Shown here piece after piece: positions 1-64,000 of a stretch of 64,000 nucleotides of DNA. The stretch is taken from positions 1-64,000 of the forward strand of contig JANQMN010000040.1 in NCBI GenBank assembly GCA_028280065.1. Reading direction: 5' to 3'. This DNA is from Hahella sp. GTDB taxonomy: Bacteria; Pseudomonadota; Gammaproteobacteria; Pseudomonadales; Oleiphilaceae. Numbering within the stretch: position 1 is the stretch's first letter; each line of letters begins with the position of its first letter. Made by a program: the position numbers and the translations under genes. Under the pieces are notes generated by a model. The model saw only the letters and a list, made by a program, of their open reading frames with translations, did not search any database and was not told the origin of the DNA.

Positions 1-48
1 AACAGCTCTTTCTCTGAACTCGGGTGAATATCGATTTCCTTTTTTCAT
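1..48 (-). CDS. IS3-family transposase OrfA, N-terminal 16 codons only
   Basis: The gene enters from the left edge and only its start is in the window. Read on the minus strand from the ATG at 48-46 it gives MKKGNRYSPEFRERAV. This matches the usual beginning of IS3-family OrfA proteins, whose helix-turn-helix domain starts with a 'YSPEFRERAV'-type motif. A purine-rich GAGAGG stretch lies about ten bases upstream as ribosome binding site. The family works as an OrfA/OrfAB frameshift pair; the rest lies outside the window. Confidence 0.7.
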   Translation of the reverse strand, partial: MKKGNRYSPEFRERAV

Positions 49-94
49 AAGGTCTATCCTCTCAAGAAATAGACCCTCCGACAAATCCGGGACA
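1..94 (-). mobile_element. End of an IS3-family insertion sequence
   Basis: On the minus strand the element would begin TGTCCCGGATTTGTCGG at position 94, followed by about 45 bases of leader and then the orfA start. IS3 elements commonly begin with TG, so this fits the terminal inverted repeat next to orfA. Position 94 is placed because the in-frame similarity of the neighbouring transposase gene (F-K-G-R-F-K-S-S) resumes directly after it. The other end and the target duplication are outside the window, so the boundary is good to a few bases only. Confidence 0.6.
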
Positions 95-509
95 CTTCAA
101 AGGGCGTTTCAAGTCGTCAATGGTCAATGCTGACGAATACCTTCTCCGGCTATACCGCTACATAGAACTCAATCCCGTCAGAGCCGGGTTAGTGGAAGAC
201 CCGGCTGAATACGACTGGTCCAGCTACCGTTGTAATGCACTGGGATTGCAGAGTGATCTACTGACGCCACATCCGATTTACCTGGAGCTGGCCAAAAGAA
301 ATAAAACCAGGCAAAAACGCTACCGCGAGTTTTGTCGGTCGGAATTGGAAAGTAAGTTGCTGGAGGACATACGCCACTCAGCTAATAAAGGGCTTGCGTT
401 AGGAGATGAACGATTTATCGAAGAACTTGAGAATCTAAGCCAGAAAAAAATCAGACCGGGAAAGCGGGGGAGACCGGTAGGCTGGAGAAAAGATGGTGGA
501 GGCACGTAA
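95..509 (+). pseudogene. REP-associated (Y1/IS200-like) transposase, 5'-truncated by an IS
   Basis: Only the C-terminal part of a RAYT-type transposase remains. In frame before the first ATG (120) the reading is F-K-G-R-F-K-S-S, followed by YRYIELNPVRAGLV and a P-x-E-Y-x-W-S-S-Y motif, both hallmarks of the family. The HUH (His-hydrophobic-His) metal motif that should lie further upstream is missing, because the IS3-type end sits at 94. A 129-residue ORF from ATG 120 could still be translated but would lack the metal-binding part of the active site. These proteins normally mobilise or maintain REP hairpins; a hairpin follows the gene at 555-584. Confidence 0.75.
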
Positions 510-554
510 AATTATCCATTTATGCCCCCTCGCGGTATTGGGAGTTTGGTGATC

Positions 555-584
555 CCGGCTGTTCGGCACTCGCAATACAGCCGG
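555..584. repeat. REP-like hairpin downstream of the transposase remnant
   Basis: CCGGCTGT (555-562) and ACAGCCGG (577-584) are perfect 8 bp inverted arms around a 14 base loop. GC-rich hairpins beside RAYT genes are the expected substrate of such transposases, but only one copy is seen here, so membership of a repeat family is inference. There is no T-run after it, which argues against a simple terminator. Confidence 0.4.
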
Positions 585-704
585 ATATTCCTGTCGGTTT
601 ACCCAGAAGACTTTTTAATCGACATGACCCCGTGCCGGGCTGCGTTGGATAACTAGTGCCTTTGATCAGCTTCAACAAGATGGAGGGGTACTGACAAAGG
701 TTGT

Positions 705-1328
705 TTACTCACGATTCGATAAGGATTCTGTGGCATACATTTTCAGAAAACTGTTAACGGCAGATTTTACATTTTGCTCAATTTCTACTTTTTTAACCTG
801 TTGTTCAGTGCAAAGTAGGGATCTGATCTGAAGATGACCTCGCATCATTTCAACCAGCTGAATAGCGGCTTGGTCGCAGTCAGGTATGGATAAATATCCT
901 TGTTTAACAAGATGTTTCAGGTAATTGCTAATGACTTTGTAAGAGCGCAATGGACCTTGCTGATAGAGCTTTTCGCCAATCTCCGGGAAGTTGTTGATTT
1001 CTGCGATAACCGTGCGAAACAAGGCTATGGTTCCTGGGTTGGTGATACCCGTGACAAGACGAATACCAATTCTCGTTAGCACTTCTTCGGGATCTCCCTT
1101 CTCCCGATCCTCAGTAGAGATCAGTTGGACAATCTCGTCCAATCTGGCTTCAATCGTTGCAATAAAAAGCCCTTTTTTGCTTCCGAACCGGTTGTAAATA
1201 TTGCGCCTTGATCCTCCTGCTCTGGCGATTACCATATCAAGTGATACTTCCTTATATCCTTTCTCAATAAATAGTTCTTTGGCAACGTCCAATAGAGCTG
1301 CGTTTCGCTTTTCAACTCCTTTAGGCAT
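705..1328 (-). CDS. TetR/AcrR-family repressor of the adjacent RND pump
   Basis: The 207-residue protein starts with a typical TetR DNA-binding domain: 'LLDVAKELFIEKGYKEVSL' (residues 12-30), then 'AGGSRRNIYNRFGSKKGLF', the recognition helix and its following turn. The C-terminal part (about 80-200) is the variable ligand-binding and dimerisation domain. It is transcribed away from the RND adaptor/pump genes, with a 107 bp divergent spacer carrying two copies of a 20 bp near-palindrome. That layout is the classic one for a local repressor released by a toxic substrate of the pump. The inducer cannot be deduced. Confidence 0.9.
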   Translation of the reverse strand: MPKGVEKRNAALLDVAKELFIEKGYKEVSLDMVIARAGGSRRNIYNRFGSKKGLFIATIEARLDEIVQLISTEDREKGDPEEVLTRIGIRLVTGITNPGTIALFRTVIAEINNFPEIGEKLYQQGPLRSYKVISNYLKHLVKQGYLSIPDCDQAAIQLVEMMRGHLQIRSLLCTEQQVKKVEIEQNVKSAVNSFLKMYATESLSNRE

Positions 1329-1352
1329 GTGTTTCCACCATTAACATTAATT

Positions 1353-1420
1353 ATGGTATTTGATAGTACCATTGTTGTTCGCTCATGTGCTACCATATCG
1401 ATGGTATTCATCAGTACCAT
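1353..1420. promoter_or_regulatory. Twin TetR operators between repressor and pump operon
   Basis: ATGGTATTTGATAGTACCAT (1353-1372) and ATGGTATTCATCAGTACCAT (1401-1420) agree at 18 of 20 positions and each is close to palindromic (ATGGTA...TACCAT). A further TACCAT half-site lies at 1391-1396. The first copy is 25 bp before the tetR start and the second ends 16 bp before the adaptor start, so one repressor could shut both promoters. Confidence 0.75.
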
Positions 1421-1435
1421 TTTTCGGAGGAGAAT

Positions 1436-2536
1436 ATGAGCCATAAGCGACTTATCCAGTTGATCCTTTTACAAGCGTTATTGTCCTGTTCATTTGTTCA
1501 TGCTGAGCAGGATAAGCGTCCGATATTTTGGACTGAAGTGGCTAGTTATCAGCAACCTCATCAACTGCCAATTTCTGGCACGACTAGGAACTCAATTCAG
1601 GCCATTCTTAGTTTCGAAACAAGTGGAAAAGTTGAAAAAGTACTGGTAGACGTCGGCGATGAGGTAAGAAAAGGCCAAGTTCTGGCGCAATTGGAGCAAA
1701 CCGAAAGGAACCTTGAAGTTGCAGAGCTAGCCAGCGTACTTGAGGAAGCAAAGTCTATACAGTTTGAGAGGTTACTGGATTATAAACGGCGCAAAAATCT
1801 AATAGTGGATGGTTGGGTTAGCCAGGAAAGCTATGAGATCTCTCAAACCAGATTGAAAAGTGCCAATGCGAATGTCGACGCTGTGACCGCGAGATTAAAC
1901 CAAGCTAAAAAGCGGGTGGCTGATGGCATTCTGGTAGCCCCTTATGCCGGCAGCATATCGAGACGCCTCATTGAACAATCACAAAATATAGCCGCCCGGC
2001 AGGAGGCCTTTCATATTCTTGGATCCAAAGGGCAGGTAGAGGTTGTCATTCACCTACCGGAAAGTCTGATTTTTGACATTGAAGTAAATAGCCAACATTT
2101 GGTGATGATTCCGGGCTTATCCGAAGAACCGATTCCCGCAACTATGTCAGAGATTAGCAGTACAACAGCAAACACAAATAGCTTTGAAGCTACCCTACAA
2201 ATAGATGGTAACTTTAAAACTGTTAAAAGTGGATTGACTGCTCAAGTTCTTCTGCAAACCAAAGTTTCGAAAACCAACTCCCCGGCATCATTGTTCATTC
2301 CCCATGGTGCCTTTCTGGCTTCACAGAACGATATTATTAAAGTGTTTCGGTACAACCGGCAGGACAGCACTTTATCTGATGTTGCGTTAAAAGTAGTCGC
2401 TTTGGATAAAGATGGAGTGTTAGCGACCGGACCGCTTAAGCCTGGAGAGATTATCGCAAGTAAAGGTGTTTCGTTCCTAAGCAACGGACAGGAAGTCACG
2501 CTGCTGGCTGATAAACCACTTCGTTACAATCCATAG
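1436..2536 (+). CDS. RND efflux periplasmic adaptor (membrane fusion protein)
   Basis: The 366-residue protein begins with a signal peptide (MSHKRLIQLILLQALLSCSF, cleaved after about V-H-A). It has the biotinyl-lipoyl half motif 'GKVEKVLVDVGDEVRKGQVLAQL', a central coiled hairpin rich in A/L/K (roughly 100-160) and the returning lipoyl half 'ADGILVAPYAGSISRR', all typical of HlyD/AcrA-type adaptors. I chose ATG 1436 because a GGAGGAG ribosome site sits just before it and the signal peptide starts there; the earlier in-frame start at 1385 lies in the operator region. It links the inner-membrane pump to an outer-membrane channel. No channel gene is present nearby, so a TolC-like protein encoded elsewhere is implied. 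Confidence 0.9.
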   Translation: MSHKRLIQLILLQALLSCSFVHAEQDKRPIFWTEVASYQQPHQLPISGTTRNSIQAILSFETSGKVEKVLVDVGDEVRKGQVLAQLEQTERNLEVAELASVLEEAKSIQFERLLDYKRRKNLIVDGWVSQESYEISQTRLKSANANVDAVTARLNQAKKRVADGILVAPYAGSISRRLIEQSQNIAARQEAFHILGSKGQVEVVIHLPESLIFDIEVNSQHLVMIPGLSEEPIPATMSEISSTTANTNSFEATLQIDGNFKTVKSGLTAQVLLQTKVSKTNSPASLFIPHGAFLASQNDIIKVFRYNRQDSTLSDVALKVVALDKDGVLATGPLKPGEIIASKGVSFLSNGQEVTLLADKPLRYNP

Positions 2537-2548
2537 GGCTCATCACTA

Positions 2549-5500
2549 ATGAATATATCAGTGATTGCTGATCGTTATCAGCCAGTCGTATTGTCCTTGG
2601 TGGGTTTGCTAATGCTGATGGGGATTGTTAACTACTTTTCCTTACCGGCGCAGGAAGACCCGGAAATAACTGTGCGGGAAGCCGTAGTAACGACGAGCTT
2701 TCCAGGATTGTCTTCTGATAATGTTGAGTTATTGATCACAAAGAAGTTGGAGGAATACATTAGGGAAATTCCCGAAATTGATGAAATACGTTCCACCAGT
2801 CGAAATGGTATTTCTATCATCTACGCAAAAGCCCACGATAAATATACCGATCTAGACCTAATCTGGGATGATTTGAAAGAGCAAGTCGAGGCGGCGCAAT
2901 CAGTTTTACCAAGTGGTACGTCCAGATCGATAGTCAATGACCAATATGGCGATGTTGCTGTAATGACTGTGGCTTTAACTGGTGAAGGATACAGAGCGGG
3001 AGAAAAATTTGATTTCGCACAGCATGTTCGGGACCAATTATTTAATGTCAAAGGTACTAAAAAGGTGGATCTCCACGGTGTTCTTCCTGAACAGATAGTC
3101 GTGGAGTTTTCTAACGAAACTATTGGTGAGTTCGGCATTACTCAACAGCAAATAGCCAACACCCTTAAATCTCAGAATGTTATCAAGCCAGGCGGTGAAA
3201 TCGATTTAGGTAAAACCAGATTTCTTATCAACCCAAGTGGACAAATTAAGACAATTGCTGAACTCGAATCTTTACTAATCAGCTCTCCCAGTCAGAATCA
3301 AATTATTTCTCTGGGTGATATCGCTACGATATCCCGAGAAGTTGTCGATCCTCCATTAACATCTGCTTACTTTAATGGCGAACCTGCAATTATCTTCGCG
3401 ATAGCCATGCTCGATGGCGTGCGAAGTTTAGACTACTCACCACTGTTAAAGGCGGAGCTTGGTAAGATTGAGCAAAGCCTACCTTACGGAGTTGAGCTGG
3501 ATATAGTCACCGACCAGGCAGAACAGGTAGAAAATGCAGTGTTCGGTGTAACTTACAGTGTCATACAAACTTTAGTGATTGTATTGGCAGTAGTTATTCT
3601 TTTTTTGGGAGTCAGAACCGGCTTAATTGTCGGTGCGATTGTCCCCGGTGTCATGCTGATTACCTTAGCTGCAATGGGGATTTGGGATATACCTTTGCAG
3701 AGAATGAGCCTTGCAACACTGGTTATTGCATTGGGTCTGCTGGTTGATAATGGCATAGTGATAGCAGAGGACTTTAAGCGGCGTCTTGAGTCTGGCGTCA
3801 GTAGAAATGAAGCCCTCAGTGCTACAGGGAAAGAGCTGGCTTTACCCCTCCTGGCTTCAACGCTAACGACTATTCTGGTGTTTTTGCCCTTGATGTTAGC
3901 CGAACATACATCAGGTGAATACACTCGTTCTATTTCCCAAATTGTACTTGTATCGTTGCTGACCTCATGGGTGTTGGCAATGACCGTTACACCTATTCTC
4001 TGTAAGAGATTTATGAAGCTTCCAGAGAAACAAACGGGAAAAAAACATCATCAACCCACTTATTTTGCCAAGATTGAAGCGGGATATGGTGTATTGCTGA
4101 GAAACTTGCTTTGTCATAAGAAGCTCTTCATCAGCGCAATGATTCTAATGTTTGTCTTGGGCGTGATGGGGATAATGAATGCTCCCAAGAAGTTTTTTCC
4201 CAATAGCGACCGGTCTCAAGTGCTAATCACTTTGGAATTAGCCTCTAGTGCAACATTGAATCAAACCAATACAGTTCTTAAGCAAGTCTTCAATTATCTT
4301 GTAGACGAGGAACGCTTTCCTGCAATAGAGGATTATGCAGCTTATGCAGGCTATGGCGGACCCCGCTTTGTCCTGTCTCTTTCACCGTTAGCCGTAGCTT
4401 CAAATCGAGGCTTCATTGTTGCGAACGTAGACGAACCCGAGAATATGGAAACCACGATAAAGGAGCTGCGTTTACTTTTCTCCCGGCAATTTCCGGACAT
4501 TAACGTGCGAGTGGCGGATATGTTCCTTGGCCCGACCGACCCGAATATTATTCATTTGCAGGTAAAAGGGCCGGATGCGCAAGTTGTATATGAGAAAGGA
4601 AAAAAGCTGGCTGAAATGCTCAAAGAAGTGCCCGGTCTAATCGATGTTTGGCAAGATTGGGAAAGCCCGGTTCCTAAAGCAAGTATAGTCTTGGATCAAG
4701 CAAAAGCCCGGCGCGCCGGCGTATCCAGCGATCAGGTCGCCTCCTCCTTATCTCGGTTTTACTCCGGAAATGCAGTATCAGCTTATTACGAAGGCGACGA
4801 TGCTCTGCCGATTGTCATGCGGGGTGACCAGAACCAACGTCGAGATCTTACTCAACTTTATGGACTGAACATAGAAAATGCCAGCGGTGAATACATACCC
4901 ATTTTACAAGTTGCCGATGTTCAAATTGACAGTGAGTTCGGTGCCATCCAGCGTGAAGATCTGACCCGGGTTTCAACGGTAGAAGGGAGACCTCTTGATA
5001 AATCACCGGAGGATTTGGTGCCTCTAATAAAGCCTATTCTAGATAAGCTGGATCTGATGCTACCTCCGGGACACACCGTAGAAATTGATGGAATCATTGC
5101 CGATTCAGCCACTGGCAAAAAAGCGCTTGCTGCAAATATGCCGCTTTGTATGGGGCTGGTGATTATCTTATTGGTTGCCCAGTTCAATGGTTTTAAAAGG
5201 CCATTGATGATATTGGCGACCATTCCACTCGTGGTTATAGGCGCCGCTATAGGTCTACAGTTGATGGGGGCCGAGTTTGGTTTCATGGTAATTCTCGGGC
5301 TGTTATCGCTCGCTGGAATAGTAATCAATAATGCGATTGTTTTAATTGATCGCATCGATATTGAACGAACCAGATTCAAGGATCTTCATAACGCTATTAT
5401 TCAAGCATCAAAGCAGCGTCTTAGACCCATCATAATGACAATGGTCACCACCATATTAGGTTTACTGCCCCTAATTGTTTCTGTAGATCCTCTGTTTTAT

Positions 5501-5644
5501 GGAATGGCGAGTGTGATCGCTTTCGGTTTGGCTATAGGCACCGTTTTGACCTTAGGCGTCACGCCGGTACTGTACGCGATGCTAACGAAAAATTCCGATG
5601 CTCCCTCAAATATACAAATTCCTGCAATTTTGCCCGGTAACTAG
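2549..5644 (+). CDS. RND-family efflux pump, inner-membrane transporter
   Basis: At 1031 residues this is full length for the AcrB/HAE1 group. The first membrane helix is at 10-30, followed by 'FSLPAQEDPEITVREAVVTT' and 'FPGLSSDNVE', the usual start of the porter domain. A block of helices around 335-500 contains 'GLLVDNGIVIAEDF', whose Asp belongs to the proton relay. The second half repeats the plan, ending with a helix block from about 865 that includes 'SLAGIVINNAIVLIDRID'. It begins 12 bp after the adaptor stop, so the two form one operon under the TetR repressor. It should expel hydrophobic toxicants from periplasm or membrane using proton motive force. The exact substrate is not visible. 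Confidence 0.93.
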   Translation: MNISVIADRYQPVVLSLVGLLMLMGIVNYFSLPAQEDPEITVREAVVTTSFPGLSSDNVELLITKKLEEYIREIPEIDEIRSTSRNGISIIYAKAHDKYTDLDLIWDDLKEQVEAAQSVLPSGTSRSIVNDQYGDVAVMTVALTGEGYRAGEKFDFAQHVRDQLFNVKGTKKVDLHGVLPEQIVVEFSNETIGEFGITQQQIANTLKSQNVIKPGGEIDLGKTRFLINPSGQIKTIAELESLLISSPSQNQIISLGDIATISREVVDPPLTSAYFNGEPAIIFAIAMLDGVRSLDYSPLLKAELGKIEQSLPYGVELDIVTDQAEQVENAVFGVTYSVIQTLVIVLAVVILFLGVRTGLIVGAIVPGVMLITLAAMGIWDIPLQRMSLATLVIALGLLVDNGIVIAEDFKRRLESGVSRNEALSATGKELALPLLASTLTTILVFLPLMLAEHTSGEYTRSISQIVLVSLLTSWVLAMTVTPILCKRFMKLPEKQTGKKHHQPTYFAKIEAGYGVLLRNLLCHKKLFISAMILMFVLGVMGIMNAPKKFFPNSDRSQVLITLELASSATLNQTNTVLKQVFNYLVDEERFPAIEDYAAYAGYGGPRFVLSLSPLAVASNRGFIVANVDEPENMETTIKELRLLFSRQFPDINVRVADMFLGPTDPNIIHLQVKGPDAQVVYEKGKKLAEMLKEVPGLIDVWQDWESPVPKASIVLDQAKARRAGVSSDQVASSLSRFYSGNAVSAYYEGDDALPIVMRGDQNQRRDLTQLYGLNIENASGEYIPILQVADVQIDSEFGAIQREDLTRVSTVEGRPLDKSPEDLVPLIKPILDKLDLMLPPGHTVEIDGIIADSATGKKALAANMPLCMGLVIILLVAQFNGFKRPLMILATIPLVVIGAAIGLQLMGAEFGFMVILGLLSLAGIVINNAIVLIDRIDIERTRFKDLHNAIIQASKQRLRPIIMTMVTTILGLLPLIVSVDPLFYGMASVIAFGLAIGTVLTLGVTPVLYAMLTKNSDAPSNIQIPAILPGN

Positions 5645-5673
5645 TTATCGGGCAGTCAAACAGTTTTTCTGCC
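5631..5673 (+). terminator. Hairpins over the end of the RND gene, possible terminator
   Basis: A 24 base near-perfect palindrome (5631-5654, arms beginning TGCCCGGTAACT, one G:T mismatch) spans the pump stop codon at 5642-5644. A second hairpin, GGCAG (5651-5655) with CTGCC (5669-5673), has a TTTTT run inside its loop. The two structures compete for the same bases. Termination is plausible but the T-run placement is not classical. Confidence 0.4.
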
Positions 5674-5765
5674 TAATGGATTGCCTTGCAATAAATCTGT
5701 TGGCCCGATACGAACTGCCCCGATGAACCTAACACACTTTGTATGCACCAATGTAGGAGACTCTA

Positions 5766-6029
5766 ATGAACAAGAGAAAAGATATGTCATTGATGACTGT
5801 TGTTTTAGGACGGCTAAATCTGAGTTTGCCAAGACTGTTAGATCTCGACAACCATGTCGGAAACGGAGGCAGACTGCTGGACGAAGATTTATACTTTTTG
5901 CATAAAGCTATTGAAGACTCAAAAAGGGTTATGCCGCTATTTAAACGGAATCCTGAGTTTCAGATGCCGGAAATGAAACTTTACTCTCTTTATAATTCCA
6001 TCCTTAAAAAGGCCTTGGATAACGAATAG
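5766..6029 (+). CDS. Small protein of unknown function (87 aa)
   Basis: A good ribosome site (GTAGGAGA) lies a few bases before ATG 5766, which supports a real gene. The protein is soluble, with no signal peptide or membrane helix, and a mixed-charge composition. 'RLLDEDLYFLHKAIEDSKRVMPLFKR' and the last 25 residues look helical. I do not recognise the family. It lies 121 bp after the pump gene on the same strand and 88 bp before another small gene, so co-transcription of the two small genes is possible. Another reading frame in the same place (5681-5905) lacks such a start and is treated as a shadow. Confidence 0.55.
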   Translation: MNKRKDMSLMTVVLGRLNLSLPRLLDLDNHVGNGGRLLDEDLYFLHKAIEDSKRVMPLFKRNPEFQMPEMKLYSLYNSILKKALDNE

Positions 6030-6117
6030 CTTGGTATGAGTCTGAAGGGAATGAATCTTCAATAGAGGGAATATCCATGCCTTAGCCAATGAATTAACTC
6101 TTCATCAAGGAGATAAA

Positions 6118-6372
6118 ATGGGCTTTTTAGACAAAGCAAAAGAGCTTAGCGATAAAGTAAATGAATCCGTTACCGCTTTTAGCAGTGATGAAGTCATCGC
6201 AAATACCGTGATTAAAGCGGTTGAGAAGCAGGAAAAAGTAAATGCAATCCTAAGGGCTAGAGGTTGCAATTACAGGGTTTCAGATATTGATTTAGGCATG
6301 GGTATTCCTCCTTCGGTTACCTTTGGGGTACGCAGGGTAAACGAGCGAGACGAGGATTCGAAGGAGTACTAA
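6118..6372 (+). CDS. Small protein of unknown function (84 aa)
   Basis: AAGGAGAT sits six bases before ATG 6118, one of the best ribosome sites in the window. The N-terminal half, 'MGFLDKAKELSDKVNE' onward to about residue 45, looks like an amphipathic helical hairpin. The second half is a short beta-rich tail with 'DLGMGIPPSVTFGVRRV'. No signal peptide or transmembrane segment is seen. I have a vague impression of conserved hypothetical proteins of this type in marine gammaproteobacteria but cannot attach a function. It follows the 87-residue gene on the same strand. Confidence 0.6.
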   Translation: MGFLDKAKELSDKVNESVTAFSSDEVIANTVIKAVEKQEKVNAILRARGCNYRVSDIDLGMGIPPSVTFGVRRVNERDEDSKEY

Positions 6373-6919
6373 ATGTAGATTACACTGTGATTGAGGCCGA
6401 AGAAATATAACAAAGCCTCTACCTACCTCCTTTCCAAGGCTGCGGATTGCCGCTCTGATGCCTTCTATCGGATGCCTTCTATTGGTGACTAGGCGGCTCT
6501 CTGTATTCCAACCATCAGGCCAAGTTTTTTAATTTGGGTCACAATAGTGCTCCTTTGTTCCCATTATCCAGGGAAACAAACGAGCTTCAAAGCCTATTCG
6601 TGCAGGATAAGACTGTGAGATATGTCTTACACGTTTTTCAGAAATATCTCACACGCCCGCTTTTGCCAATTCTTACTTCAAACACCACACTTTGTTCAAG
6701 ATAAGCAATCTTGGGTAGTGGAACAGTTCCTTGGTTGGGCTGGGCAGTTTCACCAAACCGCGTCAGACTTTGTTCGTCTATCGCCTCTTAAATTACTGAA
6801 GTTCAGCGTGGCTAATCTCTCTTATGGCCGACAACGTAAAGCGGATGAGTATTTAAGTCCTTAAAGTTTTTTTGCTAAAGGGTTTCGATAACTAACATGC
6901 GACCAGAAAGTGAGAAAGA
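6373..6919. other. 547 bp intergenic region with a tandem repeat and an inverted repeat
   Basis: Two short structures are visible. A 14 bp tandem repeat, GATGCCTTCTATCG then GATGCCTTCTATTG, lies at 6457-6484. A perfect 10 bp inverted repeat, TGTGAGATAT (6614-6623) and ATATCTCACA (6644-6653), could be an operator or a hairpin. An 80-codon ORF at 6622-6864 starts inside the inverted repeat and shows no protein features, so I do not call it. The promoter of the signalling operon at 6920 is probably in the last 150 bases. Confidence 0.45.
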
Positions 6920-8854
6920 ATGAACATTTTAGTCCTGGATACTTCACGACTGTATTATAGAATGATGACCCAGCTGCTAGAGGATAAGCAAGACATTCAT
7001 CTCACTCATCGCAGCAATACTGTTGAAGCTATAGAGCAGGTTTCGACAAATAAATATAGCCTAATTTGTACGGCGCTACATTTGGGTAATACTACCGGAA
7101 TTGATTTTGCCGACGAAGTTCAACGAAAGCTTAAATCTATTTGTACTCCCATAATATTGCTTACCCCTGAACACTCTTCTGAGTTCGAACAACCCTATGC
7201 AAAGTCAAATATATCAGCCTCTTTCAACAATAATGAGTTGGATTCGCTTGTCAACTTTATCCTTAGGCTGCAGGTCAAACAAAGCAAGTTTTATGGACGA
7301 GTGCTGTATGTGGAAGATCTGAAGTCTCAAAGGCTGCTTATCAGCGCAATTTTTGAGAGTCGCGGGTTGGAGGTCGATGCGTTTGAAACCGCGGAAGGGG
7401 CTCTAGAAAGCTTTCATCGGCAAAACTACGACATTGTGGTAACTGATCTGTTTTTAACGGGCCAACTATCTGGATTGGACCTTATCCGCAGGATTAGAGG
7501 CAGTTCAACAGACAAGGGAAATGTGCCGATCCTGGCGTTGACCGGATACGATGATATTTCGAGACGTAAGCAATTGTTTAACATCGGGGTGAGCGACTAC
7601 GTGCCCAAGCCCGTGAACGAGGAAGAGTTGGTGGCCAGGGTTAAAAACTTAGTTTCTTCCAAGCAGTCGATGTATGAATTGGAACGAAAAAGAAAGCACA
7701 TTAAAGGCTTGAACGATAAACTGCAAAATAACCAGCAGCAGCTGGAAGCGATTATCGACCACTTGCCGGAAATTTTCTACACTAAATCAGCGCAAGGTAC
7801 CATCATCAGGGTCAATAAGCAGTTTAAGAAATCTCTTAATCTGGGTTCAGAACAAATTATCAATCAGTTGATTGAAGATATACTTCCTCCAGCTTGTGCC
7901 GAGCTATCCGACGATGCGGATAAAAAAGTTTTAAAAGATAAGAAACCTATCACTTACGAAGAGAATCTACCTCATCGGGATGGCTCCGACCATCAGTATC
8001 TGACGACAAAAGTTCCTTTGTTTGACGATGAAGAAAAGTGCAACATCATATTGTGTTTAAGTCACGATATCACAAGATCGAAACGCCTCCAGGCGGAACT
8101 TTTGTTGGCAAAAAACCGGGCAGAGAAAGGCAATCAGGCAAGAAGTGAGTTTTTGTCTAATATATCTTATGAAATCCTCAATCCAATGAATGCGGTCATT
8201 GGGATGCTTCAACTCGCGCAGGAAACGAATCTCGATGTTCGCCAACAGAATTACTTGTATAAGGCCAAGTCATCTGCGCAAAAACTGCTACACATGCTTA
8301 ATGATCTTATTGAGTATTCCAAGATAGAATCAGGTAAGCTGGAGTTCGTAACCGTCAAATTTAACTTAATAGAAGTCCTTCACCAGATCAGCGATTCAGT
8401 TGAGCGTGAAGCTTTGCAAAAGAACATCGACATCCGGATAAAACTGGAGAACCCAATTCCAAGAACTGTATTCGGGGATCAGTACCGGATAACTCAAATT
8501 CTCTATCAGCTCATTAGCAACGCTATAAAGTTCAGTCATACCGACAGCGCTGTTTACCTTTCATCTAAGTTATTACAAGAATCGAAAGATACTGTCTTGC
8601 TACAGTTTACAGTTCAAGATAACGGCATCGGTATTTCAAAATCCAAAATGGAAACGTTGTTCTCAAGGTTTGAAAATACCGACACAACTAATACAAAACA
8701 GCGCGGTGGCATCGGACTCGGTCTGGCGATTGCTTACGAACTGACGCAGTTACTCGAGGGTAGAATTTGGGCGGAAAGTGAGGAAGGCAAAGGTTCTAGC
8801 TTTCATTTGGCTGTGCCGCTTCGTAAAAATAGAGAATCGGAACATGGCGACTGA
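6920..8854 (+). CDS. REC-REC-PAS-histidine kinase-like protein lacking the phospho-acceptor His
   Basis: Order of domains in 644 residues: a degenerate receiver (1-120) where the phospho-Asp region reads 'SLICTALHLG' without an aspartate; an intact receiver (about 127-250, Asp176 in 'VVTDLFL', Lys in 'VPKPV'); a PAS segment (about 270-390); a HisKA-like helix pair (about 405-475); and an HATPase domain with the N box ('LISNAIKFS'), G1 ('DNGIGIS') and G2 ('GGIGLGLA'). The H box reads 'FLSNISYEILNPMN', so Tyr417 replaces the histidine. ATP binding looks intact but autophosphorylation on His does not. It may act as an ATP-dependent scaffold or partner of the kinase at 11217-14618. It overlaps the next gene by 11 bp, so the cluster is an operon. 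Confidence 0.85.
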   Translation: MNILVLDTSRLYYRMMTQLLEDKQDIHLTHRSNTVEAIEQVSTNKYSLICTALHLGNTTGIDFADEVQRKLKSICTPIILLTPEHSSEFEQPYAKSNISASFNNNELDSLVNFILRLQVKQSKFYGRVLYVEDLKSQRLLISAIFESRGLEVDAFETAEGALESFHRQNYDIVVTDLFLTGQLSGLDLIRRIRGSSTDKGNVPILALTGYDDISRRKQLFNIGVSDYVPKPVNEEELVARVKNLVSSKQSMYELERKRKHIKGLNDKLQNNQQQLEAIIDHLPEIFYTKSAQGTIIRVNKQFKKSLNLGSEQIINQLIEDILPPACAELSDDADKKVLKDKKPITYEENLPHRDGSDHQYLTTKVPLFDDEEKCNIILCLSHDITRSKRLQAELLLAKNRAEKGNQARSEFLSNISYEILNPMNAVIGMLQLAQETNLDVRQQNYLYKAKSSAQKLLHMLNDLIEYSKIESGKLEFVTVKFNLIEVLHQISDSVEREALQKNIDIRIKLENPIPRTVFGDQYRITQILYQLISNAIKFSHTDSAVYLSSKLLQESKDTVLLQFTVQDNGIGISKSKMETLFSRFENTDTTNTKQRGGIGLGLAIAYELTQLLEGRIWAESEEGKGSSFHLAVPLRKNRESEHGD

Positions 8855-10052
8855 TGTAGTATTAAGTTCGTTGCGATTGATGGTAATAGACGACGACCTA
8901 TTCATTCACGAACTACTCGCAATGAATTTGGAAGAGATTGGTATAATACAATCTACATTTTGTCAGGGCGGCAAAGAAGCGTTAAAGAAAATTGATGGCG
9001 GTGGAATTTTCGACGTTATTTTAGTCGATTTAAAGATGCCGGAAATGGATGGAATCGAGGTGATAAGAAATCTCGCGGCGCGAAACTACCCAGGCTCTAT
9101 TCTGCTGCTCAGTGCCGAAGACAACAAAATTCTAATGGCCGTTAAAAGCCTGGCAGACGCTCATAGGTTAAACGTTCTTGGCGCACTGTCAAAGCCCGTA
9201 CCAACAGACATTCTCAAGAAAAACTTGATGCATTCTCTTGAGCAGTCAAAAAATCTAGCAATAAAGCCCTTGAGTCTCGTCTCCGCCGACGATCTGAAAG
9301 AAGCCATCGTAAACGAGCAAATCGTTCCCTATTTTCAACCTAAAATAGAAATTGGAAGTAAAAAACTCCATTCTGCAGAAGTACTAGCTAGATGGAATCA
9401 TCCTACTAAAGGAGTTATTTCACCAATTTCTTTCATTTCCGTCGCGGAAGAAAGCGGACTAATTGATGCGCTGACCCACAGTATTTTCCGCCAGGCTCTT
9501 GCACAACTTGATAGATGGAGAACAAGCACTCATCCGGACATTTTACTTAGCATAAATTTATCTACAGACAGTTTAAGCTCCATCGATCTGCCTGAGCAAA
9601 TTGAAGACCTGGCAAGTATCAATAACGTCCCATGTTCATCAATTGCACTTGAAATTACCGAAACCCGTTTGATCGAAAACATGGCTGCTTCACTGGATGT
9701 TTTGACCCGGATACGATTAAAGGGTTTTGCACTTAGCATAGATGATTTTGGTACAGGGTATTCCTCCTTATCTCAGTTAAAAAATATACCATTCACAGAG
9801 TTAAAAATTGATCGTGCCTTCGTTAATGGAGCGTCAAAGAATCATGCCGCTAAAGCCATTTTGGAATCGAGCATCGAATTAGGAAAAAAACTAAATATGC
9901 TTATCGTTGCTGAAGGTGTAGAAACACTTGAAGATTGGGAACTTTTAGCAAAATTGAACTGCGATCTGGCTCAAGGATACTTCATTGCCAAACCACTTCC
10001 AGCGGAAGGTTTTACGGACTGGATCAGCAGTTGGCAAAACGCCGCTTTTTGA
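8844..10052 (+). CDS. Receiver-EAL c-di-GMP phosphodiesterase response regulator (RocR-like layout)
   Basis: An N-terminal receiver (residues 10-135, acidic pocket 'IDDD', phospho-Asp62 in 'ILVDLKMPEMDG') is fused to an EAL domain (about 155-400). The EAL signature reads E-V-L at residue 179, and 'IDDFGTGYSSL' (Asp300, Asp301) and 'IVAEGVE' are present, so hydrolysis of c-di-GMP to pGpG is expected. The layout is that of RocR/VieA-type regulators, where phosphorylation tunes activity. I chose ATG 8844, overlapping the previous stop; the longer frame from 8778 would begin deep inside the upstream kinase gene. Confidence 0.88.
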   Translation: MATDVVLSSLRLMVIDDDLFIHELLAMNLEEIGIIQSTFCQGGKEALKKIDGGGIFDVILVDLKMPEMDGIEVIRNLAARNYPGSILLLSAEDNKILMAVKSLADAHRLNVLGALSKPVPTDILKKNLMHSLEQSKNLAIKPLSLVSADDLKEAIVNEQIVPYFQPKIEIGSKKLHSAEVLARWNHPTKGVISPISFISVAEESGLIDALTHSIFRQALAQLDRWRTSTHPDILLSINLSTDSLSSIDLPEQIEDLASINNVPCSSIALEITETRLIENMAASLDVLTRIRLKGFALSIDDFGTGYSSLSQLKNIPFTELKIDRAFVNGASKNHAAKAILESSIELGKKLNMLIVAEGVETLEDWELLAKLNCDLAQGYFIAKPLPAEGFTDWISSWQNAAF

Positions 10053-10088
10053 TTAACTACATTATATGCAAACCGCAGGACTAGCAGC

Positions 10089-11192
10089 ATGAAAAAAATA
10101 CTATTAGTGGACGATGATGAGATTGTACTGGAGTACCACTTAAATGCGCTCAAGGACCATTTTCAATTGGAAACCGCCTTAAATGGGAAGATGGCTTTAG
10201 ACATAATGGATTCAGTAAATCCCGACATCATTCTCATGGATATCCGAATGCCGGAAATTAGTGGATATGAGACCTGTGAAATCCTTAGAAAAGCGGGAAA
10301 TAAAACCCCCATTCTTTTTCTATCCGGCCTAAGCTCTTTGGAAGAACGAATGAAGGCTTACGATGTTGGGGGCAATGACTTTATAACAAAACCCGCAGAA
10401 CCTCAGGAACTCATTAAGAAAATTGAAATACTTTTAGAATATTCGCAGAAGGCGGATTCCGGCTCACAGGACACGGAGGGTATAGCGCAACAAGCATTTT
10501 CAGAACTTTCATACTTAGGCCTGGTTCTAGGCTTTTTTCGCGGGAGTAATAACATACAACGGTATGATCAATTAGCCGAAGCATTGTTTAAAATCACCAA
10601 AGCATTTGGGTTGAAATGCACTTTAATTTTTCGCCCGCAGATGACTGGTGAATACTGTTTTTTTGATGATAGTTTACATAAGAATATTGAGGTGGCTCTA
10701 TTGGAATCGCTCAGCGAGGATTCCAGAATTCTCGAATTTGGCAACCATCGGGCTGCGTTCAATTGGAGTTCCGCTTCTTTGCTTGTGAAAAACATGCCCA
10801 AAGATGATATCAAATGCGGCGCGATGCGTGATTATATCGCCTACCTAATGGATGGCGTTGAACAGTGCGCCATTAAGATTTCAATAGAATCCCGTCTCAG
10901 ATCGGCAGTCAGGAATTTTAAAAATCAGAACGAAGAAAATACATTGGAAATCGTGAAGTTAATCGATGATCTGGAAGATCGTTTTGACCGGGTTTTCTCG
11001 GAGGCGGGGTTCGATGATGACGTATCTCTACGGACAGAAGAGAAGTTAATAAGATTAATTAAAAGCGCTCGAAACAGTGCCGATGCCACGCTGCGCTCCG
11101 GCTATTCAACAGACCGAGAACTCGATGCGGTTATAAAACTTTTTGAGCCAAAGGAAGTTCAGAAGTTTAGCCAGGAAATTGAGTTATTTTAG
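10089..11192 (+). CDS. Response regulator with receiver and unrecognised C-terminal domain
   Basis: Residues 1-122 are a canonical receiver with 'LLVDDDE', phospho-Asp51 in 'IILMDIRMPEISG', 'FLSGL' and the Lys in 'FITKPAE'. The remaining 245 residues match no output domain I know. About 140-255 looks alpha/beta with a Cys-containing strand ('CTLIFRPQM'). About 265-330 is a charged, probably coiled-coil helix ('FKNQNEENTLEIVKLIDDLEDR'). No DNA-binding, GGDEF or EAL motif is visible. It lies between the REC-EAL gene (36 bp upstream) and the large hybrid kinase (24 bp downstream) and is a likely phosphorylation target of that kinase. Confidence 0.8.
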   Translation: MKKILLVDDDEIVLEYHLNALKDHFQLETALNGKMALDIMDSVNPDIILMDIRMPEISGYETCEILRKAGNKTPILFLSGLSSLEERMKAYDVGGNDFITKPAEPQELIKKIEILLEYSQKADSGSQDTEGIAQQAFSELSYLGLVLGFFRGSNNIQRYDQLAEALFKITKAFGLKCTLIFRPQMTGEYCFFDDSLHKNIEVALLESLSEDSRILEFGNHRAAFNWSSASLLVKNMPKDDIKCGAMRDYIAYLMDGVEQCAIKISIESRLRSAVRNFKNQNEENTLEIVKLIDDLEDRFDRVFSEAGFDDDVSLRTEEKLIRLIKSARNSADATLRSGYSTDRELDAVIKLFEPKEVQKFSQEIELF

Positions 11193-11216
11193 GCATATTT
11201 GCATATAAATAGGGCG

Positions 11217-14200
11217 ATGAAAAAGCGATTGTCTAATTCTTTAACATTTTGGGCGCCGGTCAGTACTCTCATTATTGTCTTCTTTTCTATTCTCTTAAGT
11301 TCGGGAATTGTCTACTGGAGTACGGTTCATGTTATGGAGACTGAAGGGAAGTCTCAAATCGACTATTTATTAAGTTCCTTGAAAGCCAGGACTGAAATTG
11401 TCGCAGCCAAAAATGATTATGAGAAGCTCAGACACGAGATCACATTTATAGGCACTATCCCTGGAGTCCTGCATGTCGCTATTGTAGACGACACCGGCCG
11501 CATAATCATATCGAATCACTTTGCAAGTCAGAAGCAAATGCTCGTGGATTGGAACCCCTCTATCAAGGAAGAACTACTACTACGCTTCCTCAAGGAACAT
11601 CCGCTTCAGATCATTATCGACCAAGAAAACGAAAATGCAGACGGGTTTTTAAGTTTTTCGTTGCCTTCGGAGGGCGGGTTGCCGTCCAGTCGAAGAGGCC
11701 TGGTTTATATCCAATACGATCTCGCATACAAACGATTAAATATGGTGAGGCATATCTATTACAAAGTAGGACTATTCTGGATGATCGGCATTCTGCTAAT
11801 CGTCGGAGTCATGGTGGTTCTTCGCGTTTTTGTCACCAGGCCGATATCCAAATTGGTCGACCATGCGCTATTGTTAGCCAAGGGTAACTATCATCGGTCG
11901 CTTCAGATAAAAGGCAGCGCTGAGTTGGTGACTCTGGCGAACGTTTTTGAGGAAATGAGAATCTCTATATCAAGCCATATAGCAGACCTCGAAAGAAATC
12001 GTGCTACGCTCGAGTCTTGCGTTAATCAACGCACTAATGCGCTCAAAAATGCCAATATCAACTACCAGCATGCCCAAAAACTGGCAAAGCTTGGCCGTTG
12101 GGAAATTGACACCTTGACCGGGGAGTGTGATTTTTCCATCGAAGCGTTTGATATTTTAGGGATTGACCGAAAGGAGGAAGGTTCGGCGGATATACTCTTC
12201 CGCCATGCTGTCGGCGACGTAAAGCAACAGGCTGAAATGCTGCGAAATCTCTTTCATAGCGAGAAGGAGTTTCTTGACCTCAACTACCAGATTGAAGTAC
12301 AGGAGAAGCTCCTGCATCTCAGAATGGTCGCTGAACACATCCATAATCCTGACGATAATACGAGCAAGGTTGTTGGGATTGTTCAAGATGTTAGTGAGCA
12401 ATTGAGAAAGGAGCAGTACCTACAGAAAAGTGAAGCAAGGATGCGGGCGATAATCGAAACAGCTGCGGATGCAATAATTGTTATAGATACCAAAGGGCTA
12501 ATAGAGGAGTTCAGTCCCGCAGCGGAGAGGATTTTTGGCTACTCGATTGAGGAGGTATTGGGGCATAACGTATCAATGTTAATGTCCGATCCTTACCGAA
12601 GCGATCACGATCAGTATCTACTTAATTATTATGAAACCGGCACTAAACATGTAATCGGTAAAAACCGGGAAAGAACCGGGAGGCGTAAAAACGGGCAAGT
12701 TTTTCCAATTGATCTCACGGTGGCGGAAACCGTAATTCAGGATGCCACATATTTTACTGCCATAATTCGGGACATAACAGCCAGAAAAGAATCAGAACGC
12801 ATTCTTTTCGATGCGATTAAAGAAGCGCAAGATGCCACACAGGCAAAGACAGACTTTTTGGCAAATATGTCGCACGAAATACGTACCCCCATGAATGCGA
12901 TAATGGGGTTGTCTTTTTTGGCGCTGCAATCCTCTCCTACTCCGAAACAGCGTAATTACCTGCAGAAAATTCATAGATCCGCAGACGGCTTATTGCAAAT
13001 TATCAACGATATACTCGATGTTTCCAAAATAGAGGCGGGTAAACTCGAACTTGAATCAATAAGATTTCGGCTGGAAGATGTGATCGAGCATGTTCGGAAT
13101 ATTCTGGATGTGCGTTGTATGGAAAAGTCAATCAAATTTAAGGTTAACGTTGGATCATCGGTGCCAACCGCTCTTGTGGGAGACCCTCTGAGACTCGGCC
13201 AAATAATATTGAATCTGGGCAATAATGCCGTCAAGTTTACGCCGATAAATGGTGCAATTTCTATCAAGGTCATCGTCAAAAATCGAAATAGTACAGATAC
13301 CGAATTGGAGTTTTCCGTGGTGGATTCAGGAATTGGTATTTCTGAGGAAATACAAGCAAAACTCTTCGAGGCCTTCACGCAGGCTGATTCCTCAACAACT
13401 CGGGAGTATGGCGGGACTGGGTTGGGACTGACTATTAGCAAGAATTTGGTTGAAATGATGGGCGGTAGGCTATGGGTCGAAAGCAGGATAAATCAAGGAT
13501 CGAAGTTTTCATTCACGGCAGTTATGGCTGTTCAGCAAGGAAATCCCTCCCCCAGAAATACAGGCAATCTGGGTATCAACGCAGATTTTTTGGCTAAAGA
13601 TTTCAGCGACTATAAGATTTTGCTGGTAGAGGATAACCCCATCAACCAGGAAATTGCTCTCGAACTACTAAATAATTTAGGTGTGCATGTGGTTACGGCC
13701 TTAAACGGACAAGAAGCGCTGGATGTGCTGGCTGCAGAGAAGGTTAATGCCGTATTGATGGATTGCCAGATGCCAGTAATGGACGGTTACACGACAACGC
13801 GAAAAATAAGGGAACAGGAGAAGTTTCAAGATCTGCCAGTTATCGCTTTGACGGCTAATGTCATGAGGCATGATTTAGAAAAAATTAAAGAATGCGGCAT
13901 GAGTGATTTCGTGGCGAAACCCATAGATGTGAATCATCTATACAAAACCCTCGCAACCTGGTTAAAACCAAAGCAAAAAGCAAATGGGTGCGCAGCAACC
14001 ACAAATGAAACTCAAATGAATATGCGCGGAGTTCCCAGCCTCCCCGGTATCGATAGTAAATCCGGTTTGAAGCACGTAAATCAAAATGTCGATTTTTATC
14101 GAAAGATGCTGTTCAAGTTTAAAGAAAGCCAAGCCGGGTTCGCTTCTGCGTTTGCCGAAATTGAACAACAGGGAGATATAGAAGCCACCGTTAGATGCGT

Positions 14201-14618
14201 TCACACGTTGAAAGGTCAGGCCGGTTACCTAGGCCTGACAAGAGTGGAAGCGACTGCAAAAGCACTTGAGGAAGCCTATGAGAACAATTCCGGGAACTCA
14301 CGAGAGCTTCTGGACGCCGTGGAGGAAGCAGTTGCTGAAGTTGTGGATTCCTTAAATTCACTCGATAGCAAAAGCGATTTACTATCCGACGAATCGGAAA
14401 ACATTTCGGAAAATTCTATTTCGGCGTTACAGGAACTACTAGCTCACTTAAGGAACCATAGCGTCAGGTCTTCCATTGCGGCAAACCGGCTTCAGCCGAT
14501 GCTTGGAGAAAAATACAGCAACGAGATGAAGGCCATTATTGAAAAAATTGAAGAGTTCGATTTTTATACTGCAGAGATGCAGGTATCTTCCTTGAAGGAC
14601 CAACTGGAGAAGACTTAG
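11217..14618 (+). CDS. Membrane hybrid sensor kinase with PAS, REC and HPt domains (BarA-like layout)
   Basis: The 1133-residue protein has a first membrane helix at about 12-32, a periplasmic sensor to about 180, a second helix near 185-205, HAMP, and two PAS segments (about 275-395 and 400-520). HisKA follows with His553 in '[14 protein letters not shown]', then HATPase ('DSGIGIS', 'GGTGLGL'), a receiver with Asp849 in '[13 protein letters not shown]', and a C-terminal HPt with His996 in '[10 protein letters not shown]'. This is the unorthodox tripartite architecture, able to pass phosphate His-Asp-His and then to separate receivers. ATG 11217 is preferred over a TTG at 11199 because AGGG lies just before it. 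It ends the operon and is the only complete kinase in it. Confidence 0.92.
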
Positions 14619-14694
14619 TCATGGATAATAGAATGTAGATCGGATTAGTCACCGGGCGTTATCCTGAATCACAGTGGCCGTCGCTAATTTTGGG

Positions 14695-16293
14695 TTATAC
14701 ACAAGCATGCACGGGTGACTCGACAGGCTTAGTATCATGTTTCGTGCATTGCTTGCTTTTTTCCTGAATGAAACCCGCCCAATGCTGTATTGCCATGGGT
14801 TTACCGAAATACCACCCTTGGCCAAATTCTATACCTTGTGCTTCGACGAGTTCTTTCTGTTCTTTGTTTTCAATGCCTTCTGCAATACAAGACAAGCCGA
14901 GCCGACTAGCAATTGCGCTAATCTGGGGGACCAATGATGACAACAATGAGCTTTTTTCAATGTTGCTGATAAATTGCCGGTCGATTTTCAGGTTGTGGCA
15001 GTTTATAGACTCAAGTTGGCCCAGGTTCGAATAGCCGGTGCCGAAATCGTCGATCGAAATCTTTAATCCCACATCCGAGAGTTTCGCTATTTGTCTTTTG
15101 GCTTCCTGCCGGTCTAAAACTTGGTCTTCAACAATTTCAATATTGATATCATACTTGGATAAATAGGGACTTACTATGCGGATGAGTTCCTTTACGTTTT
15201 CGGGCGTCAGATCATCGGGAAACAGGTTAAAGCTGACTTTGAAGTCACGCGGCAAACTCAGGTCGCTTAGCTCTATAAATGTTTTTCGAAACTGCTGTGT
15301 TGTAAACTGCCAGGTGAGTCTGTGTTCTTTTAACAGCGGAATAAACTGATCGGGGTAGAGGGGCCCAAATCTATCCTGATAACGTGCAAGTACCTCGCAT
15401 CCTATCATGCGTTCGGAACTTAACTGAACAATGGGTTGGTAAACGCTATAAAAGAAGTCATTGTCTATACCCGACTTGACACGATATCGTGTGCTGGAGA
15501 GCCGGTGTTCAAACGGGTATAGGTTCCTCATACATAACCAAAACAAAAACCCGGCAATGATAAATGACACCAAGATAGGGTTTTGATTCCTTTTCCATAT
15601 TACCAGCGCCCCAATCTTGGCAGCGACACAGTAACCAAGCATTTCGTCGCACTTTTGTGAATAGAGACTGCGGGAGTCGAATAGGCTCATGGTAAGCAAC
15701 TTGTTAATGGGTTGATATATGCCTTTGCTACCGTAAACGTGATGAAAAGAGTCATAGTCGGAAAATACAATTTGCAGTCCTTTCGGCGGAATATCCAATA
15801 ACTCCAATGCGCTACTGTGAATAACGACGTTGTAATTTCCTTGTTCAGAGATAATTGCAGTTTTCTGAACCTCCTGGTTGGCGAATAATGCCAAGGGGTG
15901 GTCGGTCAATACCTTGGTGTTGCGGGGTGTCGCATAGGTGGCCGGCGGTTCGGGAATTGGCGCAGGCAATATGCCTCCTGAAGTCGTGCAGGTAATATGC
16001 TTGTTTTGAATGAAGCCAATTTCCTTCAGGAACTGGGATCTAAACAGCGCACGTTCCATCTCTGCCATCGTTTCATCGTGACATACCCGGTAATTCAACT
16101 CATTTAGATTGCGTAATACGCTGTTAACCTCGTCTACGACACTGCGAATAAGTAAGTAGGCTTTGTCTAGCTGAGCCATTTGATTATTCTTTTCGGACTC
16201 GACAATATATTTGAAAGTCAAAAGCAGCACTATGCCGGCGGCGCAGACACTCAGGAAAGTGGAACACAATTTTTGTCTCATCAACTTGGTCAT
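14695..16293 (-). CDS. Membrane EAL phosphodiesterase with CSS-like periplasmic sensor
   Basis: In 532 residues: a membrane helix at about 12-30, a periplasmic region to about 235 with the redox-type motif 'CTTSGG' (a CSS-motif variant) and a second cysteine pair ('SQKCDEMLGYC'), a second helix near 238-258, and a cytoplasmic EAL domain from about 275. The catalytic signatures are 'CEVLARY', 'EIVE', 'IDDFGTGYSNLG' and 'IAEGIEN', all present, so c-di-GMP hydrolysis is expected. CSS-EAL proteins sense disulfide state in the periplasm. It is convergent with the hybrid kinase gene, so it is a neighbour and probably not part of that operon. The last 20 residues are a nonconserved tail. Confidence 0.88.
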   Translation of the reverse strand: MTKLMRQKLCSTFLSVCAAGIVLLLTFKYIVESEKNNQMAQLDKAYLLIRSVVDEVNSVLRNLNELNYRVCHDETMAEMERALFRSQFLKEIGFIQNKHITCTTSGGILPAPIPEPPATYATPRNTKVLTDHPLALFANQEVQKTAIISEQGNYNVVIHSSALELLDIPPKGLQIVFSDYDSFHHVYGSKGIYQPINKLLTMSLFDSRSLYSQKCDEMLGYCVAAKIGALVIWKRNQNPILVSFIIAGFLFWLCMRNLYPFEHRLSSTRYRVKSGIDNDFFYSVYQPIVQLSSERMIGCEVLARYQDRFGPLYPDQFIPLLKEHRLTWQFTTQQFRKTFIELSDLSLPRDFKVSFNLFPDDLTPENVKELIRIVSPYLSKYDINIEIVEDQVLDRQEAKRQIAKLSDVGLKISIDDFGTGYSNLGQLESINCHNLKIDRQFISNIEKSSLLSSLVPQISAIASRLGLSCIAEGIENKEQKELVEAQGIEFGQGWYFGKPMAIQHWAGFIQEKSKQCTKHDTKPVESPVHACV

Positions 16294-16412
16294 TGTTTAC
16301 TAGCTCCTGAGATCTATTGATTTACCGGGAGGGTTAGTTCACTACCGTAACAGGTTGTAACCAGTACTTCACAGGATGCCAAAGCGTTTAAAACTTAGGC
16401 AGTAAATTACGG

Positions 16413-16937
16413 TTAAGCGAGAGCACAGATAGCATCCGACTGGCAGACGGAGCGAGGCACCCGGCGTTTCCGTGAGATTGTTTGCTGGATCGCCAGGTCA
16501 TCTTGATCAGTAAACGGAATGCGAAGGGTGCTGGGATGAACGGCCTTCAGCCGCATGCTAAGAAACCTTGCGCTGGTATTCCGTAACAATAAGATTATCG
16601 CCGAACGTTCTAGCTGAAGGTGGTCAGCGATATCCTGTAAAACAGGGTGGTTGCAGTGAAGACTGAGGTTGACCGAACTTGAGTCCCGGTCGAATCTGCC
16701 AATTTGCGGTTTGGATAACAGCGCCATGATCAGTACTTCCCAGAATTCGGCGCCTATTAATCCTTTGCTTGTAAGCAGTTGATTATATTGAATATATATA
16801 CGGTCGAATTGATCCCGCATGATAAGACATGCATCCGCTACCTCTGACTCTTCGGCGGCCATGTAGCGCAGAACAGAAATTTGAAAATCCTGTGCGGCAA
16901 CAAGGGTGGAAAATGGCAAATATAGCAATGTACTCAT
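16413..16937 (-). CDS. Hypothetical protein, 174 aa
   Basis: No family recognised. The reading frame is open with a GAGAG ribosome site before ATG 16937. The sequence is mostly helical: 'EVADACLIMRDQFDRIYIQYNQLL' (about 33-56) is amphipathic. 'NHPVLQDIADHLQLERSAIILLLRNTSARF' (about 97-126) has the spacing of a helix-turn-helix, which is suggestive only. The basic C-terminus 'ISRKRRVPRS' could contact nucleic acid or membrane. It lies between the CSS-EAL gene and the divergent TolB/TPR regulator; a 52 base inverted repeat is shared with the latter. A role as a small regulator is a guess. Confidence 0.55.
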   Translation of the reverse strand: MSTLLYLPFSTLVAAQDFQISVLRYMAAEESEVADACLIMRDQFDRIYIQYNQLLTSKGLIGAEFWEVLIMALLSKPQIGRFDRDSSSVNLSLHCNHPVLQDIADHLQLERSAIILLLRNTSARFLSMRLKAVHPSTLRIPFTDQDDLAIQQTISRKRRVPRSVCQSDAICALA

Positions 16938-17001
16938 TGATCAGCTCTCGTATTGGGGGGGCGACGACATCTGTCGGGCCTGTGCTAAAATTGTTCAACA
17001 T

Positions 17002-17053
17002 TTAACGGCATGATTTACTTTTCGATGGAAAAATCGAAGTAATTTACCGTTAA
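17002..17053. promoter_or_regulatory. Imperfect long inverted repeat in a divergent promoter region
   Basis: TTAACGG (17002-17008) pairs with CCGTTAA (17047-17053), and TTACTTTTCGAT (17015-17026) pairs imperfectly with ATCGAAGTAA (17033-17042). The whole can fold into one long hairpin, or serve as a two-sided operator between the genes at 16937 (minus) and 17084 (plus). No identical copy was noticed elsewhere in the window. Confidence 0.45.
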
Positions 17054-17083
17054 CCGGCAGGATGCTTGAGTAAGACTGGCTAA

Positions 17084-18676
17084 ATGCGGACTCGAAGCAT
17101 GGAAAATCAGCGGGAAATAGAACTGCAGTTAAATCGGCTCGTGCAGAGTGAAGAATTTAAGAATTCTCACCGGTTGCAGGCGTTGCTTTCCTATCTGGTT
17201 ACCCAAACCTTAAATGGCAACGCTCATTTGCTGAAGGGTTATACCATTGGCGTTGATGTTTTTGAGCGTTCCGCTGATTTCGATACCAATAACGATCCCA
17301 TCGTCCGCGTCCAAGCGGGAAAGCTCCGAAAAAAACTCGAACATTATTACCTGACGGAAGGTCTTGGCGATCCGGTTCGGATTGCTTTGCCGAAGGGAAC
17401 CTATGTTCCAGTCATGGAGTCGGTACAGGCAGAGCGCGCCGTTCAACTGCCTGACGTGCCGGAATCCGAAACCAAGCCCGTCAAGATGGCGATTTTTCCG
17501 TTTCAAATGTTGAGGAAGGAAGACGAAAATTACTTTAGTGCTGGTTTAACCGAAGAAATCAGTACTTTATTGACACGCTACTCGGACATAACAATTGTCG
17601 GGCGACACGCGTTGGAGCATTTTAACAATGTCGATCAAAGTCTGCTCTTGCTCCATCAAGACTATGGCATTGAATATGTGTTGACCGGCCATATTCTCAC
17701 TGCCGCTGATCACTTCAGGTTGAATTTGCAACTGATCGATGTCCAGACTAATGCCACTGTTTGGGCTGAGAGTTTTAGCGCCAAAATGTCCGCTGCTTCG
17801 CTTTTTGCGGTTCAGGAAGATATTGCAGAAAAGGTTCTGGCAAGGGTTGCTTTGTCTTATGGCGCAATTAACCGTCATCGTACCCGGCAGGCGTTGCGTA
17901 AACCGCCAAAAAACTTGACGCACTATGAGTGGGTATTGCGCGCCTATGAATATATAGAAAATCCGACCATATCGAAGCATGCTTTGGTCCGTTCCGGTTT
18001 GGAACAAACCGTGGCGAAGAACCCGGATTACGCTGATGCCTGGATTATGCTGGCGTGGTTATATGGCGACGAATATCGTTTCGCGTTTAATAGACGCTCT
18101 GAGGGTTCAGCCCTGGATATCGCATTAGATGCAGCTACCAGAGCGACTACGCTTGATCCGGAAAATTGTAGAGCCTTTCAACAGCTGGCAATTGTCCATT
18201 ACTGTCGCAAGGAAATTGGCAAGTTCCAACAGGCAGCCGATACCGCACTTAGAATCAACTCGAAGGATGCCTACACGCTAGCAGATCTGGGAACCTTGTA
18301 TTGCTTGATTGGAGATTGGACCCAGGGTTTAACCATGGTTGACAAAGCGATTAGCCTAAACCCATTGCACCCGGACTGGTACTTCATTGCAAAAGTGCTT
18401 CATGCCTTCATTAACCGACAATATAACGATGCGTTAGTGCTTGCGCTTAAATTTCGTGCAACACAGTTCTATTTGTTTCATTTTTTTCTTACTTTGATCT
18501 ATATAGAACTGGGCCGGGAAGCCGAAGCCGAACTAGCGCTAAACGACTTACTGCATGTATATCCCGGCTTTCAAAATCAGGTAGAGGAGAATCTGGCCAG
18601 AATTTTTCTTGATGGTTCGTTACGCGATGCATTGCTTGCGTCCTGGCTAAAGATCTCAACTGCATTTAAGTTGTAA
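17084..18676 (+). CDS. TolB/FlgO-like N-domain plus TPR signalling protein
   Basis: The first 90 residues match a domain common at the front of bacterial TPR regulators: 'LQALLSYLVTQTLNG', 'LKGYTIGVDVFER', 'DPIVRVQAGKLRKKLEHYY', probably a winged-helix. Residues 127-260 look like the TolB-like domain that often accompanies adenylate cyclases ('MAIFPFQML', 'YFSAGLTEEISTLLTRY', 'VLTGHI'). The rest (about 290-500) contains TPR repeats with W/Y/A/P spacing, for example 'NPDYADAWIMLAWLYG' and 'DAYTLADLGTLYCLIGDW'. No cyclase catalytic domain is present. A start at ATG 17099 is equally possible. It is transcribed alone, and its likely role is protein-protein signalling or transcription control. Confidence 0.75.
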   Translation: MRTRSMENQREIELQLNRLVQSEEFKNSHRLQALLSYLVTQTLNGNAHLLKGYTIGVDVFERSADFDTNNDPIVRVQAGKLRKKLEHYYLTEGLGDPVRIALPKGTYVPVMESVQAERAVQLPDVPESETKPVKMAIFPFQMLRKEDENYFSAGLTEEISTLLTRYSDITIVGRHALEHFNNVDQSLLLLHQDYGIEYVLTGHILTAADHFRLNLQLIDVQTNATVWAESFSAKMSAASLFAVQEDIAEKVLARVALSYGAINRHRTRQALRKPPKNLTHYEWVLRAYEYIENPTISKHALVRSGLEQTVAKNPDYADAWIMLAWLYGDEYRFAFNRRSEGSALDIALDAATRATTLDPENCRAFQQLAIVHYCRKEIGKFQQAADTALRINSKDAYTLADLGTLYCLIGDWTQGLTMVDKAISLNPLHPDWYFIAKVLHAFINRQYNDALVLALKFRATQFYLFHFFLTLIYIELGREAEAELALNDLLHVYPGFQNQVEENLARIFLDGSLRDALLASWLKISTAFKL

Positions 18677-18794
18677 AATCAATAACACTTCAATGCCGGC
18701 TTTGAAAACGCATTAAGATACCCAACCGGATTCTTGAAAAACCAAGAAAGGAAAGTGTAGTGTCGCGAGTTGAAAACTATTCGGAGTGCAGTCA

Positions 18795-19832
18795 GTGACT
18801 ATCCAACAGCTTCTGGATATGGAATTACCGATCATTCAGGCGCCGATGGCGGGAGTGCAGGGGAGTGCGCTAGCGGTAGCCGTTTCTAGGGCCGGGGGGC
18901 TGGGTTCTCTGCCCTGTGCCATGCTCAGTCTTGACGCTATGCGTGACGAGTTGAATACTATCAAATCACAAACGAATAAACCTTTTAACGTTAATTTCTT
19001 CTGCCATACGCCGCCCACGCCAAATGCCGAACGTGAAGCGTCCTGGCGAACAACGCTTACACCCTACTATCAGGAGTATGGAGTTGACCCTGACGCCTTG
19101 CCTACCGGAGCAGGACGTTCGCCATTCAGTTTGGTGGCTGCTGAGGTTTTGGAGGAATTCAAACCCGCCGTGGTCAGTTTCCATTTTGGTTTGCCTTCGA
19201 CGGAATTGCTGGAACGGGTACGCGGATGGGGCGCTAAGATTTTGTCCTCTGCCACCACTGTTGAAGAAGCGCGTTGGCTCGAAGCCCGTGGAGTCGACAT
19301 CATTATTGCACAGGGTCTTGAAGCGGGCGGCCACCGCGGCATGTTCTTGACGGACGACCTGACAACCCAGTGCGGCACATTCGCACTGGTATCGCAAATT
19401 GTGCAAGCGGTAGACGTGCCGGTCGTTGCCGCCGGAGGAATCGCAGATAGGGCTGGTGTTTCGGCTGCAATGGCCTTGGGCGCAGCCGGAGTGCAGTTAG
19501 GAACGGCTTATTTGCTTTGCCCCGAAGCCACTACCAGTAAAGTCCACCGTGCCGCTTTACAAAGTAAGGCTGCCCATCATACGGCAGTCACTAACCTTTT
19601 CTCAGGACGGCCGGCGCGCGGTATTGTGAACCGCATTATAAAAGATCTTGGCCCCATCAATTCTGAAACACCGGAGTTCCCATTGGCTTCCGCAGCCATC
19701 GCTCCTCTGCGCGTTCAGGCGGAAAGTAAAGGCTCGGGTGATTTTTCGCCTCTATGGGCCGGGCAGAATGTCGGCGGATGCAAGGAAATATCGGCGGCTC
19801 AACTTACCCGTGAGCTGGCGGTTGGACTGTAG
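18795..19832 (+). CDS. Nitronate monooxygenase / 2-nitropropane dioxygenase family flavoprotein
   Basis: A TIM-barrel flavoenzyme of about 345 residues. It opens with 'LLDMELPIIQAPMAGVQGS', has 'PFNVNFFCH' and 'IIAQGLEAGGHRG' (the active-site His region), and the FMN phosphate-binding 'VVAAGGIADRAGVSAAMALGAAGVQLGTAYL'. These oxidise alkyl nitronates to carbonyl compounds and nitrite using FMN and oxygen. I prefer GTG 18795, which has CGGAG eight bases upstream; an in-frame GTG at 18786 would overlap that site. It stands alone and converges on the nucleotidyltransferase gene, with a two-way terminator between them. Function is known by family only. Confidence 0.88.
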   Translation: MTIQQLLDMELPIIQAPMAGVQGSALAVAVSRAGGLGSLPCAMLSLDAMRDELNTIKSQTNKPFNVNFFCHTPPTPNAEREASWRTTLTPYYQEYGVDPDALPTGAGRSPFSLVAAEVLEEFKPAVVSFHFGLPSTELLERVRGWGAKILSSATTVEEARWLEARGVDIIIAQGLEAGGHRGMFLTDDLTTQCGTFALVSQIVQAVDVPVVAAGGIADRAGVSAAMALGAAGVQLGTAYLLCPEATTSKVHRAALQSKAAHHTAVTNLFSGRPARGIVNRIIKDLGPINSETPEFPLASAAIAPLRVQAESKGSGDFSPLWAGQNVGGCKEISAAQLTRELAVGL

Positions 19833-19838
19833 GTAGAG

Positions 19839-19885
19839 AAGGGAAGCGGACCCAAATTATTTAGACTAACTTATCCGCTTTCCTT
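19839..19885. terminator. Bidirectional terminator-like hairpin
   Basis: AAGGGAAGCGGA (19839-19850) pairs with TCCGCTTTCCTT (19874-19885) with a single mismatch, giving a 12 bp stem and a 23 base loop. It sits precisely between two convergent genes, 7 bp after one stop and 10 bp before the other, so it can end transcription from both sides. Confidence 0.6.
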
Positions 19886-19894
19886 AGTGCTATA

Positions 19895-20590
19895 TCAATC
19901 AAGCCCGACAACTTCTTGCGTAGAAAGATAATGCTCCCAGTATTCAGGGTGTTCTTCCATAATTAAATTTTGCAATGCTGTAGGTTTTAATCGTTGGATA
20001 GGTTTACCGTCTGTACTGCTGCGGCCCGTCACTTTCAATTCCCGTAAGGGATAAACCGATAATTCCACAGGGAATTCTCGGGTTATCAGCAGATGTGTAT
20101 ACTCGCGAATCGCTGCACCACTTCGAATGATTACCTGTTTGGCTTCATACGGCCACTGTAAAAAATAAATCTTTTGAACAAGAGGCTCCAGACTGTCCGC
20201 GAAAACATGCAAATCTATGTCGCTTCCTCTTCTTGCTCTTCCTGTGCTAACGGACCCGATTAATCGAGGAAAGAAGGACTTTAGTTCGTCCATTACCTCC
20301 AAAGCGATAATCCGCATGGCGAATAATAACTGTGTCCGTTTGTCGCCTTCATAGAGATCTGCGAGTTTCGCTACTTCTAGGGAAATCTCTCCGTTGGAAG
20401 GAAGATGCTGAGGGCGGAAGCAGATCCTGCGCTTGCCACTTCGACCCAAAATGCGTTTCGCTGCCAACCGTTTGGCATCATGATATTGCTTCACTTCTTC
20501 CTCGTACATTAAGCGGGCAGCTTCCTTGGCCAATTCAGTGCGCATCTGAGTAAGTCTTCTCGATGAATTTTTCATGGTTTTGATAGGCAT
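19895..20590 (-). CDS. Pol-beta-like nucleotidyltransferase domain protein
   Basis: The 231-residue protein carries the nucleotidyltransferase signature 'GSVSTGRARRGSDIDLHVF' (about 111-129), that is G-S-x(3)-G-x(4)-G-S-D-x-D with both metal-binding aspartates. A plausible third acid is in 'FPVELSVYP' near 174. The first 60 residues are basic and helical ('RRLTQMRTELAKEAARLMYEEEV', 'KRLAAKRILGR') and could bind RNA or a partner. The gene follows the HD-domain gene by 46 bp on the same strand, so the two are probably one transcript. Separate NTase and HD proteins recall the two parts of CCA-adding enzymes, but this protein is too short and has no CCA-specific motifs. The substrate is unknown. 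Confidence 0.75.
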   Translation of the reverse strand: MPIKTMKNSSRRLTQMRTELAKEAARLMYEEEVKQYHDAKRLAAKRILGRSGKRRICFRPQHLPSNGEISLEVAKLADLYEGDKRTQLLFAMRIIALEVMDELKSFFPRLIGSVSTGRARRGSDIDLHVFADSLEPLVQKIYFLQWPYEAKQVIIRSGAAIREYTHLLITREFPVELSVYPLRELKVTGRSSTDGKPIQRLKPTALQNLIMEEHPEYWEHYLSTQEVVGLD

Positions 20591-20636
20591 TCTTTTGCCT
20601 GAATTTACTAAGTTGATAGAATGATTTAGGAACTGA

Positions 20637-21212
20637 CTAGCAAATGGATAGACTGGAATAATCCGTCGATTTCTGCATCGTTAGAAGAGCGCCATGTGAA
20701 AACAATATATCCATGGCAGATTCAACATCCATGACATCCACATGGGTGTGGCGACCACCCAAGTCCCACCGACGCAGCATTTCCAAATCAGCAAGTTTCG
20801 GGCTGCCTTTAAGTTTTGATTGCCTCCACTTTGGTTTTTTTAACAAATGCAGGTGGTGGTATATCAGCCATGTAATTCTTGGCGACAGAAGACCAGTCAA
20901 CATCTCTCCACCGATTACTTCGTGGTTTGCAGTATCAACGGCTTTGCCGACATCGTGAAACAACGCCGCCGCCCACAATTCTGGATCTGTGGTTTCTTTG
21001 ATGGCCAACTGAAAAACCTGCAGAGAATGGTACAAAGCGTCTCGTTCCGGGTGGAACTTTGGACTTTGAATCACACCGTCTAGGTCCAGGAGAAGAGACT
21101 GAAGGTATTGTTTTATTTGGTAAATCTCGTCGGATGAACGACTATTTGAATGCTTAGAGGAAGGAGTTTGGGTTAATGTTATTGCAAATTGCGTTCTGTA
21201 TCTTTTACTCAC
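20637..21212 (-). CDS. HD-domain phosphohydrolase
   Basis: The 191-residue protein contains 'DALYHSLQVFQLA' (first His), 'LWAAALFHDVGKAVDTANHE' (the HD pair) and 'LRRWDLGGR', consistent with the metal-binding His...HD...Asp pattern and the W-D-x-x-G-R tail of one HD subgroup. The first 30 residues are polar and Ser-rich with no signal peptide. HD proteins hydrolyse phosphoester bonds in nucleotides or nucleic acid ends. It is promoter-proximal to the nucleotidyltransferase (46 bp). Adding and removing groups on one substrate is an attractive idea for the pair, but that is inference. Confidence 0.75.
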   Translation of the reverse strand: MSKRYRTQFAITLTQTPSSKHSNSRSSDEIYQIKQYLQSLLLDLDGVIQSPKFHPERDALYHSLQVFQLAIKETTDPELWAAALFHDVGKAVDTANHEVIGGEMLTGLLSPRITWLIYHHLHLLKKPKWRQSKLKGSPKLADLEMLRRWDLGGRHTHVDVMDVESAMDILFSHGALLTMQKSTDYSSLSIC

Positions 21213-21469
21213 TTAAATACCGGTGAATGCCCGGCTGTCTGTTTAATTGCAGGGGGGAAGGCTAAAGAAAACTTTCTAAAATATCAAGCAATGAAAACTA
21301 TTTCGTTCTGCCAACAGACTGCTAAATACTTGAATTTGTGCTCTCTATACTCCTTTAGTATTTGCCAAATGGCCAGAATTTTCATCCTTTTCCTTTCACA
21401 CTGTAAGATATATCGCACACAAATTTGAGAAATGTACTCTTCTCTAACTCCAGGAACTCGCATGTCTGT

Positions 21470-22309
21470 ATGAAGATATTACTTTTACCTCTCATGTTAG
21501 CGCTCACTGCTTGTGGCTTGCAGCCTAGCGTACAACTCAATTGGCAATCAGATGTGCTGGCACACTATCGTGCCAGTACTGGCGCATTTCCTGTTGATAT
21601 GAAGGTTGATATCAACAAGTTACTTCAAGACCCTGAACTACTAGATTCCCAAATACAGCAGTTGCGTTCATTGCCTTTAGAGGTAGGAAAGTTACCTATT
21701 CAGGTACAGATTACCGGCAAATCAAAAAACGATATTGAAGTGAATATGACATTGGCTTCAATCAGCTATGACACTGAGCCCAAAGATGAAGTAGAGCGCT
21801 TACATAGAGAACAATTAGCAAAAAACGTCGGTAGTCCTCAATTGTATACGCGAGTTAACGAAAAGGGCCAAAACCGTCTTTTTTATCTCAAACCCTTTCA
21901 AAAAAATCTGGTGTCACTGCTGTTCGAATTTCCTGATGAAGACCAACAAGTTGGCGATTCCTGGACATTACCTGTCACCTTAACGTCGCTGAATACAGCA
22001 TTCATAGCAGACAATACTGAGCGAATTAACAAAATTTGGTTACGTTCAATAAAAGATGTAGACGGAGAAGGGCGGGTTGCAGAAATTGTTTACCTGCTTT
22101 CAGAAAAAGTGAAAGGTGAAATTCGCTACAAGGTAGATGAAAAAGGAGTTGAGCGATTTGATGTCGAGTCTACCTACTTTGCCGTAGGAGATTTTTTGCT
22201 CGACCAACACCGATGGAAGCGGTATACCGGGCGTCTGTTTAGTGATTTCGGCTTATATCAAAGCGTTTCGTTAATTGCCATGCATCCAAAGGAAGGAACT
22301 TTAAAATGA
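21470..22309 (+). CDS. Secreted lipoprotein, first of two tandem paralogs
   Basis: ATG 21470 gives MKILLLPLMLALTACGLQ, a clear lipoprotein signal with lipobox L-T-A-C (Cys15), so I reject the longer frame from 21425. The mature part is about 265 residues, beta-rich, and shares a scheme with the next gene: 'VQLNWQSDVLAHYR', 'DPELLDSQIQQLRSLPLEVGKL', 'FEFPDEDQQVGDSWTLPVTL'. Family not recognised. The stop overlaps the next start by 4 bp (ATGA), so translation is coupled. The pair probably forms an envelope complex, one part anchored by lipid and the other soluble. Confidence 0.7.
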   Translation: MKILLLPLMLALTACGLQPSVQLNWQSDVLAHYRASTGAFPVDMKVDINKLLQDPELLDSQIQQLRSLPLEVGKLPIQVQITGKSKNDIEVNMTLASISYDTEPKDEVERLHREQLAKNVGSPQLYTRVNEKGQNRLFYLKPFQKNLVSLLFEFPDEDQQVGDSWTLPVTLTSLNTAFIADNTERINKIWLRSIKDVDGEGRVAEIVYLLSEKVKGEIRYKVDEKGVERFDVESTYFAVGDFLLDQHRWKRYTGRLFSDFGLYQSVSLIAMHPKEGTLK

Positions 22310-23163
22310 GGATGCTATGGATATTCTCTCTATACTTTGCTTTTTCTGTTCAGGTTGTTAGCGCTGTGGAGTTACGCTGGAACCCGGACACTGTTAGAGG
22401 CATTCATTATCGAACAGTTTTAGAACTTCCAATTACTGATGATGTTGCTGTTTTAGATTTCAATTTGTTGACTAACGACCCCGATCTTCTTGCTCATGAG
22501 ATAGATAAGATCCGGGAAATGCCAATAAACATTGAACAGTTGCACGTCAGGGCAACGTTGACCCCCAATATAAACAATGATGTTTTACGCGTTGAAATGG
22601 TAGGCATTCCTATGGCATTTGAAGGGGAACCTAAGAATGCAGAAGAACAAGAATTTCGTCATAGGGTTGGCGCTTTTGCCGGCACAATCCAAATGCATAT
22701 CGACATGGATCTTTCGGGTAATAGTCATGAGCTAAGCTTTTATCGAAGTCAAAGGGAGCGCAATGCAACCACCATGCTACTCTATTTACCTCAAAAGAAG
22801 GTGGAAGTCGGTGATCGTTGGTCAATCCCAGTTCAGCTGCTTACATTGGGGTCAGGATTAATTGCAAATAATGCTTCACAGCATAATCAAGCGTGGCTAA
22901 AGAATATTAAGCAAACGCAGCTTGGGTCCATAGCAGAAGTTGAGTTTTTGTTGGTCGAGCATGCCGAAGGTTATGCGGAGCGTATCTCAGGCGATGTTGA
23001 GGATCGACTTCCTTTTTCTATTAGTTTTGCCTATGTGGGATTTGGCGAATTCAATATTGAAAAGGGCTACTGGCAGCGGATTATCGGACATTTTTCAGCG
23101 CTAGGTACCGGCAGTGCGAATATAAGAAAGAAGCTTTTATATGCGTTAGTATTGGAAGATTAG
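22306..23163 (+). CDS. Periplasmic protein, second tandem paralog
   Basis: The 285-residue protein has an ordinary signal peptide (MRMLWIFSLYFAFSVQVVSA) with no lipobox, in contrast to its lipoprotein neighbour. Alignable blocks with that neighbour are 'VELRWNPDTVRGIHYR', 'NDPDLLAHEIDKIREMPINIEQL', 'EPKNAEEQEF', 'KVEVGDRWSIPVQLLTLGSGLIANN' and 'GFGEFNIEKGYWQRIIG', so the two arose by duplication. No catalytic motif is visible. It overlaps the upstream gene in ATGA and is followed by a hairpin at 23181-23240. Confidence 0.7.
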   Translation: MRMLWIFSLYFAFSVQVVSAVELRWNPDTVRGIHYRTVLELPITDDVAVLDFNLLTNDPDLLAHEIDKIREMPINIEQLHVRATLTPNINNDVLRVEMVGIPMAFEGEPKNAEEQEFRHRVGAFAGTIQMHIDMDLSGNSHELSFYRSQRERNATTMLLYLPQKKVEVGDRWSIPVQLLTLGSGLIANNASQHNQAWLKNIKQTQLGSIAEVEFLLVEHAEGYAERISGDVEDRLPFSISFAYVGFGEFNIEKGYWQRIIGHFSALGTGSANIRKKLLYALVLED

Positions 23164-23180
23164 TTGTCTTCATTAAGTCT

Positions 23181-23240
23181 AATCAGGTAACCGCAACTTC
23201 AAAAGCCTCCGATCAACGCATGTTGCCATATCACCTGATT
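23181..23240. repeat. Two-step inverted repeat after the paralog pair
   Basis: AATCAGGT (23181-23188) pairs with ACCTGATT (23233-23240), and inside it GCAAC (23193-23197) pairs with GTTGC (23222-23226). It starts 17 bp after the stop codon, where a terminator would be expected, but no T-run follows. The remaining 200 bp to 23439 show no gene. Confidence 0.45.
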
Positions 23241-23439
23241 CTTGCCGGTCAGGAAACTGCTTAAGACAACGTGGCTAGGCAAGAGCATTCTTGTTTTGAA
23301 ATCCATAATAGCTTCTTTGCCAGAAATCGGTATGCTCTTCAGCTTCGATGTATACCTGCTTGGAAGTGCACTGGTAATTTGAAGGGGGATTTGTCCAACT
23401 GCCTTCTTCCACTACTAACTTCAAGTCTTCCTGCATTCT

Positions 23440-24462
23440 TTAGGGCTGGCTACCCGGCGGTGGTTCGGGGCTTTTCGGCGAGCTTTCGCCTGTGCTAGCA
23501 GGACGGGTGGTGGACATATGTTCTCTGACATAACTTTCTGCTTTTTCACGCATTTCCTTAAATTTGTCGGAAGCCATGGAAAGTTTTTCTTCCCATTCGG
23601 GGTTAGGTTCCTGTCCTTCGATCGTTTTAAAATAAACCTGCATCATGGCAGTAATTGCCAATGGTTCCAGCAGTGCCGCTTTCACGCTCCAGGCAAAAAC
23701 GAGGGCAATAATAAAGCTCCATCCGCCGACCGAACCCGGGAACATGCTCATTAGCAAGCCGATTGGGGCGAGGAATACCAGAAAAACCAGAAAGGCTACG
23801 AGATACATAAATAGCATCAGGAAAAAAGCGTTCTTCAGCATTACCTTGTAGTTTTGGGCATACAAAATGAGCGCATCCTTGCTGGATTGCCAGGGATTTT
23901 CGCTGTCGGTTTTTATGTTGTACGCCAGAATGACTTCGTCCACATAGGTCAATGACATATTTAGAACACTGTTAACGAATCTTACCAGACCATCGAGATT
24001 TGGAATGGGCAGCCAATTCGTCAGCCTCATGATAATCCTGTTAATGGCTTTCAGGATGCCTTTGATCAGTTGGTCAACGCCGAAAAGTATGGAGCTTTCC
24101 TTAAACCTTTCCTTGACCACCTTTTGCGCGTGTTCCAGCTGGCCGCGGCCCTCGGGAAGCGCTTTGCCATCCATCGCTTCGACAAGCACGGAAATATGGC
24201 CGGCTTTCACCAGGTAAAGCAGGTATTCCCGAGCCCAGTACAAAACGCCGCTAACGCCGGCAAAACCAAACAATGCGCCATAAAAAGCGCCGCCTCCCGG
24301 ATTGTCCCCGAATGCAGTCACGCCATAACCGACAGCGCCGCCAATGGTAGTTGCAATGATATAGGCAAGGGTTATTCCGAAGTAAATAAGCATTCGAAAG
24401 ACTATGAAAGGTGAGGTCTTTAGCATAAGGCCGAGCGCTTGAGAGAGGTTAAAATCCCACAT
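23440..24462 (-). CDS. Multi-pass membrane protein of unknown function
   Basis: The 340-residue protein has hydrophobic segments at about 20-50 (with Gly-rich 'IGGAVGYGVTAFG'), 55-80 and, after a long soluble middle, at about 210-235 and 240-275. The C-terminal 65 residues are charged and then proline/serine-rich ('SSPKSPEPPPGSQP'), a cytoplasmic or exposed tail. The middle contains amphipathic helices ('GVDQLIKGILKAINRIIMRL'). I do not recognise a transporter or enzyme signature. It converges with the secreted paralog pair and stands alone. Confidence 0.65.
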   Translation of the reverse strand: MWDFNLSQALGLMLKTSPFIVFRMLIYFGITLAYIIATTIGGAVGYGVTAFGDNPGGGAFYGALFGFAGVSGVLYWAREYLLYLVKAGHISVLVEAMDGKALPEGRGQLEHAQKVVKERFKESSILFGVDQLIKGILKAINRIIMRLTNWLPIPNLDGLVRFVNSVLNMSLTYVDEVILAYNIKTDSENPWQSSKDALILYAQNYKVMLKNAFFLMLFMYLVAFLVFLVFLAPIGLLMSMFPGSVGGWSFIIALVFAWSVKAALLEPLAITAMMQVYFKTIEGQEPNPEWEEKLSMASDKFKEMREKAESYVREHMSTTRPASTGESSPKSPEPPPGSQP

Positions 24463-24826
24463 GAGTTACTCCTTTTTGTGTTTGCCAAAACTCTTAAGGT
24501 GTGGTGAAAACTACTAGAGAAACCGGGACTGCGACTGGCTTGCTCCGAATGAGAGCCATTGTGAGTATAAACCCAATTTCTTCCTAACGCGAAAAGTAGG
24601 TTCGATAGGATTGATTGAATGTTCCAAGGCCCTGTATGGTGAGTTTTTGATTGGACAGGGACCGAAAATAATTGATATGTTCCTCCAGAATCCGTTCACG
24701 TAAGAATCGGGTCGTCATGCATTGAAAAGTGGCGATAGGGGTTTTAGCTAGGTATTGGATCAGGATATGGCCAGTCAGAGGGAAAAACAACTGACCGGCG
24801 TATAGGTTAGACCTTACGGTCAATAC
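24463..24826. other. 364 bp without a supported gene
   Basis: Between the membrane-protein gene and the PstS-like gene. A 79-codon frame on the minus strand (24823-24584) starts with TTG without a ribosome site and shows no domain; I do not call it. No strong hairpin was noticed. Confidence 0.4.
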
Positions 24827-25249
24827 CTAGTAGGTGGCCAAGACTTTAACACCGGCGGTGACGGCGCCGGGACTGACATAGCCGATGATGTTTGGATTGT
24901 CCGCCACCAACTTGATAACGTCAGCTTCGCTGCCGACGTCTTTCGGCGGCTGGCCCTTACCGGTAAAAATCAATTTCGACCAGTATGACTTTAATTGGCT
25001 CTCCGACTTGTTGAGTACCTTATCATTGAATTCTTCCCGGATTGGATCGCCCTGTTCCAGATTTATCGGTACGATCTTTTGACCGCTCGGAAGCGACTTG
25101 GCCTTACCTAGAAAAACTTTGCTAATGACATCGGAAGCCCCGTTATCGGGTACGGATGGATGAACCACTACCGCAATGTCGGCGCTAACGGTAAGCGACG
25201 CAAAAAGAAGGGCCAGGGTCATTAGATTCTTATTGAGTATACTTTTCAT
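24827..25249 (-). CDS. Small PstS-like periplasmic phosphate-binding-type protein
   Basis: A 140-residue secreted protein, with signal peptide ending near 'LTVSA-DIAV'. The mature part resembles one lobe of PstS-type binding proteins: 'VVVHPSVPDNGASDVISKVFLGKAKSLPSGQKIVPI', 'FNDKVLNKSESQLKSYWSKLIFTGKG', 'PNIIGYVSPG'. Full PstS is near 300 residues, so this belongs to the short class often encoded beside porins. It follows the porin by 12 bp on the same strand. No phosphate permease is present, so a sensing or capture role is more likely than classical uptake. Confidence 0.8.
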   Translation of the reverse strand: MKSILNKNLMTLALLFASLTVSADIAVVVHPSVPDNGASDVISKVFLGKAKSLPSGQKIVPINLEQGDPIREEFNDKVLNKSESQLKSYWSKLIFTGKGQPPKDVGSEADVIKLVADNPNIIGYVSPGAVTAGVKVLATY

Positions 25250-25261
25250 TCTGAGCCCCCT

Positions 25262-26434
25262 TTAGAAGACAAAGTCTATGCCGACAGAAAATACGTTCAA
25301 CGATTCCTTGTCATCTTCATTGCCGAAACCGGACGTTATGTCCACGATGTCGTCGTAGGCATTGTATTCCATTTTAAATGAAGCGGTGGGGTGAAAATCG
25401 TAGCGCAAACCGAGGGTGATACCGCTGTATTCGAACCGTTGGCCATCGAACGCGGCCTGGACGGTCGGCCGAAAAGGCGCTGGGAAAGCATTGGCAGTAC
25501 TGGTGTTTCTATCGTTCTCGGTATGTTCGTACATCAGGTAGGGCAACATGTCGTTAATCCGATACCCCACCATGAAATACCAGTTTTTAGAAGTTAGGGT
25601 CAACGAATCGTCAACTTCTACCGTGGAATACTCGGTATTTATCAGCAAGTCGTTCCAATCGACGGTAACACCCAGTCCCAGAAACGTACCAGTATCGTCC
25701 TCAATGCGCAGTTTATCGGTGGCGCTGGTGGGTGCACCCGCGGCTTCAAGTCCATCGGCTGCCGTTTCCAAACTTCCGAGTGGGATATCCACTTTGGTGT
25801 AAAGGTAGGCCGTATAGAGCGTTAAAAAGTCTTTGGAAAACTGGATGTTGAAGCCATAAGTCGGGCTAAGTTCGCCGTCGGTCGGTTCCGTTGAGTCAAA
25901 AAAATTGTCGTCGACATTGCCGGCAACCAGATTTGCATTGATATCAACCCCCCCCAAACTCGTGGTATGCAGAAGGCTGATTCCGTCATAAGTCGAGAAT
26001 TGCAGGCTATACATCGACTTCGGCGGTCGAATAAAGGGGTAGGCAAAACCGACGTCTAAAAAGTCACTATAACGATAGAAGGGGGCACGTAGCCGGCCCG
26101 CCCGGATGGTGGTACTGTCGGTAAGCTCATAGCTTAGATAGGCCCATTCAAATTTCGGATCGAAGCTTTCAGAGCCTCTACCAATAACTTGGACGGTTGC
26201 GGAAAGCCCTTCCGTCATATCGGCTATTATTTGAACGGCCAGCTTACTTTCTTCCGTAAAATTTATTTCGTCGTCGTAGGGCACATTTCTGAACGTGTTT
26301 TCTTCCGAAATCCCGGCAACCACTGAGCCGAATCCGTTGATGGAAAGATTATCGACAATCGCTGCCGGCGTTAAACCGGATAAGGCCATTCCGATGGCTA
26401 CTGTCACTCCCAGACTTATCATCTTATTGTTCAT
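25262..26434 (-). CDS. Outer-membrane beta-barrel porin
   Basis: The 390-residue protein has a signal peptide (MNNKMISLGVTVAIGMALSG...), alternating hydrophobic strands throughout ('LAVQIIADM', 'TTIRAGRLRAPFYRYSDF', 'FEYSGITLGLRYDF') and a terminal phenylalanine in 'VGIDFVF', the signal for BAM-dependent barrel insertion. The 'GRLRAPFYRYSDFLDVGFAYPFIRPP' block is typical of porins found with short PstS-like proteins. It is the first gene of a two-gene operon and is divergent from a chemoreceptor across 249 bp. The solute is presumably an anion, inferred from the partner. Confidence 0.85.
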   Translation of the reverse strand: MNNKMISLGVTVAIGMALSGLTPAAIVDNLSINGFGSVVAGISEENTFRNVPYDDEINFTEESKLAVQIIADMTEGLSATVQVIGRGSESFDPKFEWAYLSYELTDSTTIRAGRLRAPFYRYSDFLDVGFAYPFIRPPKSMYSLQFSTYDGISLLHTTSLGGVDINANLVAGNVDDNFFDSTEPTDGELSPTYGFNIQFSKDFLTLYTAYLYTKVDIPLGSLETAADGLEAAGAPTSATDKLRIEDDTGTFLGLGVTVDWNDLLINTEYSTVEVDDSLTLTSKNWYFMVGYRINDMLPYLMYEHTENDRNTSTANAFPAPFRPTVQAAFDGQRFEYSGITLGLRYDFHPTASFKMEYNAYDDIVDITSGFGNEDDKESLNVFSVGIDFVF

Positions 26435-26683
26435 TCAAGCCCCCAGTAGTGGTTGTTTTGCATGCACTAACCAAAGACGACGCCCCATGGTTTGTCAAAT
26501 GGCTCGTTAGTAATCCACCCCAGTTTCTTCGTCTGAATTGATTTAGGAGAATTGTTGTTTCATACGGACCATATCTTTGGACTTTCGTTGCGCTGATTAT
26601 CATTTGGACATAGTCGGGTTTCCTGACTACCTTTAATAACAATCTTTTATTTAAAAAAGCTAATGTTCTGGTGCGGGTGAATT

Positions 26684-28303
26684 ATGGACTGGTTTAGAAA
26701 CCTAAAAGTCTTTTATAAAATCGTGCTCATTCTAGTTGTCTACGCCATTTCATTTGTCATTACCACCTACCTGGGAACCAAATCTTATTTTGAGAATCAG
26801 CAATACCTGGGGGATTTGGAGAATAAAATTTATGACTCGGTATTGCTCGGTACGGAGAATGTATCCCTACTAAAACGCAGTGATGAAATGTTTACCCAGG
26901 CGGTAAGTTTTTCCGAGGAAGACTTAATCGATCAAGGCACGAATGTGGCGAACCGATTGATCGAAAACGTTGAAAAGCTGCTAACCCTAGACAAAGTCCG
27001 GGCGGATGATCTCAATCAGATAAAAACCAATGTCGGCCAATATCTCAACATTTCCAGAAATCTGGTGAATGCGATGATGAATGATGACGCAGACTTTGGT
27101 GCGCTGTCTAACGATATCCAAAGGAAAGCCGAACTGTTCGAAACGACCAACAAACTTCTGGCCGATTATAAAAGCGATATTAATCAAACTTTTCGCGAAA
27201 CCATCGGTGCTGCCTTACAAAGCAGTGAGCAATCACTGTATGACCGGCTGCTGATTAGCTTTATCGCCTTCGTTATCCTGGGATTGACGGTATTCTACGT
27301 CGGGAAATCGATCAGCAATACTACCAACCAGGTGCGACGTACGTTAAAGGAGCTGGCAGTCGGTTCCGGTAATTTAAGTACGAGAATACAAGTTGTGGGC
27401 CAGGATGAGTTGGGGCGAATGGCTTTCAACTTCAACAATTTTATGGACAAGCTGACCGGCATCGTTCAGAGCGTAATGAGTGTTTCCTCGCCCTTGATGG
27501 AAGCTGCCAACGACCTGGATAGCAATAATAAGACGGTTCGCCAGGTATCCGAAGATTTAATGTTCAAGGCCAAGGAAGCCAAACAGGCGATGGACGAAAT
27601 CACCCAATCGATATCTGAAATCAGCACCTCCGCGACAGACGCCAGTGCCGCTATCCAAGCGACGGAAGAGCGGGCGAATCAGGGTCTGAAGATCGTTAAT
27701 TCGACCATTCAAAACTCTAAAAGTTTAAACAGCCAGATTATTAGCGCTTCGGAAATGGTGGAAAAACTGGCAAGCGATACCGAAAAGGTGGCAAATATCC
27801 TCGACGTGATTTCCTCTATTGCCGAGCAGACCAATCTGCTTGCCCTCAACGCGGCGATCGAAGCCGCGAGAGCCGGCGAGCAGGGGAGGGGGTTTGCTGT
27901 TGTCGCCGATGAGGTGCGGGCACTGGCATCGAAAACAGGCGACGCCACGACTGAAATTCGTGAAGTGCTCAGCCTTCTGGAGCAAGCGGCTTCTTCGACG
28001 GTGCAGGCCATGGCGTCGGCGAAAGGCCAGTCGGAACAGAACGAAAAAAGCGCGGTGGAAACCGGCGATTATCTGCAACAGATCCGCAGTCAGATCGAGA
28101 ATGTCAACACCATGAACATGACCATCGCGACGGCGGTTGAAGAGCAGACCATGGTGGTGGCCAACGTCAGCGATATCATTACCACCATGCACGATGCGGT
28201 GGAGTCCACGGAAGAATCTCTGGGCGAAATGGGAATGTTGGCGGATAAGCTCCTGAAAGCTTCGGATGCCCTGAAAGGATCTACGTCCCAGTTCCAGCTT
28301 TGA
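26684..28303 (+). CDS. Methyl-accepting chemotaxis protein
   Basis: In 539 residues: membrane helix at about 10-30, a periplasmic four-helix-type sensor to about 185, second helix near 188-207, HAMP (to about 265) and the cytoplasmic coiled-coil with the signalling tip '[35 protein letters not shown]'. The C-terminus lacks a CheR/CheB pentapeptide. It is divergent from the porin and PstS-like genes, so the three may serve attraction to, and capture of, the same solute. No che genes are in the window, so it must plug into a system encoded elsewhere. Confidence 0.92.
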
Positions 28304-28381
28304 GCAAATCCATGTCAGCTCCCCCGACTGTAACAGCCAACCTTGAGATTGTGCCAAAGAAGCGATGAGATGCCCTTCCTA

Positions 28382-28435
28382 AACAGGTTGTGACAACTGC
28401 TTCGTTCATTGGCACGGGGTGCCCTGTTCTTTTTT
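28382..28435 (+). terminator. Probable terminator after the chemoreceptor
   Basis: AACAG (28382-28386) pairs with CTGTT (28424-28428) and encloses a second stem, GGCAC (28411-28415) with GTGCC (28419-28423). A run of T follows directly (28428-28435). It is 80 bp after the chemoreceptor stop. The remaining bases to 28614 show no gene. Confidence 0.45.
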
Positions 28436-28701
28436 GCGGTTTCTACGTCCATTAGCGAATCCAAGCGAGCCTACTTACAGGCTTATGAAAAGAAACTAGG
28501 TCCGATAAGCAACGACTAGAAATACTGACTGGCATGCCTGAAAGCATAGGCGGTCAACTGAATTGCCTAATGAAAGATCAGCCACTACCATGATAGTAAA
28601 AATTCTGTACAAAAATGGACTTACTCCAAATGGAGAGAATGCCGACATCCGTTAGCCTGTTCGATTATGGCGCCTGGTCTAAATCCGTCCTGCGGATCAC
28701 G

Positions 28702-29511
28702 ATGCGAAGCCTGTGTACCCTGATGGTGTTCGCTGTCTTTTCAAATCCTCTCCTGGCGCATGAACAAGTTTCCACGCAGCAACCTGACGCTCGGCAGGCA
28801 GGTAGCGCAAAAAACCTTTTACAGCTCGCAACGGTGATTGACTTTGCGCCATATGCCTATCAAAAAAGTGACGGTAGCTGGGAGGGAATTGATTATGAAA
28901 TCATTAGGACCATTTTTGATGGTTTGCAGATAGGCTTTTCCATTCGTCAGTTACCCCGCAAACGTATCACCAAATTACTCGAAGAAGGCGGGATTGATGG
29001 TCTTGTGAGCACAACGCCCTACAATGTGCAGGATGTTTTAAGGCATATGTGGCGGTCCGACACGCTATACCATTCCGAAGTTTCTGCATTCGGGTTAAGG
29101 CTTAGAATGTTCGACAAAGACGTTAAAAGCTTCTTTAGCAACGCCGGCAAATATCGACTGGGTTTATTGCGAGAGTTTTACTATGTGATTGAAGGTCATG
29201 AGCTGACAGGCCGGGAAAACGTAATCCGGGTCAATCGGGAAGAGCAACTCATCGAACTGTTAATGATAGAAAGAATAGATCTGGCCTTGTCGGAGGATAT
29301 ATCCCTGATCTACAAGGCAAGAAAAAACGGTCATTTCGACAACATCAAGCCGGTTGTGGAAGTTGCCAGCCGACCGGTTTACCTGGCTCTCAGGCGCCAG
29401 GTAATGGAGCGGTATCCACAGCTAGGCCTGCGAATTAATCAAAAAATCGAGACCATTGTAAGAAGCGGATTCGTCGATAACGTAATCGTAAAATATCTGA
29501 CGTTGAAGTAG
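28702..29511 (+). CDS. Orphan family-3 solute-binding protein
   Basis: A periplasmic two-lobed binding protein of the SBP_bac_3 type: 'LATVIDFAPYAYQKSDGSWEGIDYEIIRTIF' is the usual first-lobe opening and 'EEGGIDGLVSTTPYN' the ligand-loop region. I prefer ATG 28702 because MRSLCTLMVFAVFSNPLLAHE is then a normal signal peptide and the protein is about 269 residues; an upstream ATG at 28615 is also in frame. No permease or ATPase is adjacent, and similar orphan proteins occur at 40450 and 45301, suggesting sensing or extracellular roles. Ligand unknown, probably an amino acid or similar small molecule. Confidence 0.8.
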   Translation: MRSLCTLMVFAVFSNPLLAHEQVSTQQPDARQAGSAKNLLQLATVIDFAPYAYQKSDGSWEGIDYEIIRTIFDGLQIGFSIRQLPRKRITKLLEEGGIDGLVSTTPYNVQDVLRHMWRSDTLYHSEVSAFGLRLRMFDKDVKSFFSNAGKYRLGLLREFYYVIEGHELTGRENVIRVNREEQLIELLMIERIDLALSEDISLIYKARKNGHFDNIKPVVEVASRPVYLALRRQVMERYPQLGLRINQKIETIVRSGFVDNVIVKYLTLK

Positions 29512-29600
29512 CCGCTGCTGTTTGACCTACCCTGTCCGATGCCATGCATAAAGGCTTGCTCCCGCCGCTTTTAGCCAATGCGTTATCTCCTTAAAAGAGC

Positions 29601-30767
29601 CTAGAACAACTTAGCCAGCCGATGAATTCCTTCTTTAATTTTGGAATCATCCGAATGGGTGAAATTGAGCCTTAACGCCCCATAATTCGGATGTGTTGCG
29701 TAAAAAGCCTGACTGGGAACAAAGGCGACCTTTTGCGCCATGGCCTGCTTAAACAGAAGGCTGCTGTTTAATGCCGGATTTCGAAGTTGGCACCAGAGAA
29801 ACATGCCGCCGGAGGGCTTCGCGAATACCAGCTGATTGCCCAGCCTGGTTGTTAGGACCTCTGTCATTAGGTCTAAGCGGTTTGCGTAAACTTCCCGCAA
29901 ACGGCGGAGATGACTGTCAAGCGTATCCATCTGTAAAAACTCCACAAGTAGGGCCTGTAGGAAACCTGAGCTGTGCAAATCAGCGATTTGTTTGTATTTT
30001 AGGAACCGGCCCAATAAGTGCCCGGACGCCTGCAGCCAACCTAGACGAAATGAAGGAGCGATGGATTTTGAGAAAGAACATAGGCGAACGGATTGCCCGG
30101 GCAGTAATGAAAACAGCGAAGGTAAGGATGGGCCTGTGTAACTCAATGAATAATAGGGATCGTCTTCCAACAGGATAACTTCGGGATAGTTTTTCAATAA
30201 CGCGCTCAACTCTTGCCGCCGGGATAACGAATACGTCTTACCGGTCGGATTTTGAAAGTTAGGCAGACAGTAAATAAGTTTAATGCGCCTGGTCTTCAAA
30301 AGACTTTCCAGCGAGGACATAAGCGGTCCTTCAGCATCGCTCTGTAGCGAGTGAACACTCGCACCGGTACTGGCGAAAACCTGCAATGCACCGAGGTAAC
30401 TCGGTGCTTCCACAATGACCCCATCTCCCGGGTTCAGCAGGCATTCGGCAACAATATGCAATCCCTGTTGACTGCCGGTGGTAATCATTAACTGGTCAGT
30501 TGTTAGTGCGACATCATGGATCAGATTCTCGGCAATATAAGCCCTCAACACTTCAAGTCCTTGTGTTGCGCCATATTGAAAAGCGCAGCCGCCCCAAGTT
30601 TGAAACACCTTTTCCGACGCCTGATGCAGCGCGGACATCGGAAACAACCGGGGATCGGGCAGCCCTCCGGCGAAGGAAATGACATCCGGCTGCTGACTGG
30701 CTGTCAGAATGTCCCGTATGAATGAACTCTTAAGGTTAGCGACACGCGATGAAAACTGAATCGTCAT
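29601..30767 (-). CDS. PLP-dependent aminotransferase (class I/II, LysN/MocR-type fold)
   Basis: The 388-residue enzyme from ATG 30767 ('MTIQFSSRVANLKSSFIRDIL') shows 'PDVISFAGGLPDPRLFP', 'GATQGLEVLRAYIA', 'TTGSQQGLHIVAECLLNPGD', 'YCLPNFQNPTGKTYS' and the Schiff-base lysine in 'LCSFSKSIAPSFRLGW'. This subgroup includes 2-aminoadipate and aromatic/branched-chain aminotransferases and lacks the DNA-binding domain of MocR proteins. The open frame runs further upstream to 31010, but that would overlap the divergent AraC gene. Divergence from that regulator suggests local control. Confidence 0.87.
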   Translation of the reverse strand: MTIQFSSRVANLKSSFIRDILTASQQPDVISFAGGLPDPRLFPMSALHQASEKVFQTWGGCAFQYGATQGLEVLRAYIAENLIHDVALTTDQLMITTGSQQGLHIVAECLLNPGDGVIVEAPSYLGALQVFASTGASVHSLQSDAEGPLMSSLESLLKTRRIKLIYCLPNFQNPTGKTYSLSRRQELSALLKNYPEVILLEDDPYYSLSYTGPSLPSLFSLLPGQSVRLCSFSKSIAPSFRLGWLQASGHLLGRFLKYKQIADLHSSGFLQALLVEFLQMDTLDSHLRRLREVYANRLDLMTEVLTTRLGNQLVFAKPSGGMFLWCQLRNPALNSSLLFKQAMAQKVAFVPSQAFYATHPNYGALRLNFTHSDDSKIKEGIHRLAKLF

Positions 30768-30911
30768 TGGTCTTCGACTCTCAATTACAGGTTTACGAAT
30801 GAGGCCGGATTGTGACTGATCTGGGTATGACCGATTTGCTGAAATCAAACAACCCAGTTGTCGAAATGTGCTATTTTTTAGTTGTGTCGATAATCGAAAC
30901 GCTGGACCGGA

Positions 30912-31835
30912 TTGCCAATAGAACCTTTGAAAAATACCGCTAATGTTAAAGGCCGCAAAACCCGGTTGGATCATCAGAACCGCATTAACGATGCCTTGCA
31001 TTATATACATCGTAATCTCAGTGGCGATCTACGGATTCGGTCGTTAGCCGCCAGCGCCTGTTATTCGGATTATCATTTTCAACGGCTTTTTAAACGGGCT
31101 ACCGGGGAAACGGTGCACGAATATATAAAGCGGTCACGTTTGGAGTGGGCGGCCAATCTGTTGATTTTTAATCCTTCGTCGGAAATTCAGGAAGTGGCCC
31201 AGGATTGCGGTTTTCAGTCTAACTCTTCCTTTTACCATGCCTTCAAAGCGCATACCGGGTATGCACCGTCCGAATGGCGGGCAACAAAGTATCAAAAGCA
31301 GGTTCATCAGGAGGTATGCCAAACTGCACTTCCTAAGACCTTGCAGTTATCGGAGGCAAGTGTCCACGAGTTGCCGGATTTCCAGGTTGCTTACGTGCGG
31401 CATCGCGGTTATGACGCCTCTATCCACCGGGCATGGCAGAAATTGCGTGCCTGGTGTGCTTCACAACCCAAGCTCGATTTCGATGCAATGGAGATGATCG
31501 GATTACACCATAGCAATCCGAATATCGTACCCCTGGCGGAATGCCACTACGTTGCCTGCCTGGTAATCTCGGAACCGGTTTTTCGCAGTGCAGGGGTAAG
31601 CAGTATGAGCATTCCAGGGGGGCTCTACGCCTGTTGGTATGCCTCAGGAAATTATGGCGATATTCTGGCGCTCTGGAGTCACCTATATTATCAATGGTTG
31701 CCGGCCAGCGATTATGAGGCGCTTTCCATTCCGCCGCACACCCGGTATTTGCGAAACCACCTATTGCATCCTGACGTCAATGCCGATAGCAAATTTGATA
31801 TCGAATTCCGCATGCCTGTGCGGCTGCGGTTTTAA
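30912..31835 (+). CDS. AraC-family regulator with GyrI-like C-terminal domain
   Basis: The double helix-turn-helix is at the N-terminus (about 25-125): 'IRSLAASACYSDYHFQRLFKRATGETVHEYIKRSRLEWAANLL' and 'EVAQDCGFQSNSSFYHAFKAHTGYAPSEWR'. Residues 150-305 are a GyrI-like ligand-binding domain ('VHELPDFQVAYVRHRGY', 'MSIPGGLYACWYASGNYG'). This is the Rob/SoxS-like DNA domain fused to an effector domain, as in Rob and BmrR-type sensors. The start is uncertain: the open frame begins with TTG at 30912 and no strong ribosome site is seen. It is divergent from the aminotransferase gene. Confidence 0.85.
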   Translation: MPIEPLKNTANVKGRKTRLDHQNRINDALHYIHRNLSGDLRIRSLAASACYSDYHFQRLFKRATGETVHEYIKRSRLEWAANLLIFNPSSEIQEVAQDCGFQSNSSFYHAFKAHTGYAPSEWRATKYQKQVHQEVCQTALPKTLQLSEASVHELPDFQVAYVRHRGYDASIHRAWQKLRAWCASQPKLDFDAMEMIGLHHSNPNIVPLAECHYVACLVISEPVFRSAGVSSMSIPGGLYACWYASGNYGDILALWSHLYYQWLPASDYEALSIPPHTRYLRNHLLHPDVNADSKFDIEFRMPVRLRF

Positions 31836-31877
31836 GCGATGTAATGATAGGCAGCTATCGTTTGCTATTCGTATTGT

Positions 31878-34121
31878 TCAGAGTTGTCTATCGCCTATAT
31901 GAATCGAAAAAATCTTCAACTCTTTGACTTTCGGATACTCTAGCAGCTCGTTCTTGTCCCTATTTTTCAAATCGCTCAATGTCCCCACACTTTCTTCAAT
32001 CAGATCAAGCGTTTTCTGAACACTTACAATAAATTGTTCCGGTGCATCCACAGTTCCCATTAACCTTGCAATCGAATATATGCCCAGATCGTCCTGAATT
32101 AAATCGCCAGCCAATTGAATGGACTCGTATAACCATTTGATAACCTGTTCTGCTAAACCCACGGTGATTGCCGGGCTAAAATCCCAAAGAAGGATTGCAA
32201 AAGCCAGTTTAATATTAGGCCTGTAGGTGCGTAACATCGTTGCCTGGTCGTAAGCACTGGCGGCATTTAATGCTTTTTGCAGCAGTGAATGGTAATGCTT
32301 CTTGGTATAAGGAGCGCCGTCTTCCAGCCATCCGAAAGATATAAACAGTTCTTTTGCTGTTTTTCGGGTTACGCCTGTATGGTCCAATATTCTTTTATGG
32401 GGTTTCTCAAAATACTCAGGGCTTTGTTCTAACATTCTCTTGAAGCTGCAAACACAAAGCAGCCAGTAAATCGAACGATGGCCTGTGGGCGATATAGATA
32501 ATCCTTCCTGAAACTTCTTTATGGCTTTATTCAACAGATTAAAAACGTCGTCATTCGCATACCTGTTTTCATCTTTGTTTCTTCTGATATGTTCAAACGT
32601 TTTCATTGCTTTGCCAAGCAGCAGTATTCCATGTTCACAATAGAAATCTTCATCCATGGCGACACTCATGCTTTCAATAAAATTCGCTTCTTCTTCCGCC
32701 CTGTAAAAAAGTTTGCAGGATGCATTGTACGATGAAGCCTCAACGCCCAATTGGCAAAAAATCATCAACTTAAGTGTTCGGGCATTTAGGTTAGCGTGAT
32801 CGATGCTCAACGTGACTTTAAGAATATCGATAGCATCCCAGAAGCACCTTCTGAAAAACAAAACTTTAGCAATCTCAATACCCAACTGAGAATTCTGTGG
32901 GGTATTAAAGAACTTTTCTAGCAAGTTTTGACCCTTTGCCTTTTTTTCATACGCATGAGGAGTTTGAATCAGTTGCCTGCGCTTCATGGTTGATACCGGA
33001 TCGGTCCTGAGCAACTCATCTTTCATGATAGTGAAATCGAATTCCCAGTATAAAGTGCTCCAGAATCCGGCCAGCCACCAGGTATTTATCGATTCACCAT
33101 TGGACATGGTTATTTCATAAGGTTTCTCGCTGAAGATTATCCGTATGTCATTCACCAATATGCATAACCGCGTATAATCTGTCATTCTTATCATCGGATC
33201 TTGCGGAAGTTTCTCATGTAATATCGATTGCATGTATCCTTCCATTGCCGAAAAGGTTCCGGCAATGATTCCAATCGTCAACAGAATACGCCCCGAACTG
33301 AACTCAGAAAGCGCCCATTTAACAGAAATCTGATGGGCAATGGCGATTGAATTTCTGGCGCTTTGGCTGAAGAATGCCGGATGTTGCAAATTACTGCCTT
33401 TTACCTTTTCTCTCGGCAAATCAACATAAAAGCAAGTTGTATGAAATGGACAAATTCTAAGATCTTTGGATAGTCCTAGCTCATTTACGCAAATGTGCAC
33501 CATGCGCTTTAACCATTTCATCGCCTTATCGCCGACTAAGGCGCCTCGACTACTCAAACAGAATCCGATTCGCACGCCTTCTGTAGGACAAACATTTTGT
33601 TCGGGCCGGCGTATTCTTAGCAGTGATTCGTAATTCCAAGCCAGTCCGAGTTCCGGGCGATGATAACCGAGCCAGAAGCTCAATAAACGAACCGTATTTC
33701 GCTTTATATTGGTGTTGATAGATTCATGGCCAAGCCTGCTGAACATGGCGTTACTCACCTTTCCGGAAGGGACCAGTTCTCCGAGATCATATTCTTTGAT
33801 AAGACGATTAATCGATATGGTAAGTGCCCTGGTAGACATGTTTATCGCGTGCTTGTTTTTTAAGAAACCGGTGAATGTCAAATCTTCCGGAGGCACACAA
33901 TCTTCCGGTTGTCGGCTGTTGTCTTGTAAAAAGGCTTCAAAGGCTTTTTCGCTTTTGTCCTTAATAAGGTCGTTAGCCGCCGCTATTTGTACAAATTGCT
34001 CGATAGAGTTGGTTTCATTTTCGACAAAACTCAAATAAGCGTCGGTTGTCGGAAAAACAGCAAGTAGTGCATTTTTGATCTTTTCCTTTTGAGTAATGTT
34101 TAAATCCGCTTTTTTGTGCAT
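31878..34121 (-). CDS. Large protein of unknown function (747 aa), possible effector-associated N-domain
   Basis: I do not recognise this protein as a whole. Residues 5-70 ('NITQKEKIKNALLAVFPTTDAYLSFVE' and on) weakly resemble the helical effector-associated domains that recruit partners in bacterial conflict proteins; this is impression only. The middle (about 150-350) has a Cys/His-containing stretch ('DLRICPFHTTCFYVD') and a hydrophobic 'GRILLTIGIIAGTFSAMEGYM'. Residues about 400-640 look like irregular TPR/helical repeats. No signal peptide, nuclease, protease or NTPase signature is visible. It is a single gene, divergent from the 1485-residue secreted protein across the hairpin-rich region, with an 8 bp inverted repeat 70 bp before its start. 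Confidence 0.7.
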   Translation of the reverse strand: MHKKADLNITQKEKIKNALLAVFPTTDAYLSFVENETNSIEQFVQIAAANDLIKDKSEKAFEAFLQDNSRQPEDCVPPEDLTFTGFLKNKHAINMSTRALTISINRLIKEYDLGELVPSGKVSNAMFSRLGHESINTNIKRNTVRLLSFWLGYHRPELGLAWNYESLLRIRRPEQNVCPTEGVRIGFCLSSRGALVGDKAMKWLKRMVHICVNELGLSKDLRICPFHTTCFYVDLPREKVKGSNLQHPAFFSQSARNSIAIAHQISVKWALSEFSSGRILLTIGIIAGTFSAMEGYMQSILHEKLPQDPMIRMTDYTRLCILVNDIRIIFSEKPYEITMSNGESINTWWLAGFWSTLYWEFDFTIMKDELLRTDPVSTMKRRQLIQTPHAYEKKAKGQNLLEKFFNTPQNSQLGIEIAKVLFFRRCFWDAIDILKVTLSIDHANLNARTLKLMIFCQLGVEASSYNASCKLFYRAEEEANFIESMSVAMDEDFYCEHGILLLGKAMKTFEHIRRNKDENRYANDDVFNLLNKAIKKFQEGLSISPTGHRSIYWLLCVCSFKRMLEQSPEYFEKPHKRILDHTGVTRKTAKELFISFGWLEDGAPYTKKHYHSLLQKALNAASAYDQATMLRTYRPNIKLAFAILLWDFSPAITVGLAEQVIKWLYESIQLAGDLIQDDLGIYSIARLMGTVDAPEQFIVSVQKTLDLIEESVGTLSDLKNRDKNELLEYPKVKELKIFSIHIGDRQL

Positions 34122-34190
34122 GAAACTACATCCCTTGGTTCGTGCCCCATAACAAATGTCTTCAGATAGTGTTTTATACAGAGTATTTGA

Positions 34191-34227
34191 GTTAGTAAGC
34201 TGGACTTAAATCAACGAAGTTACTAAC
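34191..34227. promoter_or_regulatory. Inverted repeat upstream of the 747-residue protein gene
   Basis: GTTAGTAA (34191-34198) and TTACTAAC (34220-34227) are perfect 8 bp arms, 21 bases apart (about three helical turns centre to centre). They lie 70-106 bp upstream of the minus-strand start at 34121, a usual place for an operator. No second copy was noticed. Confidence 0.4.
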
Positions 34228-34466
34228 GCCGCATCTAAAAAAAGCACATCACCAGAAAACTATTCGCCGGTGCCGTAAATTTTGTGTAATTCCATATTGA
34301 AAAGATCTATTAGTGATACTTCGTCAAATGAGGCAATTGGTTCAGCCTGTAGTCAATGGCCGTCGGTGTTTTCCCATCTTTGACATCGGCCTCTCTCAAT
34401 ATGGCCAGCCTCGGTGTAAAACACTCTCTGTTTTATAGTGATCCATTAATTTAACTGAAAAGCATG

Positions 34467-34697
34467 AACACCTAAGGTGTTTCAGGGTTTCCCTGATATA
34501 GAGTATGTAATTGATTCGGTAGATAGTTCTCATCCAGAAACTGAAGTTTATGAGTGAGAACTAACATGGCACATGGAAGTGCCATCAAAATCGATAGCTT
34601 AAGCTATTGATTTTGCGAGAAACTAAAAATCGCAATTTTTAGTTTCGACTACGCGAAACGCCAAGGATGGCGTTTCAGGATGAAAACTAGATAGTTC
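34467..34697. repeat. Chain of at least six hairpins in a divergent intergenic region
   Basis: From left to right: AACACC/GGTGTT (34467-34481); TCAGGG/CCCTGA (34482-34496); GTTCTC/GAGAAC (34526-34561, with AAACT/AGTTT inside); ATGGCAC/GTGCCAT (34566-34585); a 30 base palindrome with 15 bp arms and one mismatch (34586-34615); a perfect 12 bp stem with loop CGCA (34619-34646); a perfect 9 bp stem with loop AGGA (34655-34676). Neighbouring hairpins nearly touch. GTTCTCATCCAGAAAC (34526-34541) and GTTTCAGGATGAAAAC (34672-34687) are inverted copies matching at 14 of 16. The 9-mer AGATAGTTC occurs directly repeated at 34521-34529 and 34689-34697. Two stems carry GGA in the loop. It could be a structured mobile element or a structured leader RNA for the gene at 34794. 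Confidence 0.75.
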
Positions 34698-34793
34698 CTT
34701 TAAGGCTTGATGGCGGCATCCCTGCGGCCGTTATTCTGGTTATAAAGTTGGCCGTAATGATGAACAGGACCTCGATTTGAAAAGGAGTGGATA

Positions 34794-37700
34794 GTGAGCA
34801 AATTCAAATTGGCTAGGCGGACCCTTCTAATAGTTTTAATACTTCAAAGTCTTTGTCTTTTTCATACTGATGTTTACGGTGCGATTGAGGGTAATCAGGT
34901 CATTGAGTGGGTGAAACCGATAGCCGTCATAGACGGCTGCGATACCCGTTTTGCCGCCAATATGTTTGATGATGATGAAAACACCATCTGGCAGCACTTT
35001 TCAGAGGAACGGCACTGGGTCGTCCTGGATATGGGGCAGTCCGTGGAAATCGGAATGATCCGTCAATGGCATAGAAGTACATTTGATACGGAATACGCTA
35101 TAGAAGAAATATATGTGTCGGATAGCTTAGACGACTGGGGCGATTCGATTGGGAGCATAAGAAGAATCCACAGGGAAGACCCAGGATGGAAAGAGGCAAC
35201 TTTAACGCCAAAAATAGGACGCTATGTCAAGCTTGTAACAGAGCTAAGCAGATCGCCCTATTTCCGGGAGATAAGATTTGGCGTTTTGCGAGATACAGAA
35301 ACGCCGGAACCGGCACCGGAAGCAAACACAAGTGCATGGGTGAAGGCGGTATCAGTGATAGACGGTTGCGATACCCGTTATGCTGGCAATATGTTTGATG
35401 ACGATGAAAACACTATCTGGCAACACTTTTCGGACGAACGGCATTGGGTCGTCCTGGACATGGGTCAATCTGTGCAAATTGGAAAAATTCGGCAATGGCA
35501 TAGAAGTACATTTGATACGGAATATGCAATAGAAGAAATATATGTGTCGGATAATTTTGATGACTGGGGCGCATCAGTAGGCGGCATAGGAAGAATCCAC
35601 AGGGAAGATCCCGGCTGGAAAGAAGCGCTCTTAACACCCAAAACCGGACGCTATGTCAAACTTGTAACAGAGCTAAGCAGATCACCTTATTTCAGGGAGA
35701 TAGAATTTGGATTGATCACCGAAACCAATCCACCGGAAGACCCGGAAGGCACTGCTGTCGTTACAGCCAGCAGCCTTTCAGTCGTTGATATTCAGGCAGC
35801 AATTAACTCACTTGAAACGCTTGGCGGCGGCACCGTCATCCTGCCATCAGGACAGGTCGATCATCAAAATACCGTTATTAATATGCCCGCGGGAATACAT
35901 CTCTTTGGCCAAGGTAAAGACTTAACCCAAATTCAAAATAGTGAAATCAGAGTAACGGGGGACAATGACCGCACAATATCTACGCGAATTTCAAATCTTT
36001 TCCTTGGCGGTTTCAGCCATATTCAAATGGTGCGGGTAGAAAACTTTCGTATTGACCACATTCACATAGAAACGCTGCATACCAACAATGATTACCAGGG
36101 AGCTATACGTCTGGTTGATTCTCACAGTGGTGTCATTGATACCTCAGCCATCCATTCGAATATGTATGGGATTAATATCATCAATCAAAGTGATCGCTAT
36201 GAGACAGATTGGGTTTCTGATACTTCTATTTTGTTAGGTAGTCCAAATGCCGTTTTTATTGAGGACAATGAATTTGAGCATTATCGCCATGGAACCGTTG
36301 GTCATGCCAATGCGCACTACGTTGTTCGCCACAATTATTTTCAAGGGGGGAATGACGGCCTGCCTCCTTCGCATGCTATTGATGGACATGGTGTGGGGTT
36401 CACTGATTCCAATACCGGGACAAGGCTTATTGAAGCTTATAACAATACCATCAGTGCCGAATACAACAATGAACCTTATGACTGGAAAGCCATTGCAATT
36501 CGTGCCGGTTCAGCCGTTATCTTTGATAACTACTTGATTGGATGGGATAACGGTATTGCTCTAACGCTTGATATGTATGACAGCGATGCGGACCACAATA
36601 ATACAGAGCTTTTCCCTCATGATATCTGGGTGTGGGACAACAGTGTCGATAATCCTGAACAGCTGGATGAAATGGTGTTTGTGACGAGCCAAATGAATGA
36701 CAGTCCTGATGGTGGCCATACTGGCGGTACAATTCCACGCTATTCCGAGGACTATATTCGTCTGGGGCAAGAGTACCATCTCAGAGCACCTGATTTGCTG
36801 CAGGATGGCTTTGCCTACACCCCCTATATGTATCCGCATCCCTACAGAACAGAGTATTCAACGCCGGATTCTGTTGTCCTGGTATCACCAGTTGGGCCTA
36901 TCGTTTCAACGCCGCCTTCGGACCCATCAGATCCGCCACCGGAACCTGATCCCGGCTCAGCAATTACAGAGAGTGAAAGCTTAAGCATCGATGATATTGA
37001 GGCTGCAATAGCAACCATCAGGAATCTAGGTGGAGGCACTGTTATCCTTCCGGAAGGAGAAGTTGATCATGGCGGTGCCCGTCTGGCTCTCACCGCCGGG
37101 ATACAGATCATCGGTCAGGGAGTGGAGAAAACCAGAATCCTGAATGCAAACATCTACCTTGACTCACGAAATGGAAACGATCTTGGCCATCTGACCCGGC
37201 TTTCAGGGGTGTATCTCGGAGAAACAAGCACTATTGAATTTCGTGAAGTGGAGAATTTCAGAATTGACCACATTCATCTTGAAAGAACCGGCGGTCAGGG
37301 AGTGATCCTGCGTGATTCGACAAGAGGCGTCATTGACAATAGTTACTTTGATACAACTAACTACGGCATTATGGTCACGACCATGGGAAATCTGGCCGAT
37401 GACTGGAATGCCGATACGCAGGCGGTGCTGCAGCAGACAACCGCAGGCGATTCGATCTTTATCGAAAATTGTGAGTTCATCAACTATCACCACGCTTTGG
37501 TCGGTCATAACAATGGCCGCTACGTTGCCCGTTATAATACCTTTCACGGCGGTAACCGAGGGAATCAACCGAGCCATCCGATTGATGCACACGGTGACTT
37601 CTATGCCGGCGATATGGGCACAAGGCTGATTGAAGTCTACAACAACCTTATCTCCGCATCGGACAATACCCTGGGTCAGGCCTGGAAGGCCATCGCGGTT

Positions 37701-39251
37701 CGTGGCGGTGCTGCCATTATTTTTAACAATACTTACCAGGATTGGCGGAATGGCGTCGTTCTAACACTTGATAGTCATAACGATGAAAATGACACACCTG
37801 AAAACAGGCAAACCTGGCCGAAGGATATTTGGATTTGGGATAACACCTATCAAATGGATGTTTTGAACGAGAACCATTGGGAATCCTATGTTTTCAGAAC
37901 AAATGACATGAATGGTCATGGCTACCTCAACTCGTTTGAGGAGATTATCGAAAACGAGCAATTCTTTTTGCGGGCGCCAAACCTTAGCGATGACGGATTC
38001 GAGTACAACCCATACACCTATCCTCACCCAATTCGATCTTTAGAAAGCGAAACAGATGGCAATAACGATTCAGGGTCTTCGGGTTCCGGAGAGGCAAGTG
38101 GCGGAAACGAATCAGGACAGGAAACAATCCGGCCTGGTGCCTACTATGGCCCTAAGAGCACCGATGGAATAAAGATCATTGCGGACCACCGCATCGTGGA
38201 TGACTTTGCCAAAATTCCTGACGAGTATCTTGATATCGTCAAAACCTACTGGGTGCAGGCGCTTGGTGAATCACATTCTGCCATTTTCCGCTATGGTGTT
38301 GAATCGCTTGCTTTAGAAGAGCCGCGCTATAAGGCAACGAGACAAGAGTATGGAGATGCGCCTTATCCAGTCAACCCTGATCAATATGGCCTTCGCGTAA
38401 ACCGTATTTATTGGGATAAATACCGAAGTAACGATGATCCGGACGTCACCGGAAACTGGGATCAGCTAAGAGGAACCACAACGTTAGAGGCGCTTCAAAG
38501 CAAAAGACCGTTTGGAATCAGTGAAGAGGAGTTCTGGACCACCCAATGGGCGGTTGATTACATGAAGGAAAATATCCGTGGATCGAACGACCCTCTTCGT
38601 GGAAACAACCCCGTTAAAGCGATTCTCTTTGTTACCGGTTGGCATATCGCCACTGGAACCGGAGGCACTACCGACCCTGTTCATGGAACCCGTTGGGGGG
38701 GACGAAGCTTCTATTTTGACAGCGAAACCCGGAATTTCGTCACCGCCTATAGTGAAACAAGAAACTGGGGGCTTACAGATGAGCATTTGGCGTATGTCGA
38801 TCCAAATGGTACCAGGCAACATCCCGTAGCCCTTACCGATATGATCAAAGCCGTAGAGCAATTGAATGGCGTTGACTTAAATACGGTTGTCATGCTTACC
38901 ACCGATGCAGTTGATGTCAACGGATCTGTCAATACCGGTGAAAGTGGCTACCAGCGGTTCCTGAAGCATGAGTACATGAGACAATACGTTCAAGACAACG
39001 GCGGTGTCCTTTTCGATATGGCAGACATCCTTTCTTACAATAACGCCGGAGAGCACGCGCTGTTAACCTGGACGAACCGTCATGGTAATGAGGTTGAATT
39101 TCCTACAATTCATCCCGACAACGATGGTGAGTATAGGGGAACGGATGGTATTGAATCTCTTAGCTGTCACATTGGAAGAGAGGGTAGTATTCGTGTAGCC
39201 AAGGCTCTATGGTGGACGTTGGCGCGTCTTGCCGGCTGGGATGGTATGTAA
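34794..39251 (+). CDS. Secreted multidomain protein: two discoidin-like repeats, two beta-helices, SGNH-like C-terminus
   Basis: GTG 34794 has AAGGAG just upstream. Residues 1-30 are a signal peptide. Two 143-residue repeats (about 39-170 and 182-313) share 'VIDGCDTR', 'MFDDDENTIWQHF' and 'HWVVLDMGQSV' and resemble F5/8 C (discoidin-type) sugar-binding modules. Two pectate-lyase-like right-handed beta-helices follow (about 325-700 and 725-1080), each opening with 'LGGGTVILP' and containing 'NFRIDHIHIE'-type rungs and 'YNNTISA'. A Ser/Gly linker leads to a last domain (about 1112-1485) with 'QALGESHSAIFRYG' near 1156 and 'SCHIGREG' near 1457, which could be the Ser and His of an SGNH-like esterase. 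A polysaccharide-active role (lyase plus deacetylase) is inferred. No anchor or sorting tail is seen. Confidence 0.8.
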   Translation: MSKFKLARRTLLIVLILQSLCLFHTDVYGAIEGNQVIEWVKPIAVIDGCDTRFAANMFDDDENTIWQHFSEERHWVVLDMGQSVEIGMIRQWHRSTFDTEYAIEEIYVSDSLDDWGDSIGSIRRIHREDPGWKEATLTPKIGRYVKLVTELSRSPYFREIRFGVLRDTETPEPAPEANTSAWVKAVSVIDGCDTRYAGNMFDDDENTIWQHFSDERHWVVLDMGQSVQIGKIRQWHRSTFDTEYAIEEIYVSDNFDDWGASVGGIGRIHREDPGWKEALLTPKTGRYVKLVTELSRSPYFREIEFGLITETNPPEDPEGTAVVTASSLSVVDIQAAINSLETLGGGTVILPSGQVDHQNTVINMPAGIHLFGQGKDLTQIQNSEIRVTGDNDRTISTRISNLFLGGFSHIQMVRVENFRIDHIHIETLHTNNDYQGAIRLVDSHSGVIDTSAIHSNMYGINIINQSDRYETDWVSDTSILLGSPNAVFIEDNEFEHYRHGTVGHANAHYVVRHNYFQGGNDGLPPSHAIDGHGVGFTDSNTGTRLIEAYNNTISAEYNNEPYDWKAIAIRAGSAVIFDNYLIGWDNGIALTLDMYDSDADHNNTELFPHDIWVWDNSVDNPEQLDEMVFVTSQMNDSPDGGHTGGTIPRYSEDYIRLGQEYHLRAPDLLQDGFAYTPYMYPHPYRTEYSTPDSVVLVSPVGPIVSTPPSDPSDPPPEPDPGSAITESESLSIDDIEAAIATIRNLGGGTVILPEGEVDHGGARLALTAGIQIIGQGVEKTRILNANIYLDSRNGNDLGHLTRLSGVYLGETSTIEFREVENFRIDHIHLERTGGQGVILRDSTRGVIDNSYFDTTNYGIMVTTMGNLADDWNADTQAVLQQTTAGDSIFIENCEFINYHHALVGHNNGRYVARYNTFHGGNRGNQPSHPIDAHGDFYAGDMGTRLIEVYNNLISASDNTLGQAWKAIAVRGGAAIIFNNTYQDWRNGVVLTLDSHNDENDTPENRQTWPKDIWIWDNTYQMDVLNENHWESYVFRTNDMNGHGYLNSFEEIIENEQFFLRAPNLSDDGFEYNPYTYPHPIRSLESETDGNNDSGSSGSGEASGGNESGQETIRPGAYYGPKSTDGIKIIADHRIVDDFAKIPDEYLDIVKTYWVQALGESHSAIFRYGVESLALEEPRYKATRQEYGDAPYPVNPDQYGLRVNRIYWDKYRSNDDPDVTGNWDQLRGTTTLEALQSKRPFGISEEEFWTTQWAVDYMKENIRGSNDPLRGNNPVKAILFVTGWHIATGTGGTTDPVHGTRWGGRSFYFDSETRNFVTAYSETRNWGLTDEHLAYVDPNGTRQHPVALTDMIKAVEQLNGVDLNTVVMLTTDAVDVNGSVNTGESGYQRFLKHEYMRQYVQDNGGVLFDMADILSYNNAGEHALLTWTNRHGNEVEFPTIHPDNDGEYRGTDGIESLSCHIGREGSIRVAKALWWTLARLAGWDGM

Positions 39252-39528
39252 ACTTCTGACGATGGTCCCTTGCAAGTTCACTCGTAACACGCCTGCCGGT
39301 GTGGATTCTTTGAATAAGTTTTTAATTTCATCTAGGTCAGATAGTAAACGCGAGCAACGTTCATAAAATCTCTCTCCGTCAGGAGTTAAATTAACTTGTC
39401 GAGTCGTTCGTTCTAGCAACCGGGTATAAATTGACATCTTAGTGAATAACGCAGGCATTATGAAACTGGCTCGCTTCGCGGAAAGCAATGATGAGTTGTT
39501 TGATAGAAGGTAAGTTAATAATCTTCAT
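39252..39528 (-). pseudogene. LysR-family regulator remnant, frameshifted and truncated
   Basis: From ATG 39528 the frame gives 'MKIINLPSIKQLIIAFREASQFHNA', the usual LysR start, then stops. In another frame 'RLLERTTRQVNLTPDGERFYERC' and 'GVLRVNLQGTIVRS' continue the same family. So there is a frameshift with a small deletion in the helix-turn-helix region and loss of everything after about residue 100. Similarity runs right up to 39252, next to the stop codon (39249-39251) of the opposite-strand secreted gene. The ATG overlaps the stop of the AraC gene (ATGA), so the intact ancestor was coupled to it. Confidence 0.7.
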
Positions 39529-40421
39529 ACCATGCCTAGTTCAGGACTAGCCCTGAGTCGAAGTGCGTCCTGCATTGGCGGCACACCAAATACTCGGACA
39601 TAATCCCGGCTAAATTGGGATGGACTTTCATAGCCCACTTTAAATCCAGCACTAGCAGCATCCAAAGCATCGGATACCATTATTCGGCGGGCTTCCTGCA
39701 GACGAAGGCGAGTCCGATATTGTAATGGGCTATATGTGGTCACGGTTTTAAAATGTTCGTGCAACGACGAACTGCTCATTCCTGCTTCCTGGGCCAAGCG
39801 GTCAATGCTGAATGGCTCGGTATAATGGTTTCTAATCCAAACGACCGCTCTGCTTACCTTGCTGAGGCGACTGTCTGCGTTAGCAATATGGCGCAGCATC
39901 TCGCCTTGTTCGCCATTTAACAAGCGATAGAGAATCTCGCGCTCGGTCAATGACATTAGCGCAGGTATATCTTTCGGAGTATCGAGTAGGCGCATTAAAC
40001 GGACCATCGCGTCAATTAGGTCTGGAGTGACGGTACTGAGTGCTATACCAGGTTTTGATTTAGCTGTGGGTTTCCCCGCTCCATACTCCAAAATCAGCTC
40101 GCTGAGGACGGCTATATTGAGATCCAGGCTAATACAAAGATAGGGCCGTTCTACACTCGCTTCTAAGATCGCTCCCTGCAGTGGCAGATCAACGGAAGCC
40201 ACAAGATATTGAGAAGCATCGTAGATGTAATCTAAATGGCCCAGGGTTACGTGTTTCCGTCCTTGCACGACGAGGCAAAGGGAAGGCTGGTAAATCGTCG
40301 GCATGGATGCGGTGGTTGTCGAGGATCGTACAAGCTTAACCCGCGGCAGAGCACATGGCTCGATACCGTCAAATGTTAAATGACGGCAAATGATTTCTCT
40401 TAGTTCCCGTGCTTTGTTCAT
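39525..40421 (-). CDS. AraC-family transcriptional regulator (AraC_N type)
   Basis: The 298-residue protein has the N-terminal effector-type domain ('PSLCLVVQGRKHVTLGHLDYIYDASQYLVASVDLP') and a C-terminal double helix-turn-helix ('FSIDRLAQEAGMSSSSLHEHFKTVTTYSPLQYRTRLRLQEARRIM' and 'GYESPSQFSRDYVRVFGVPP'). Length and motifs are normal, so it looks intact. AGAGG precedes ATG 40421. It is followed with ATGA overlap by a dead lysR and is divergent from a broken solute-binding gene. Such regulators often control oxidoreductase genes, and the damaged aldo/keto reductase at 43526 may be a former target. Confidence 0.85.
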   Translation of the reverse strand: MNKARELREIICRHLTFDGIEPCALPRVKLVRSSTTTASMPTIYQPSLCLVVQGRKHVTLGHLDYIYDASQYLVASVDLPLQGAILEASVERPYLCISLDLNIAVLSELILEYGAGKPTAKSKPGIALSTVTPDLIDAMVRLMRLLDTPKDIPALMSLTEREILYRLLNGEQGEMLRHIANADSRLSKVSRAVVWIRNHYTEPFSIDRLAQEAGMSSSSLHEHFKTVTTYSPLQYRTRLRLQEARRIMVSDALDAASAGFKVGYESPSQFSRDYVRVFGVPPMQDALRLRASPELGMV

Positions 40422-40557
40422 GGCCTCTTTATCTCACGGATTTTTACCCATGACAAGTTTGAGGTACTTGTTCTGGAGTATCAGGCAATACCCTCGGATT
40501 TATGTGCTATCGCTTGAACAGGCAGCGGTCATATTTTTGATCCTAACAAACAACTCG
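40391..40557. repeat. araC/solute-binding intergenic region, copy A
   Basis: About 165 bp that recur diverged at 43334-43498. Shared blocks include GAGTATCAGGCAA, CCTCGGATTTA, TGCTATCGCTTGA and TTGATCCT. Copy A covers the first codons of the AraC gene on the minus strand and the signal peptide of the solute-binding gene on the plus strand. Confidence 0.7.
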
Positions 40558-41643
40558 AGAGCGGAAGATTTTGCTCCTCTACAAATCGTAACGTTGCAAT
40601 ACCCTCCCTACGAATACGCGTCGGATGGATACATTGATGTTATTGCCGTCACCTAAATCAGTGAAGCCCGAGTCGGCGAGCTGAACGTAGAAAAACTGCT
40701 GGCTGACCGCACCGATATCCTGGTAAGCAATAAGTACGGGGCATGGCATATTCTAAGCAAAATGAATAAAACACATGAAGTTAAGGAACTGACTCCTCCG
40801 GTGCAAAGCGTTCCGAGCTATCTAATATTTTCCAAAAAGAAAAACTTGGGAACAGTTCGCGATGAGTTTGACGCCACGCTCAGGGAGTTAAAAAGGGAAG
40901 GCGTCGCTCAAAAAATTGTCGATTCGTACTTTGAATACCGGCGTAACTATGGGGAGCAACAGCGCCCTTTCGTTATAACCCACGTATTTTTTGAGCCGTT
41001 TGTGTGGAGTGAATCAGAAAACTCAAAAGGAATTTATGTAGATGTACTTACAGAAGCTCTGGAATATCGGGCTGGAATAAAAGTGAGGTTTCGTGATCTG
41101 CCATGGGAACGGGCTCAGATAGAAGTCAAAAATGGCGAAGCCGATGGCTTAGTAGCTTTGGCTACTCCAGAGCGACAGGAATACAGCATCCTGGTCGATG
41201 AACCAATCGTAAAAGCAAACATTGGATTGTTCACTTACCGGAACCACCCTGAATTTAAACAATTCGTTAGCATCAAAACGCCCAAAGAACTGAGTAGGTT
41301 TCGTTTGCTCTCATATAGTGGTGACGGCTGGGCAAAGAAATACCTTGGTCAGTACAGTATTGACCTGAGTGCTCCGGACTTGGTCAGTGCATTAAAAATG
41401 CTTTCCAGCAAACGTGCCGACCTTCTAGTGCAAACTGACGAAGTAATACTACACAATATCAATAAAATGAATCTGTCAGACCACATCGAAAAGGTTCCAG
41501 GTGTAAGTTTTCAATCACTAGATTTTCAACTGATGATTAGCAAAGAATCGCCTTACATAGGTCTCGTTCCTCAACTCAATCAAGTGTTGGAAGAAATGCG
41601 GCAGGACGGGACGTTAAGTGAAATTTATAACAGCTACCGCTAA
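40450..41643 (+). pseudogene. Solute-binding protein gene with in-frame stop and internal deletion
   Basis: From ATG 40450 the frame encodes a signal peptide and a family-3 first-lobe opening 'LQIVTLQYPPYEYASDGYIDVIAV', then an in-frame TAA at 40654-40656. The same frame continues with 'RVGELNVEKLLADRTDILVSNKYGAWHIL', the end of such a domain, so most of the first binding domain has been deleted. After 'YFEYRRNYGEQQRPF' a second, complete family-3 domain follows ('FFEPFVWSESENSKGIYVDVLTEALEYRAGIKVRFRDLPWERAQ') to the stop at 41643. The ancestor was a two-domain binding protein. An internal ATG at 40762 could make the second domain without a signal peptide, probably useless. Confidence 0.75.
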
Positions 41644-41684
41644 ACGGTCCGTCCTTCGTTGAACCTTTTTTCCTATATCCATTT

Positions 41685-42083
41685 TCAACATAACGTATCC
41701 AGTTTTACTTCGCTAAAGCGAACCAACATTAGTTTTTCGGCTTCATCCATAACTTCCTTCAAAGCCTTATTCACAGCAAGTTCGATAGGGCAGTTTGCGT
41801 GTTCGTCAGTTAGCCCGATTGTAAAAACCGACCCGTCACCTAGGGCTCTATGAATGTCCAAAAGCGAGATTTCACTTAAGGGTTTCGCTGTCGACCATCC
41901 ACCGTTGTGTCCCTTTGAAGACTGCACATATCCTCTTTCCCGCAACAATGCCATGGTTCGCCTGACCACTACTGGGTTAGTAAAAAGCATTTTAGCCAAT
42001 TTGTCTGAAGTGACAGGCTTCTCAGCTGAGTTGAGATGTACAAGAATATGGAGAACCCTTGAGAGTCGGCTATCTTTTCGCAT
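41685..42083 (-). CDS. Rrf2-family transcriptional regulator
   Basis: The 132-residue protein has the Rrf2 winged helix ('LSRVLHILVHLNSAEKPVTSDKLAKMLFTNPVVVRRTMALLRERGYVQSSKGHNGGWSTAKP', about 7-70). Only one cysteine in the usual sensor region ('HANCPIELAVNKAL') plus a terminal Cys are present. It therefore lacks the three-Cys iron-sulphur set of IscR and may sense oxidation or a ligand by one cysteine. It is divergent from the flavin oxidoreductase at 42213, with inverted repeats between them, a pairing common in proteobacteria. Confidence 0.88.
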   Translation of the reverse strand: MRKDSRLSRVLHILVHLNSAEKPVTSDKLAKMLFTNPVVVRRTMALLRERGYVQSSKGHNGGWSTAKPLSEISLLDIHRALGDGSVFTIGLTDEHANCPIELAVNKALKEVMDEAEKLMLVRFSEVKLDTLC

Positions 42084-42177
42084 GCTTAACCTTGATTACG
42101 AGTATTCTGCCTGAACAAACAGCGACTTTAACACGAAACATTTAATGTTACATGTGTTGCTGCTCCCGATTTTTTAT

Positions 42178-42194
42178 GTAACACTAATTGTTAC
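42178..42194. promoter_or_regulatory. Inverted repeat, probable Rrf2 operator
   Basis: GTAACA-CTAAT-TGTTAC (42178-42194) is a perfect 6 bp inverted repeat 18 bp before the oxidoreductase start. A related AATGTTACATGTGTTGC stretch lies 26 bp upstream of it (from 42144), giving a second GTTAC half-site. The position fits control of both divergent genes. Confidence 0.5.
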
Positions 42195-42212
42195 TTAAAG
42201 AGGAGGGGATCT

Positions 42213-43112
42213 ATGAACGTTAATGTAGCTATTATCGGGGGAAGCTTTGCTGGGCTTTCAGCAGCGATGCAGTTGGTTCGCGCCCAACGCAGTGTTGTGG
42301 TTATAGACGCGAATACACCGCGAAATCGTTTCGCAGGAACATCCCACGGCATTTTCTGTTTGGATGGAAAAAAACCGTCAGAAATTCGGGCGACAGCCTT
42401 ATCTCAGTTGCATTCCTATCCAACCTTTAAGTTGGTTGAAGATAGCGCTATTGACGTGTCGCCGACACAAGACGCATTTACCGTAGTCACGGAAAAAAGC
42501 GATCAGTTTATAGCAAGAAAAGTAATTCTAGCCACCGGCATAACAGATAAGCTGCCAGACATACCCGGCTTGAAAGAACACTGGGGAAAAAGCGTTGTAC
42601 ATTGTCCTTACTGCCATGGCTATGAACTTAAGGATCGCGCTCTTGGCGTGCTGGCGACGAGCGAACTGTCTTTCCATCAGGCAGCTCTAGTCCCCGACTG
42701 GGGAGTGACAACGCTATTCACTCAAGGGCGATTCAAGCCAGACAGAGAGGTGTTGCAACATTTGCAGTCTCGAGGTGTCACTATCGAAGACACAGCCGTT
42801 ATTCGCGTGTTTGGTGATGGGGTGAACCTTGAGTATGTTGAGTTAGCAGATAAGCGTCGGTTAGCGATAGAAGGGCTTTATATTGGCCCGGAAGTTATTT
42901 CAACTGCACCTTTCATCAGCAAGTTGAATCTCGAAACTTTAGAAACGCCAATCGGCAAGATTGCGAAGGTTGATGAGTTCAAAGAAAGTTCTTTGAAAGG
43001 TGTATTCGTAGCTGGTGATTTATCCAACCCCATGCAAAGTGGGACCTTTGCCATCGCATCAGGAACCATGGCAGGTATTGCTGCTCATCGTTCACTTGTT
43101 TTCAGCGAGTAA
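42213..43112 (+). CDS. Thioredoxin-reductase-like FAD/NAD(P) oxidoreductase
   Basis: The 299-residue flavoprotein has the FAD-binding start 'VAIIGGSFAGLSAAMQLVRA', the redox-active disulfide C-P-Y-C in 'VVHCPYCHGYEL', 'VILATGITDKLPDIPG' and the C-terminal FAD motif 'GVFVAGDLSNP'. The NAD(P)-binding Gly motif is degenerate ('LGVLATSELSFHQAAL'), as is usual in this short Rrf2-linked group. GAGGAGGG precedes ATG 42213. Likely role: reducing a small disulfide or thiol partner during oxidative stress, under the divergent Rrf2 regulator. The partner is not encoded next to it. Confidence 0.88.
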   Translation: MNVNVAIIGGSFAGLSAAMQLVRAQRSVVVIDANTPRNRFAGTSHGIFCLDGKKPSEIRATALSQLHSYPTFKLVEDSAIDVSPTQDAFTVVTEKSDQFIARKVILATGITDKLPDIPGLKEHWGKSVVHCPYCHGYELKDRALGVLATSELSFHQAALVPDWGVTTLFTQGRFKPDREVLQHLQSRGVTIEDTAVIRVFGDGVNLEYVELADKRRLAIEGLYIGPEVISTAPFISKLNLETLETPIGKIAKVDEFKESSLKGVFVAGDLSNPMQSGTFAIASGTMAGIAAHRSLVFSE

Positions 43113-43525
43113 AACAGGACACCCTTTACTGAAACATGAGAGCAGTTGTCTTACCTTTACTATCAAGAGAGTTCCTCATAAACATTTTGCTTAAATTATC
43201 TTCTCGAACGGCTACGATCATTTTGTAGCCTTGTTTTTGTCTTTGCCTCCTCTGTTGTAAGCACAAATAGTATTTTCTTAGTCATCAATCGCCCACTAAC
43301 TGCAGAATTGGATAGTGGCTCTTTTTTATCTTTTGATTTCTCTCAGTTCCCGCGCTTTGTTCACGGTTCCTTTTTTATGTCTTTTACCGCTGGAAAGTTC
43401 GTGGTGTCATTCTGGAGTATCAGGCAAGCCCCTCGGATTTACATGCTATCGCTTGATCAAGCATTGGCCCTATTGTTGATCCTGAAAAGCAACTACTAAT
43501 ATGCGAACCCGGTAAGGAGCGAAAT
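43113..43525. other. 413 bp gap holding a duplicated fragment
   Basis: The first 220 bp show no gene. The remainder carries copy B of the araC/solute-binding intergenic region (43334-43498) and a short ribosome-site stretch (AAGGAG) directly before the truncated aldo/keto reductase gene at 43526. Confidence 0.5.
43334..43498. repeat. araC/solute-binding intergenic region, copy B
   Basis: Diverged second copy of 40391-40557. On the plus strand it still encodes a signal-peptide-like '[25 protein letters not shown]' (compare 'FWSIRQYPRIYVLSLEQAAVIFLIL' in copy A) that runs into a stop. On the minus strand it keeps the codons for 'NKARELREI', the AraC start, followed by a stop. Both genes are therefore reduced to their first codons here. 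Confidence 0.7.
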
Positions 43526-43993
43526 ATGGAACAACGTCAACTTGGCACCAACGGTCCTATAATCTCAGCAATCGGCTTAGGCTGTATGGGCATGTCGGAT
43601 GTCTATGGTCCCGCGGACCGTAACGAAAGTCTTGCTACGATCGTCATGGCGATAGAACAAGGGATCAACTTGCTTGATACCGGCGACTTCTATGGCATGG
43701 GTCATAACGAGATACTGATCGAGGAGGCACTTCGAAAGGTGGCAAAAACCAAAAATGCGACGGTGGCTCAGGTCGCCATTGCCTGGGTGGCTGCACAAGG
43801 CTCAGATATCATTCCCTTGGTCGGCGCACGCAAACCTGAACGACTGAATGAAGCGCTTGGTGCCTTGTCACTGCAGCTAAACGCAACTGATCTCACCGAT
43901 ATTGAAGTGGTAGTTCCCAAAGGCAGTGCGGTAGGCGCACGGTATTCAAAGTATCAACTTGCATTCTTGGACAGTGAAAGGAGGAGCGTATGA
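43526..43993 (+). pseudogene. Aldo/keto reductase with the central half deleted in frame
   Basis: The 155-residue product begins as a normal AKR: '[26 protein letters not shown]', then '[25 protein letters not shown]', which holds the catalytic Asp and Tyr. It jumps directly to the C-terminal region '[35 protein letters not shown]'. About 170 residues with the catalytic Lys and His and most of the barrel are missing, so the enzyme cannot work. The frame is preserved and the stop overlaps the next start (ATGA), so it may persist only as a leader for the genes after it. AAGGAG precedes the ATG. Confidence 0.75.
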
Positions 43994-44454
43994 TGACTAA
44001 TGAATCCGATCCGTTTTCCAGTTTTTCCGGTCTCCTACGGGCGGCATTAGGTAGTCTGCTGGTGGCTGACGCCGAAACATTTTTAGATATGGTCGCCGAT
44101 GACATTGTGATGGAGTTTCCTTACGCTCCACCAGGCGGAGTAGGCCGCTTGAAGGGGAAGGAAGCACTGGTGGAATATCTCCCTAACGCCGCATCGCTTA
44201 TCACTATCGAGTCCATGTCGGAGCCGGTGGTTTATCGTACACACCATTCCGATACTGTCATATTGGAATTCACTTGCAAAGGCCACGGCACACAAACCGG
44301 GAATGACTATGATCAAACCTATATATCCGTGGTGACGCTAGCGGATGGTTACATCACCCGTTATCGCGATTACTGGAATCCCTTGATCGTCCTGCAGGCG
44401 ATGGGCGGAGACGACGCAATTAAGGCAGCTTTGCAGGAGGCCGACCATGCGTAA
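43990..44454 (+). CDS. SnoaL/NTF2-like protein
   Basis: A 154-residue cone-fold protein: '[47 protein letters not shown]' and the returning strand '[34 protein letters not shown]' are typical of the SnoaL-like group. These bind or isomerise small hydrophobic compounds; the actual substrate cannot be read. ATG 43990 overlaps the stop of the truncated reductase and the gene overlaps the next by 8 bp, so three genes are translationally linked. An ATG one codon later is equally possible. Confidence 0.8.
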
Positions 44455-45304
44455 CAACATTCTTGTAACAGGCGGAACGGGGAAGACCGGTAGCCGGCTA
44501 GTAAATCGTCTTCGAGCTAGCGGACATTGTCCCAGTATTGCAACCAGAACTCCGGACAGTGCCGATCAGGTGCGTTTCGATTGGCAGGATTCGAGCAGCT
44601 ATCAGGCGGCTTTGGATAATGTTAAGGCGATATACCTTGTCGCCCCCGCCAATGTTTCGGAACCGCTTGATGTTATGCGTCCCTTTATCGACCGTGCAAT
44701 AGCCGACGGCGTCGAGCGTTTCGTTCTATTAAGTGCATCTTCACTCGAAGAAGGCGGCCCCATGATGGGCGCCGTACATGGTTATTTACGTGAACACGCG
44801 CCAAGGTGGTTCGTTCTACGACCCACCTGGTTCATGCAGAATTTTTCGGAACAGCAGCATCTGCCTACCATTCGAGACGAGCATGCCATTTACTCCGCAA
44901 CTGGAAACGGAAGGGTCCCATTCATTGATGCCGACGATATTGCGGCGGCGGCCGCCGTTGCGCTCACCGATCACGATATTCCCAACGGCGATGCTATTTT
45001 GACCGGACCGGAAACGCTTTCCTATGATGAAGTTGCCAATACCCTTTCCATTGCGCTGGGTTTTACCATTACCCATCATCATCTGAGCGGCCAACAATTG
45101 GTAGAACGGTTTGAGGCGTCCGGTTTGAACAAAAACTATGCTGACTTGCTCACTGCAATGGATCTACAGATTGCCGATGGTAGTGAAGATCGGCTGACAA
45201 ATGCCATTGTTCAAATGACCGGAAAATCTCCACGGCATCTGACCAGTTTTGTTGCGCAAAATATTGAAGCTTGGAATCCTTCCAAAACTGAGGGAATGGG
45301 CTAG
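44447..45304 (+). CDS. NmrA-like NAD(P)-binding oxidoreductase
   Basis: A 285-residue short-chain-reductase-fold protein with the nucleotide motif 'ILVTGGTGKTGSRLVNRLRASGH' (G-G-T-G-x-T-G). It also has 'AIYLVAPANV', 'FVLLSASSLEEGG', 'RPTWFMQNFSE' and 'PFIDADDIAAAAAVAL'. This is the NmrA/quinone-reductase-like group that lacks the YxxxK of true dehydrogenases. It ends a three-gene overlap chain with the SnoaL-like gene and the broken reductase, and overlaps the convergent gene at 45301 by 4 bp. It may reduce quinones or act as a redox sensor. Confidence 0.82.
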   Translation: MRNNILVTGGTGKTGSRLVNRLRASGHCPSIATRTPDSADQVRFDWQDSSSYQAALDNVKAIYLVAPANVSEPLDVMRPFIDRAIADGVERFVLLSASSLEEGGPMMGAVHGYLREHAPRWFVLRPTWFMQNFSEQQHLPTIRDEHAIYSATGNGRVPFIDADDIAAAAAVALTDHDIPNGDAILTGPETLSYDEVANTLSIALGFTITHHHLSGQQLVERFEASGLNKNYADLLTAMDLQIADGSEDRLTNAIVQMTGKSPRHLTSFVAQNIEAWNPSKTEGMG

Positions 45305-46194
45305 TTACCCGCCAGCAGTTCTTCTCCGGGCACATACCAATAGCGAGGTTGATTCCGGAGCTGTTCGGTTTCGTCGGTCAGCAGCGGGTTGTCGATTTCG
45401 AAAATCCGGCGGTCTTGGATATTCGCTTGTTCAAAAATGAGCTTCGTCGATGGATGGTGATGAAGCACCTTGTCAAAGGAACCATCATCGAGTGCTTTCT
45501 CCAAACCTAATCGAAGTCGCTCCGCCAACTGCGTGTTTTTGGCATTGGTAAAGAAAAATATCGGGGCAGCGTACTTGATAAGTAGTTTTGGTTCGACTGT
45601 CAACTCCAACTCAGACCGGCTGGCGACTTCATCGAACGGTTCGTTCACACCTCGTGGAAAGTAATCGAAGCGCTTCGAAGCCAACATTTTGAAGAGCCCC
45701 TCATAATCCGAGGATACTCTGACGGTAATTCCACTGGCACGAAGGATATGCGAATCCGGCCAGTCATGGCCTTGGCCGGCGGTCATTTCCCGTAGGCTCG
45801 TAAGGTCCTTGATTGCTGCAAACCGGGACTGATCGCCTTTTCGAATAATGAAAATTCGATGACCCAGCAGACCTTTCAAAAGGGGAACCCGAACCGGATT
45901 CAATAGCTTCTCCCGTTCCTGTGAAGTCATGGTCCAGACGACATCCAGGTTTCGATTCGCGGCTAAGAAGGCAATTGCCCGACTCTGTTGCATAACCAGT
46001 TCGGACTCTTCTAAAACAAAGCCGCCGTGGCTGTCCCTGGTCTTCTCCAGCGCCAGCTTCAAGAGTTCTACAAAGTAAGTGTTTCGGTGGTCTTTTTCTG
46101 ATATCGGTTTGATATGCCGAACCACGAGTTCGTTGGCAAAGCTTAAATTTGTAAAACATACACATATCAATAGAACGAAAGCCGTGGATTTCAT
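45301..46194 (-). CDS. Orphan periplasmic solute-binding protein (family 3-like)
   Basis: A 297-residue secreted protein with signal peptide MKSTAFVLLICVCFTNLSFA. It is the divergent form of family-3 binding proteins seen in marine gammaproteobacteria: 'YFVELLKLALEKTRDSHGGFVLEES', 'NLDVVWTMTSQEREKLLNPVRVPLLKGLLGHRIFII', 'GQGHDWPDSHILRASGITV', 'SDYEGLFKMLASKRFDYFPRG'. No transporter subunits are nearby. It converges with the NmrA-like gene and lies 114 bp downstream of the sugar-binding protein on the same strand. Ligand unknown. Confidence 0.75.
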   Translation of the reverse strand: MKSTAFVLLICVCFTNLSFANELVVRHIKPISEKDHRNTYFVELLKLALEKTRDSHGGFVLEESELVMQQSRAIAFLAANRNLDVVWTMTSQEREKLLNPVRVPLLKGLLGHRIFIIRKGDQSRFAAIKDLTSLREMTAGQGHDWPDSHILRASGITVRVSSDYEGLFKMLASKRFDYFPRGVNEPFDEVASRSELELTVEPKLLIKYAAPIFFFTNAKNTQLAERLRLGLEKALDDGSFDKVLHHHPSTKLIFEQANIQDRRIFEIDNPLLTDETEQLRNQPRYWYVPGEELLAGN

Positions 46195-46308
46195 GATAAC
46201 TCAAACCTCGTTGACCCCCTGTTTTAGTAAGCAGCCCATGCCTTTTTTGCATCGAACAGGGGCGCTTACCGGGTGGAATAAAGTGTATAGAACCGATTGC
46301 CAGTCGGT

Positions 46309-47589
46309 TTAACGTACTCTTCGCTTTATGTATTCTTCGAGTTCAAGGATTGCGGCTTTCGGTTCCATCTCCCCCCGCAAGGTCATCGCCACCCGCGTAA
46401 AGATATTTCTGCTGACATGCTTATAAGCCCTGCCTGCGGCAGAGGAGGGGCGGGTGACACCTTTTTCAAGGCTGGCGAATATGTCAGCGAGGTGAGGAGA
46501 ATTTTTGTGAATTTCAGGATCTTTGTATAAGGCGGGACGTGTGGGTAAATAACCGGCGGTTTCAAGACGGATTTTCTGTTCCTCCGGACCGGTCAGGTAT
46601 CTCACCAGATCCACGGCCAGGGCTTGGTTTTCAGAGTATTTGGAAACTGCCAGCTGCCAGCCTCCCAGAGTCCCGGCATGCCGTCCTTTCGCACCTGCGG
46701 GCAGTGGAGCGATGCCGATCTTGTTTCGAACCGCGCTATCTTCCGATTGCAGTAACTTCCAAGCATAAGGCCAGTTTCGCATAAACAACGCCTGGCCTTC
46801 TTGAAATGCTGTTCTGGCATCTTCTTCCCGAAAGTTCAATACATCATCGGGACTTATGGTTCCGATCCAATCCGACGCTGTTTGCAGCGCGTTGATTGCC
46901 GCTGAGCTGTTAATGGAAACGTTTCTGTTCGATTCGATGATGGAACCGGCATTGCGGCTGGCGATCCATTCCACCACATTGCAGGTGAGTCCTTCATAGG
47001 CATCGCCTTGCCAAACATATCCCCAAAAATCCTTGTTCCCCTGACTGCGCATGGAACTTTGTACAAATGCTGCAGTGGCGTTAAGCTCTTCCCAGGTGGA
47101 GGGAACGGGCAGGTTATGTGCTTCGAGAAGATCCTTGCGGTAATAAAGCAGTCCAACATCTCCAAACCAGGGTAATGCAACAAGTTTTCCATTTACGCTG
47201 TTGTTCTCGATCAGGACCGGAAGATGTTCGCCGGTATCAATGTCATAGTTCGAAAGATCAACAAGATACTTTTGGAGCAGGCCGGGCCAAACGATATCAA
47301 TCATCAGCACATCAATTGTGTTGTGCATCTCATAAAGCACCTGTTGGTACATGATTAACCGGTCGGTGGACGACTCAGGAGTCTGCGCCAGTTTTACTTC
47401 ATGGCCGGTTTTAGCCGACCAACGGGCAACACCCTCTTTACAGAGTTCATATTCAAGCCCGACGGAAGCAGAGCCACAGGTAATGGTCAGCGTGACCTGT
47501 TCGGCAGGAGTCGAACTGGCAGGGATCGAAATCAGGGAAAATATTGATAGCGACAAGCAAAATGCAATGAAGGTCTTAGCGTTTTTCAT
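46309..47589 (-). CDS. ABC transporter sugar-binding protein (MalE/ThuE type)
   Basis: A 426-residue family-1 solute-binding protein. From ATG 47589, preceded by a GAGGTGG ribosome site, it has a signal peptide ending near 'IPASS'. Motifs include 'LEYELCKEGVARWSAKTGHEVKL', 'DVLMIDIVWPGLLQKYLVDLS', 'LPWFGDVGLLYYRKDLLEAHNLPVPSTWEEL' and 'GTLGGWQLAVSKYS', close in type to trehalose/maltose or alpha-glucoside binders. Permeases and ATPase are absent here. An almost identical palindrome lies before this gene and before the GH65 phosphorylase, so both probably answer to one LacI-type regulator. Confidence 0.88.
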   Translation of the reverse strand: MKNAKTFIAFCLSLSIFSLISIPASSTPAEQVTLTITCGSASVGLEYELCKEGVARWSAKTGHEVKLAQTPESSTDRLIMYQQVLYEMHNTIDVLMIDIVWPGLLQKYLVDLSNYDIDTGEHLPVLIENNSVNGKLVALPWFGDVGLLYYRKDLLEAHNLPVPSTWEELNATAAFVQSSMRSQGNKDFWGYVWQGDAYEGLTCNVVEWIASRNAGSIIESNRNVSINSSAAINALQTASDWIGTISPDDVLNFREEDARTAFQEGQALFMRNWPYAWKLLQSEDSAVRNKIGIAPLPAGAKGRHAGTLGGWQLAVSKYSENQALAVDLVRYLTGPEEQKIRLETAGYLPTRPALYKDPEIHKNSPHLADIFASLEKGVTRPSSAAGRAYKHVSRNIFTRVAMTLRGEMEPKAAILELEEYIKRRVR

Positions 47590-47635
47590 CGGCACCACCT
47601 CGATATTTTTATTTGAAGTATATGTTGGTATTGGG

Positions 47636-47649
47636 CTTAAACGATTAAG
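47636..47649. promoter_or_regulatory. LacI-type operator before the sugar-binding protein
   Basis: CTTAAACGATTAAG differs by one base from the perfect CTTAATCGATTAAG upstream of the GH65 gene. The central CG and 14 bp dyad are typical of LacI-family operators. It lies 47-60 bp upstream of the start at 47589. Confidence 0.6.
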
Positions 47650-48024
47650 GCTTTTTTACGCTACTAGATTTTTAGCTGGCGGACAACAGAACAAATGTGA
47701 TGTTTGGTCAAATTAAGAACAGTTTAAGACCAAATAATATTTTAAAAAAGTTACATATCTATATGATTTATATATATTTATGGCCAGTATTGGTTTTATG
47801 AAGGACTAAAATTTCAAAATCGTAAAATTTCGTAAACGAATTTTTTAAGCGGGTTTTAAGACGTGGCAATTAAACTTTAGAATAAGGTTGTTAAGTAATA
47901 TTAAGATGTTTTTGATTGATCTTAACTCGCAGCACATCCTTGTGCCGCTACTGCTCAGAATGGTTTAGGCACTCTTGTCATTTGGTCATTTTCACTGTTT
48001 TTCAATATCAACCGAGCCTGGTTC
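47650..48024. other. 375 bp AT-rich gap
   Basis: Between the sugar-binding gene promoter and the end of the GH65 gene. It is very AT-rich (for example around 47740-47860) with no ORF, RNA gene or strong hairpin that I can support. It probably holds the far promoter region of the sugar-binding gene. Confidence 0.5.
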
Positions 48025-50313
48025 CTAGTGATTGACTGTTGTCAACCGTTGTCCAGGTTCCAAGGTACGGGTGTTTCCGGCGATATCAATCGATAGCGCG
48101 TCCTTGTTTTCGGGTGCGCTTTCCAGAACTATTTGCTCCCGGTCGATAGTCACATGGACGAAGTTCAATCGGTGATGCAACTTAAATCTGATTTGATGCC
48201 AGTCCTTAGGAAGACTCGGTTTGAAGTACAGGGTGTCATGATGCTCGCTGAATCCGGCAAAACCGAACACAAGCATTTGCCAAACCGCGCCACAGGAAGC
48301 CGTGTGGATGCCGCCAATAAAGGTGCCGCCGCTGACAGCCTTGTTGGTGTTGTATAAATCCACCGTGCAGGACTTGACGAAGTATTTATAAGCCATGTCC
48401 CGATAGCCGATTTTGCTGGCAATGATGGAGTACATCGCCGGGCTCAGGGAAGAGCCATGCTCTGTTCTCGGCTCATAATAGTCGAAGTTCGTTTTCAGCA
48501 GTTCCTGGTCGAAATCATCATGCAAAACGAACAACTGGATCAGGTCGGCCTGTTTCAGGACTTGGGTATGCACCGCGACGCCATTGGGCCAGCCCCAGTA
48601 TTCGGATTTGTCAATCAATCTGCCCTTGAGGATTTCCGGGCGTACATCTTCCAAATCGAAGTAGCCGTCAAACTGTTCGATGACTCCATCGTTGTTGGGA
48701 ACTTTCACATAGATCTTCCGGACCATATCCTCGAAGGTGGAAAGCACTTCTTCGGAAACATCCAGCTTTTCGAGGACCTGCTGCAAATGGTCAGGCCGCT
48801 CAGCTTTCAATTGCCCGACAACATCGAGGGTTTTCTCGATCACATACCGGGCCTGGTAATTGGTAAAGACATTGTTGTCCACATTTTCATGATATTCGTC
48901 CGGTCCCAGCAGGCGGATGAACTCGTAACGCTGCTTATCGACGTTGTAGAAAGACCGAGACATCAGAAACAGCGAGATATCCAGCATCATCTCCGCGCCG
49001 TATTGCTGGAGAAACTGCTTGTCACCGGTGACTTCGTAGTAGCGCCAGATGGTATAGGCGATATCCGGGGATACGTGAATTTGCCAACAATTAAAATGGT
49101 TCCGGATTTTGCGCCCGGAAATGACGTCCTTAAAAAAGAAATCCGGGCAAAGCTCCGCTCCGGTTTTGCCGCTTATCCAGGCATAGAAGGCTCCCCGGTA
49201 ACCCAGCTTGCGCGCTTTTCCACGGGCGCCTTCCAGGGTTTGGTAGCGGTACATCAGGATATTCTTGGCGATTGCCGGATTCGTGTAGAGGTACATCGGC
49301 AGGTTAAAGATTTCCTGGTCCCAGAAAGCAGCCCCCTGATACGCCTGGCAGGATAACCCTCTAGCCCCGACGGGCAACAGGGCGTGGGTCGGCGTATGAA
49401 TGATATTGTGATACAGGTTAAAGCGGGTTAGCGTCTGATCCCGGTCATTACCCTGAATTTGAATGTCATACGAGTTCCAAAGCTCGCTCCATTTCAGGCT
49501 GTGCCGGTCATGGGCAGACTGATAGCCCTGTTGAATAGCCTCATGCAGGTCCTGCAGGGCGGCAGATTTTGGATCTTCTGTGTCATTGCCGGAATAGATC
49601 GCGACAAATTTCTCGATTATCAAGGGCTCCCCTTCGGACAGCTTTATCGAGAGTTTGCGAAACGCCTGCTTTTCATTGGATTCCAGCGAATCAGCGGTGC
49701 CCGGTACGCCGTCGATCAGGGTGCATTCGGCGACGTAGATATCCGTTCCAAGCTCTTTGGTGACAGTGTGCATCAACAAGGCATCCGCTTCTTTGCTTAC
49801 CCTGAATTCCTGAAAGTGTTCGCCGTTGATACTCCAGACATCACCGTCAATTCCACTGACAAGATTGGCGTCTCCTTGATTTTTGGGGGTGATCACATAC
49901 TTCATGGCCAGGAGATGCAATTGATCCAAGGACGCAAAGCGCTCGACCTGAACCTTTACCTGGTCATTTTCGAATTCGTTGCAGAGTGTCGCGGTATCCA
50001 GCTTAATCTGTCTCTTGTAGTGATTGAGATCTTCGCTGAAACCGGACAACTGATTGTTGTTTATGCTAAGACTGATGAACAGTCCGTTGGGCACATTACA
50101 CAGCTCGTTCCATTTCCCATCGGCAGTATCATAGGTATCTGACACAATACAGGCAGCGAAGTGTTCCTTGGTTGCATCCGGGTGAGTGCCGCGATAGCCC
50201 ATGTATCCGTTGCCGAACATGTAATTGCTGCCGGTGGTAACAGCCTGTTCCGGGTCGTATCCAGTTTCGTAAAGATCAAACAACGCTTCAGAATTTAAGT
50301 TATTTTCAAACAT
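48025..50313 (-). CDS. GH65 family disaccharide phosphorylase (kojibiose/trehalose/maltose type)
   Basis: The 762-residue enzyme is full length for glycoside hydrolase family 65. The N-terminal beta-sandwich begins 'NGYMGYRGTHPDATKEH'; the (alpha/alpha)6 barrel carries 'ARGLSCQAYQGAAFWDQEIF' and 'RLLGPDEYHENVDNN'. Glu473 in 'DEYHE' is the expected general acid. 'YEPRTEHGSSLSPAMYS' has the phosphate-binding 'HGSS'. The enzyme splits an alpha-glucosyl disaccharide with phosphate to beta-glucose-1-phosphate and glucose. Which disaccharide cannot be told. It is cytoplasmic, with AGGTAG before ATG 50313, and shares an operator with the sugar-binding protein, so it probably handles the imported sugar. 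A beta-phosphoglucomutase would be the next step but is not here. Confidence 0.92.
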   Translation of the reverse strand: MFENNLNSEALFDLYETGYDPEQAVTTGSNYMFGNGYMGYRGTHPDATKEHFAACIVSDTYDTADGKWNELCNVPNGLFISLSINNNQLSGFSEDLNHYKRQIKLDTATLCNEFENDQVKVQVERFASLDQLHLLAMKYVITPKNQGDANLVSGIDGDVWSINGEHFQEFRVSKEADALLMHTVTKELGTDIYVAECTLIDGVPGTADSLESNEKQAFRKLSIKLSEGEPLIIEKFVAIYSGNDTEDPKSAALQDLHEAIQQGYQSAHDRHSLKWSELWNSYDIQIQGNDRDQTLTRFNLYHNIIHTPTHALLPVGARGLSCQAYQGAAFWDQEIFNLPMYLYTNPAIAKNILMYRYQTLEGARGKARKLGYRGAFYAWISGKTGAELCPDFFFKDVISGRKIRNHFNCWQIHVSPDIAYTIWRYYEVTGDKQFLQQYGAEMMLDISLFLMSRSFYNVDKQRYEFIRLLGPDEYHENVDNNVFTNYQARYVIEKTLDVVGQLKAERPDHLQQVLEKLDVSEEVLSTFEDMVRKIYVKVPNNDGVIEQFDGYFDLEDVRPEILKGRLIDKSEYWGWPNGVAVHTQVLKQADLIQLFVLHDDFDQELLKTNFDYYEPRTEHGSSLSPAMYSIIASKIGYRDMAYKYFVKSCTVDLYNTNKAVSGGTFIGGIHTASCGAVWQMLVFGFAGFSEHHDTLYFKPSLPKDWHQIRFKLHHRLNFVHVTIDREQIVLESAPENKDALSIDIAGNTRTLEPGQRLTTVNH

Positions 50314-50475
50314 CTACCTATTGCACCCTCGTAAAGTCATCGGTTATCGAGCTCGCCATGTGCTACGTTTACCGACCCAAACATGAACCAACACGCCTCT
50401 GAACTGATGACTTCCGCAGGTAACGAAAAACTCTTTGGAGTTTACGAAGGCAGCAGTTGCTACATGTCCCGAAAT

Positions 50476-50495
50476 AATCTTAATCGATTAAGATT
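50476..50495. promoter_or_regulatory. Perfect 20 bp palindrome, LacI-type operator of the GH65 gene
   Basis: AATCTTAATCGATTAAGATT is a perfect dyad with a central CG, 163-182 bp upstream of the GH65 start on the minus strand. Its 14 bp core is repeated with one change at 47636-47649. No lacI-like gene is in the window. Confidence 0.65.
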
Positions 50496-50545
50496 GCGCG
50501 GCTAATTTATATTATTCGGCAGGTAGTTGTAAAGGGAATTAGGCA

Positions 50546-50698
50546 GTGTTTCGGGATAATATGCTCAGTCAATCCCAGGACCTCATAAAACTCTATAGAT
50601 CGGGTACTTTAGAGTTTACTGATGAAGTTATCCGATTTTTGGAAGACTGGCTGATTTCCCATATAGAAAAGGGGGATCATTACGATATATTCAATTAA
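50546..50698 (+). pseudogene. Hemerythrin-like C-terminal fragment (50 codons)
   Basis: From GTG 50546 (AAAGGGA upstream) or ATG 50561 the frame reads 'LIKLYRSGTLEFTDEVIRF' then 'LEDWLISHIEKGDHYDIFN'. W-L-x-x-H-I-x(3)-D is the last iron-ligand helix of bacteriohemerythrins. The three earlier helices with the other His and Glu ligands are absent, and an in-frame stop lies just upstream. It is a remnant that could not hold the di-iron site. It lies between the GH65 operator and the hybrid kinase gene at 50744, on the opposite strand to both genes. Confidence 0.55.
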
Positions 50699-50743
50699 AG
50701 TGTAGAAATTGAAGAATGTATCGATTAGCCAGAAGGGGACTTT

Positions 50744-52336
50744 TTAATGCCCGTTAGCAATCGGTATAGTGAACCAAAATGTACTCCCCTTATCTTCTTC
50801 GCTTTGAAATCCGATTTTTCCGTGCATGAGTTCGACTAAAGTTTTACTGATGTGTAGTCCAATGCCAGTTCCCTGAATCTCTGAGTGTTCGGCCCCTAAA
50901 CGCTCAAATGGCATGAAAAGTTTTGCTTGTTTACTGATTGGAATTCCCCGCCCATTGTCTTTTACCGTTATCTGAACAAAGTAATCGTCTACAGTATCGG
51001 CCCGGATGACAATAGTTGCGCCTTCCGGCTTGCTATACTTCAGGGCGTTTGACAAAAGATTGATAATTACCTGCTGAAATCTTGTCTTATCACCAATTAC
51101 GTCAGGTAAGGATTCAGAAATATCACAGTCCAATGAAATATTTGAACTTGAAATTGATTTTTTAAAAACTGCTATTTCCTTGGTTAATGTTTCGAATGCA
51201 GAAATCCGTTCGAATACCAAGGGGACTTCTCTCGCGTCAAGACTGCTCATCTCCTGAATATCGCTGATCAAGTGTTTCAGGTGCTCACCTGAAGAATGGA
51301 TAAACCGAATGCTTTCCGATTGACTCTCACTCAATGGTTCGGCGCCATCCATAGAAAGCAGTTCGCTAAAACCTATGATGGAATTGAGTGGGTTTTTAAG
51401 CTCATGGCTCACTTTTGCCATAAACATGGCCTTGTCTTTGACGGCCTGTTTGGCGTGATTGACTGCTCTTATTAACTTGCGTTCCGCCTCTTCCATCTGG
51501 GAGATTTTCTGCTCAAGCAGGATGTTTGATTTTGCTAAATCATACATCAATTTGCTTTGACTGCTTTTTGCACTAACAACGCGCCATGCCCTTTCCAGAG
51601 TTTGAACCAGTTCCACACTATTGAGAGGTTTTTCGAGATAATCAAAGATACCTTCCTTGATTGAAGAGACAGCTTTTTGGCGGCTAGAGTAGCCTGTCAT
51701 CACCACGGACAAAAGGTTAGGATGATTGAGTCTAGCAGCAGTAATAAATTCTATTCCCGACATTTCATCCATCACAAAATCAGTTAATACAATATCGAAT
51801 AATGACCTCCTTAATAACTTGAATCCTTCATTTGGCGAACTCACCCAAAAGGTTTCAAAGTAGGGTTTTAGCATCTCGTTGACCGCCAGACACTGAGATT
51901 TATCGTCATCAACGATTAATATGCGGGCTTTTCGTTCAACACTATCCGAACGCATGTTTTTGCGCCAACGAACGATCGTAGAAACTTCCAATGCCTTAAT
52001 AGGGGCGGCTAAAACCAGGTCAGCTCCCACTCTAGCGATATATTCCTCGTAAGTGGTTTCACTGTCATTAGCAATAAGGATGATGGATGAGTTCTTTTTC
52101 TGATGGATTAGTGTTGCCAACGCCTCACTGTTGGTGTTGATATTCCGTATGTTTAAAAACAGAACATCGACACCTGTTCCAACTTCCGCAATGCCTTTTG
52201 TAACAGAATTAGCTACAACCACCTCAATGTCGAGATTTAGAAGGGTGTTTACTATAACTTTGCAGTTGTCTTTATCTTCGTCAACAACGAGAACTCGCAT
52301 GAATGATGATCCATTAGAGAGGAGCTTTATCGGCAT
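50744..52336 (-). CDS. REC-REC-histidine kinase
   Basis: The 530-residue soluble protein has a degenerate receiver (about 13-125) in which the phospho-Asp position is Asn62 ('VLFLNIRN'), a true receiver (about 138-255, Asp186 in 'IVLTDFVMDEMSG', Lys in 'YLEKPL'), a coiled coil (about 265-300), HisKA with His311 in 'MAKVSHELKNPLNS', and HATPase ('LLSNALKYS', 'DNGRGIP', 'GTGIGLHIS'). It resembles receiver-kinases that pass signals between phosphorelays. The start is uncertain: ATG 52300 would give 'MRVLVVDEDKDN', and neither start has a strong ribosome site. The layout mirrors the REC-REC pseudo-kinase at 6920, but here the His is present. Confidence 0.88.
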   Translation of the reverse strand: MPIKLLSNGSSFMRVLVVDEDKDNCKVIVNTLLNLDIEVVVANSVTKGIAEVGTGVDVLFLNIRNINTNSEALATLIHQKKNSSIILIANDSETTYEEYIARVGADLVLAAPIKALEVSTIVRWRKNMRSDSVERKARILIVDDDKSQCLAVNEMLKPYFETFWVSSPNEGFKLLRRSLFDIVLTDFVMDEMSGIEFITAARLNHPNLLSVVMTGYSSRQKAVSSIKEGIFDYLEKPLNSVELVQTLERAWRVVSAKSSQSKLMYDLAKSNILLEQKISQMEEAERKLIRAVNHAKQAVKDKAMFMAKVSHELKNPLNSIIGFSELLSMDGAEPLSESQSESIRFIHSSGEHLKHLISDIQEMSSLDAREVPLVFERISAFETLTKEIAVFKKSISSSNISLDCDISESLPDVIGDKTRFQQVIINLLSNALKYSKPEGATIVIRADTVDDYFVQITVKDNGRGIPISKQAKLFMPFERLGAEHSEIQGTGIGLHISKTLVELMHGKIGFQSEEDKGSTFWFTIPIANGH

Positions 52337-52533
52337 CGTTCTATGCAGAAAAACATTTTTGGCTGTTGCTCAAAAAGGTCTGCTGTTAGCGCATCAGTTT
52401 ACAACTTGGGTGATGGAATACTGATCAACATTTGTAATTTGATTCTCAGATAGTTGAACCTAGATTGCTATTATAGACGGAATTCCACATTAGTGTTTTG
52501 AGGATGAAGCTGAAAGGCTTAGGAGAGAACAAG

Positions 52534-52869
52534 TCAATCCTCGATTTCGTAGGTCCAATCAACCACAATTTTTATCAATAGATCCAATTCGGTTTTCGTG
52601 TGTTCATTCATTTCCCGAGATTCCAGTAACCTGGTAAATTCTATTTCTGTTTTCCTTGCCAGTTTACCCAGCTTTGGACAACCAAAGGATGCTCCGGAAC
52701 CTGCTATTTTATGCAGTACTAAAACCAACTTTTCGACAGTTTCCAAGTTTGGATTTTGCTTGAACTCTTGCCAATCAATTGCCAGTTGGCGCTGGCGGTT
52801 TGGAATATCCTGCAGATATTCTTCCCTTAATGCATTTAGCTGATTCAAGAGTTCGTCAGGATCGGTCAT
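52534..52869 (-). CDS. Stand-alone HPt phosphotransfer protein
   Basis: A 111-residue four-helix phosphotransfer protein with His53 in 'LVLHKIAGSGASFGCPKLGKLAR', the H-x-x-x-G-S/A-x-x-x-G pattern of HPt domains. It is cytoplasmic and starts 3 bp after the receiver gene's stop, third in an operon of kinase, receiver and HPt. The three together make a complete split relay equal to one unorthodox kinase. Confidence 0.85.
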   Translation of the reverse strand: MTDPDELLNQLNALREEYLQDIPNRQRQLAIDWQEFKQNPNLETVEKLVLVLHKIAGSGASFGCPKLGKLARKTEIEFTRLLESREMNEHTKTELDLLIKIVVDWTYEIED

Positions 52870-52872
52870 GGA

Positions 52873-53241
52873 TTATTGGCCGCCAAACTCCCCAATAAAT
52901 TTTTCCACCTGCTCTTCAAAATCATCCGTTACCGGCTTGGGAATGAAATAATTGCACCCCGATTTGATTGCACTCTCAGTTTCTTCGGCCATCACGGAAG
53001 CGGTTACAGCGATGATAAGCCCCCCATATCCTTCATTGCGTAACCTTTCAACGGCTTCATGCCCATCCATGACAGGCATATGCATATCCATGAGTATTGC
53101 GTCATATTGACCGTCCAGCGCTTTGGAACATCCTTCTTGACCATCATAGGCACAGGTTATTTCATGGGACCTCCGCCGAAGTCTAAGTGAAAGCATTTTA
53201 CTGATCAGCTTATCATCTTCAATTAGTAAAAGTTTTGCCAC
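52873..53241 (-). CDS. Single-domain response regulator (receiver)
   Basis: A 122-residue receiver with '[10 protein letters not shown]', phospho-Asp52 in '[18 protein letters not shown]', 'VTAS' and Lys in 'FIPKPVTDD'. No output domain follows. Its start overlaps the kinase gene by 23 bp and its stop is 3 bp from the HPt gene, so it is the middle part of a split phosphorelay. It plays the role of the receiver domain in a hybrid kinase. Confidence 0.9.
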
Positions 53242-54469
53242 TTGGCACTCCCTCCAGGCTATTTATCTGCACTTTAAATCGCGAGCCGATGCCTTTCTTG
53301 CTTTCAACTCCAATCTGCCCGCCGTGCAGTTCTACAAGTTTCTTGGTGATCGCCAGTCCAAGTCCGCTTCCGCCCTTCGATCGGGTACTTGAACTATCCA
53401 CTTGAAAGAATTTGTCAAAGATATGCTCGAGCTCTCGTTCATTAATACCGCAACCCGTATCTTTCACTTCAAGTTCGAATCCGTTATCCAGAGGCTTTGC
53501 AAGGATTGAAACTGACCCTTCCTCGGTGAACTTAATTGCGTTTGAGATCAGGTTGTAGGTGACTTGCTTAATTCGCTTTGCATCTATATACGCATGAATA
53601 GTGGGGCAGTCGATATTAATTTTTAACCCCTTAATCTCTGCTAAGCTGGTTAAGTTCATTGCGACGCTTGTAACCAGATCTTTTAAATTTTCGGATTTAC
53701 GGTGTATTTTGAGTTTGCCGGCTTCTATTTTTGATAGATCCAACAACTCGTTAATCAATTGCATCAAGCGGTGACCTGCTGTTTCCATATCCTTGGCAAG
53801 GTCTACTACATCCTCGGCAGGAGGGAGAGCTCCTACATCGTTCAGCATTGGTAAGTATCCTAGAATAACGGTAAGGGGTGTTCTCAACTCGTGGCTCATG
53901 ATATTGAGAAACTCGGATTTGGATTGATTATGCAGTTTCGCCACCCGTTTGGCTTGTTCTAGTTGGGTAGTCATGTCCAGCAGCGTTTGGTGTGACAGTT
54001 CGTTTTCCACGCAATCCGCCAAATCACGAAGCGTTGCAAGTTGTTCGGCAGTGTATTGAGTAGGCTTGGTGTCTATAACACAAAGTGTCCCAACTCTATA
54101 TCCATCAGGGCTAAGCAAGGGTGCACCTGCATATGAGCGGATATCGGGAGGACCTGCCACCAGCGGGTTATCTGCGAAGCGTTGGTCGACCAACGTATCC
54201 GGGACATAATATATGTCTTCCTGATTTATCGCGTGTCCGCAAAATGAAATCTCTCTGCCGGTTTGCTCGACGTCCAAGCCTTGCTTGGACTTGAACCATT
54301 GCCTGTCTGTGTCCACCAGGCTAACCAATGCGATAGGAGAACCCAACAGGTTTTTGGCTAATCTCGTTAGGCGGTCAAAACGTTCTTCAGGGGCGGTATC
54401 AAGTATACCGAGCCGCATTAGTGAAGAGAGCCGATCACCTTCATCCTCAGGTGTTTGGGGAGCTCTCAT
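53219..54469 (-). CDS. GAF-domain sensor histidine kinase
   Basis: The 416-residue soluble kinase has a GAF domain (about 20-160: '[34 protein letters not shown]', 'FCGHAI', '[22 protein letters not shown]'), HisKA with His193 in '[14 protein letters not shown]', and HATPase ('LISNAIKFT', 'DTGCGIN', 'GGSGLGLAI'). The frame is open to TTG 54484, but ATG 54469 with GAGAGGAC just upstream is the better start. This GAF subtype, with its 'FCGHAI' motif, is common in soluble kinases and could bind a small molecule or sense redox. It heads the kinase-receiver-HPt operon. Confidence 0.9.
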
Positions 54470-54539
54470 TGGGTCCTCTCTCAATTGTTGTCATTGGGAA
54501 AATAAGTTCGATCGTTACTGCCGACCTCTACCAAAGATC

Positions 54540-54788
54540 TCACAGTAGACCGGGTTTTATCCAACGAGTTAATTTTGCGTATTTCCCGCATGAGTCCGAG
54601 TACCGTACGATTCCCTCGAAATAAGCATCAATGCATTCAGATGCCATTTTGAGGGTTATTTCCCCTGCCTCTACCTGAGACAGCCGAAGAATGGCATGCT
54701 CTTGAAAATACGATGCCAGGGTTTCGCTAGTCGCTTCGGACAATCTATGTGTTTGATGCAATTCCTCTCGACTACCTAACTGAACCAT
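54540..54788 (-). CDS. Small protein of unknown function (82 aa) before the kinase operon
   Basis: GGGAGG lies seven bases before ATG 54788, a strong ribosome site that supports translation. The protein is helical and soluble ('LASYFQEHAILRLSQVEAGEITLKMASECIDAYFEGIVRYSDSCGKY'). Family not recognised. It lies between the OmpR-type regulator (168 bp upstream) and the kinase (70 bp downstream), all on the minus strand, so it may be the first gene of the relay operon. A role as a small partner of the kinase is a guess. Confidence 0.55.
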   Translation of the reverse strand: MVQLGSREELHQTHRLSEATSETLASYFQEHAILRLSQVEAGEITLKMASECIDAYFEGIVRYSDSCGKYAKLTRWIKPGLL

Positions 54789-54955
54789 TCGCTAGCCTCC
54801 CATTCGATAAGCATGCGAATATGCTTAATGATTTATCGCCTGGTATAACAGGCTATTGGCAAAGTAATTTATTAGCGTTTTGGGGAGTCTACCTTGGGTT
54901 TGCAACTCAAAGATGCAGTTTTGTAACTCGAATGTTTCCGAAGCGCTTTAAAAGG

Positions 54956-55735
54956 TTAAGAGATGTTAACGACTTTTGTGACATTTGCTGCAAACTTATA
55001 GCCGGTGCCTCTAACTGTTTTTATGAACTCTTCAGACGGATTTGATAACTTTAGTTTCTTGCGTACCTTTGCAACCAATACATCAATACTACGGTCTAAT
55101 GGAAAATGATCTCTACCACTCAAGAGATCGAGTATCCGGTCGCGGCTAAGGACATGATTAGGATGTTGAGCAAAAATTCTAAGTAATTGGAACTCATGGG
55201 ACGTCAACTCGACTTCTATCCCTTCCGGATCAAACAAGGTGTTTTTTAACAAGTCCAAGCGCCAGCCATCAAAACTCAATTGACAGGTGGCTTCGTTTTC
55301 AGCGTAGGCAGTTTTGTCGTTTCGACTAGGAATCGGTCTTGAACGGCGAGTGACACTTCGGATCCTTGCAAGCAGCTCCCTTTGGTCGAAAGGCTTGGTG
55401 ACATAATCGTCGGCGCCAACTTCAAGCCCGACAATTTTATCAATAGAGTCGTCCTTGCCAGTCAGCATAATAATAGGAACATCCGACAGTCGGCGAATTT
55501 CCCGGGCTAGAGTAATGCCATCGCTGTCTGGCAAAACAAGATCAAGGATTATCAGTTGGAACTGGGCTGGATCCGTCTGGGTCGACGCTAATAATTCCTG
55601 GCCTAAGTGGAAAACTGTTACATCGTAACCTTCATTGGATAAGTAAATACGCAACAACTTAGCTAAGTGTATATCGTCATCGACAATTAAAATATGTTGC
55701 TTTACAAGGTGATAGGCGTTTTCGCAGTTTAACAT
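54956..55735 (-). CDS. OmpR/PhoB-family response regulator
   Basis: The 259-residue protein has an N-terminal receiver (about 12-130, 'ILIVDDD', phospho-Asp65 in 'LIILDLVLPDSDG', 'MLTGKDD', 'YVTKPFD') and a C-terminal winged helix ('VELTSHEFQLLRIFAQHPNHVLSRDRILDLLSGRDHFPLDRSIDVLVAKVRKKL' and 'FIKTVRGTGYKF'). It is close in layout to TorR/PhoB types. It is the likely DNA-binding end of the relay encoded directly downstream (82-residue protein, GAF kinase, receiver, HPt). A perfect 9 bp inverted repeat lies 39 bp before its start and may be its own binding site. Confidence 0.9.
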   Translation of the reverse strand: MLNCENAYHLVKQHILIVDDDIHLAKLLRIYLSNEGYDVTVFHLGQELLASTQTDPAQFQLIILDLVLPDSDGITLAREIRRLSDVPIIMLTGKDDSIDKIVGLEVGADDYVTKPFDQRELLARIRSVTRRSRPIPSRNDKTAYAENEATCQLSFDGWRLDLLKNTLFDPEGIEVELTSHEFQLLRIFAQHPNHVLSRDRILDLLSGRDHFPLDRSIDVLVAKVRKKLKLSNPSEEFIKTVRGTGYKFAANVTKVVNIS

Positions 55736-55773
55736 GAAGAGTTTTTATCTTGTTTTATACACAAACGATAATT

Positions 55774-55799
55774 TATAGCTATTCAGTAGTATAGCTATA
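55774..55799. promoter_or_regulatory. Inverted repeat upstream of the OmpR-type regulator
   Basis: TATAGCTAT (55774-55782) and ATAGCTATA (55791-55799) are perfect 9 bp arms separated by 8 bases. They lie 39-64 bp upstream of the minus-strand start at 55735. Position suggests autoregulation or overlap with the core promoter; OmpR-type factors more often use direct repeats, so another protein could bind here. Confidence 0.5.
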
Positions 55800-56306
55800 T
55801 GTCTATTGTAGCTGCCAATTATAGTAATACTTCAATTTTCATCGAAATAACTTACCTACTACTTGTAGATATTAAGCACGATTACATTAGGTTACGAAAG
55901 AATTAAGAAAACATGTTCCCTCTACGGTAAAAAGATCGCCTTGAGTGTCCGGGTGCAGAGTTAAGTTTCTCTTCAACCCAGAGCTTTGGCAACAGGAATT
56001 TCAAAACCCGGAAAAGTCAATCTAGAGGTTAAAAAACTATATTCTGTGCTCAGCCAGCGGAAAAGCTTAACGAACTAGCGGGTTCTGCATCATAGTTAGC
56101 CCAAAAAATGGAATCCATTTCATAGGATTAAGCGGGCATTTTGCCGGGTGAAAAAGAGACCCTTGTTGGAATACCTTGTCTGGCGAGGCATTTAAGGCCA
56201 TATGTGGCTTTTCGAGACCTTGAACACAGACTCCCTTTAAGGTGAACAGCAATGATAGTAATGGTGTATCGCAGCCAAATTGCGATTGTAGGCTAAGTTG
56301 CCTTGT
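55800..56306. other. 507 bp gap without supported gene
   Basis: Between the OmpR-type regulator and the TetR/dehalogenase pair. Short frames on both strands (for example minus 56252-56067) have no ribosome site or protein features. No strong hairpin or RNA gene was recognised. Confidence 0.45.
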
Positions 56307-56326
56307 ATTAGAATGATTGTTCTATT
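56307..56326. promoter_or_regulatory. TetR operator before the tetR gene
   Basis: ATTAGAATGATTGTTCTATT contains TAGAA and TTCTA arms and ends 19 bp before the tetR start. A related 20-mer (15 of 20 identical) lies before the dehalogenase, which supports a shared binding site. Confidence 0.6.
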
Positions 56327-56345
56327 AAGCGGATGCGATATTTTC

Positions 56346-56957
56346 ATGCCGAGACCCAAGAAGCTCAACGAACCCCTGACACTTAGCAAAACCATGCTGC
56401 TATTTTGGACGCAGGGATATGCGGCGACCTCCATGCGGGATGTTGAGCAGGTGACCGGATTGAGCGCCGGTAGTTTGTATCATGAGTTCGGTAACAAGCA
56501 GGCGCTATTCCAAAGAAGTCTCACTTTCTACATTAATACCGTCATTCAAACCCGAATAGACAAATACTTAGTGGATTTTCAACCTGCCATGGAGGGAGTT
56601 CGGCGCTTCCTCGTATCCGCTTTTAAACAAGTGCCTCAGGATGTGGCCGGGCAATCCTGCCTTCTGGTGAATACGGCGGCAGAAATCGGTCAGGATGACG
56701 ACGCTATCGGTAAAGCCGTTCGAAACGGTTTTGCGAGATTGGAAACAGCTTTGGCAGGCGCGTTCGAAACAGCAAAAAGCCAAGGGGAGGCCAGTCGAGA
56801 TCTCGACTCCGCTCTGGCCGCCAAACATGTCGCTTTATTGATGCCGGGATTACTGATAGCTGCCAAGAACAGGGCTAAACCCGGCGAACTGGAGCAGGCC
56901 GTCGATTTGGCCTTAACGCCTTACTACTATGTATCAGATCAATATGCACCGGATTAA
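56346..56957 (+). CDS. TetR-family regulator next to a haloalkane dehalogenase
   Basis: The 203-residue protein has the DNA-binding helices 'TLSKTMLLFWTQGYAATSMRDVEQVTGLSAGSLYHEFGNKQALFQRSLTFY'. Its C-terminal domain has the 'GQSCLLVNTAAEIGQDD' stretch of the subgroup that represses dehalogenase or reductase genes. I chose ATG 56346 ('MPRPKKLNEPLTL'), the usual subgroup start, over the frame from 56298, which would swallow the operator. Separated from the dehalogenase by 72 bp that carry a second operator copy, it probably represses itself and that gene. Confidence 0.88.
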   Translation: MPRPKKLNEPLTLSKTMLLFWTQGYAATSMRDVEQVTGLSAGSLYHEFGNKQALFQRSLTFYINTVIQTRIDKYLVDFQPAMEGVRRFLVSAFKQVPQDVAGQSCLLVNTAAEIGQDDDAIGKAVRNGFARLETALAGAFETAKSQGEASRDLDSALAAKHVALLMPGLLIAAKNRAKPGELEQAVDLALTPYYYVSDQYAPD

Positions 56958-56979
56958 AATGCAAGCAGAAAGTTAACGT

Positions 56980-56999
56980 ATTAGAACAAATGTTTTAAT
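56980..56999. promoter_or_regulatory. TetR operator before the dehalogenase gene
   Basis: ATTAGAACAAATGTTTTAAT matches the 56307-56326 site at 15 of 20 positions and has TTAGAACA/TGTTTTAA arms with one mismatch. It ends 30 bp before the start at 57030. Confidence 0.6.
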
Positions 57000-57029
57000 A
57001 ATACAAATACAACAACCGTGGAGAACATC

Positions 57030-57974
57030 ATGCCTATCGAAGCCATTCGTACCCCAGAAGAGCGTTTTAAGCGCCTTCCCGATTATCCTTTTGCCGCTAA
57101 TTTTGTCGAGGTCGACGGATTGCGCATGCATTATGTGGATGAAGGCCCAAAAAACGCCGATCCGGTTCTGATGCTACACGGCGAGCCTTCCTGGTCTTAC
57201 TTGTATCGCCGGATGATTCCGATTTGCGCCGCCGCCGGGCACCGGGTAATCGCACCCGACCTGATCGGCTTCGGAAAATCCGACAAACCGGTGAATATCA
57301 GGGACTATTCCTACCAGTCCCACATGGATTGGATGCAGGCGTTTATTGATAGTCTGAACTTAAACAACATGACCCTGGTGGGCCAGGACTGGGGATCGCT
57401 GATCGGATTGCGTTTGGCCGCGGAAAACGAGCCGAGATTTAAGGCCATCGTCATCGGCAACGGTATGCTTCCCACCGGCGACCAGAAAATTCCATTTGCC
57501 TTTAAGCTCTGGAAATCCTTCGCCCTCAACAGTCCTTGGTTTCCTATTTCACGGATTGTGGAATTCGGCAGTTTTAAGTCATTCAGCAAGGACGAGCGCA
57601 GGGCGTATGATGCGCCGTTTCCGTCGCGGAAATACAAGGCCGGAAGCCGCGCGTTTCCGGCATTGGTGCCCGTGACTCCGGACAATCCCGCCTCTGCGGC
57701 AAACCGCCAGGCGTGGGAGGTGTTGAAGAAATGGAAGAAGCCGTTTCTCACCACATTCAGTAACGGCGATCCCATCATGCGCGGTGGGGATAAGTATCTG
57801 CAATCCAAAATTCCGGGGACTAGTGGATTACCGCACGTCACGCTAAAAGGCGGCCATTTTCTCCAGGAAGATTCAGGTATTGAGTTTGCTCAGGCAATAA
57901 ATAACCTGTTGGCTTCGGATGCTGTGGCAAAAAAACGCCGTAGAAAAGCAACCGCGCCAGCGTCAACCTCATAG
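57030..57974 (+). CDS. Haloalkane dehalogenase (alpha/beta hydrolase)
   Basis: The 314-residue enzyme shows the dehalogenase set: 'LMLHGEPSWSYLYRRM' (oxyanion-hole Glu52), nucleophile Asp120 in 'LVGQDWGSLIGLRLA' with the halide-binding Trp121, acid Asp247 in 'FSNGDPIM' and base His276 in 'LKGGHFLQEDSG'. A nucleophilic Asp instead of Ser separates it from esterases; epoxide hydrolases share the Asp but lack this HGEP...DWGS combination. It hydrolyses carbon-halogen bonds of haloalkanes to alcohols. ATG 57030 has GGAGA upstream. A lysine/arginine-rich tail ('KKRRRKATAPASTS') is not part of the fold. A TetR gene precedes it. Confidence 0.9.
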   Translation: MPIEAIRTPEERFKRLPDYPFAANFVEVDGLRMHYVDEGPKNADPVLMLHGEPSWSYLYRRMIPICAAAGHRVIAPDLIGFGKSDKPVNIRDYSYQSHMDWMQAFIDSLNLNNMTLVGQDWGSLIGLRLAAENEPRFKAIVIGNGMLPTGDQKIPFAFKLWKSFALNSPWFPISRIVEFGSFKSFSKDERRAYDAPFPSRKYKAGSRAFPALVPVTPDNPASAANRQAWEVLKKWKKPFLTTFSNGDPIMRGGDKYLQSKIPGTSGLPHVTLKGGHFLQEDSGIEFAQAINNLLASDAVAKKRRRKATAPASTS

Positions 57975-57991
57975 AAAAACGCTGAATCTTT

Positions 57992-58024
57992 AACTGAGGA
58001 GGAATACGATTTCCCTCCTCAGTT
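57992..58024. terminator. Hairpin between convergent genes
   Basis: AACTGAGGAGG (57992-58002) pairs perfectly with CCTCCTCAGTT (58014-58024) across an 11 base loop. It lies 17 bp after the dehalogenase stop and 32 bp before the end of the opposite-strand gene, so it likely ends both transcripts although no long T-run follows. Confidence 0.55.
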
Positions 58025-58056
58025 CGAGTGCCTATCTCCCGGTCTAAACCAGAAGA

Positions 58057-59520
58057 CTAGTGCGACTGATGGTTAAAAAGAAATGCCAGGTTTCCCGCCT
58101 GCATTTTGTAATCGCCATGCATATACGCGGTGTAGCGGTAGTTTTTGATATCGCTGACGGAAAAAATAACTCGGGAAGGCCCGTCTATTTCGATTGCTTC
58201 ACCAAGCGTCTTTTGGGTTTTTACAGTGACACCTGCAAAATCTAATCGGCTGGCGGAAACCCTGAGGGCTTGATTAGTGATAAAGCTGCTATTTGTGGCG
58301 GTAACGACCGATTCCAAAAAATCCCCGACATAGTCGATTCCACGAAACCGGCTATTAAGGATGCTCACCGTGGAGTTATGAATCGTGATTTGCTTGGCTT
58401 TTACATCAACCAATCGGATTGCAACGCAGTCTTCGATGGTGACTGACTCATATTCACCGGTATAAACCAGTCCTACTTCGTTTCTGCAAAGCAGTTTATC
58501 TTGACTGACAATAGGTTTTTCAGTCTGCACCGCTTTGGTGGACGGCGGCAAACGATGAGTGCTGACAGCCTCTTTGAGTAGCGGGATAAAGGCGTTAAAG
58601 TGGGATTTCATCGGCACATGTCCGGCATCCGGAATGACCATTAAGCGCGCTCTGTCCATCCGTCCAGCCAGCATTTGACCGGTGCGCAACGGCGCGACAG
58701 GGTCGTCTTCTCCCCAAACTATAAAAGTTGGCTGGGTAACTTCCGAAATGGATTTGCTGAAGTTTTGCTCGATTAGACCAAGCGCTGCATTGGTGTTCGG
58801 GTGATTACGCAGCATCACTCCCCAAAGCGTTTCATTGGCGGCCAAGTGTTCGCTGAAGTCCGCGAATCTTTTCGTATTTTCTATCAGACTTGCAGCAAGA
58901 TCCTGCAAATTGTACAGGCGTTTTTGAATAAATTTGGGAAATCTTTCGATGGAGGCAGGCACTTTGGCAAAATGCTTGGTAAAAGCCATTTTATGCAAAA
59001 TACCGGCAGCGTCGACCAGGACCAAGCGCTCTACAAGATTCGGATGGCGATGCGCGAACTTCAACGCCACCGCACCTCCCATCGAGTGACCAATAGCGGT
59101 TACTTTGGCGATATTCTTCTGATGCATCAGCCAGGCGAGGGTGGCCGCATAGTTTTCCGGGGAGTATAAACCGACAGGGTCGCTGGACAAGCCAAACCCA
59201 GGTAAATCAATACCGATCACCCGATAGTCGTCTTCCAGACTTTGCATACTGGATAGCCAATCCTGCACACCGACCTTTCCCAGACCATGAATGAACAACA
59301 GTGCCGGGCTATTAGGCTTGCCTGCTTCCACAACAAACAGTTCGGAATGCATTACCGGTTCTTTGATAATACTATGTCGCCAATGTTCGGGTAAGAGTTC
59401 CAGGGTGCTCAGCTCTGTTTCTTCAGCGGCTTGATCGGGACCGGACTGCGCAAACGCCGGACAGAAGAGGGTGGAGACCGCCAGCAAGCTGACCGCTAGC
59501 AGCAGCTTCCCCGAGTGCAT
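58057..59520 (-). CDS. Secreted alpha/beta hydrolase with beta-helix-like C-terminal extension
   Basis: From ATG 59520 the signal peptide is MHSGKLLLAVSLLAVSTLF, cleaved near 'AFAQ'. Residues 55-325 are a complete hydrolase: 'LLFIHGLGKVGVQDW', nucleophile Ser146 in 'AIGHSMGGAVAL', acid in 'VWGEDDPVAPL' and His301 in 'DAGHVPMKSH'. Residues 342-487 are extra and read as short repeating strands ('VTIEDCVAIRLVDVKAKQITIHNSTVSILNSRF'), like a small parallel beta-helix; this combination is unusual. Earlier in-frame starts (59559, 59634) would put residues before the signal peptide. Substrate unknown, perhaps an ester or lactone in the periplasm. Confidence 0.78.
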   Translation of the reverse strand: MHSGKLLLAVSLLAVSTLFCPAFAQSGPDQAAEETELSTLELLPEHWRHSIIKEPVMHSELFVVEAGKPNSPALLFIHGLGKVGVQDWLSSMQSLEDDYRVIGIDLPGFGLSSDPVGLYSPENYAATLAWLMHQKNIAKVTAIGHSMGGAVALKFAHRHPNLVERLVLVDAAGILHKMAFTKHFAKVPASIERFPKFIQKRLYNLQDLAASLIENTKRFADFSEHLAANETLWGVMLRNHPNTNAALGLIEQNFSKSISEVTQPTFIVWGEDDPVAPLRTGQMLAGRMDRARLMVIPDAGHVPMKSHFNAFIPLLKEAVSTHRLPPSTKAVQTEKPIVSQDKLLCRNEVGLVYTGEYESVTIEDCVAIRLVDVKAKQITIHNSTVSILNSRFRGIDYVGDFLESVVTATNSSFITNQALRVSASRLDFAGVTVKTQKTLGEAIEIDGPSRVIFSVSDIKNYRYTAYMHGDYKMQAGNLAFLFNHQSH

Positions 59521-59727
59521 CGAATTCTTGTAAGGAATAGGCAGGAGCAGACTTAGCATGATGGCATGGGATTCCCTTTTTCTTGTTATGATCCAGACTA
59601 TCATAGATTTCGCCGGGAGCCTCAAAGAAAGCATTGTAAAACAGTGTCAAAATTACCGACGATCCGCAGCTTCCTTGAGCCCATAGGCGTAACATAGGGG
59701 TATCCAACAGCAAGAAGGGGAAATGCC

Positions 59728-59928
59728 ATGGATCTGGAAAAAGAAATTCACAGACTCGTTGAACTTATCAATGAAGAAGTTTCGGACGCTGAGCGCCAGG
59801 GCTATCATACTGTTACCTTTACCAGGGAAGAGGTCGAGCAGCTTTCCCGCGTGTTGGTCAGCGCCAACCGTTTGCTGGCCGAACACCAGGCAGAGTCTCA
59901 TCTGACGGTTCACAACGCATCTTCTTAG
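59728..59928 (+). CDS. Small acidic helical protein (66 aa)
   Basis: AAGGGGAA lies just before ATG 59728 and a textbook terminator follows the stop, so this is a complete transcription unit. The protein is 'MDLEKEIHRLVELINEEV', a short strand 'YHTVTFT', then 'REEVEQLSRVLVSANRLLAEHQ', probably a two-helix dimer with Leu-rich faces. Family not recognised. There is no signal peptide. It lies between the secreted hydrolase (minus) and the 2OG-Fe oxygenase (plus). Confidence 0.65.
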   Translation: MDLEKEIHRLVELINEEVSDAERQGYHTVTFTREEVEQLSRVLVSANRLLAEHQAESHLTVHNASS

Positions 59929-59955
59929 CCGCTGCCGGATCTCATTGCCTAATAT

Positions 59956-59993
59956 AGCAACAGTCCAATACAAAAAGCGTTCTGTTGCTTTTT
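59956..59993 (+). terminator. Rho-independent terminator of the 66-residue gene
   Basis: AGCAACAG (59956-59963) pairs perfectly with CTGTTGCT (59982-59989) and is followed at once by TTTTTATT. It begins 28 bp after the stop codon. Confidence 0.75.
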
Positions 59994-60139
59994 ATTGTAA
60001 GAAATCACCACCTTGAAACATGAAACATTAGCGCCTGATCGGTAATTTTCTTTGCGGCCATTCATTTTCAATTAATCCTTGCCATACAATATTAGCGATA
60101 GCATTTTTCCGGTGAAAACGCACAAGGAATCGTTCACTT

Positions 60140-60772
60140 ATGACTTCATTTCTCAACCTGGATGCGATCAACTCTACACAGGTTAATGACATCCCATATC
60201 CCTATTTCGCCATCAAAAATGCAGTTGTCGGGAGTCGGCTCGAGGAGTTATTGAATTCTTTTCCGGATATTGTTCAGGGGGGCAGTTTTCCGCTGGAAAG
60301 CCTCGAATTATCGCCAGCCTACCAGCAACTGGTAAATGAATTTTCAGATCGAGAGCTAAAAAATATTCTCGAAAAGAAGTTTGCCCTGGATTTGAGCGAG
60401 CGCCCGGTGATGATCACCGCCAGGGGGCATTCCAGAGCAAAAGATGGTCGCATACATACAGATTCCAAAAGCAAAATCATTACCCTGTTGTTGTACTTAA
60501 ATACCGATTGGAATGCCCCCACGGGAAATCTGCGGATTTTGAATAACGGTAAGGATCTGGGGGATTATGCGGAAGAAGTACCTGCTGCAGCGGGTACGCT
60601 TATCGTGTTTAAAGTCACGGATAACTGTTGGCATGGCTATAAGCGGTTTGAAGGACAGCGTCGCTCCTTGCAAATCAACTATGTGGTCGACGATAGCGCC
60701 GCCCAGCGCCACAACAAATTGCATAGAGTATCCGCAAAGGTAAAAAGTTGGTTTAGAAAGGCTGAGAATTAG
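60140..60772 (+). CDS. 2-oxoglutarate/Fe(II)-dependent oxygenase, prolyl-hydroxylase type
   Basis: The 210-residue protein has a double-stranded beta-helix with the iron triad His106-x-Asp108 ('GRIHTDSKSKI') and His165 ('NCWHGYKRFEGQRRSLQINY'). Arg175 in the latter is the likely 2-oxoglutarate anchor. It begins 'IPYPYFAIKNAV', typical of the group that hydroxylates proteins or small metabolites. It overlaps the convergent lipoprotein hydrolase gene by 20 bp at the 3' ends. Substrate unknown. Confidence 0.82.
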   Translation: MTSFLNLDAINSTQVNDIPYPYFAIKNAVVGSRLEELLNSFPDIVQGGSFPLESLELSPAYQQLVNEFSDRELKNILEKKFALDLSERPVMITARGHSRAKDGRIHTDSKSKIITLLLYLNTDWNAPTGNLRILNNGKDLGDYAEEVPAAAGTLIVFKVTDNCWHGYKRFEGQRRSLQINYVVDDSAAQRHNKLHRVSAKVKSWFRKAEN

Positions 60773-61610
60773 AAATAGCAACCTGCTGTGGCTGTAAACC
60801 TAATATCCATTCAACGGCATCGGCTATCATCCCGGCTTGATTAAACGGAATGAAGTGGTTGGCCTCCGAATTATAATACAACTTAACATGGGCGTTAGTG
60901 AGACGCTCTTGCATGAAGAAGGCGTTTTCAGGATCGACAAGCCAGTCTTTTTCTCCCTGTACGATAACCACGGGTTGCCTGATATTCGCCAGTTTTGGTA
61001 CCAGCAAACACAACTGATCGGCGAGGGTAAGCATTTCCTGGTTGGAGCGGTTCAAGGCCGAGCCGATTAAACTCCCGATCACGATATTGTCGGCGATACG
61101 ATGATACCAGCGTGGTTCGCTGACCATTGGATCTGCCGGAGACGCGACGAGTACGAGCCCGCCGACAAGTTCCGGATGCATGTTTGCCAGGGCAAGAGCC
61201 ACAGGTCCTCCCCAGGAATGGGCGACTAGAATCACCGGACGCCTGGCAGGAAGGCGGGCTAGTGCCTGTGCCAGGATTTTGGCTTGTCGATCAAATTCCG
61301 GAATGACATCCTGATGATCGATTTTGGATTCTCCCCAACCAGGCCGATCAAACGCCATGAAGTGCTGATTCTTGATTTTCGGAATCTGCATCAGTCCACG
61401 CCAGGCAGTCCAATCGCCCGGCGTCCCGTGGATACCGACGGCGTCAGGCGCTGTCGGTGGGGATTCGACCCAACTGAGCCGGCCTTTAACATCAAGGCTG
61501 TCCAAGGCAATAGTTTTTCGAATGTATTCCGCATGGCGTGAATCTGTAACCTTGCAGCCTGCGGTGATTAGAACCGACGCCAACAGGATTAAAAACCGCT
61601 TAAAACTCAC
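60753..61610 (-). CDS. Lipoprotein alpha/beta hydrolase
   Basis: A 285-residue protein with lipoprotein signal 'VSFKRFLILLASVLITAGCKV' (lipobox I-T-A-G-C) and hydrolase motifs 'AVGIHGTPGDWTAWRGLM', nucleophile Ser in 'LVAHSWGGPVALALAN', acid in 'VQGEKDWLVD' and His in 'SEANHFIPFNQ'. I chose GTG 61610, which has GAAGG upstream and puts the basic residues right before the membrane stretch; an ATG at 61625 is in frame. It should sit on the periplasmic side of a membrane. Substrate unknown. It ends inside the convergent oxygenase gene. Confidence 0.8.
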   Translation of the reverse strand: MSFKRFLILLASVLITAGCKVTDSRHAEYIRKTIALDSLDVKGRLSWVESPPTAPDAVGIHGTPGDWTAWRGLMQIPKIKNQHFMAFDRPGWGESKIDHQDVIPEFDRQAKILAQALARLPARRPVILVAHSWGGPVALALANMHPELVGGLVLVASPADPMVSEPRWYHRIADNIVIGSLIGSALNRSNQEMLTLADQLCLLVPKLANIRQPVVIVQGEKDWLVDPENAFFMQERLTNAHVKLYYNSEANHFIPFNQAGMIADAVEWILGLQPQQVAISNSQPF

Positions 61611-62039
61611 TAGACCTTCATCCAAACGAAAATATTAAACTATTCCGACTGACGTTAGGAGAAATAGTTCATACAGTTCATACGACAAAAACACCTCCAT
61701 GACTTCAGTAAACCTTAAGAAAATTAAAAGTAGTTTTTACCAGGCAATTCTTAAATATTTTTAATGATCACCTCTTCCCCGGTCTGGATTATTTGCTATT
61801 CAATGGGTTATGCGGACCATCTTTTATTGCCTTTCTCTCCTCTGCAAAACCCTAAAATTTTCGGTCTATACTGGAACCAATGACAAAAGTGTGTGGCGAT
61901 GGCTGTCGTCGAAACACTGAAACATTCAATAAGAAATCTACAATTTACTTTATGTTTGTTAATTAACTATCTGAAATTAAATATATATTGGTTGTTTCGT
62001 TCTCTGGTTTTACGTATTTGCTACTGAAGCAGCAATCTT
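61611..62039. other. 429 bp AT-rich intergenic region
   Basis: Divergent promoter region for the lipoprotein hydrolase and the BRCT/TPR protein. It is AT-rich, especially 61720-61770 and 61920-62000. No ORF or clear dyad was recognised. Confidence 0.5.
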
Positions 62040-63179
62040 ATGGATCTAAAGGATAAGAAAGTCGCGATAACCGGACGTTTAGCATCAATGCAGCGCAAAG
62101 AAGCCTGTGCATTGATTGAAAAAGGCGGCGGCACATTCTCTCATGCGGTATCCAGTAAAACCGACCTCTTGGTCATCGGTGAAGACGGCTGGCTGTTCGA
62201 ACAGGGAAAACTCTCCGGCAAACTCGCGCAGGCCGAATCGTTAAAAGCAGAAGGCAAGCGCGCACCGAAGATTATTCCGGAGTCAGAATTTCTTGAATAC
62301 TTAGGCCTAAAGTCCCCCGGCAAAAAAGGACAAGGCACTCTCTCGGCAGAGCAAACCGCGAATATCCTGGGAATACCCAAGTCTAATCTGGAACGCTGGG
62401 AGCAGTTCGGGTTAGTCAGAAGTTCTTCCGGGCAATATGCATTCGCGGATCTGGTCAGCTTAAAAACCATTATCGGTCTTATTCAGGACGGCGCTCGGTT
62501 AGGCGATATTTTGTTGTGTTTAAGATCGCTCTCCACACTCCTCAAGACCGACCATCCCTTGGCCCAAGCGCGGGTGCTCATGGAGTCCGGTAAACTGCTG
62601 GCGGAAGTGGAGGGCGTTAAATTCGATCGTTACGGGCAACTGGAGCTTTGCTTTGATCCTGAAGAATGCCCTGAACAAACCGCCGTGGATCAAGTCAACA
62701 ATACCGAAGCCAGCGACTGGATGGATTACGCCATTGAATGTGAGGATAGCGGACGCTGGTTGGAGGCGGAACAAGCCTACCTGAGGGTGATCGCTTTAAC
62801 CAACTGGCCTGAAGCGCATTTTAATCTTGCCAAGCTCTATGAAGTCCGCGGCCGTTGCAAATTGGCGCAGTACCATTTGCAACTGGCCTCAAATGCCGTC
62901 AGTGATGTTCAGGCCGACGCCTGGTACGATCTGGCCTTCTTGTACGATGCCCAGGGCGATACCGCAAAAGCCGTGGATTTGCTGGAGCGGGTAATTTCAT
63001 CCAGCCCCTGGCATAGCGATGCTTGCTACAATCTCGCATTAGCCTACGAAAAACTCGGCGACAACGACCAGGCCGACAATTATTGGAAGAAATTCCTCAC
63101 CTTCAATAACACGCTGGACGAATGGGCGCAAACGGCGCGTCAGCACTTGGCCTTGCATAAATTTCAAAAGAGTACTTAG
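62040..63179 (+). CDS. BRCT / MerR-like helix-turn-helix / TPR fusion protein
   Basis: Residues 4-75 are a BRCT-type domain ('LKDKKVAITGRLASMQRKEACALIEKGGGTFSHAVSSKTDLLVIG'), like that of DNA ligase. Residues about 97-165 read as a MerR-like DNA-binding unit ('LSAEQTANILGIPKSNLERWEQFGLVRSSSGQYAFADLVSLKTIIGLIQDGARLGDI'). From about 225 there are TPR repeats ('DSGRWLEAEQAYLRVIAL', 'PEAHFNLAKLYEVRGRCKLAQYHLQLA', 'DAWYDLAFLYDAQGDTAKAVDLLERVI', 'DACYNLALAYEKLGDNDQADNYW'). The combination is rare in my experience and suggests a DNA-associated regulator or adaptor. No catalytic domain is present. It stands alone, with no strong ribosome site. Confidence 0.8.
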   Translation: MDLKDKKVAITGRLASMQRKEACALIEKGGGTFSHAVSSKTDLLVIGEDGWLFEQGKLSGKLAQAESLKAEGKRAPKIIPESEFLEYLGLKSPGKKGQGTLSAEQTANILGIPKSNLERWEQFGLVRSSSGQYAFADLVSLKTIIGLIQDGARLGDILLCLRSLSTLLKTDHPLAQARVLMESGKLLAEVEGVKFDRYGQLELCFDPEECPEQTAVDQVNNTEASDWMDYAIECEDSGRWLEAEQAYLRVIALTNWPEAHFNLAKLYEVRGRCKLAQYHLQLASNAVSDVQADAWYDLAFLYDAQGDTAKAVDLLERVISSSPWHSDACYNLALAYEKLGDNDQADNYWKKFLTFNNTLDEWAQTARQHLALHKFQKST

Positions 63180-63209
63180 AAACACATTTAATTGAGAAGA
63201 AGGATATCC

Positions 63210-63356
63210 GTGTTTTCAATTAGATTTCAGTTTTTAACTTATGACCAATTAACTGACATCAAGGCCAGGAAAATAATTCAGAAAAGGCTTGGTTGGCTCT
63301 CATTGGGAACTTATATTGATATAAAGCCTGCGGATAGACTTGAGGAATCATTATGA
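63210..63356 (+). CDS. Possible 48-residue protein coupled to the Uma2 gene
   Basis: GTG 63210 has AGAAGGA seven bases upstream; the frame is open for 48 codons and its TGA overlaps the Uma2 ATG (ATGA at 63353-63356). The product ('FQFLTYDQLTDIKARKIIQKRLGWLSLGTYIDIKPADRLEE') is basic and not recognised. It may be a leader peptide, a small partner, or the tail of a decayed gene. Evidence is the start signal and overlap only. Confidence 0.4.
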   Translation: MFSIRFQFLTYDQLTDIKARKIIQKRLGWLSLGTYIDIKPADRLEESL

Positions 63357-63913
63357 GGTCAGCAACCAGGTATGATCTTTACAGAGAGTTGGAACAGTTG
63401 CCGGAATCATTGATTGGTGAAGTCCTCAACGGTCAGCTGTATGCTCATCCCCGCCCAAGCGGACGGCATGTCTCTGTCGCCACCAATCTTAGCATCGATA
63501 TCGGTAGTCCCTATCAAAGAGGACGGGGAGGACCCGGTGGTTGGCGAATTCTTGTTGAGCCGGAGGTGCATTTGACTTTGGATACTGAAGTAGTCGTAAC
63601 AGACGTTGCCGGCTGGCGAAAAGAAAGACTGCCCACGATTCCTGACGGCCACAAATTTACGGTAATTCCCGATTGGATATGTGAGATATTTTCACCGTCC
63701 ACCGAGACGATTGATAAAGAGATAAAAATGCCGCTATATGCTGATTATGGGGTTCAGTACCTATGGCTTATCCACCCCGTTAAGAAGCAACTCGATGCTT
63801 TCAAATTAGTTGGCAATGAATGGTTGTCTCAAGGTAGGTTTAACACTGATGCGATAGTCCGCATCGAACCGTTTGATGATATTGAAATAAATCTTAATGA
63901 GTTAATGGAGTAG
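63353..63913 (+). CDS. Uma2-family (DUF820) PD-(D/E)XK nuclease-like protein
   Basis: The 186-residue protein has the Uma2 pattern: 'LIGEVLNGQLYAHPRPSGRHVSVATNLSIDIGSPY', 'GWRILVEPEVHLTLDTEVVVTDVAGWRKERLP', 'PDWICEIFSPSTETIDKEIKMPLYADYGVQYLWLIHP'. The acidic residues in the second block and E-x-F/L-S-P-S with the following K fit the restriction-endonuclease-like core. Such genes are very common in cyanobacteria and scattered elsewhere; their function is not established and they are often called putative endonucleases. It is coupled by ATGA to a 48-codon ORF and lies beside a possible transposon end. Confidence 0.85.
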   Translation: MRSATRYDLYRELEQLPESLIGEVLNGQLYAHPRPSGRHVSVATNLSIDIGSPYQRGRGGPGGWRILVEPEVHLTLDTEVVVTDVAGWRKERLPTIPDGHKFTVIPDWICEIFSPSTETIDKEIKMPLYADYGVQYLWLIHPVKKQLDAFKLVGNEWLSQGRFNTDAIVRIEPFDDIEINLNELME

Positions 63914-63958
63914 ATGAATATCGGAATCAACGGGGGCTACTAATTAAACATTGATAAA

Positions 63959-63976
63959 CCCCCAGCTATGCTGGGG
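63959..63976. repeat. Hairpin near the right edge, possible IS200/IS605-type end
   Basis: CCCCAGC (63960-63966), loop TAT, GCTGGGG (63970-63976): a perfect 7 bp stem with a 3 base loop, within AAACCCCCAGC. Subterminal hairpins of this kind mark ends of IS200/IS605-type elements. No T-run follows, so a terminator for the Uma2 gene is less likely. The window ends before any transposase could be seen. Confidence 0.35.
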
Positions 63977-64000
63977 TGGCTCGCATAGGTTTCACCGTGA

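Follow-up and report, generated by a model that had tools for sequence, protein, structure and literature searches.

A putative MITE superfamily with a conserved hairpin core, differing ends and CsrA-type loops in Gammaproteobacteria and other members of their phylum

What is the chain of contiguous hairpins that lies between two divergent genes of Hahella sp.? We examined it within a 64,000-nt stretch of contig JANQMN010000040.1, hereafter called the window. An earlier inspection of the letters alone (the sequence-only reading) had set two explanations against each other: a non-autonomous mobile element with target duplication, and a structured leader RNA of a secreted protein. The first was supported by our analysis; the second, as the identity of the chain, was not. 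The placement between divergent genes held, with long ORFs at 31878–34121 on the minus strand and 34794–39251 on the plus strand. One of their products has 1485 residues and F5/8 type C domains, and the other has 747 residues and no Pfam match at E 0.001.

The element is 161 bp long (34527–34687) and consists of five contiguous hairpins, with TAGATAG on each side. Its features are as follows.

34520–34526, plus strand: left flanking direct repeat TAGATAG, same as 34688–34694; target duplication, 4–7 bp
34527–34687, plus strand: putative mobile element proper, 161 bp, five hairpins; 159.2 bits with the five-hairpin model (R2), a score that is not independent because the window copy is among the model’s 14 sequences
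34527–34540, plus strand: left terminal inverted repeat TTCTCATCCAGAAA, pattern match with 0 mismatches; ISNCY-type end
34524–34563, plus strand: hairpin 1, which includes the left terminal repeat; arms 34524–34542 and 34545–34563, 84% complementary
34566–34585, plus strand: hairpin 2, ATGGCAC-ATGGAA-GTGCCAT, from the RNA fold; CsrA-type ANGGA loop, conserved in the family
34586–34615, plus strand: hairpin 3, stem AAAATC...GATTTT, 15 bp, 93% complementary
34619–34646, plus strand: hairpin 4, 12-bp stem, 100% complementary; apical loop of the AA[UC]CRCRUU kind
34655–34676, plus strand: hairpin 5, 9-bp stem, 100% complementary; apical CAAGGATG, CsrA-type ANGGA loop, conserved in the family
34673–34687, plus strand: right terminal inverted repeat TTTCAGGATGAAAAC, pattern match with 0 mismatches; end common to ISNCY-family insertion sequences
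34688–34694, plus strand: right flanking direct repeat TAGATAG, same as 34520–34526

The hairpin chain described by the sequence-only reading was confirmed, including its stems of 15, 12 and 9 bp; the element itself holds five hairpins, and a further pair at 34467–34496 lies outside it. These two adjacent hairpins have 6-bp stems, and the first is terminator-like on the minus strand. Inverted ends had been claimed for 34526–34687, and they are present (the 18-nt arms 34524–34541 and 34672–34689 are mutually inverted, 89%), with the element proper running from 34527 to 34687. A 9-mer had been described as directly repeated outside these ends. The direct repeat exists and is one base longer than that, as TAGATAGTTC (10 bp) is present twice, at 34520 and 34688. 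The left AGATAGTTC does not lie wholly outside the element, because the terminal inverted repeat begins with its TTC; the flanking repeat proper is TAGATAG. The foot of hairpin 1 extends 3 bases into this flanking repeat, and one pair of hairpin 3 was either G-U or A-U in every member of the 14-sequence alignment. The RNA fold of 34460–34710 reached −89.3 kcal/mol, compared with −54.0 (sd 4.5) in 200 shuffles (z = −7.9; 0/200 as good), and the opposite strand gave z = −8.7. Elsewhere in the window, 47882–47983 matched the five-hairpin model weakly on the minus strand (12.8 bits, E 0.03), perhaps as a decayed copy or perhaps by chance.

Further copies were found in the same genome, where the sequence-only reading had proposed to look by BLAST. 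A search with 34440–34720 gave 45 matches at E ≤ 10, with 20 places below 1e-3, the query’s own place included. The first covariance model, built from 8 copies, marked 23 places at E < 1e-3, and a hand-made consensus profile matched 21 of the fetched own-genome places at E < 0.01. The own-genome copies are mostly degenerate or truncated. Several of them (L006, L008, L012, L041) carry an extra GC-rich, GGATCGCCGGCCCGG-like module at the same place in hairpin 2. At E 0.01 the first covariance model found matches in 3 of 58 genomes: the element’s own, one of the same family (G021) and one of the same order (G051). Six congeners gave no match with this model, nor did the flanks of two own-genome copies match anything in them; no empty site was seen.

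A scan for the pattern of the right end returned 25 stretches in named genomes. Eight of these matched the five hairpins at E < 1e-6 (one in Marinobacter, one in Saccharospirillum and six in Alkalimonas); some of the eight matches are partial, and full-length copies were found in all three genera. Four other stretches were parts of insertion sequences (L086, L096, L106, L107), and two enclosed other elements of 53 and 158 bp within the same ends (L108, L110); these classes cover 14 of the 25 stretches. The covariance search that had also been proposed was carried further with a second model, which covered all five hairpins and was built from 14 sequences. At E 1e-4 it gave matches in 13 genomes of the order (390 searched), 60 of the class (369 searched) and 44 of a phylum sample (398 searched), or 114 different genomes, with the own genome counted in each set and the best seven candidates per genome scored. 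Of the 44 bearing genomes of the phylum sample, 36 fall in a single family (f246), which may be Mariprofundaceae. At three loci (L066, L105, L200) elements stand side by side or in tandem.

The copies end in at least three ways, which we call ISNCY-type, IS5-type and GGAANCTCTGA-type. ISNCY-type ends, those of the window copy, also flank a gene for an ISNCY-family transposase in two deltaproteobacterial records (NCBIfam NF033593, 452 and 479 bits). One of these transposase-bearing elements, in L106, measures 1.70 kb; the other spans L107/L096, measures 1.68 kb and has TAGCTAG on either side. Elements of the window’s end type are flanked by TAGNTAG or a near variant; 7-bp identity was seen in 4 of the 11 elements compared, among them the Desulforhopalus insertion sequence and the window copy. 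The target itself seems to read TAGNTAG, which in those cases leaves the middle base as the sole informative one, and the duplication may therefore be anywhere from 4 to 7 bp long. A search of 38 genomes for the ISNCY transposase at E 1e-10 found none in the own genome or in G021, and gave partial matches in two other genomes. Because its own genome yielded no such transposase, the window copy is probably stranded there.

The hairpin elements of G051 end in CAGGCTGTTGAAA and TTTCAACAACCTG (IS5-type), and this genome also bears an insertion sequence with nearly identical ends and an IS5-family transposase (NF033581, 274 bits). By eye, four further places in G051 (L129, L132, L133/L134, L143) look like another subfamily of the same end type, its hairpin order resembling that of L059–L066. 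The GGAANCTCTGA ends are abundant in a 3.2-Mb genome (G543), in which they matched 265 times with at most one mismatch, as opposed to once for the reversed pattern. We examined 48 copies in G543 and dropped 10 whose right end was not recognized, some being hairpin 1 alone and others shortened or mutated; exact 4-bp direct repeats, mostly TTAA, TTAG, CTAG or CTAA, flanked 36 of the 38 copies with both ends. The G543 copies diverged from their consensus by a mean of 1.4%, indicating recent spread. An autonomous partner with GGAANCTCTGA-type ends was not found. The element is modular in this genome (L343–L382, L286–L310), occurring as a 153-bp five-hairpin form and as one of 205 bp in which additional sequence separates hairpins 4 and 5. 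Hairpin 1 also occurs by itself as a 28-bp unit flanked by TTAA repeats of its own (L360, L369, L375), and one form has hairpins 1, 2 and 5 (L378). A gene-carrying form at L313, seen by eye only as two neighboring ends around a toxin-antitoxin-like pair, was not accepted.

The proposal of a non-autonomous mobile element with target duplication was thus supported by copies elsewhere, by ends that match those of ISNCY elements and by flanking direct repeats. The element has terminal inverted repeats and target-site direct repeats, it is short, transposase-free and present in many copies, and it has its ends in common with autonomous insertion sequences, in other genomes for the ISNCY type and within G051 for the IS5 type. 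These are the marks of a MITE. Judged from its sequence, the window element is almost certainly a mobile element.

Next to these differing ends stands a core that does not differ in the same way. We built a structure-free profile from eight sequences of the window’s end type and searched it on 97 loci of the class and phylum sets. It matched 96 of the 97 at E < 0.01 (85 below 1e-5, best 2e-17), in a test that is not independent, as the loci had been picked by the second model, which contains the eight profile sequences. Shuffled loci gave 0 matches in 97. The matches covered the core and not the ends: in 97 of 101 the start was no earlier than model position 35, and 100 of 101 ended before position 165 of 169. 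When loci of G543 were found by their ends alone, 33 of 40 matched the same profile. We concluded that the core (hairpins 2–5) is very probably homologous across the superfamily, with the ends differing, and an exchange of ends is the simplest reading of this arrangement. We regard the whole as one superfamily of MITEs whose core is conserved and whose ends differ, present in Gammaproteobacteria and elsewhere in their phylum.

Several lines of evidence bear on whether the core acts as RNA. In the 14-sequence alignment both partners of a pair had changed in 105 cells, compared with 35.4 (sd 4.7) after shuffling (0/500 as high), where the structure was taken from the fold of one member and related sequences can exceed shuffles. 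Sliding the partner by 1–3 columns left 11–24 such doubly changed cells. In this alignment the compensatory changes occur in all five stems. Hairpins 2–5 were paired in 86–97% of cells and hairpin 1 in 55%, the latter value being low because the groups differ there.

We then counted isolated stem mismatches by a rule that treats both strands alike. Among 104 elements there were 111 G-T, 14 A-C and 55 other mismatches. Addition of 28 elements of the phylum sample (one of its 29 matches, a minus-strand match in L326, was left out) gave 132 elements, which were reduced to 100 non-redundant representatives. These had 95 G-T, 19 A-C and 53 mismatches of the other eight types (p = 2e-13); both this count and the loop counts given below may be inflated, since the covariance model that selected the 132 elements has the GGA loops built in and favors G-U over A-C, and in both the related copies are not independent. 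An excess of G-T over A-C is what we would expect of plus-strand RNA. Taken separately, the G-T to A-C ratio was 9:7 in the 20 own-genome copies, 19:17 in the recent G543 copies and 21:11 in the phylum set (p = 0.11). This is most simply read as drift of single copies, with the RNA kept in the lineages that are still spreading. In G543, departures from the consensus were roughly five times as frequent at stem positions as at unpaired ones (0.016 vs 0.003), whereas structural constraint acting on individual copies would give the reverse; possible causes are hairpin-templated mutation and a mixed set of subfamilies. As inferred from the alignments and mismatch counts, an RNA-level function of the core is likely.

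The strongest alternative is a plain MITE in which the hairpins serve needs at the DNA level, such as transposase binding, cruciform extrusion or insulation against read-through, or simply reflect descent, without any function as RNA. The clear MITE anatomy would be explained in this way, and so would the drift of within-genome copies, with no strand asymmetry. The element also has no orientation bias to its flanking genes (17, 17, 11 and 10 of 55 copies in the four arrangements, by a simple ORF caller), which suits the same explanation. Three results argue against it: the core has been maintained over large distances though the ends differ, G-T outnumbers A-C by 95 to 19 among the representatives, and GGA loops are maintained where the end consensus has no GGATG. 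We consider a plain MITE unlikely, but an explanation to be taken seriously.

A second alternative is that the hairpins form in single-stranded DNA of one strand, as in attC sites and the ends of IS200/IS605-type elements, and serve transfer or recombination. The structure is indeed strand-specific, and single-stranded DNA could likewise favor G-T, which is better tolerated than A-C in DNA as well. Against this, short exact target duplications and inverted ends suit transposition by a DDE enzyme. Moreover, a plasmid collection gave no match with three queries, a phage collection none with two, and in viral contigs the element was found at E 0.01 in none of 41 stretches with the hairpin-2 pattern; the one TIR-pattern match in viral contigs held no element at E 0.1. 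We regard this explanation as improbable. A leader RNA for the secreted protein of 1485 residues at 34794 is more improbable still: the element’s plus strand does lie about 100 bp upstream of 34794 in the same reading direction, but relatives of the copy sit in all four orientations to their neighbors, direct repeats stand on both of its flanks, and no sigma-70-like promoter was found in 34122–34850. Whatever its identity, the window copy may be transcribed within the leader of that protein.

We return to an RNA function of the mobile core, and to what might bind it. The sequence-only reading had pointed to two GGA loops of the type bound by CsrA/RsmA, and few features of the family proved to be as conserved. 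In the window they are CATGGAAG (hairpin 2) and CAAGGATG (hairpin 5), also given as CAUGGAAG and CAAGGAUG. Of the 100 representatives, 48 had exactly five hairpins, and a count by hairpin limited to these showed GGA in the loop, closing pair included, in 45/48 for hairpin 2 and 47/48 for hairpin 5, as compared with 3/144 for the loops of hairpins 1, 3 and 4. The motif CANGGANG was present on the plus strand of 87 and on the minus strand of 8 of the 100 representatives. The SELEX consensus of E. coli CsrA is RUACARGGAUGU, quoted with the CANGGANG loop in passages of PMC6692469 and PMC4894983. It was matched at 10 or more of its 12 positions on the plus strand of 44/100 representatives and on the minus strand of none; the window copy matches at 9. 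GGA loops are also kept in the groups whose end consensus has no GGATG, indicating that the loops were not copied from those ends. The 205-bp form of G543 has two potential further GGA-loop hairpins, GTCCACGGATGGAC and GCCCAGGGAGGGGC; its minimum-energy fold contains the GCCCAGGGAGGGGC hairpin and pairs GTCCACGGATGGAC otherwise.

We compared the occurrence of the CsrA gene in 40 bearing genomes, picked from the 114 for completeness and spread and including the own genome, with that in 40 genomes of the class sample for which no match was reported. The gene was present in 38/40 bearing and 31/40 non-bearing genomes (Fisher p = 0.048), and the two bearing genomes that lacked it are assemblies of 430 and 470 contigs. 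This co-occurrence agrees with binding of CsrA, weakly so because CsrA genes are frequent in non-bearing genomes too. From the shape of the loops we name CsrA as a tentative ligand of hairpins 2 and 5, an assignment that is plausible without being the expected outcome.

For the element as a whole, we somewhat favor a MITE with a homologous core, differing ends, an RNA function and CsrA-type loops. A transposase that recognizes the ends (ISNCY- or IS5-family) would move the element in trans, and lineages with exchanged ends would have come under another transposase. The plus strand, when transcribed, would act as folded RNA in which hairpins 2 and 5 could bind CsrA/RsmA-type proteins, so that transcripts running through a copy would carry a pair of CsrA sites. 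Such transcripts could titrate CsrA or fall under CsrA control. Because the copies have no orientation bias and no promoter was found near the window copy, read-through from outside the element is the likely source of this RNA. For the same two reasons, cis-regulation of host genes is not favored, and we find an action on CsrA in trans more plausible than the control of one neighbor. One could go further and picture a transposable CsrA/RsmA sponge, that is, a selfish, structured RNA cassette, spread through Gammaproteobacteria and beyond them in the phylum, which persists by changing its ends to suit any DDE transposase at hand, and whose core keeps at least two high-affinity CsrA loops that act on the host’s global switch for carbon storage, motility and biofilm. 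Both the cassette and this action of its core are speculative, and we would sooner doubt than expect them.

We looked for descriptions of this element elsewhere. No Rfam 15 family exceeded its gathering threshold for the window or ten other loci. At a low threshold the best match was OxyS, on the minus strand, with 23.9 bits against a threshold of 75, and we did not believe it. The element was not found described in the literature searched, and searches on CsrA together with MITEs, transposable elements or REP repeats returned no title on such an element. Bacterial MITEs are usually seen as remnants of one insertion sequence. The MITE as a kind is already known; what is new here is the long-lived structured core, its differing ends and its CsrA-type loops. 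The ISNCY and IS5/IS1182 insertion sequences (NF033593, NF033581) have their terminal repeats in common with two groups of the element, and differ from it in encoding a transposase, for which 161 bp is too short.

CsrB/CsrC and RsmX/Y/Z are host small-RNA genes. Each of their RNAs has several GGA-loop hairpins and sequesters CsrA, as set out in PMC4894983. The element differs from such RNAs in being a transposable repeat, usually with two GGA loops, for which no promoter was found. BOX, ERIC, REP/BIME and Correia are hairpin-forming intergenic repeats, BOX being modular as well. Their sequences and ends differ from those of the element, and none is known to have a conserved pair of CsrA-type loops. 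PMC10969869 and PMC4853749 make mention of BOX and Correia.

Among described elements, the nearest that we found are QMITE1 and QMITE2 of Coxiella burnetii, likened here by their description in PMC5896051. There, QMITE2 is about 170–190 bp long with direct repeats of 7–9 bp, and the QMITEs have terminal inverted repeats and a very stable predicted RNA fold, with some copies transcribed as small RNAs. Size, terminal inverted repeats, direct repeats and stable fold are thus alike. Unlike our element, QMITE1 is reported there to be without orthologues in other genomes; the passages considered describe no exchange of ends, and the paper does not use the term CsrA.

One core with several ends in many lineages, compensatory changes in its stems and near-constant loops point to a function that resides in the core. 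The RNA library searched lacks the family, so that many genomes probably contain copies without annotation. Should the loops bind CsrA, one mobile repeat could affect a global regulator in many genera at once.
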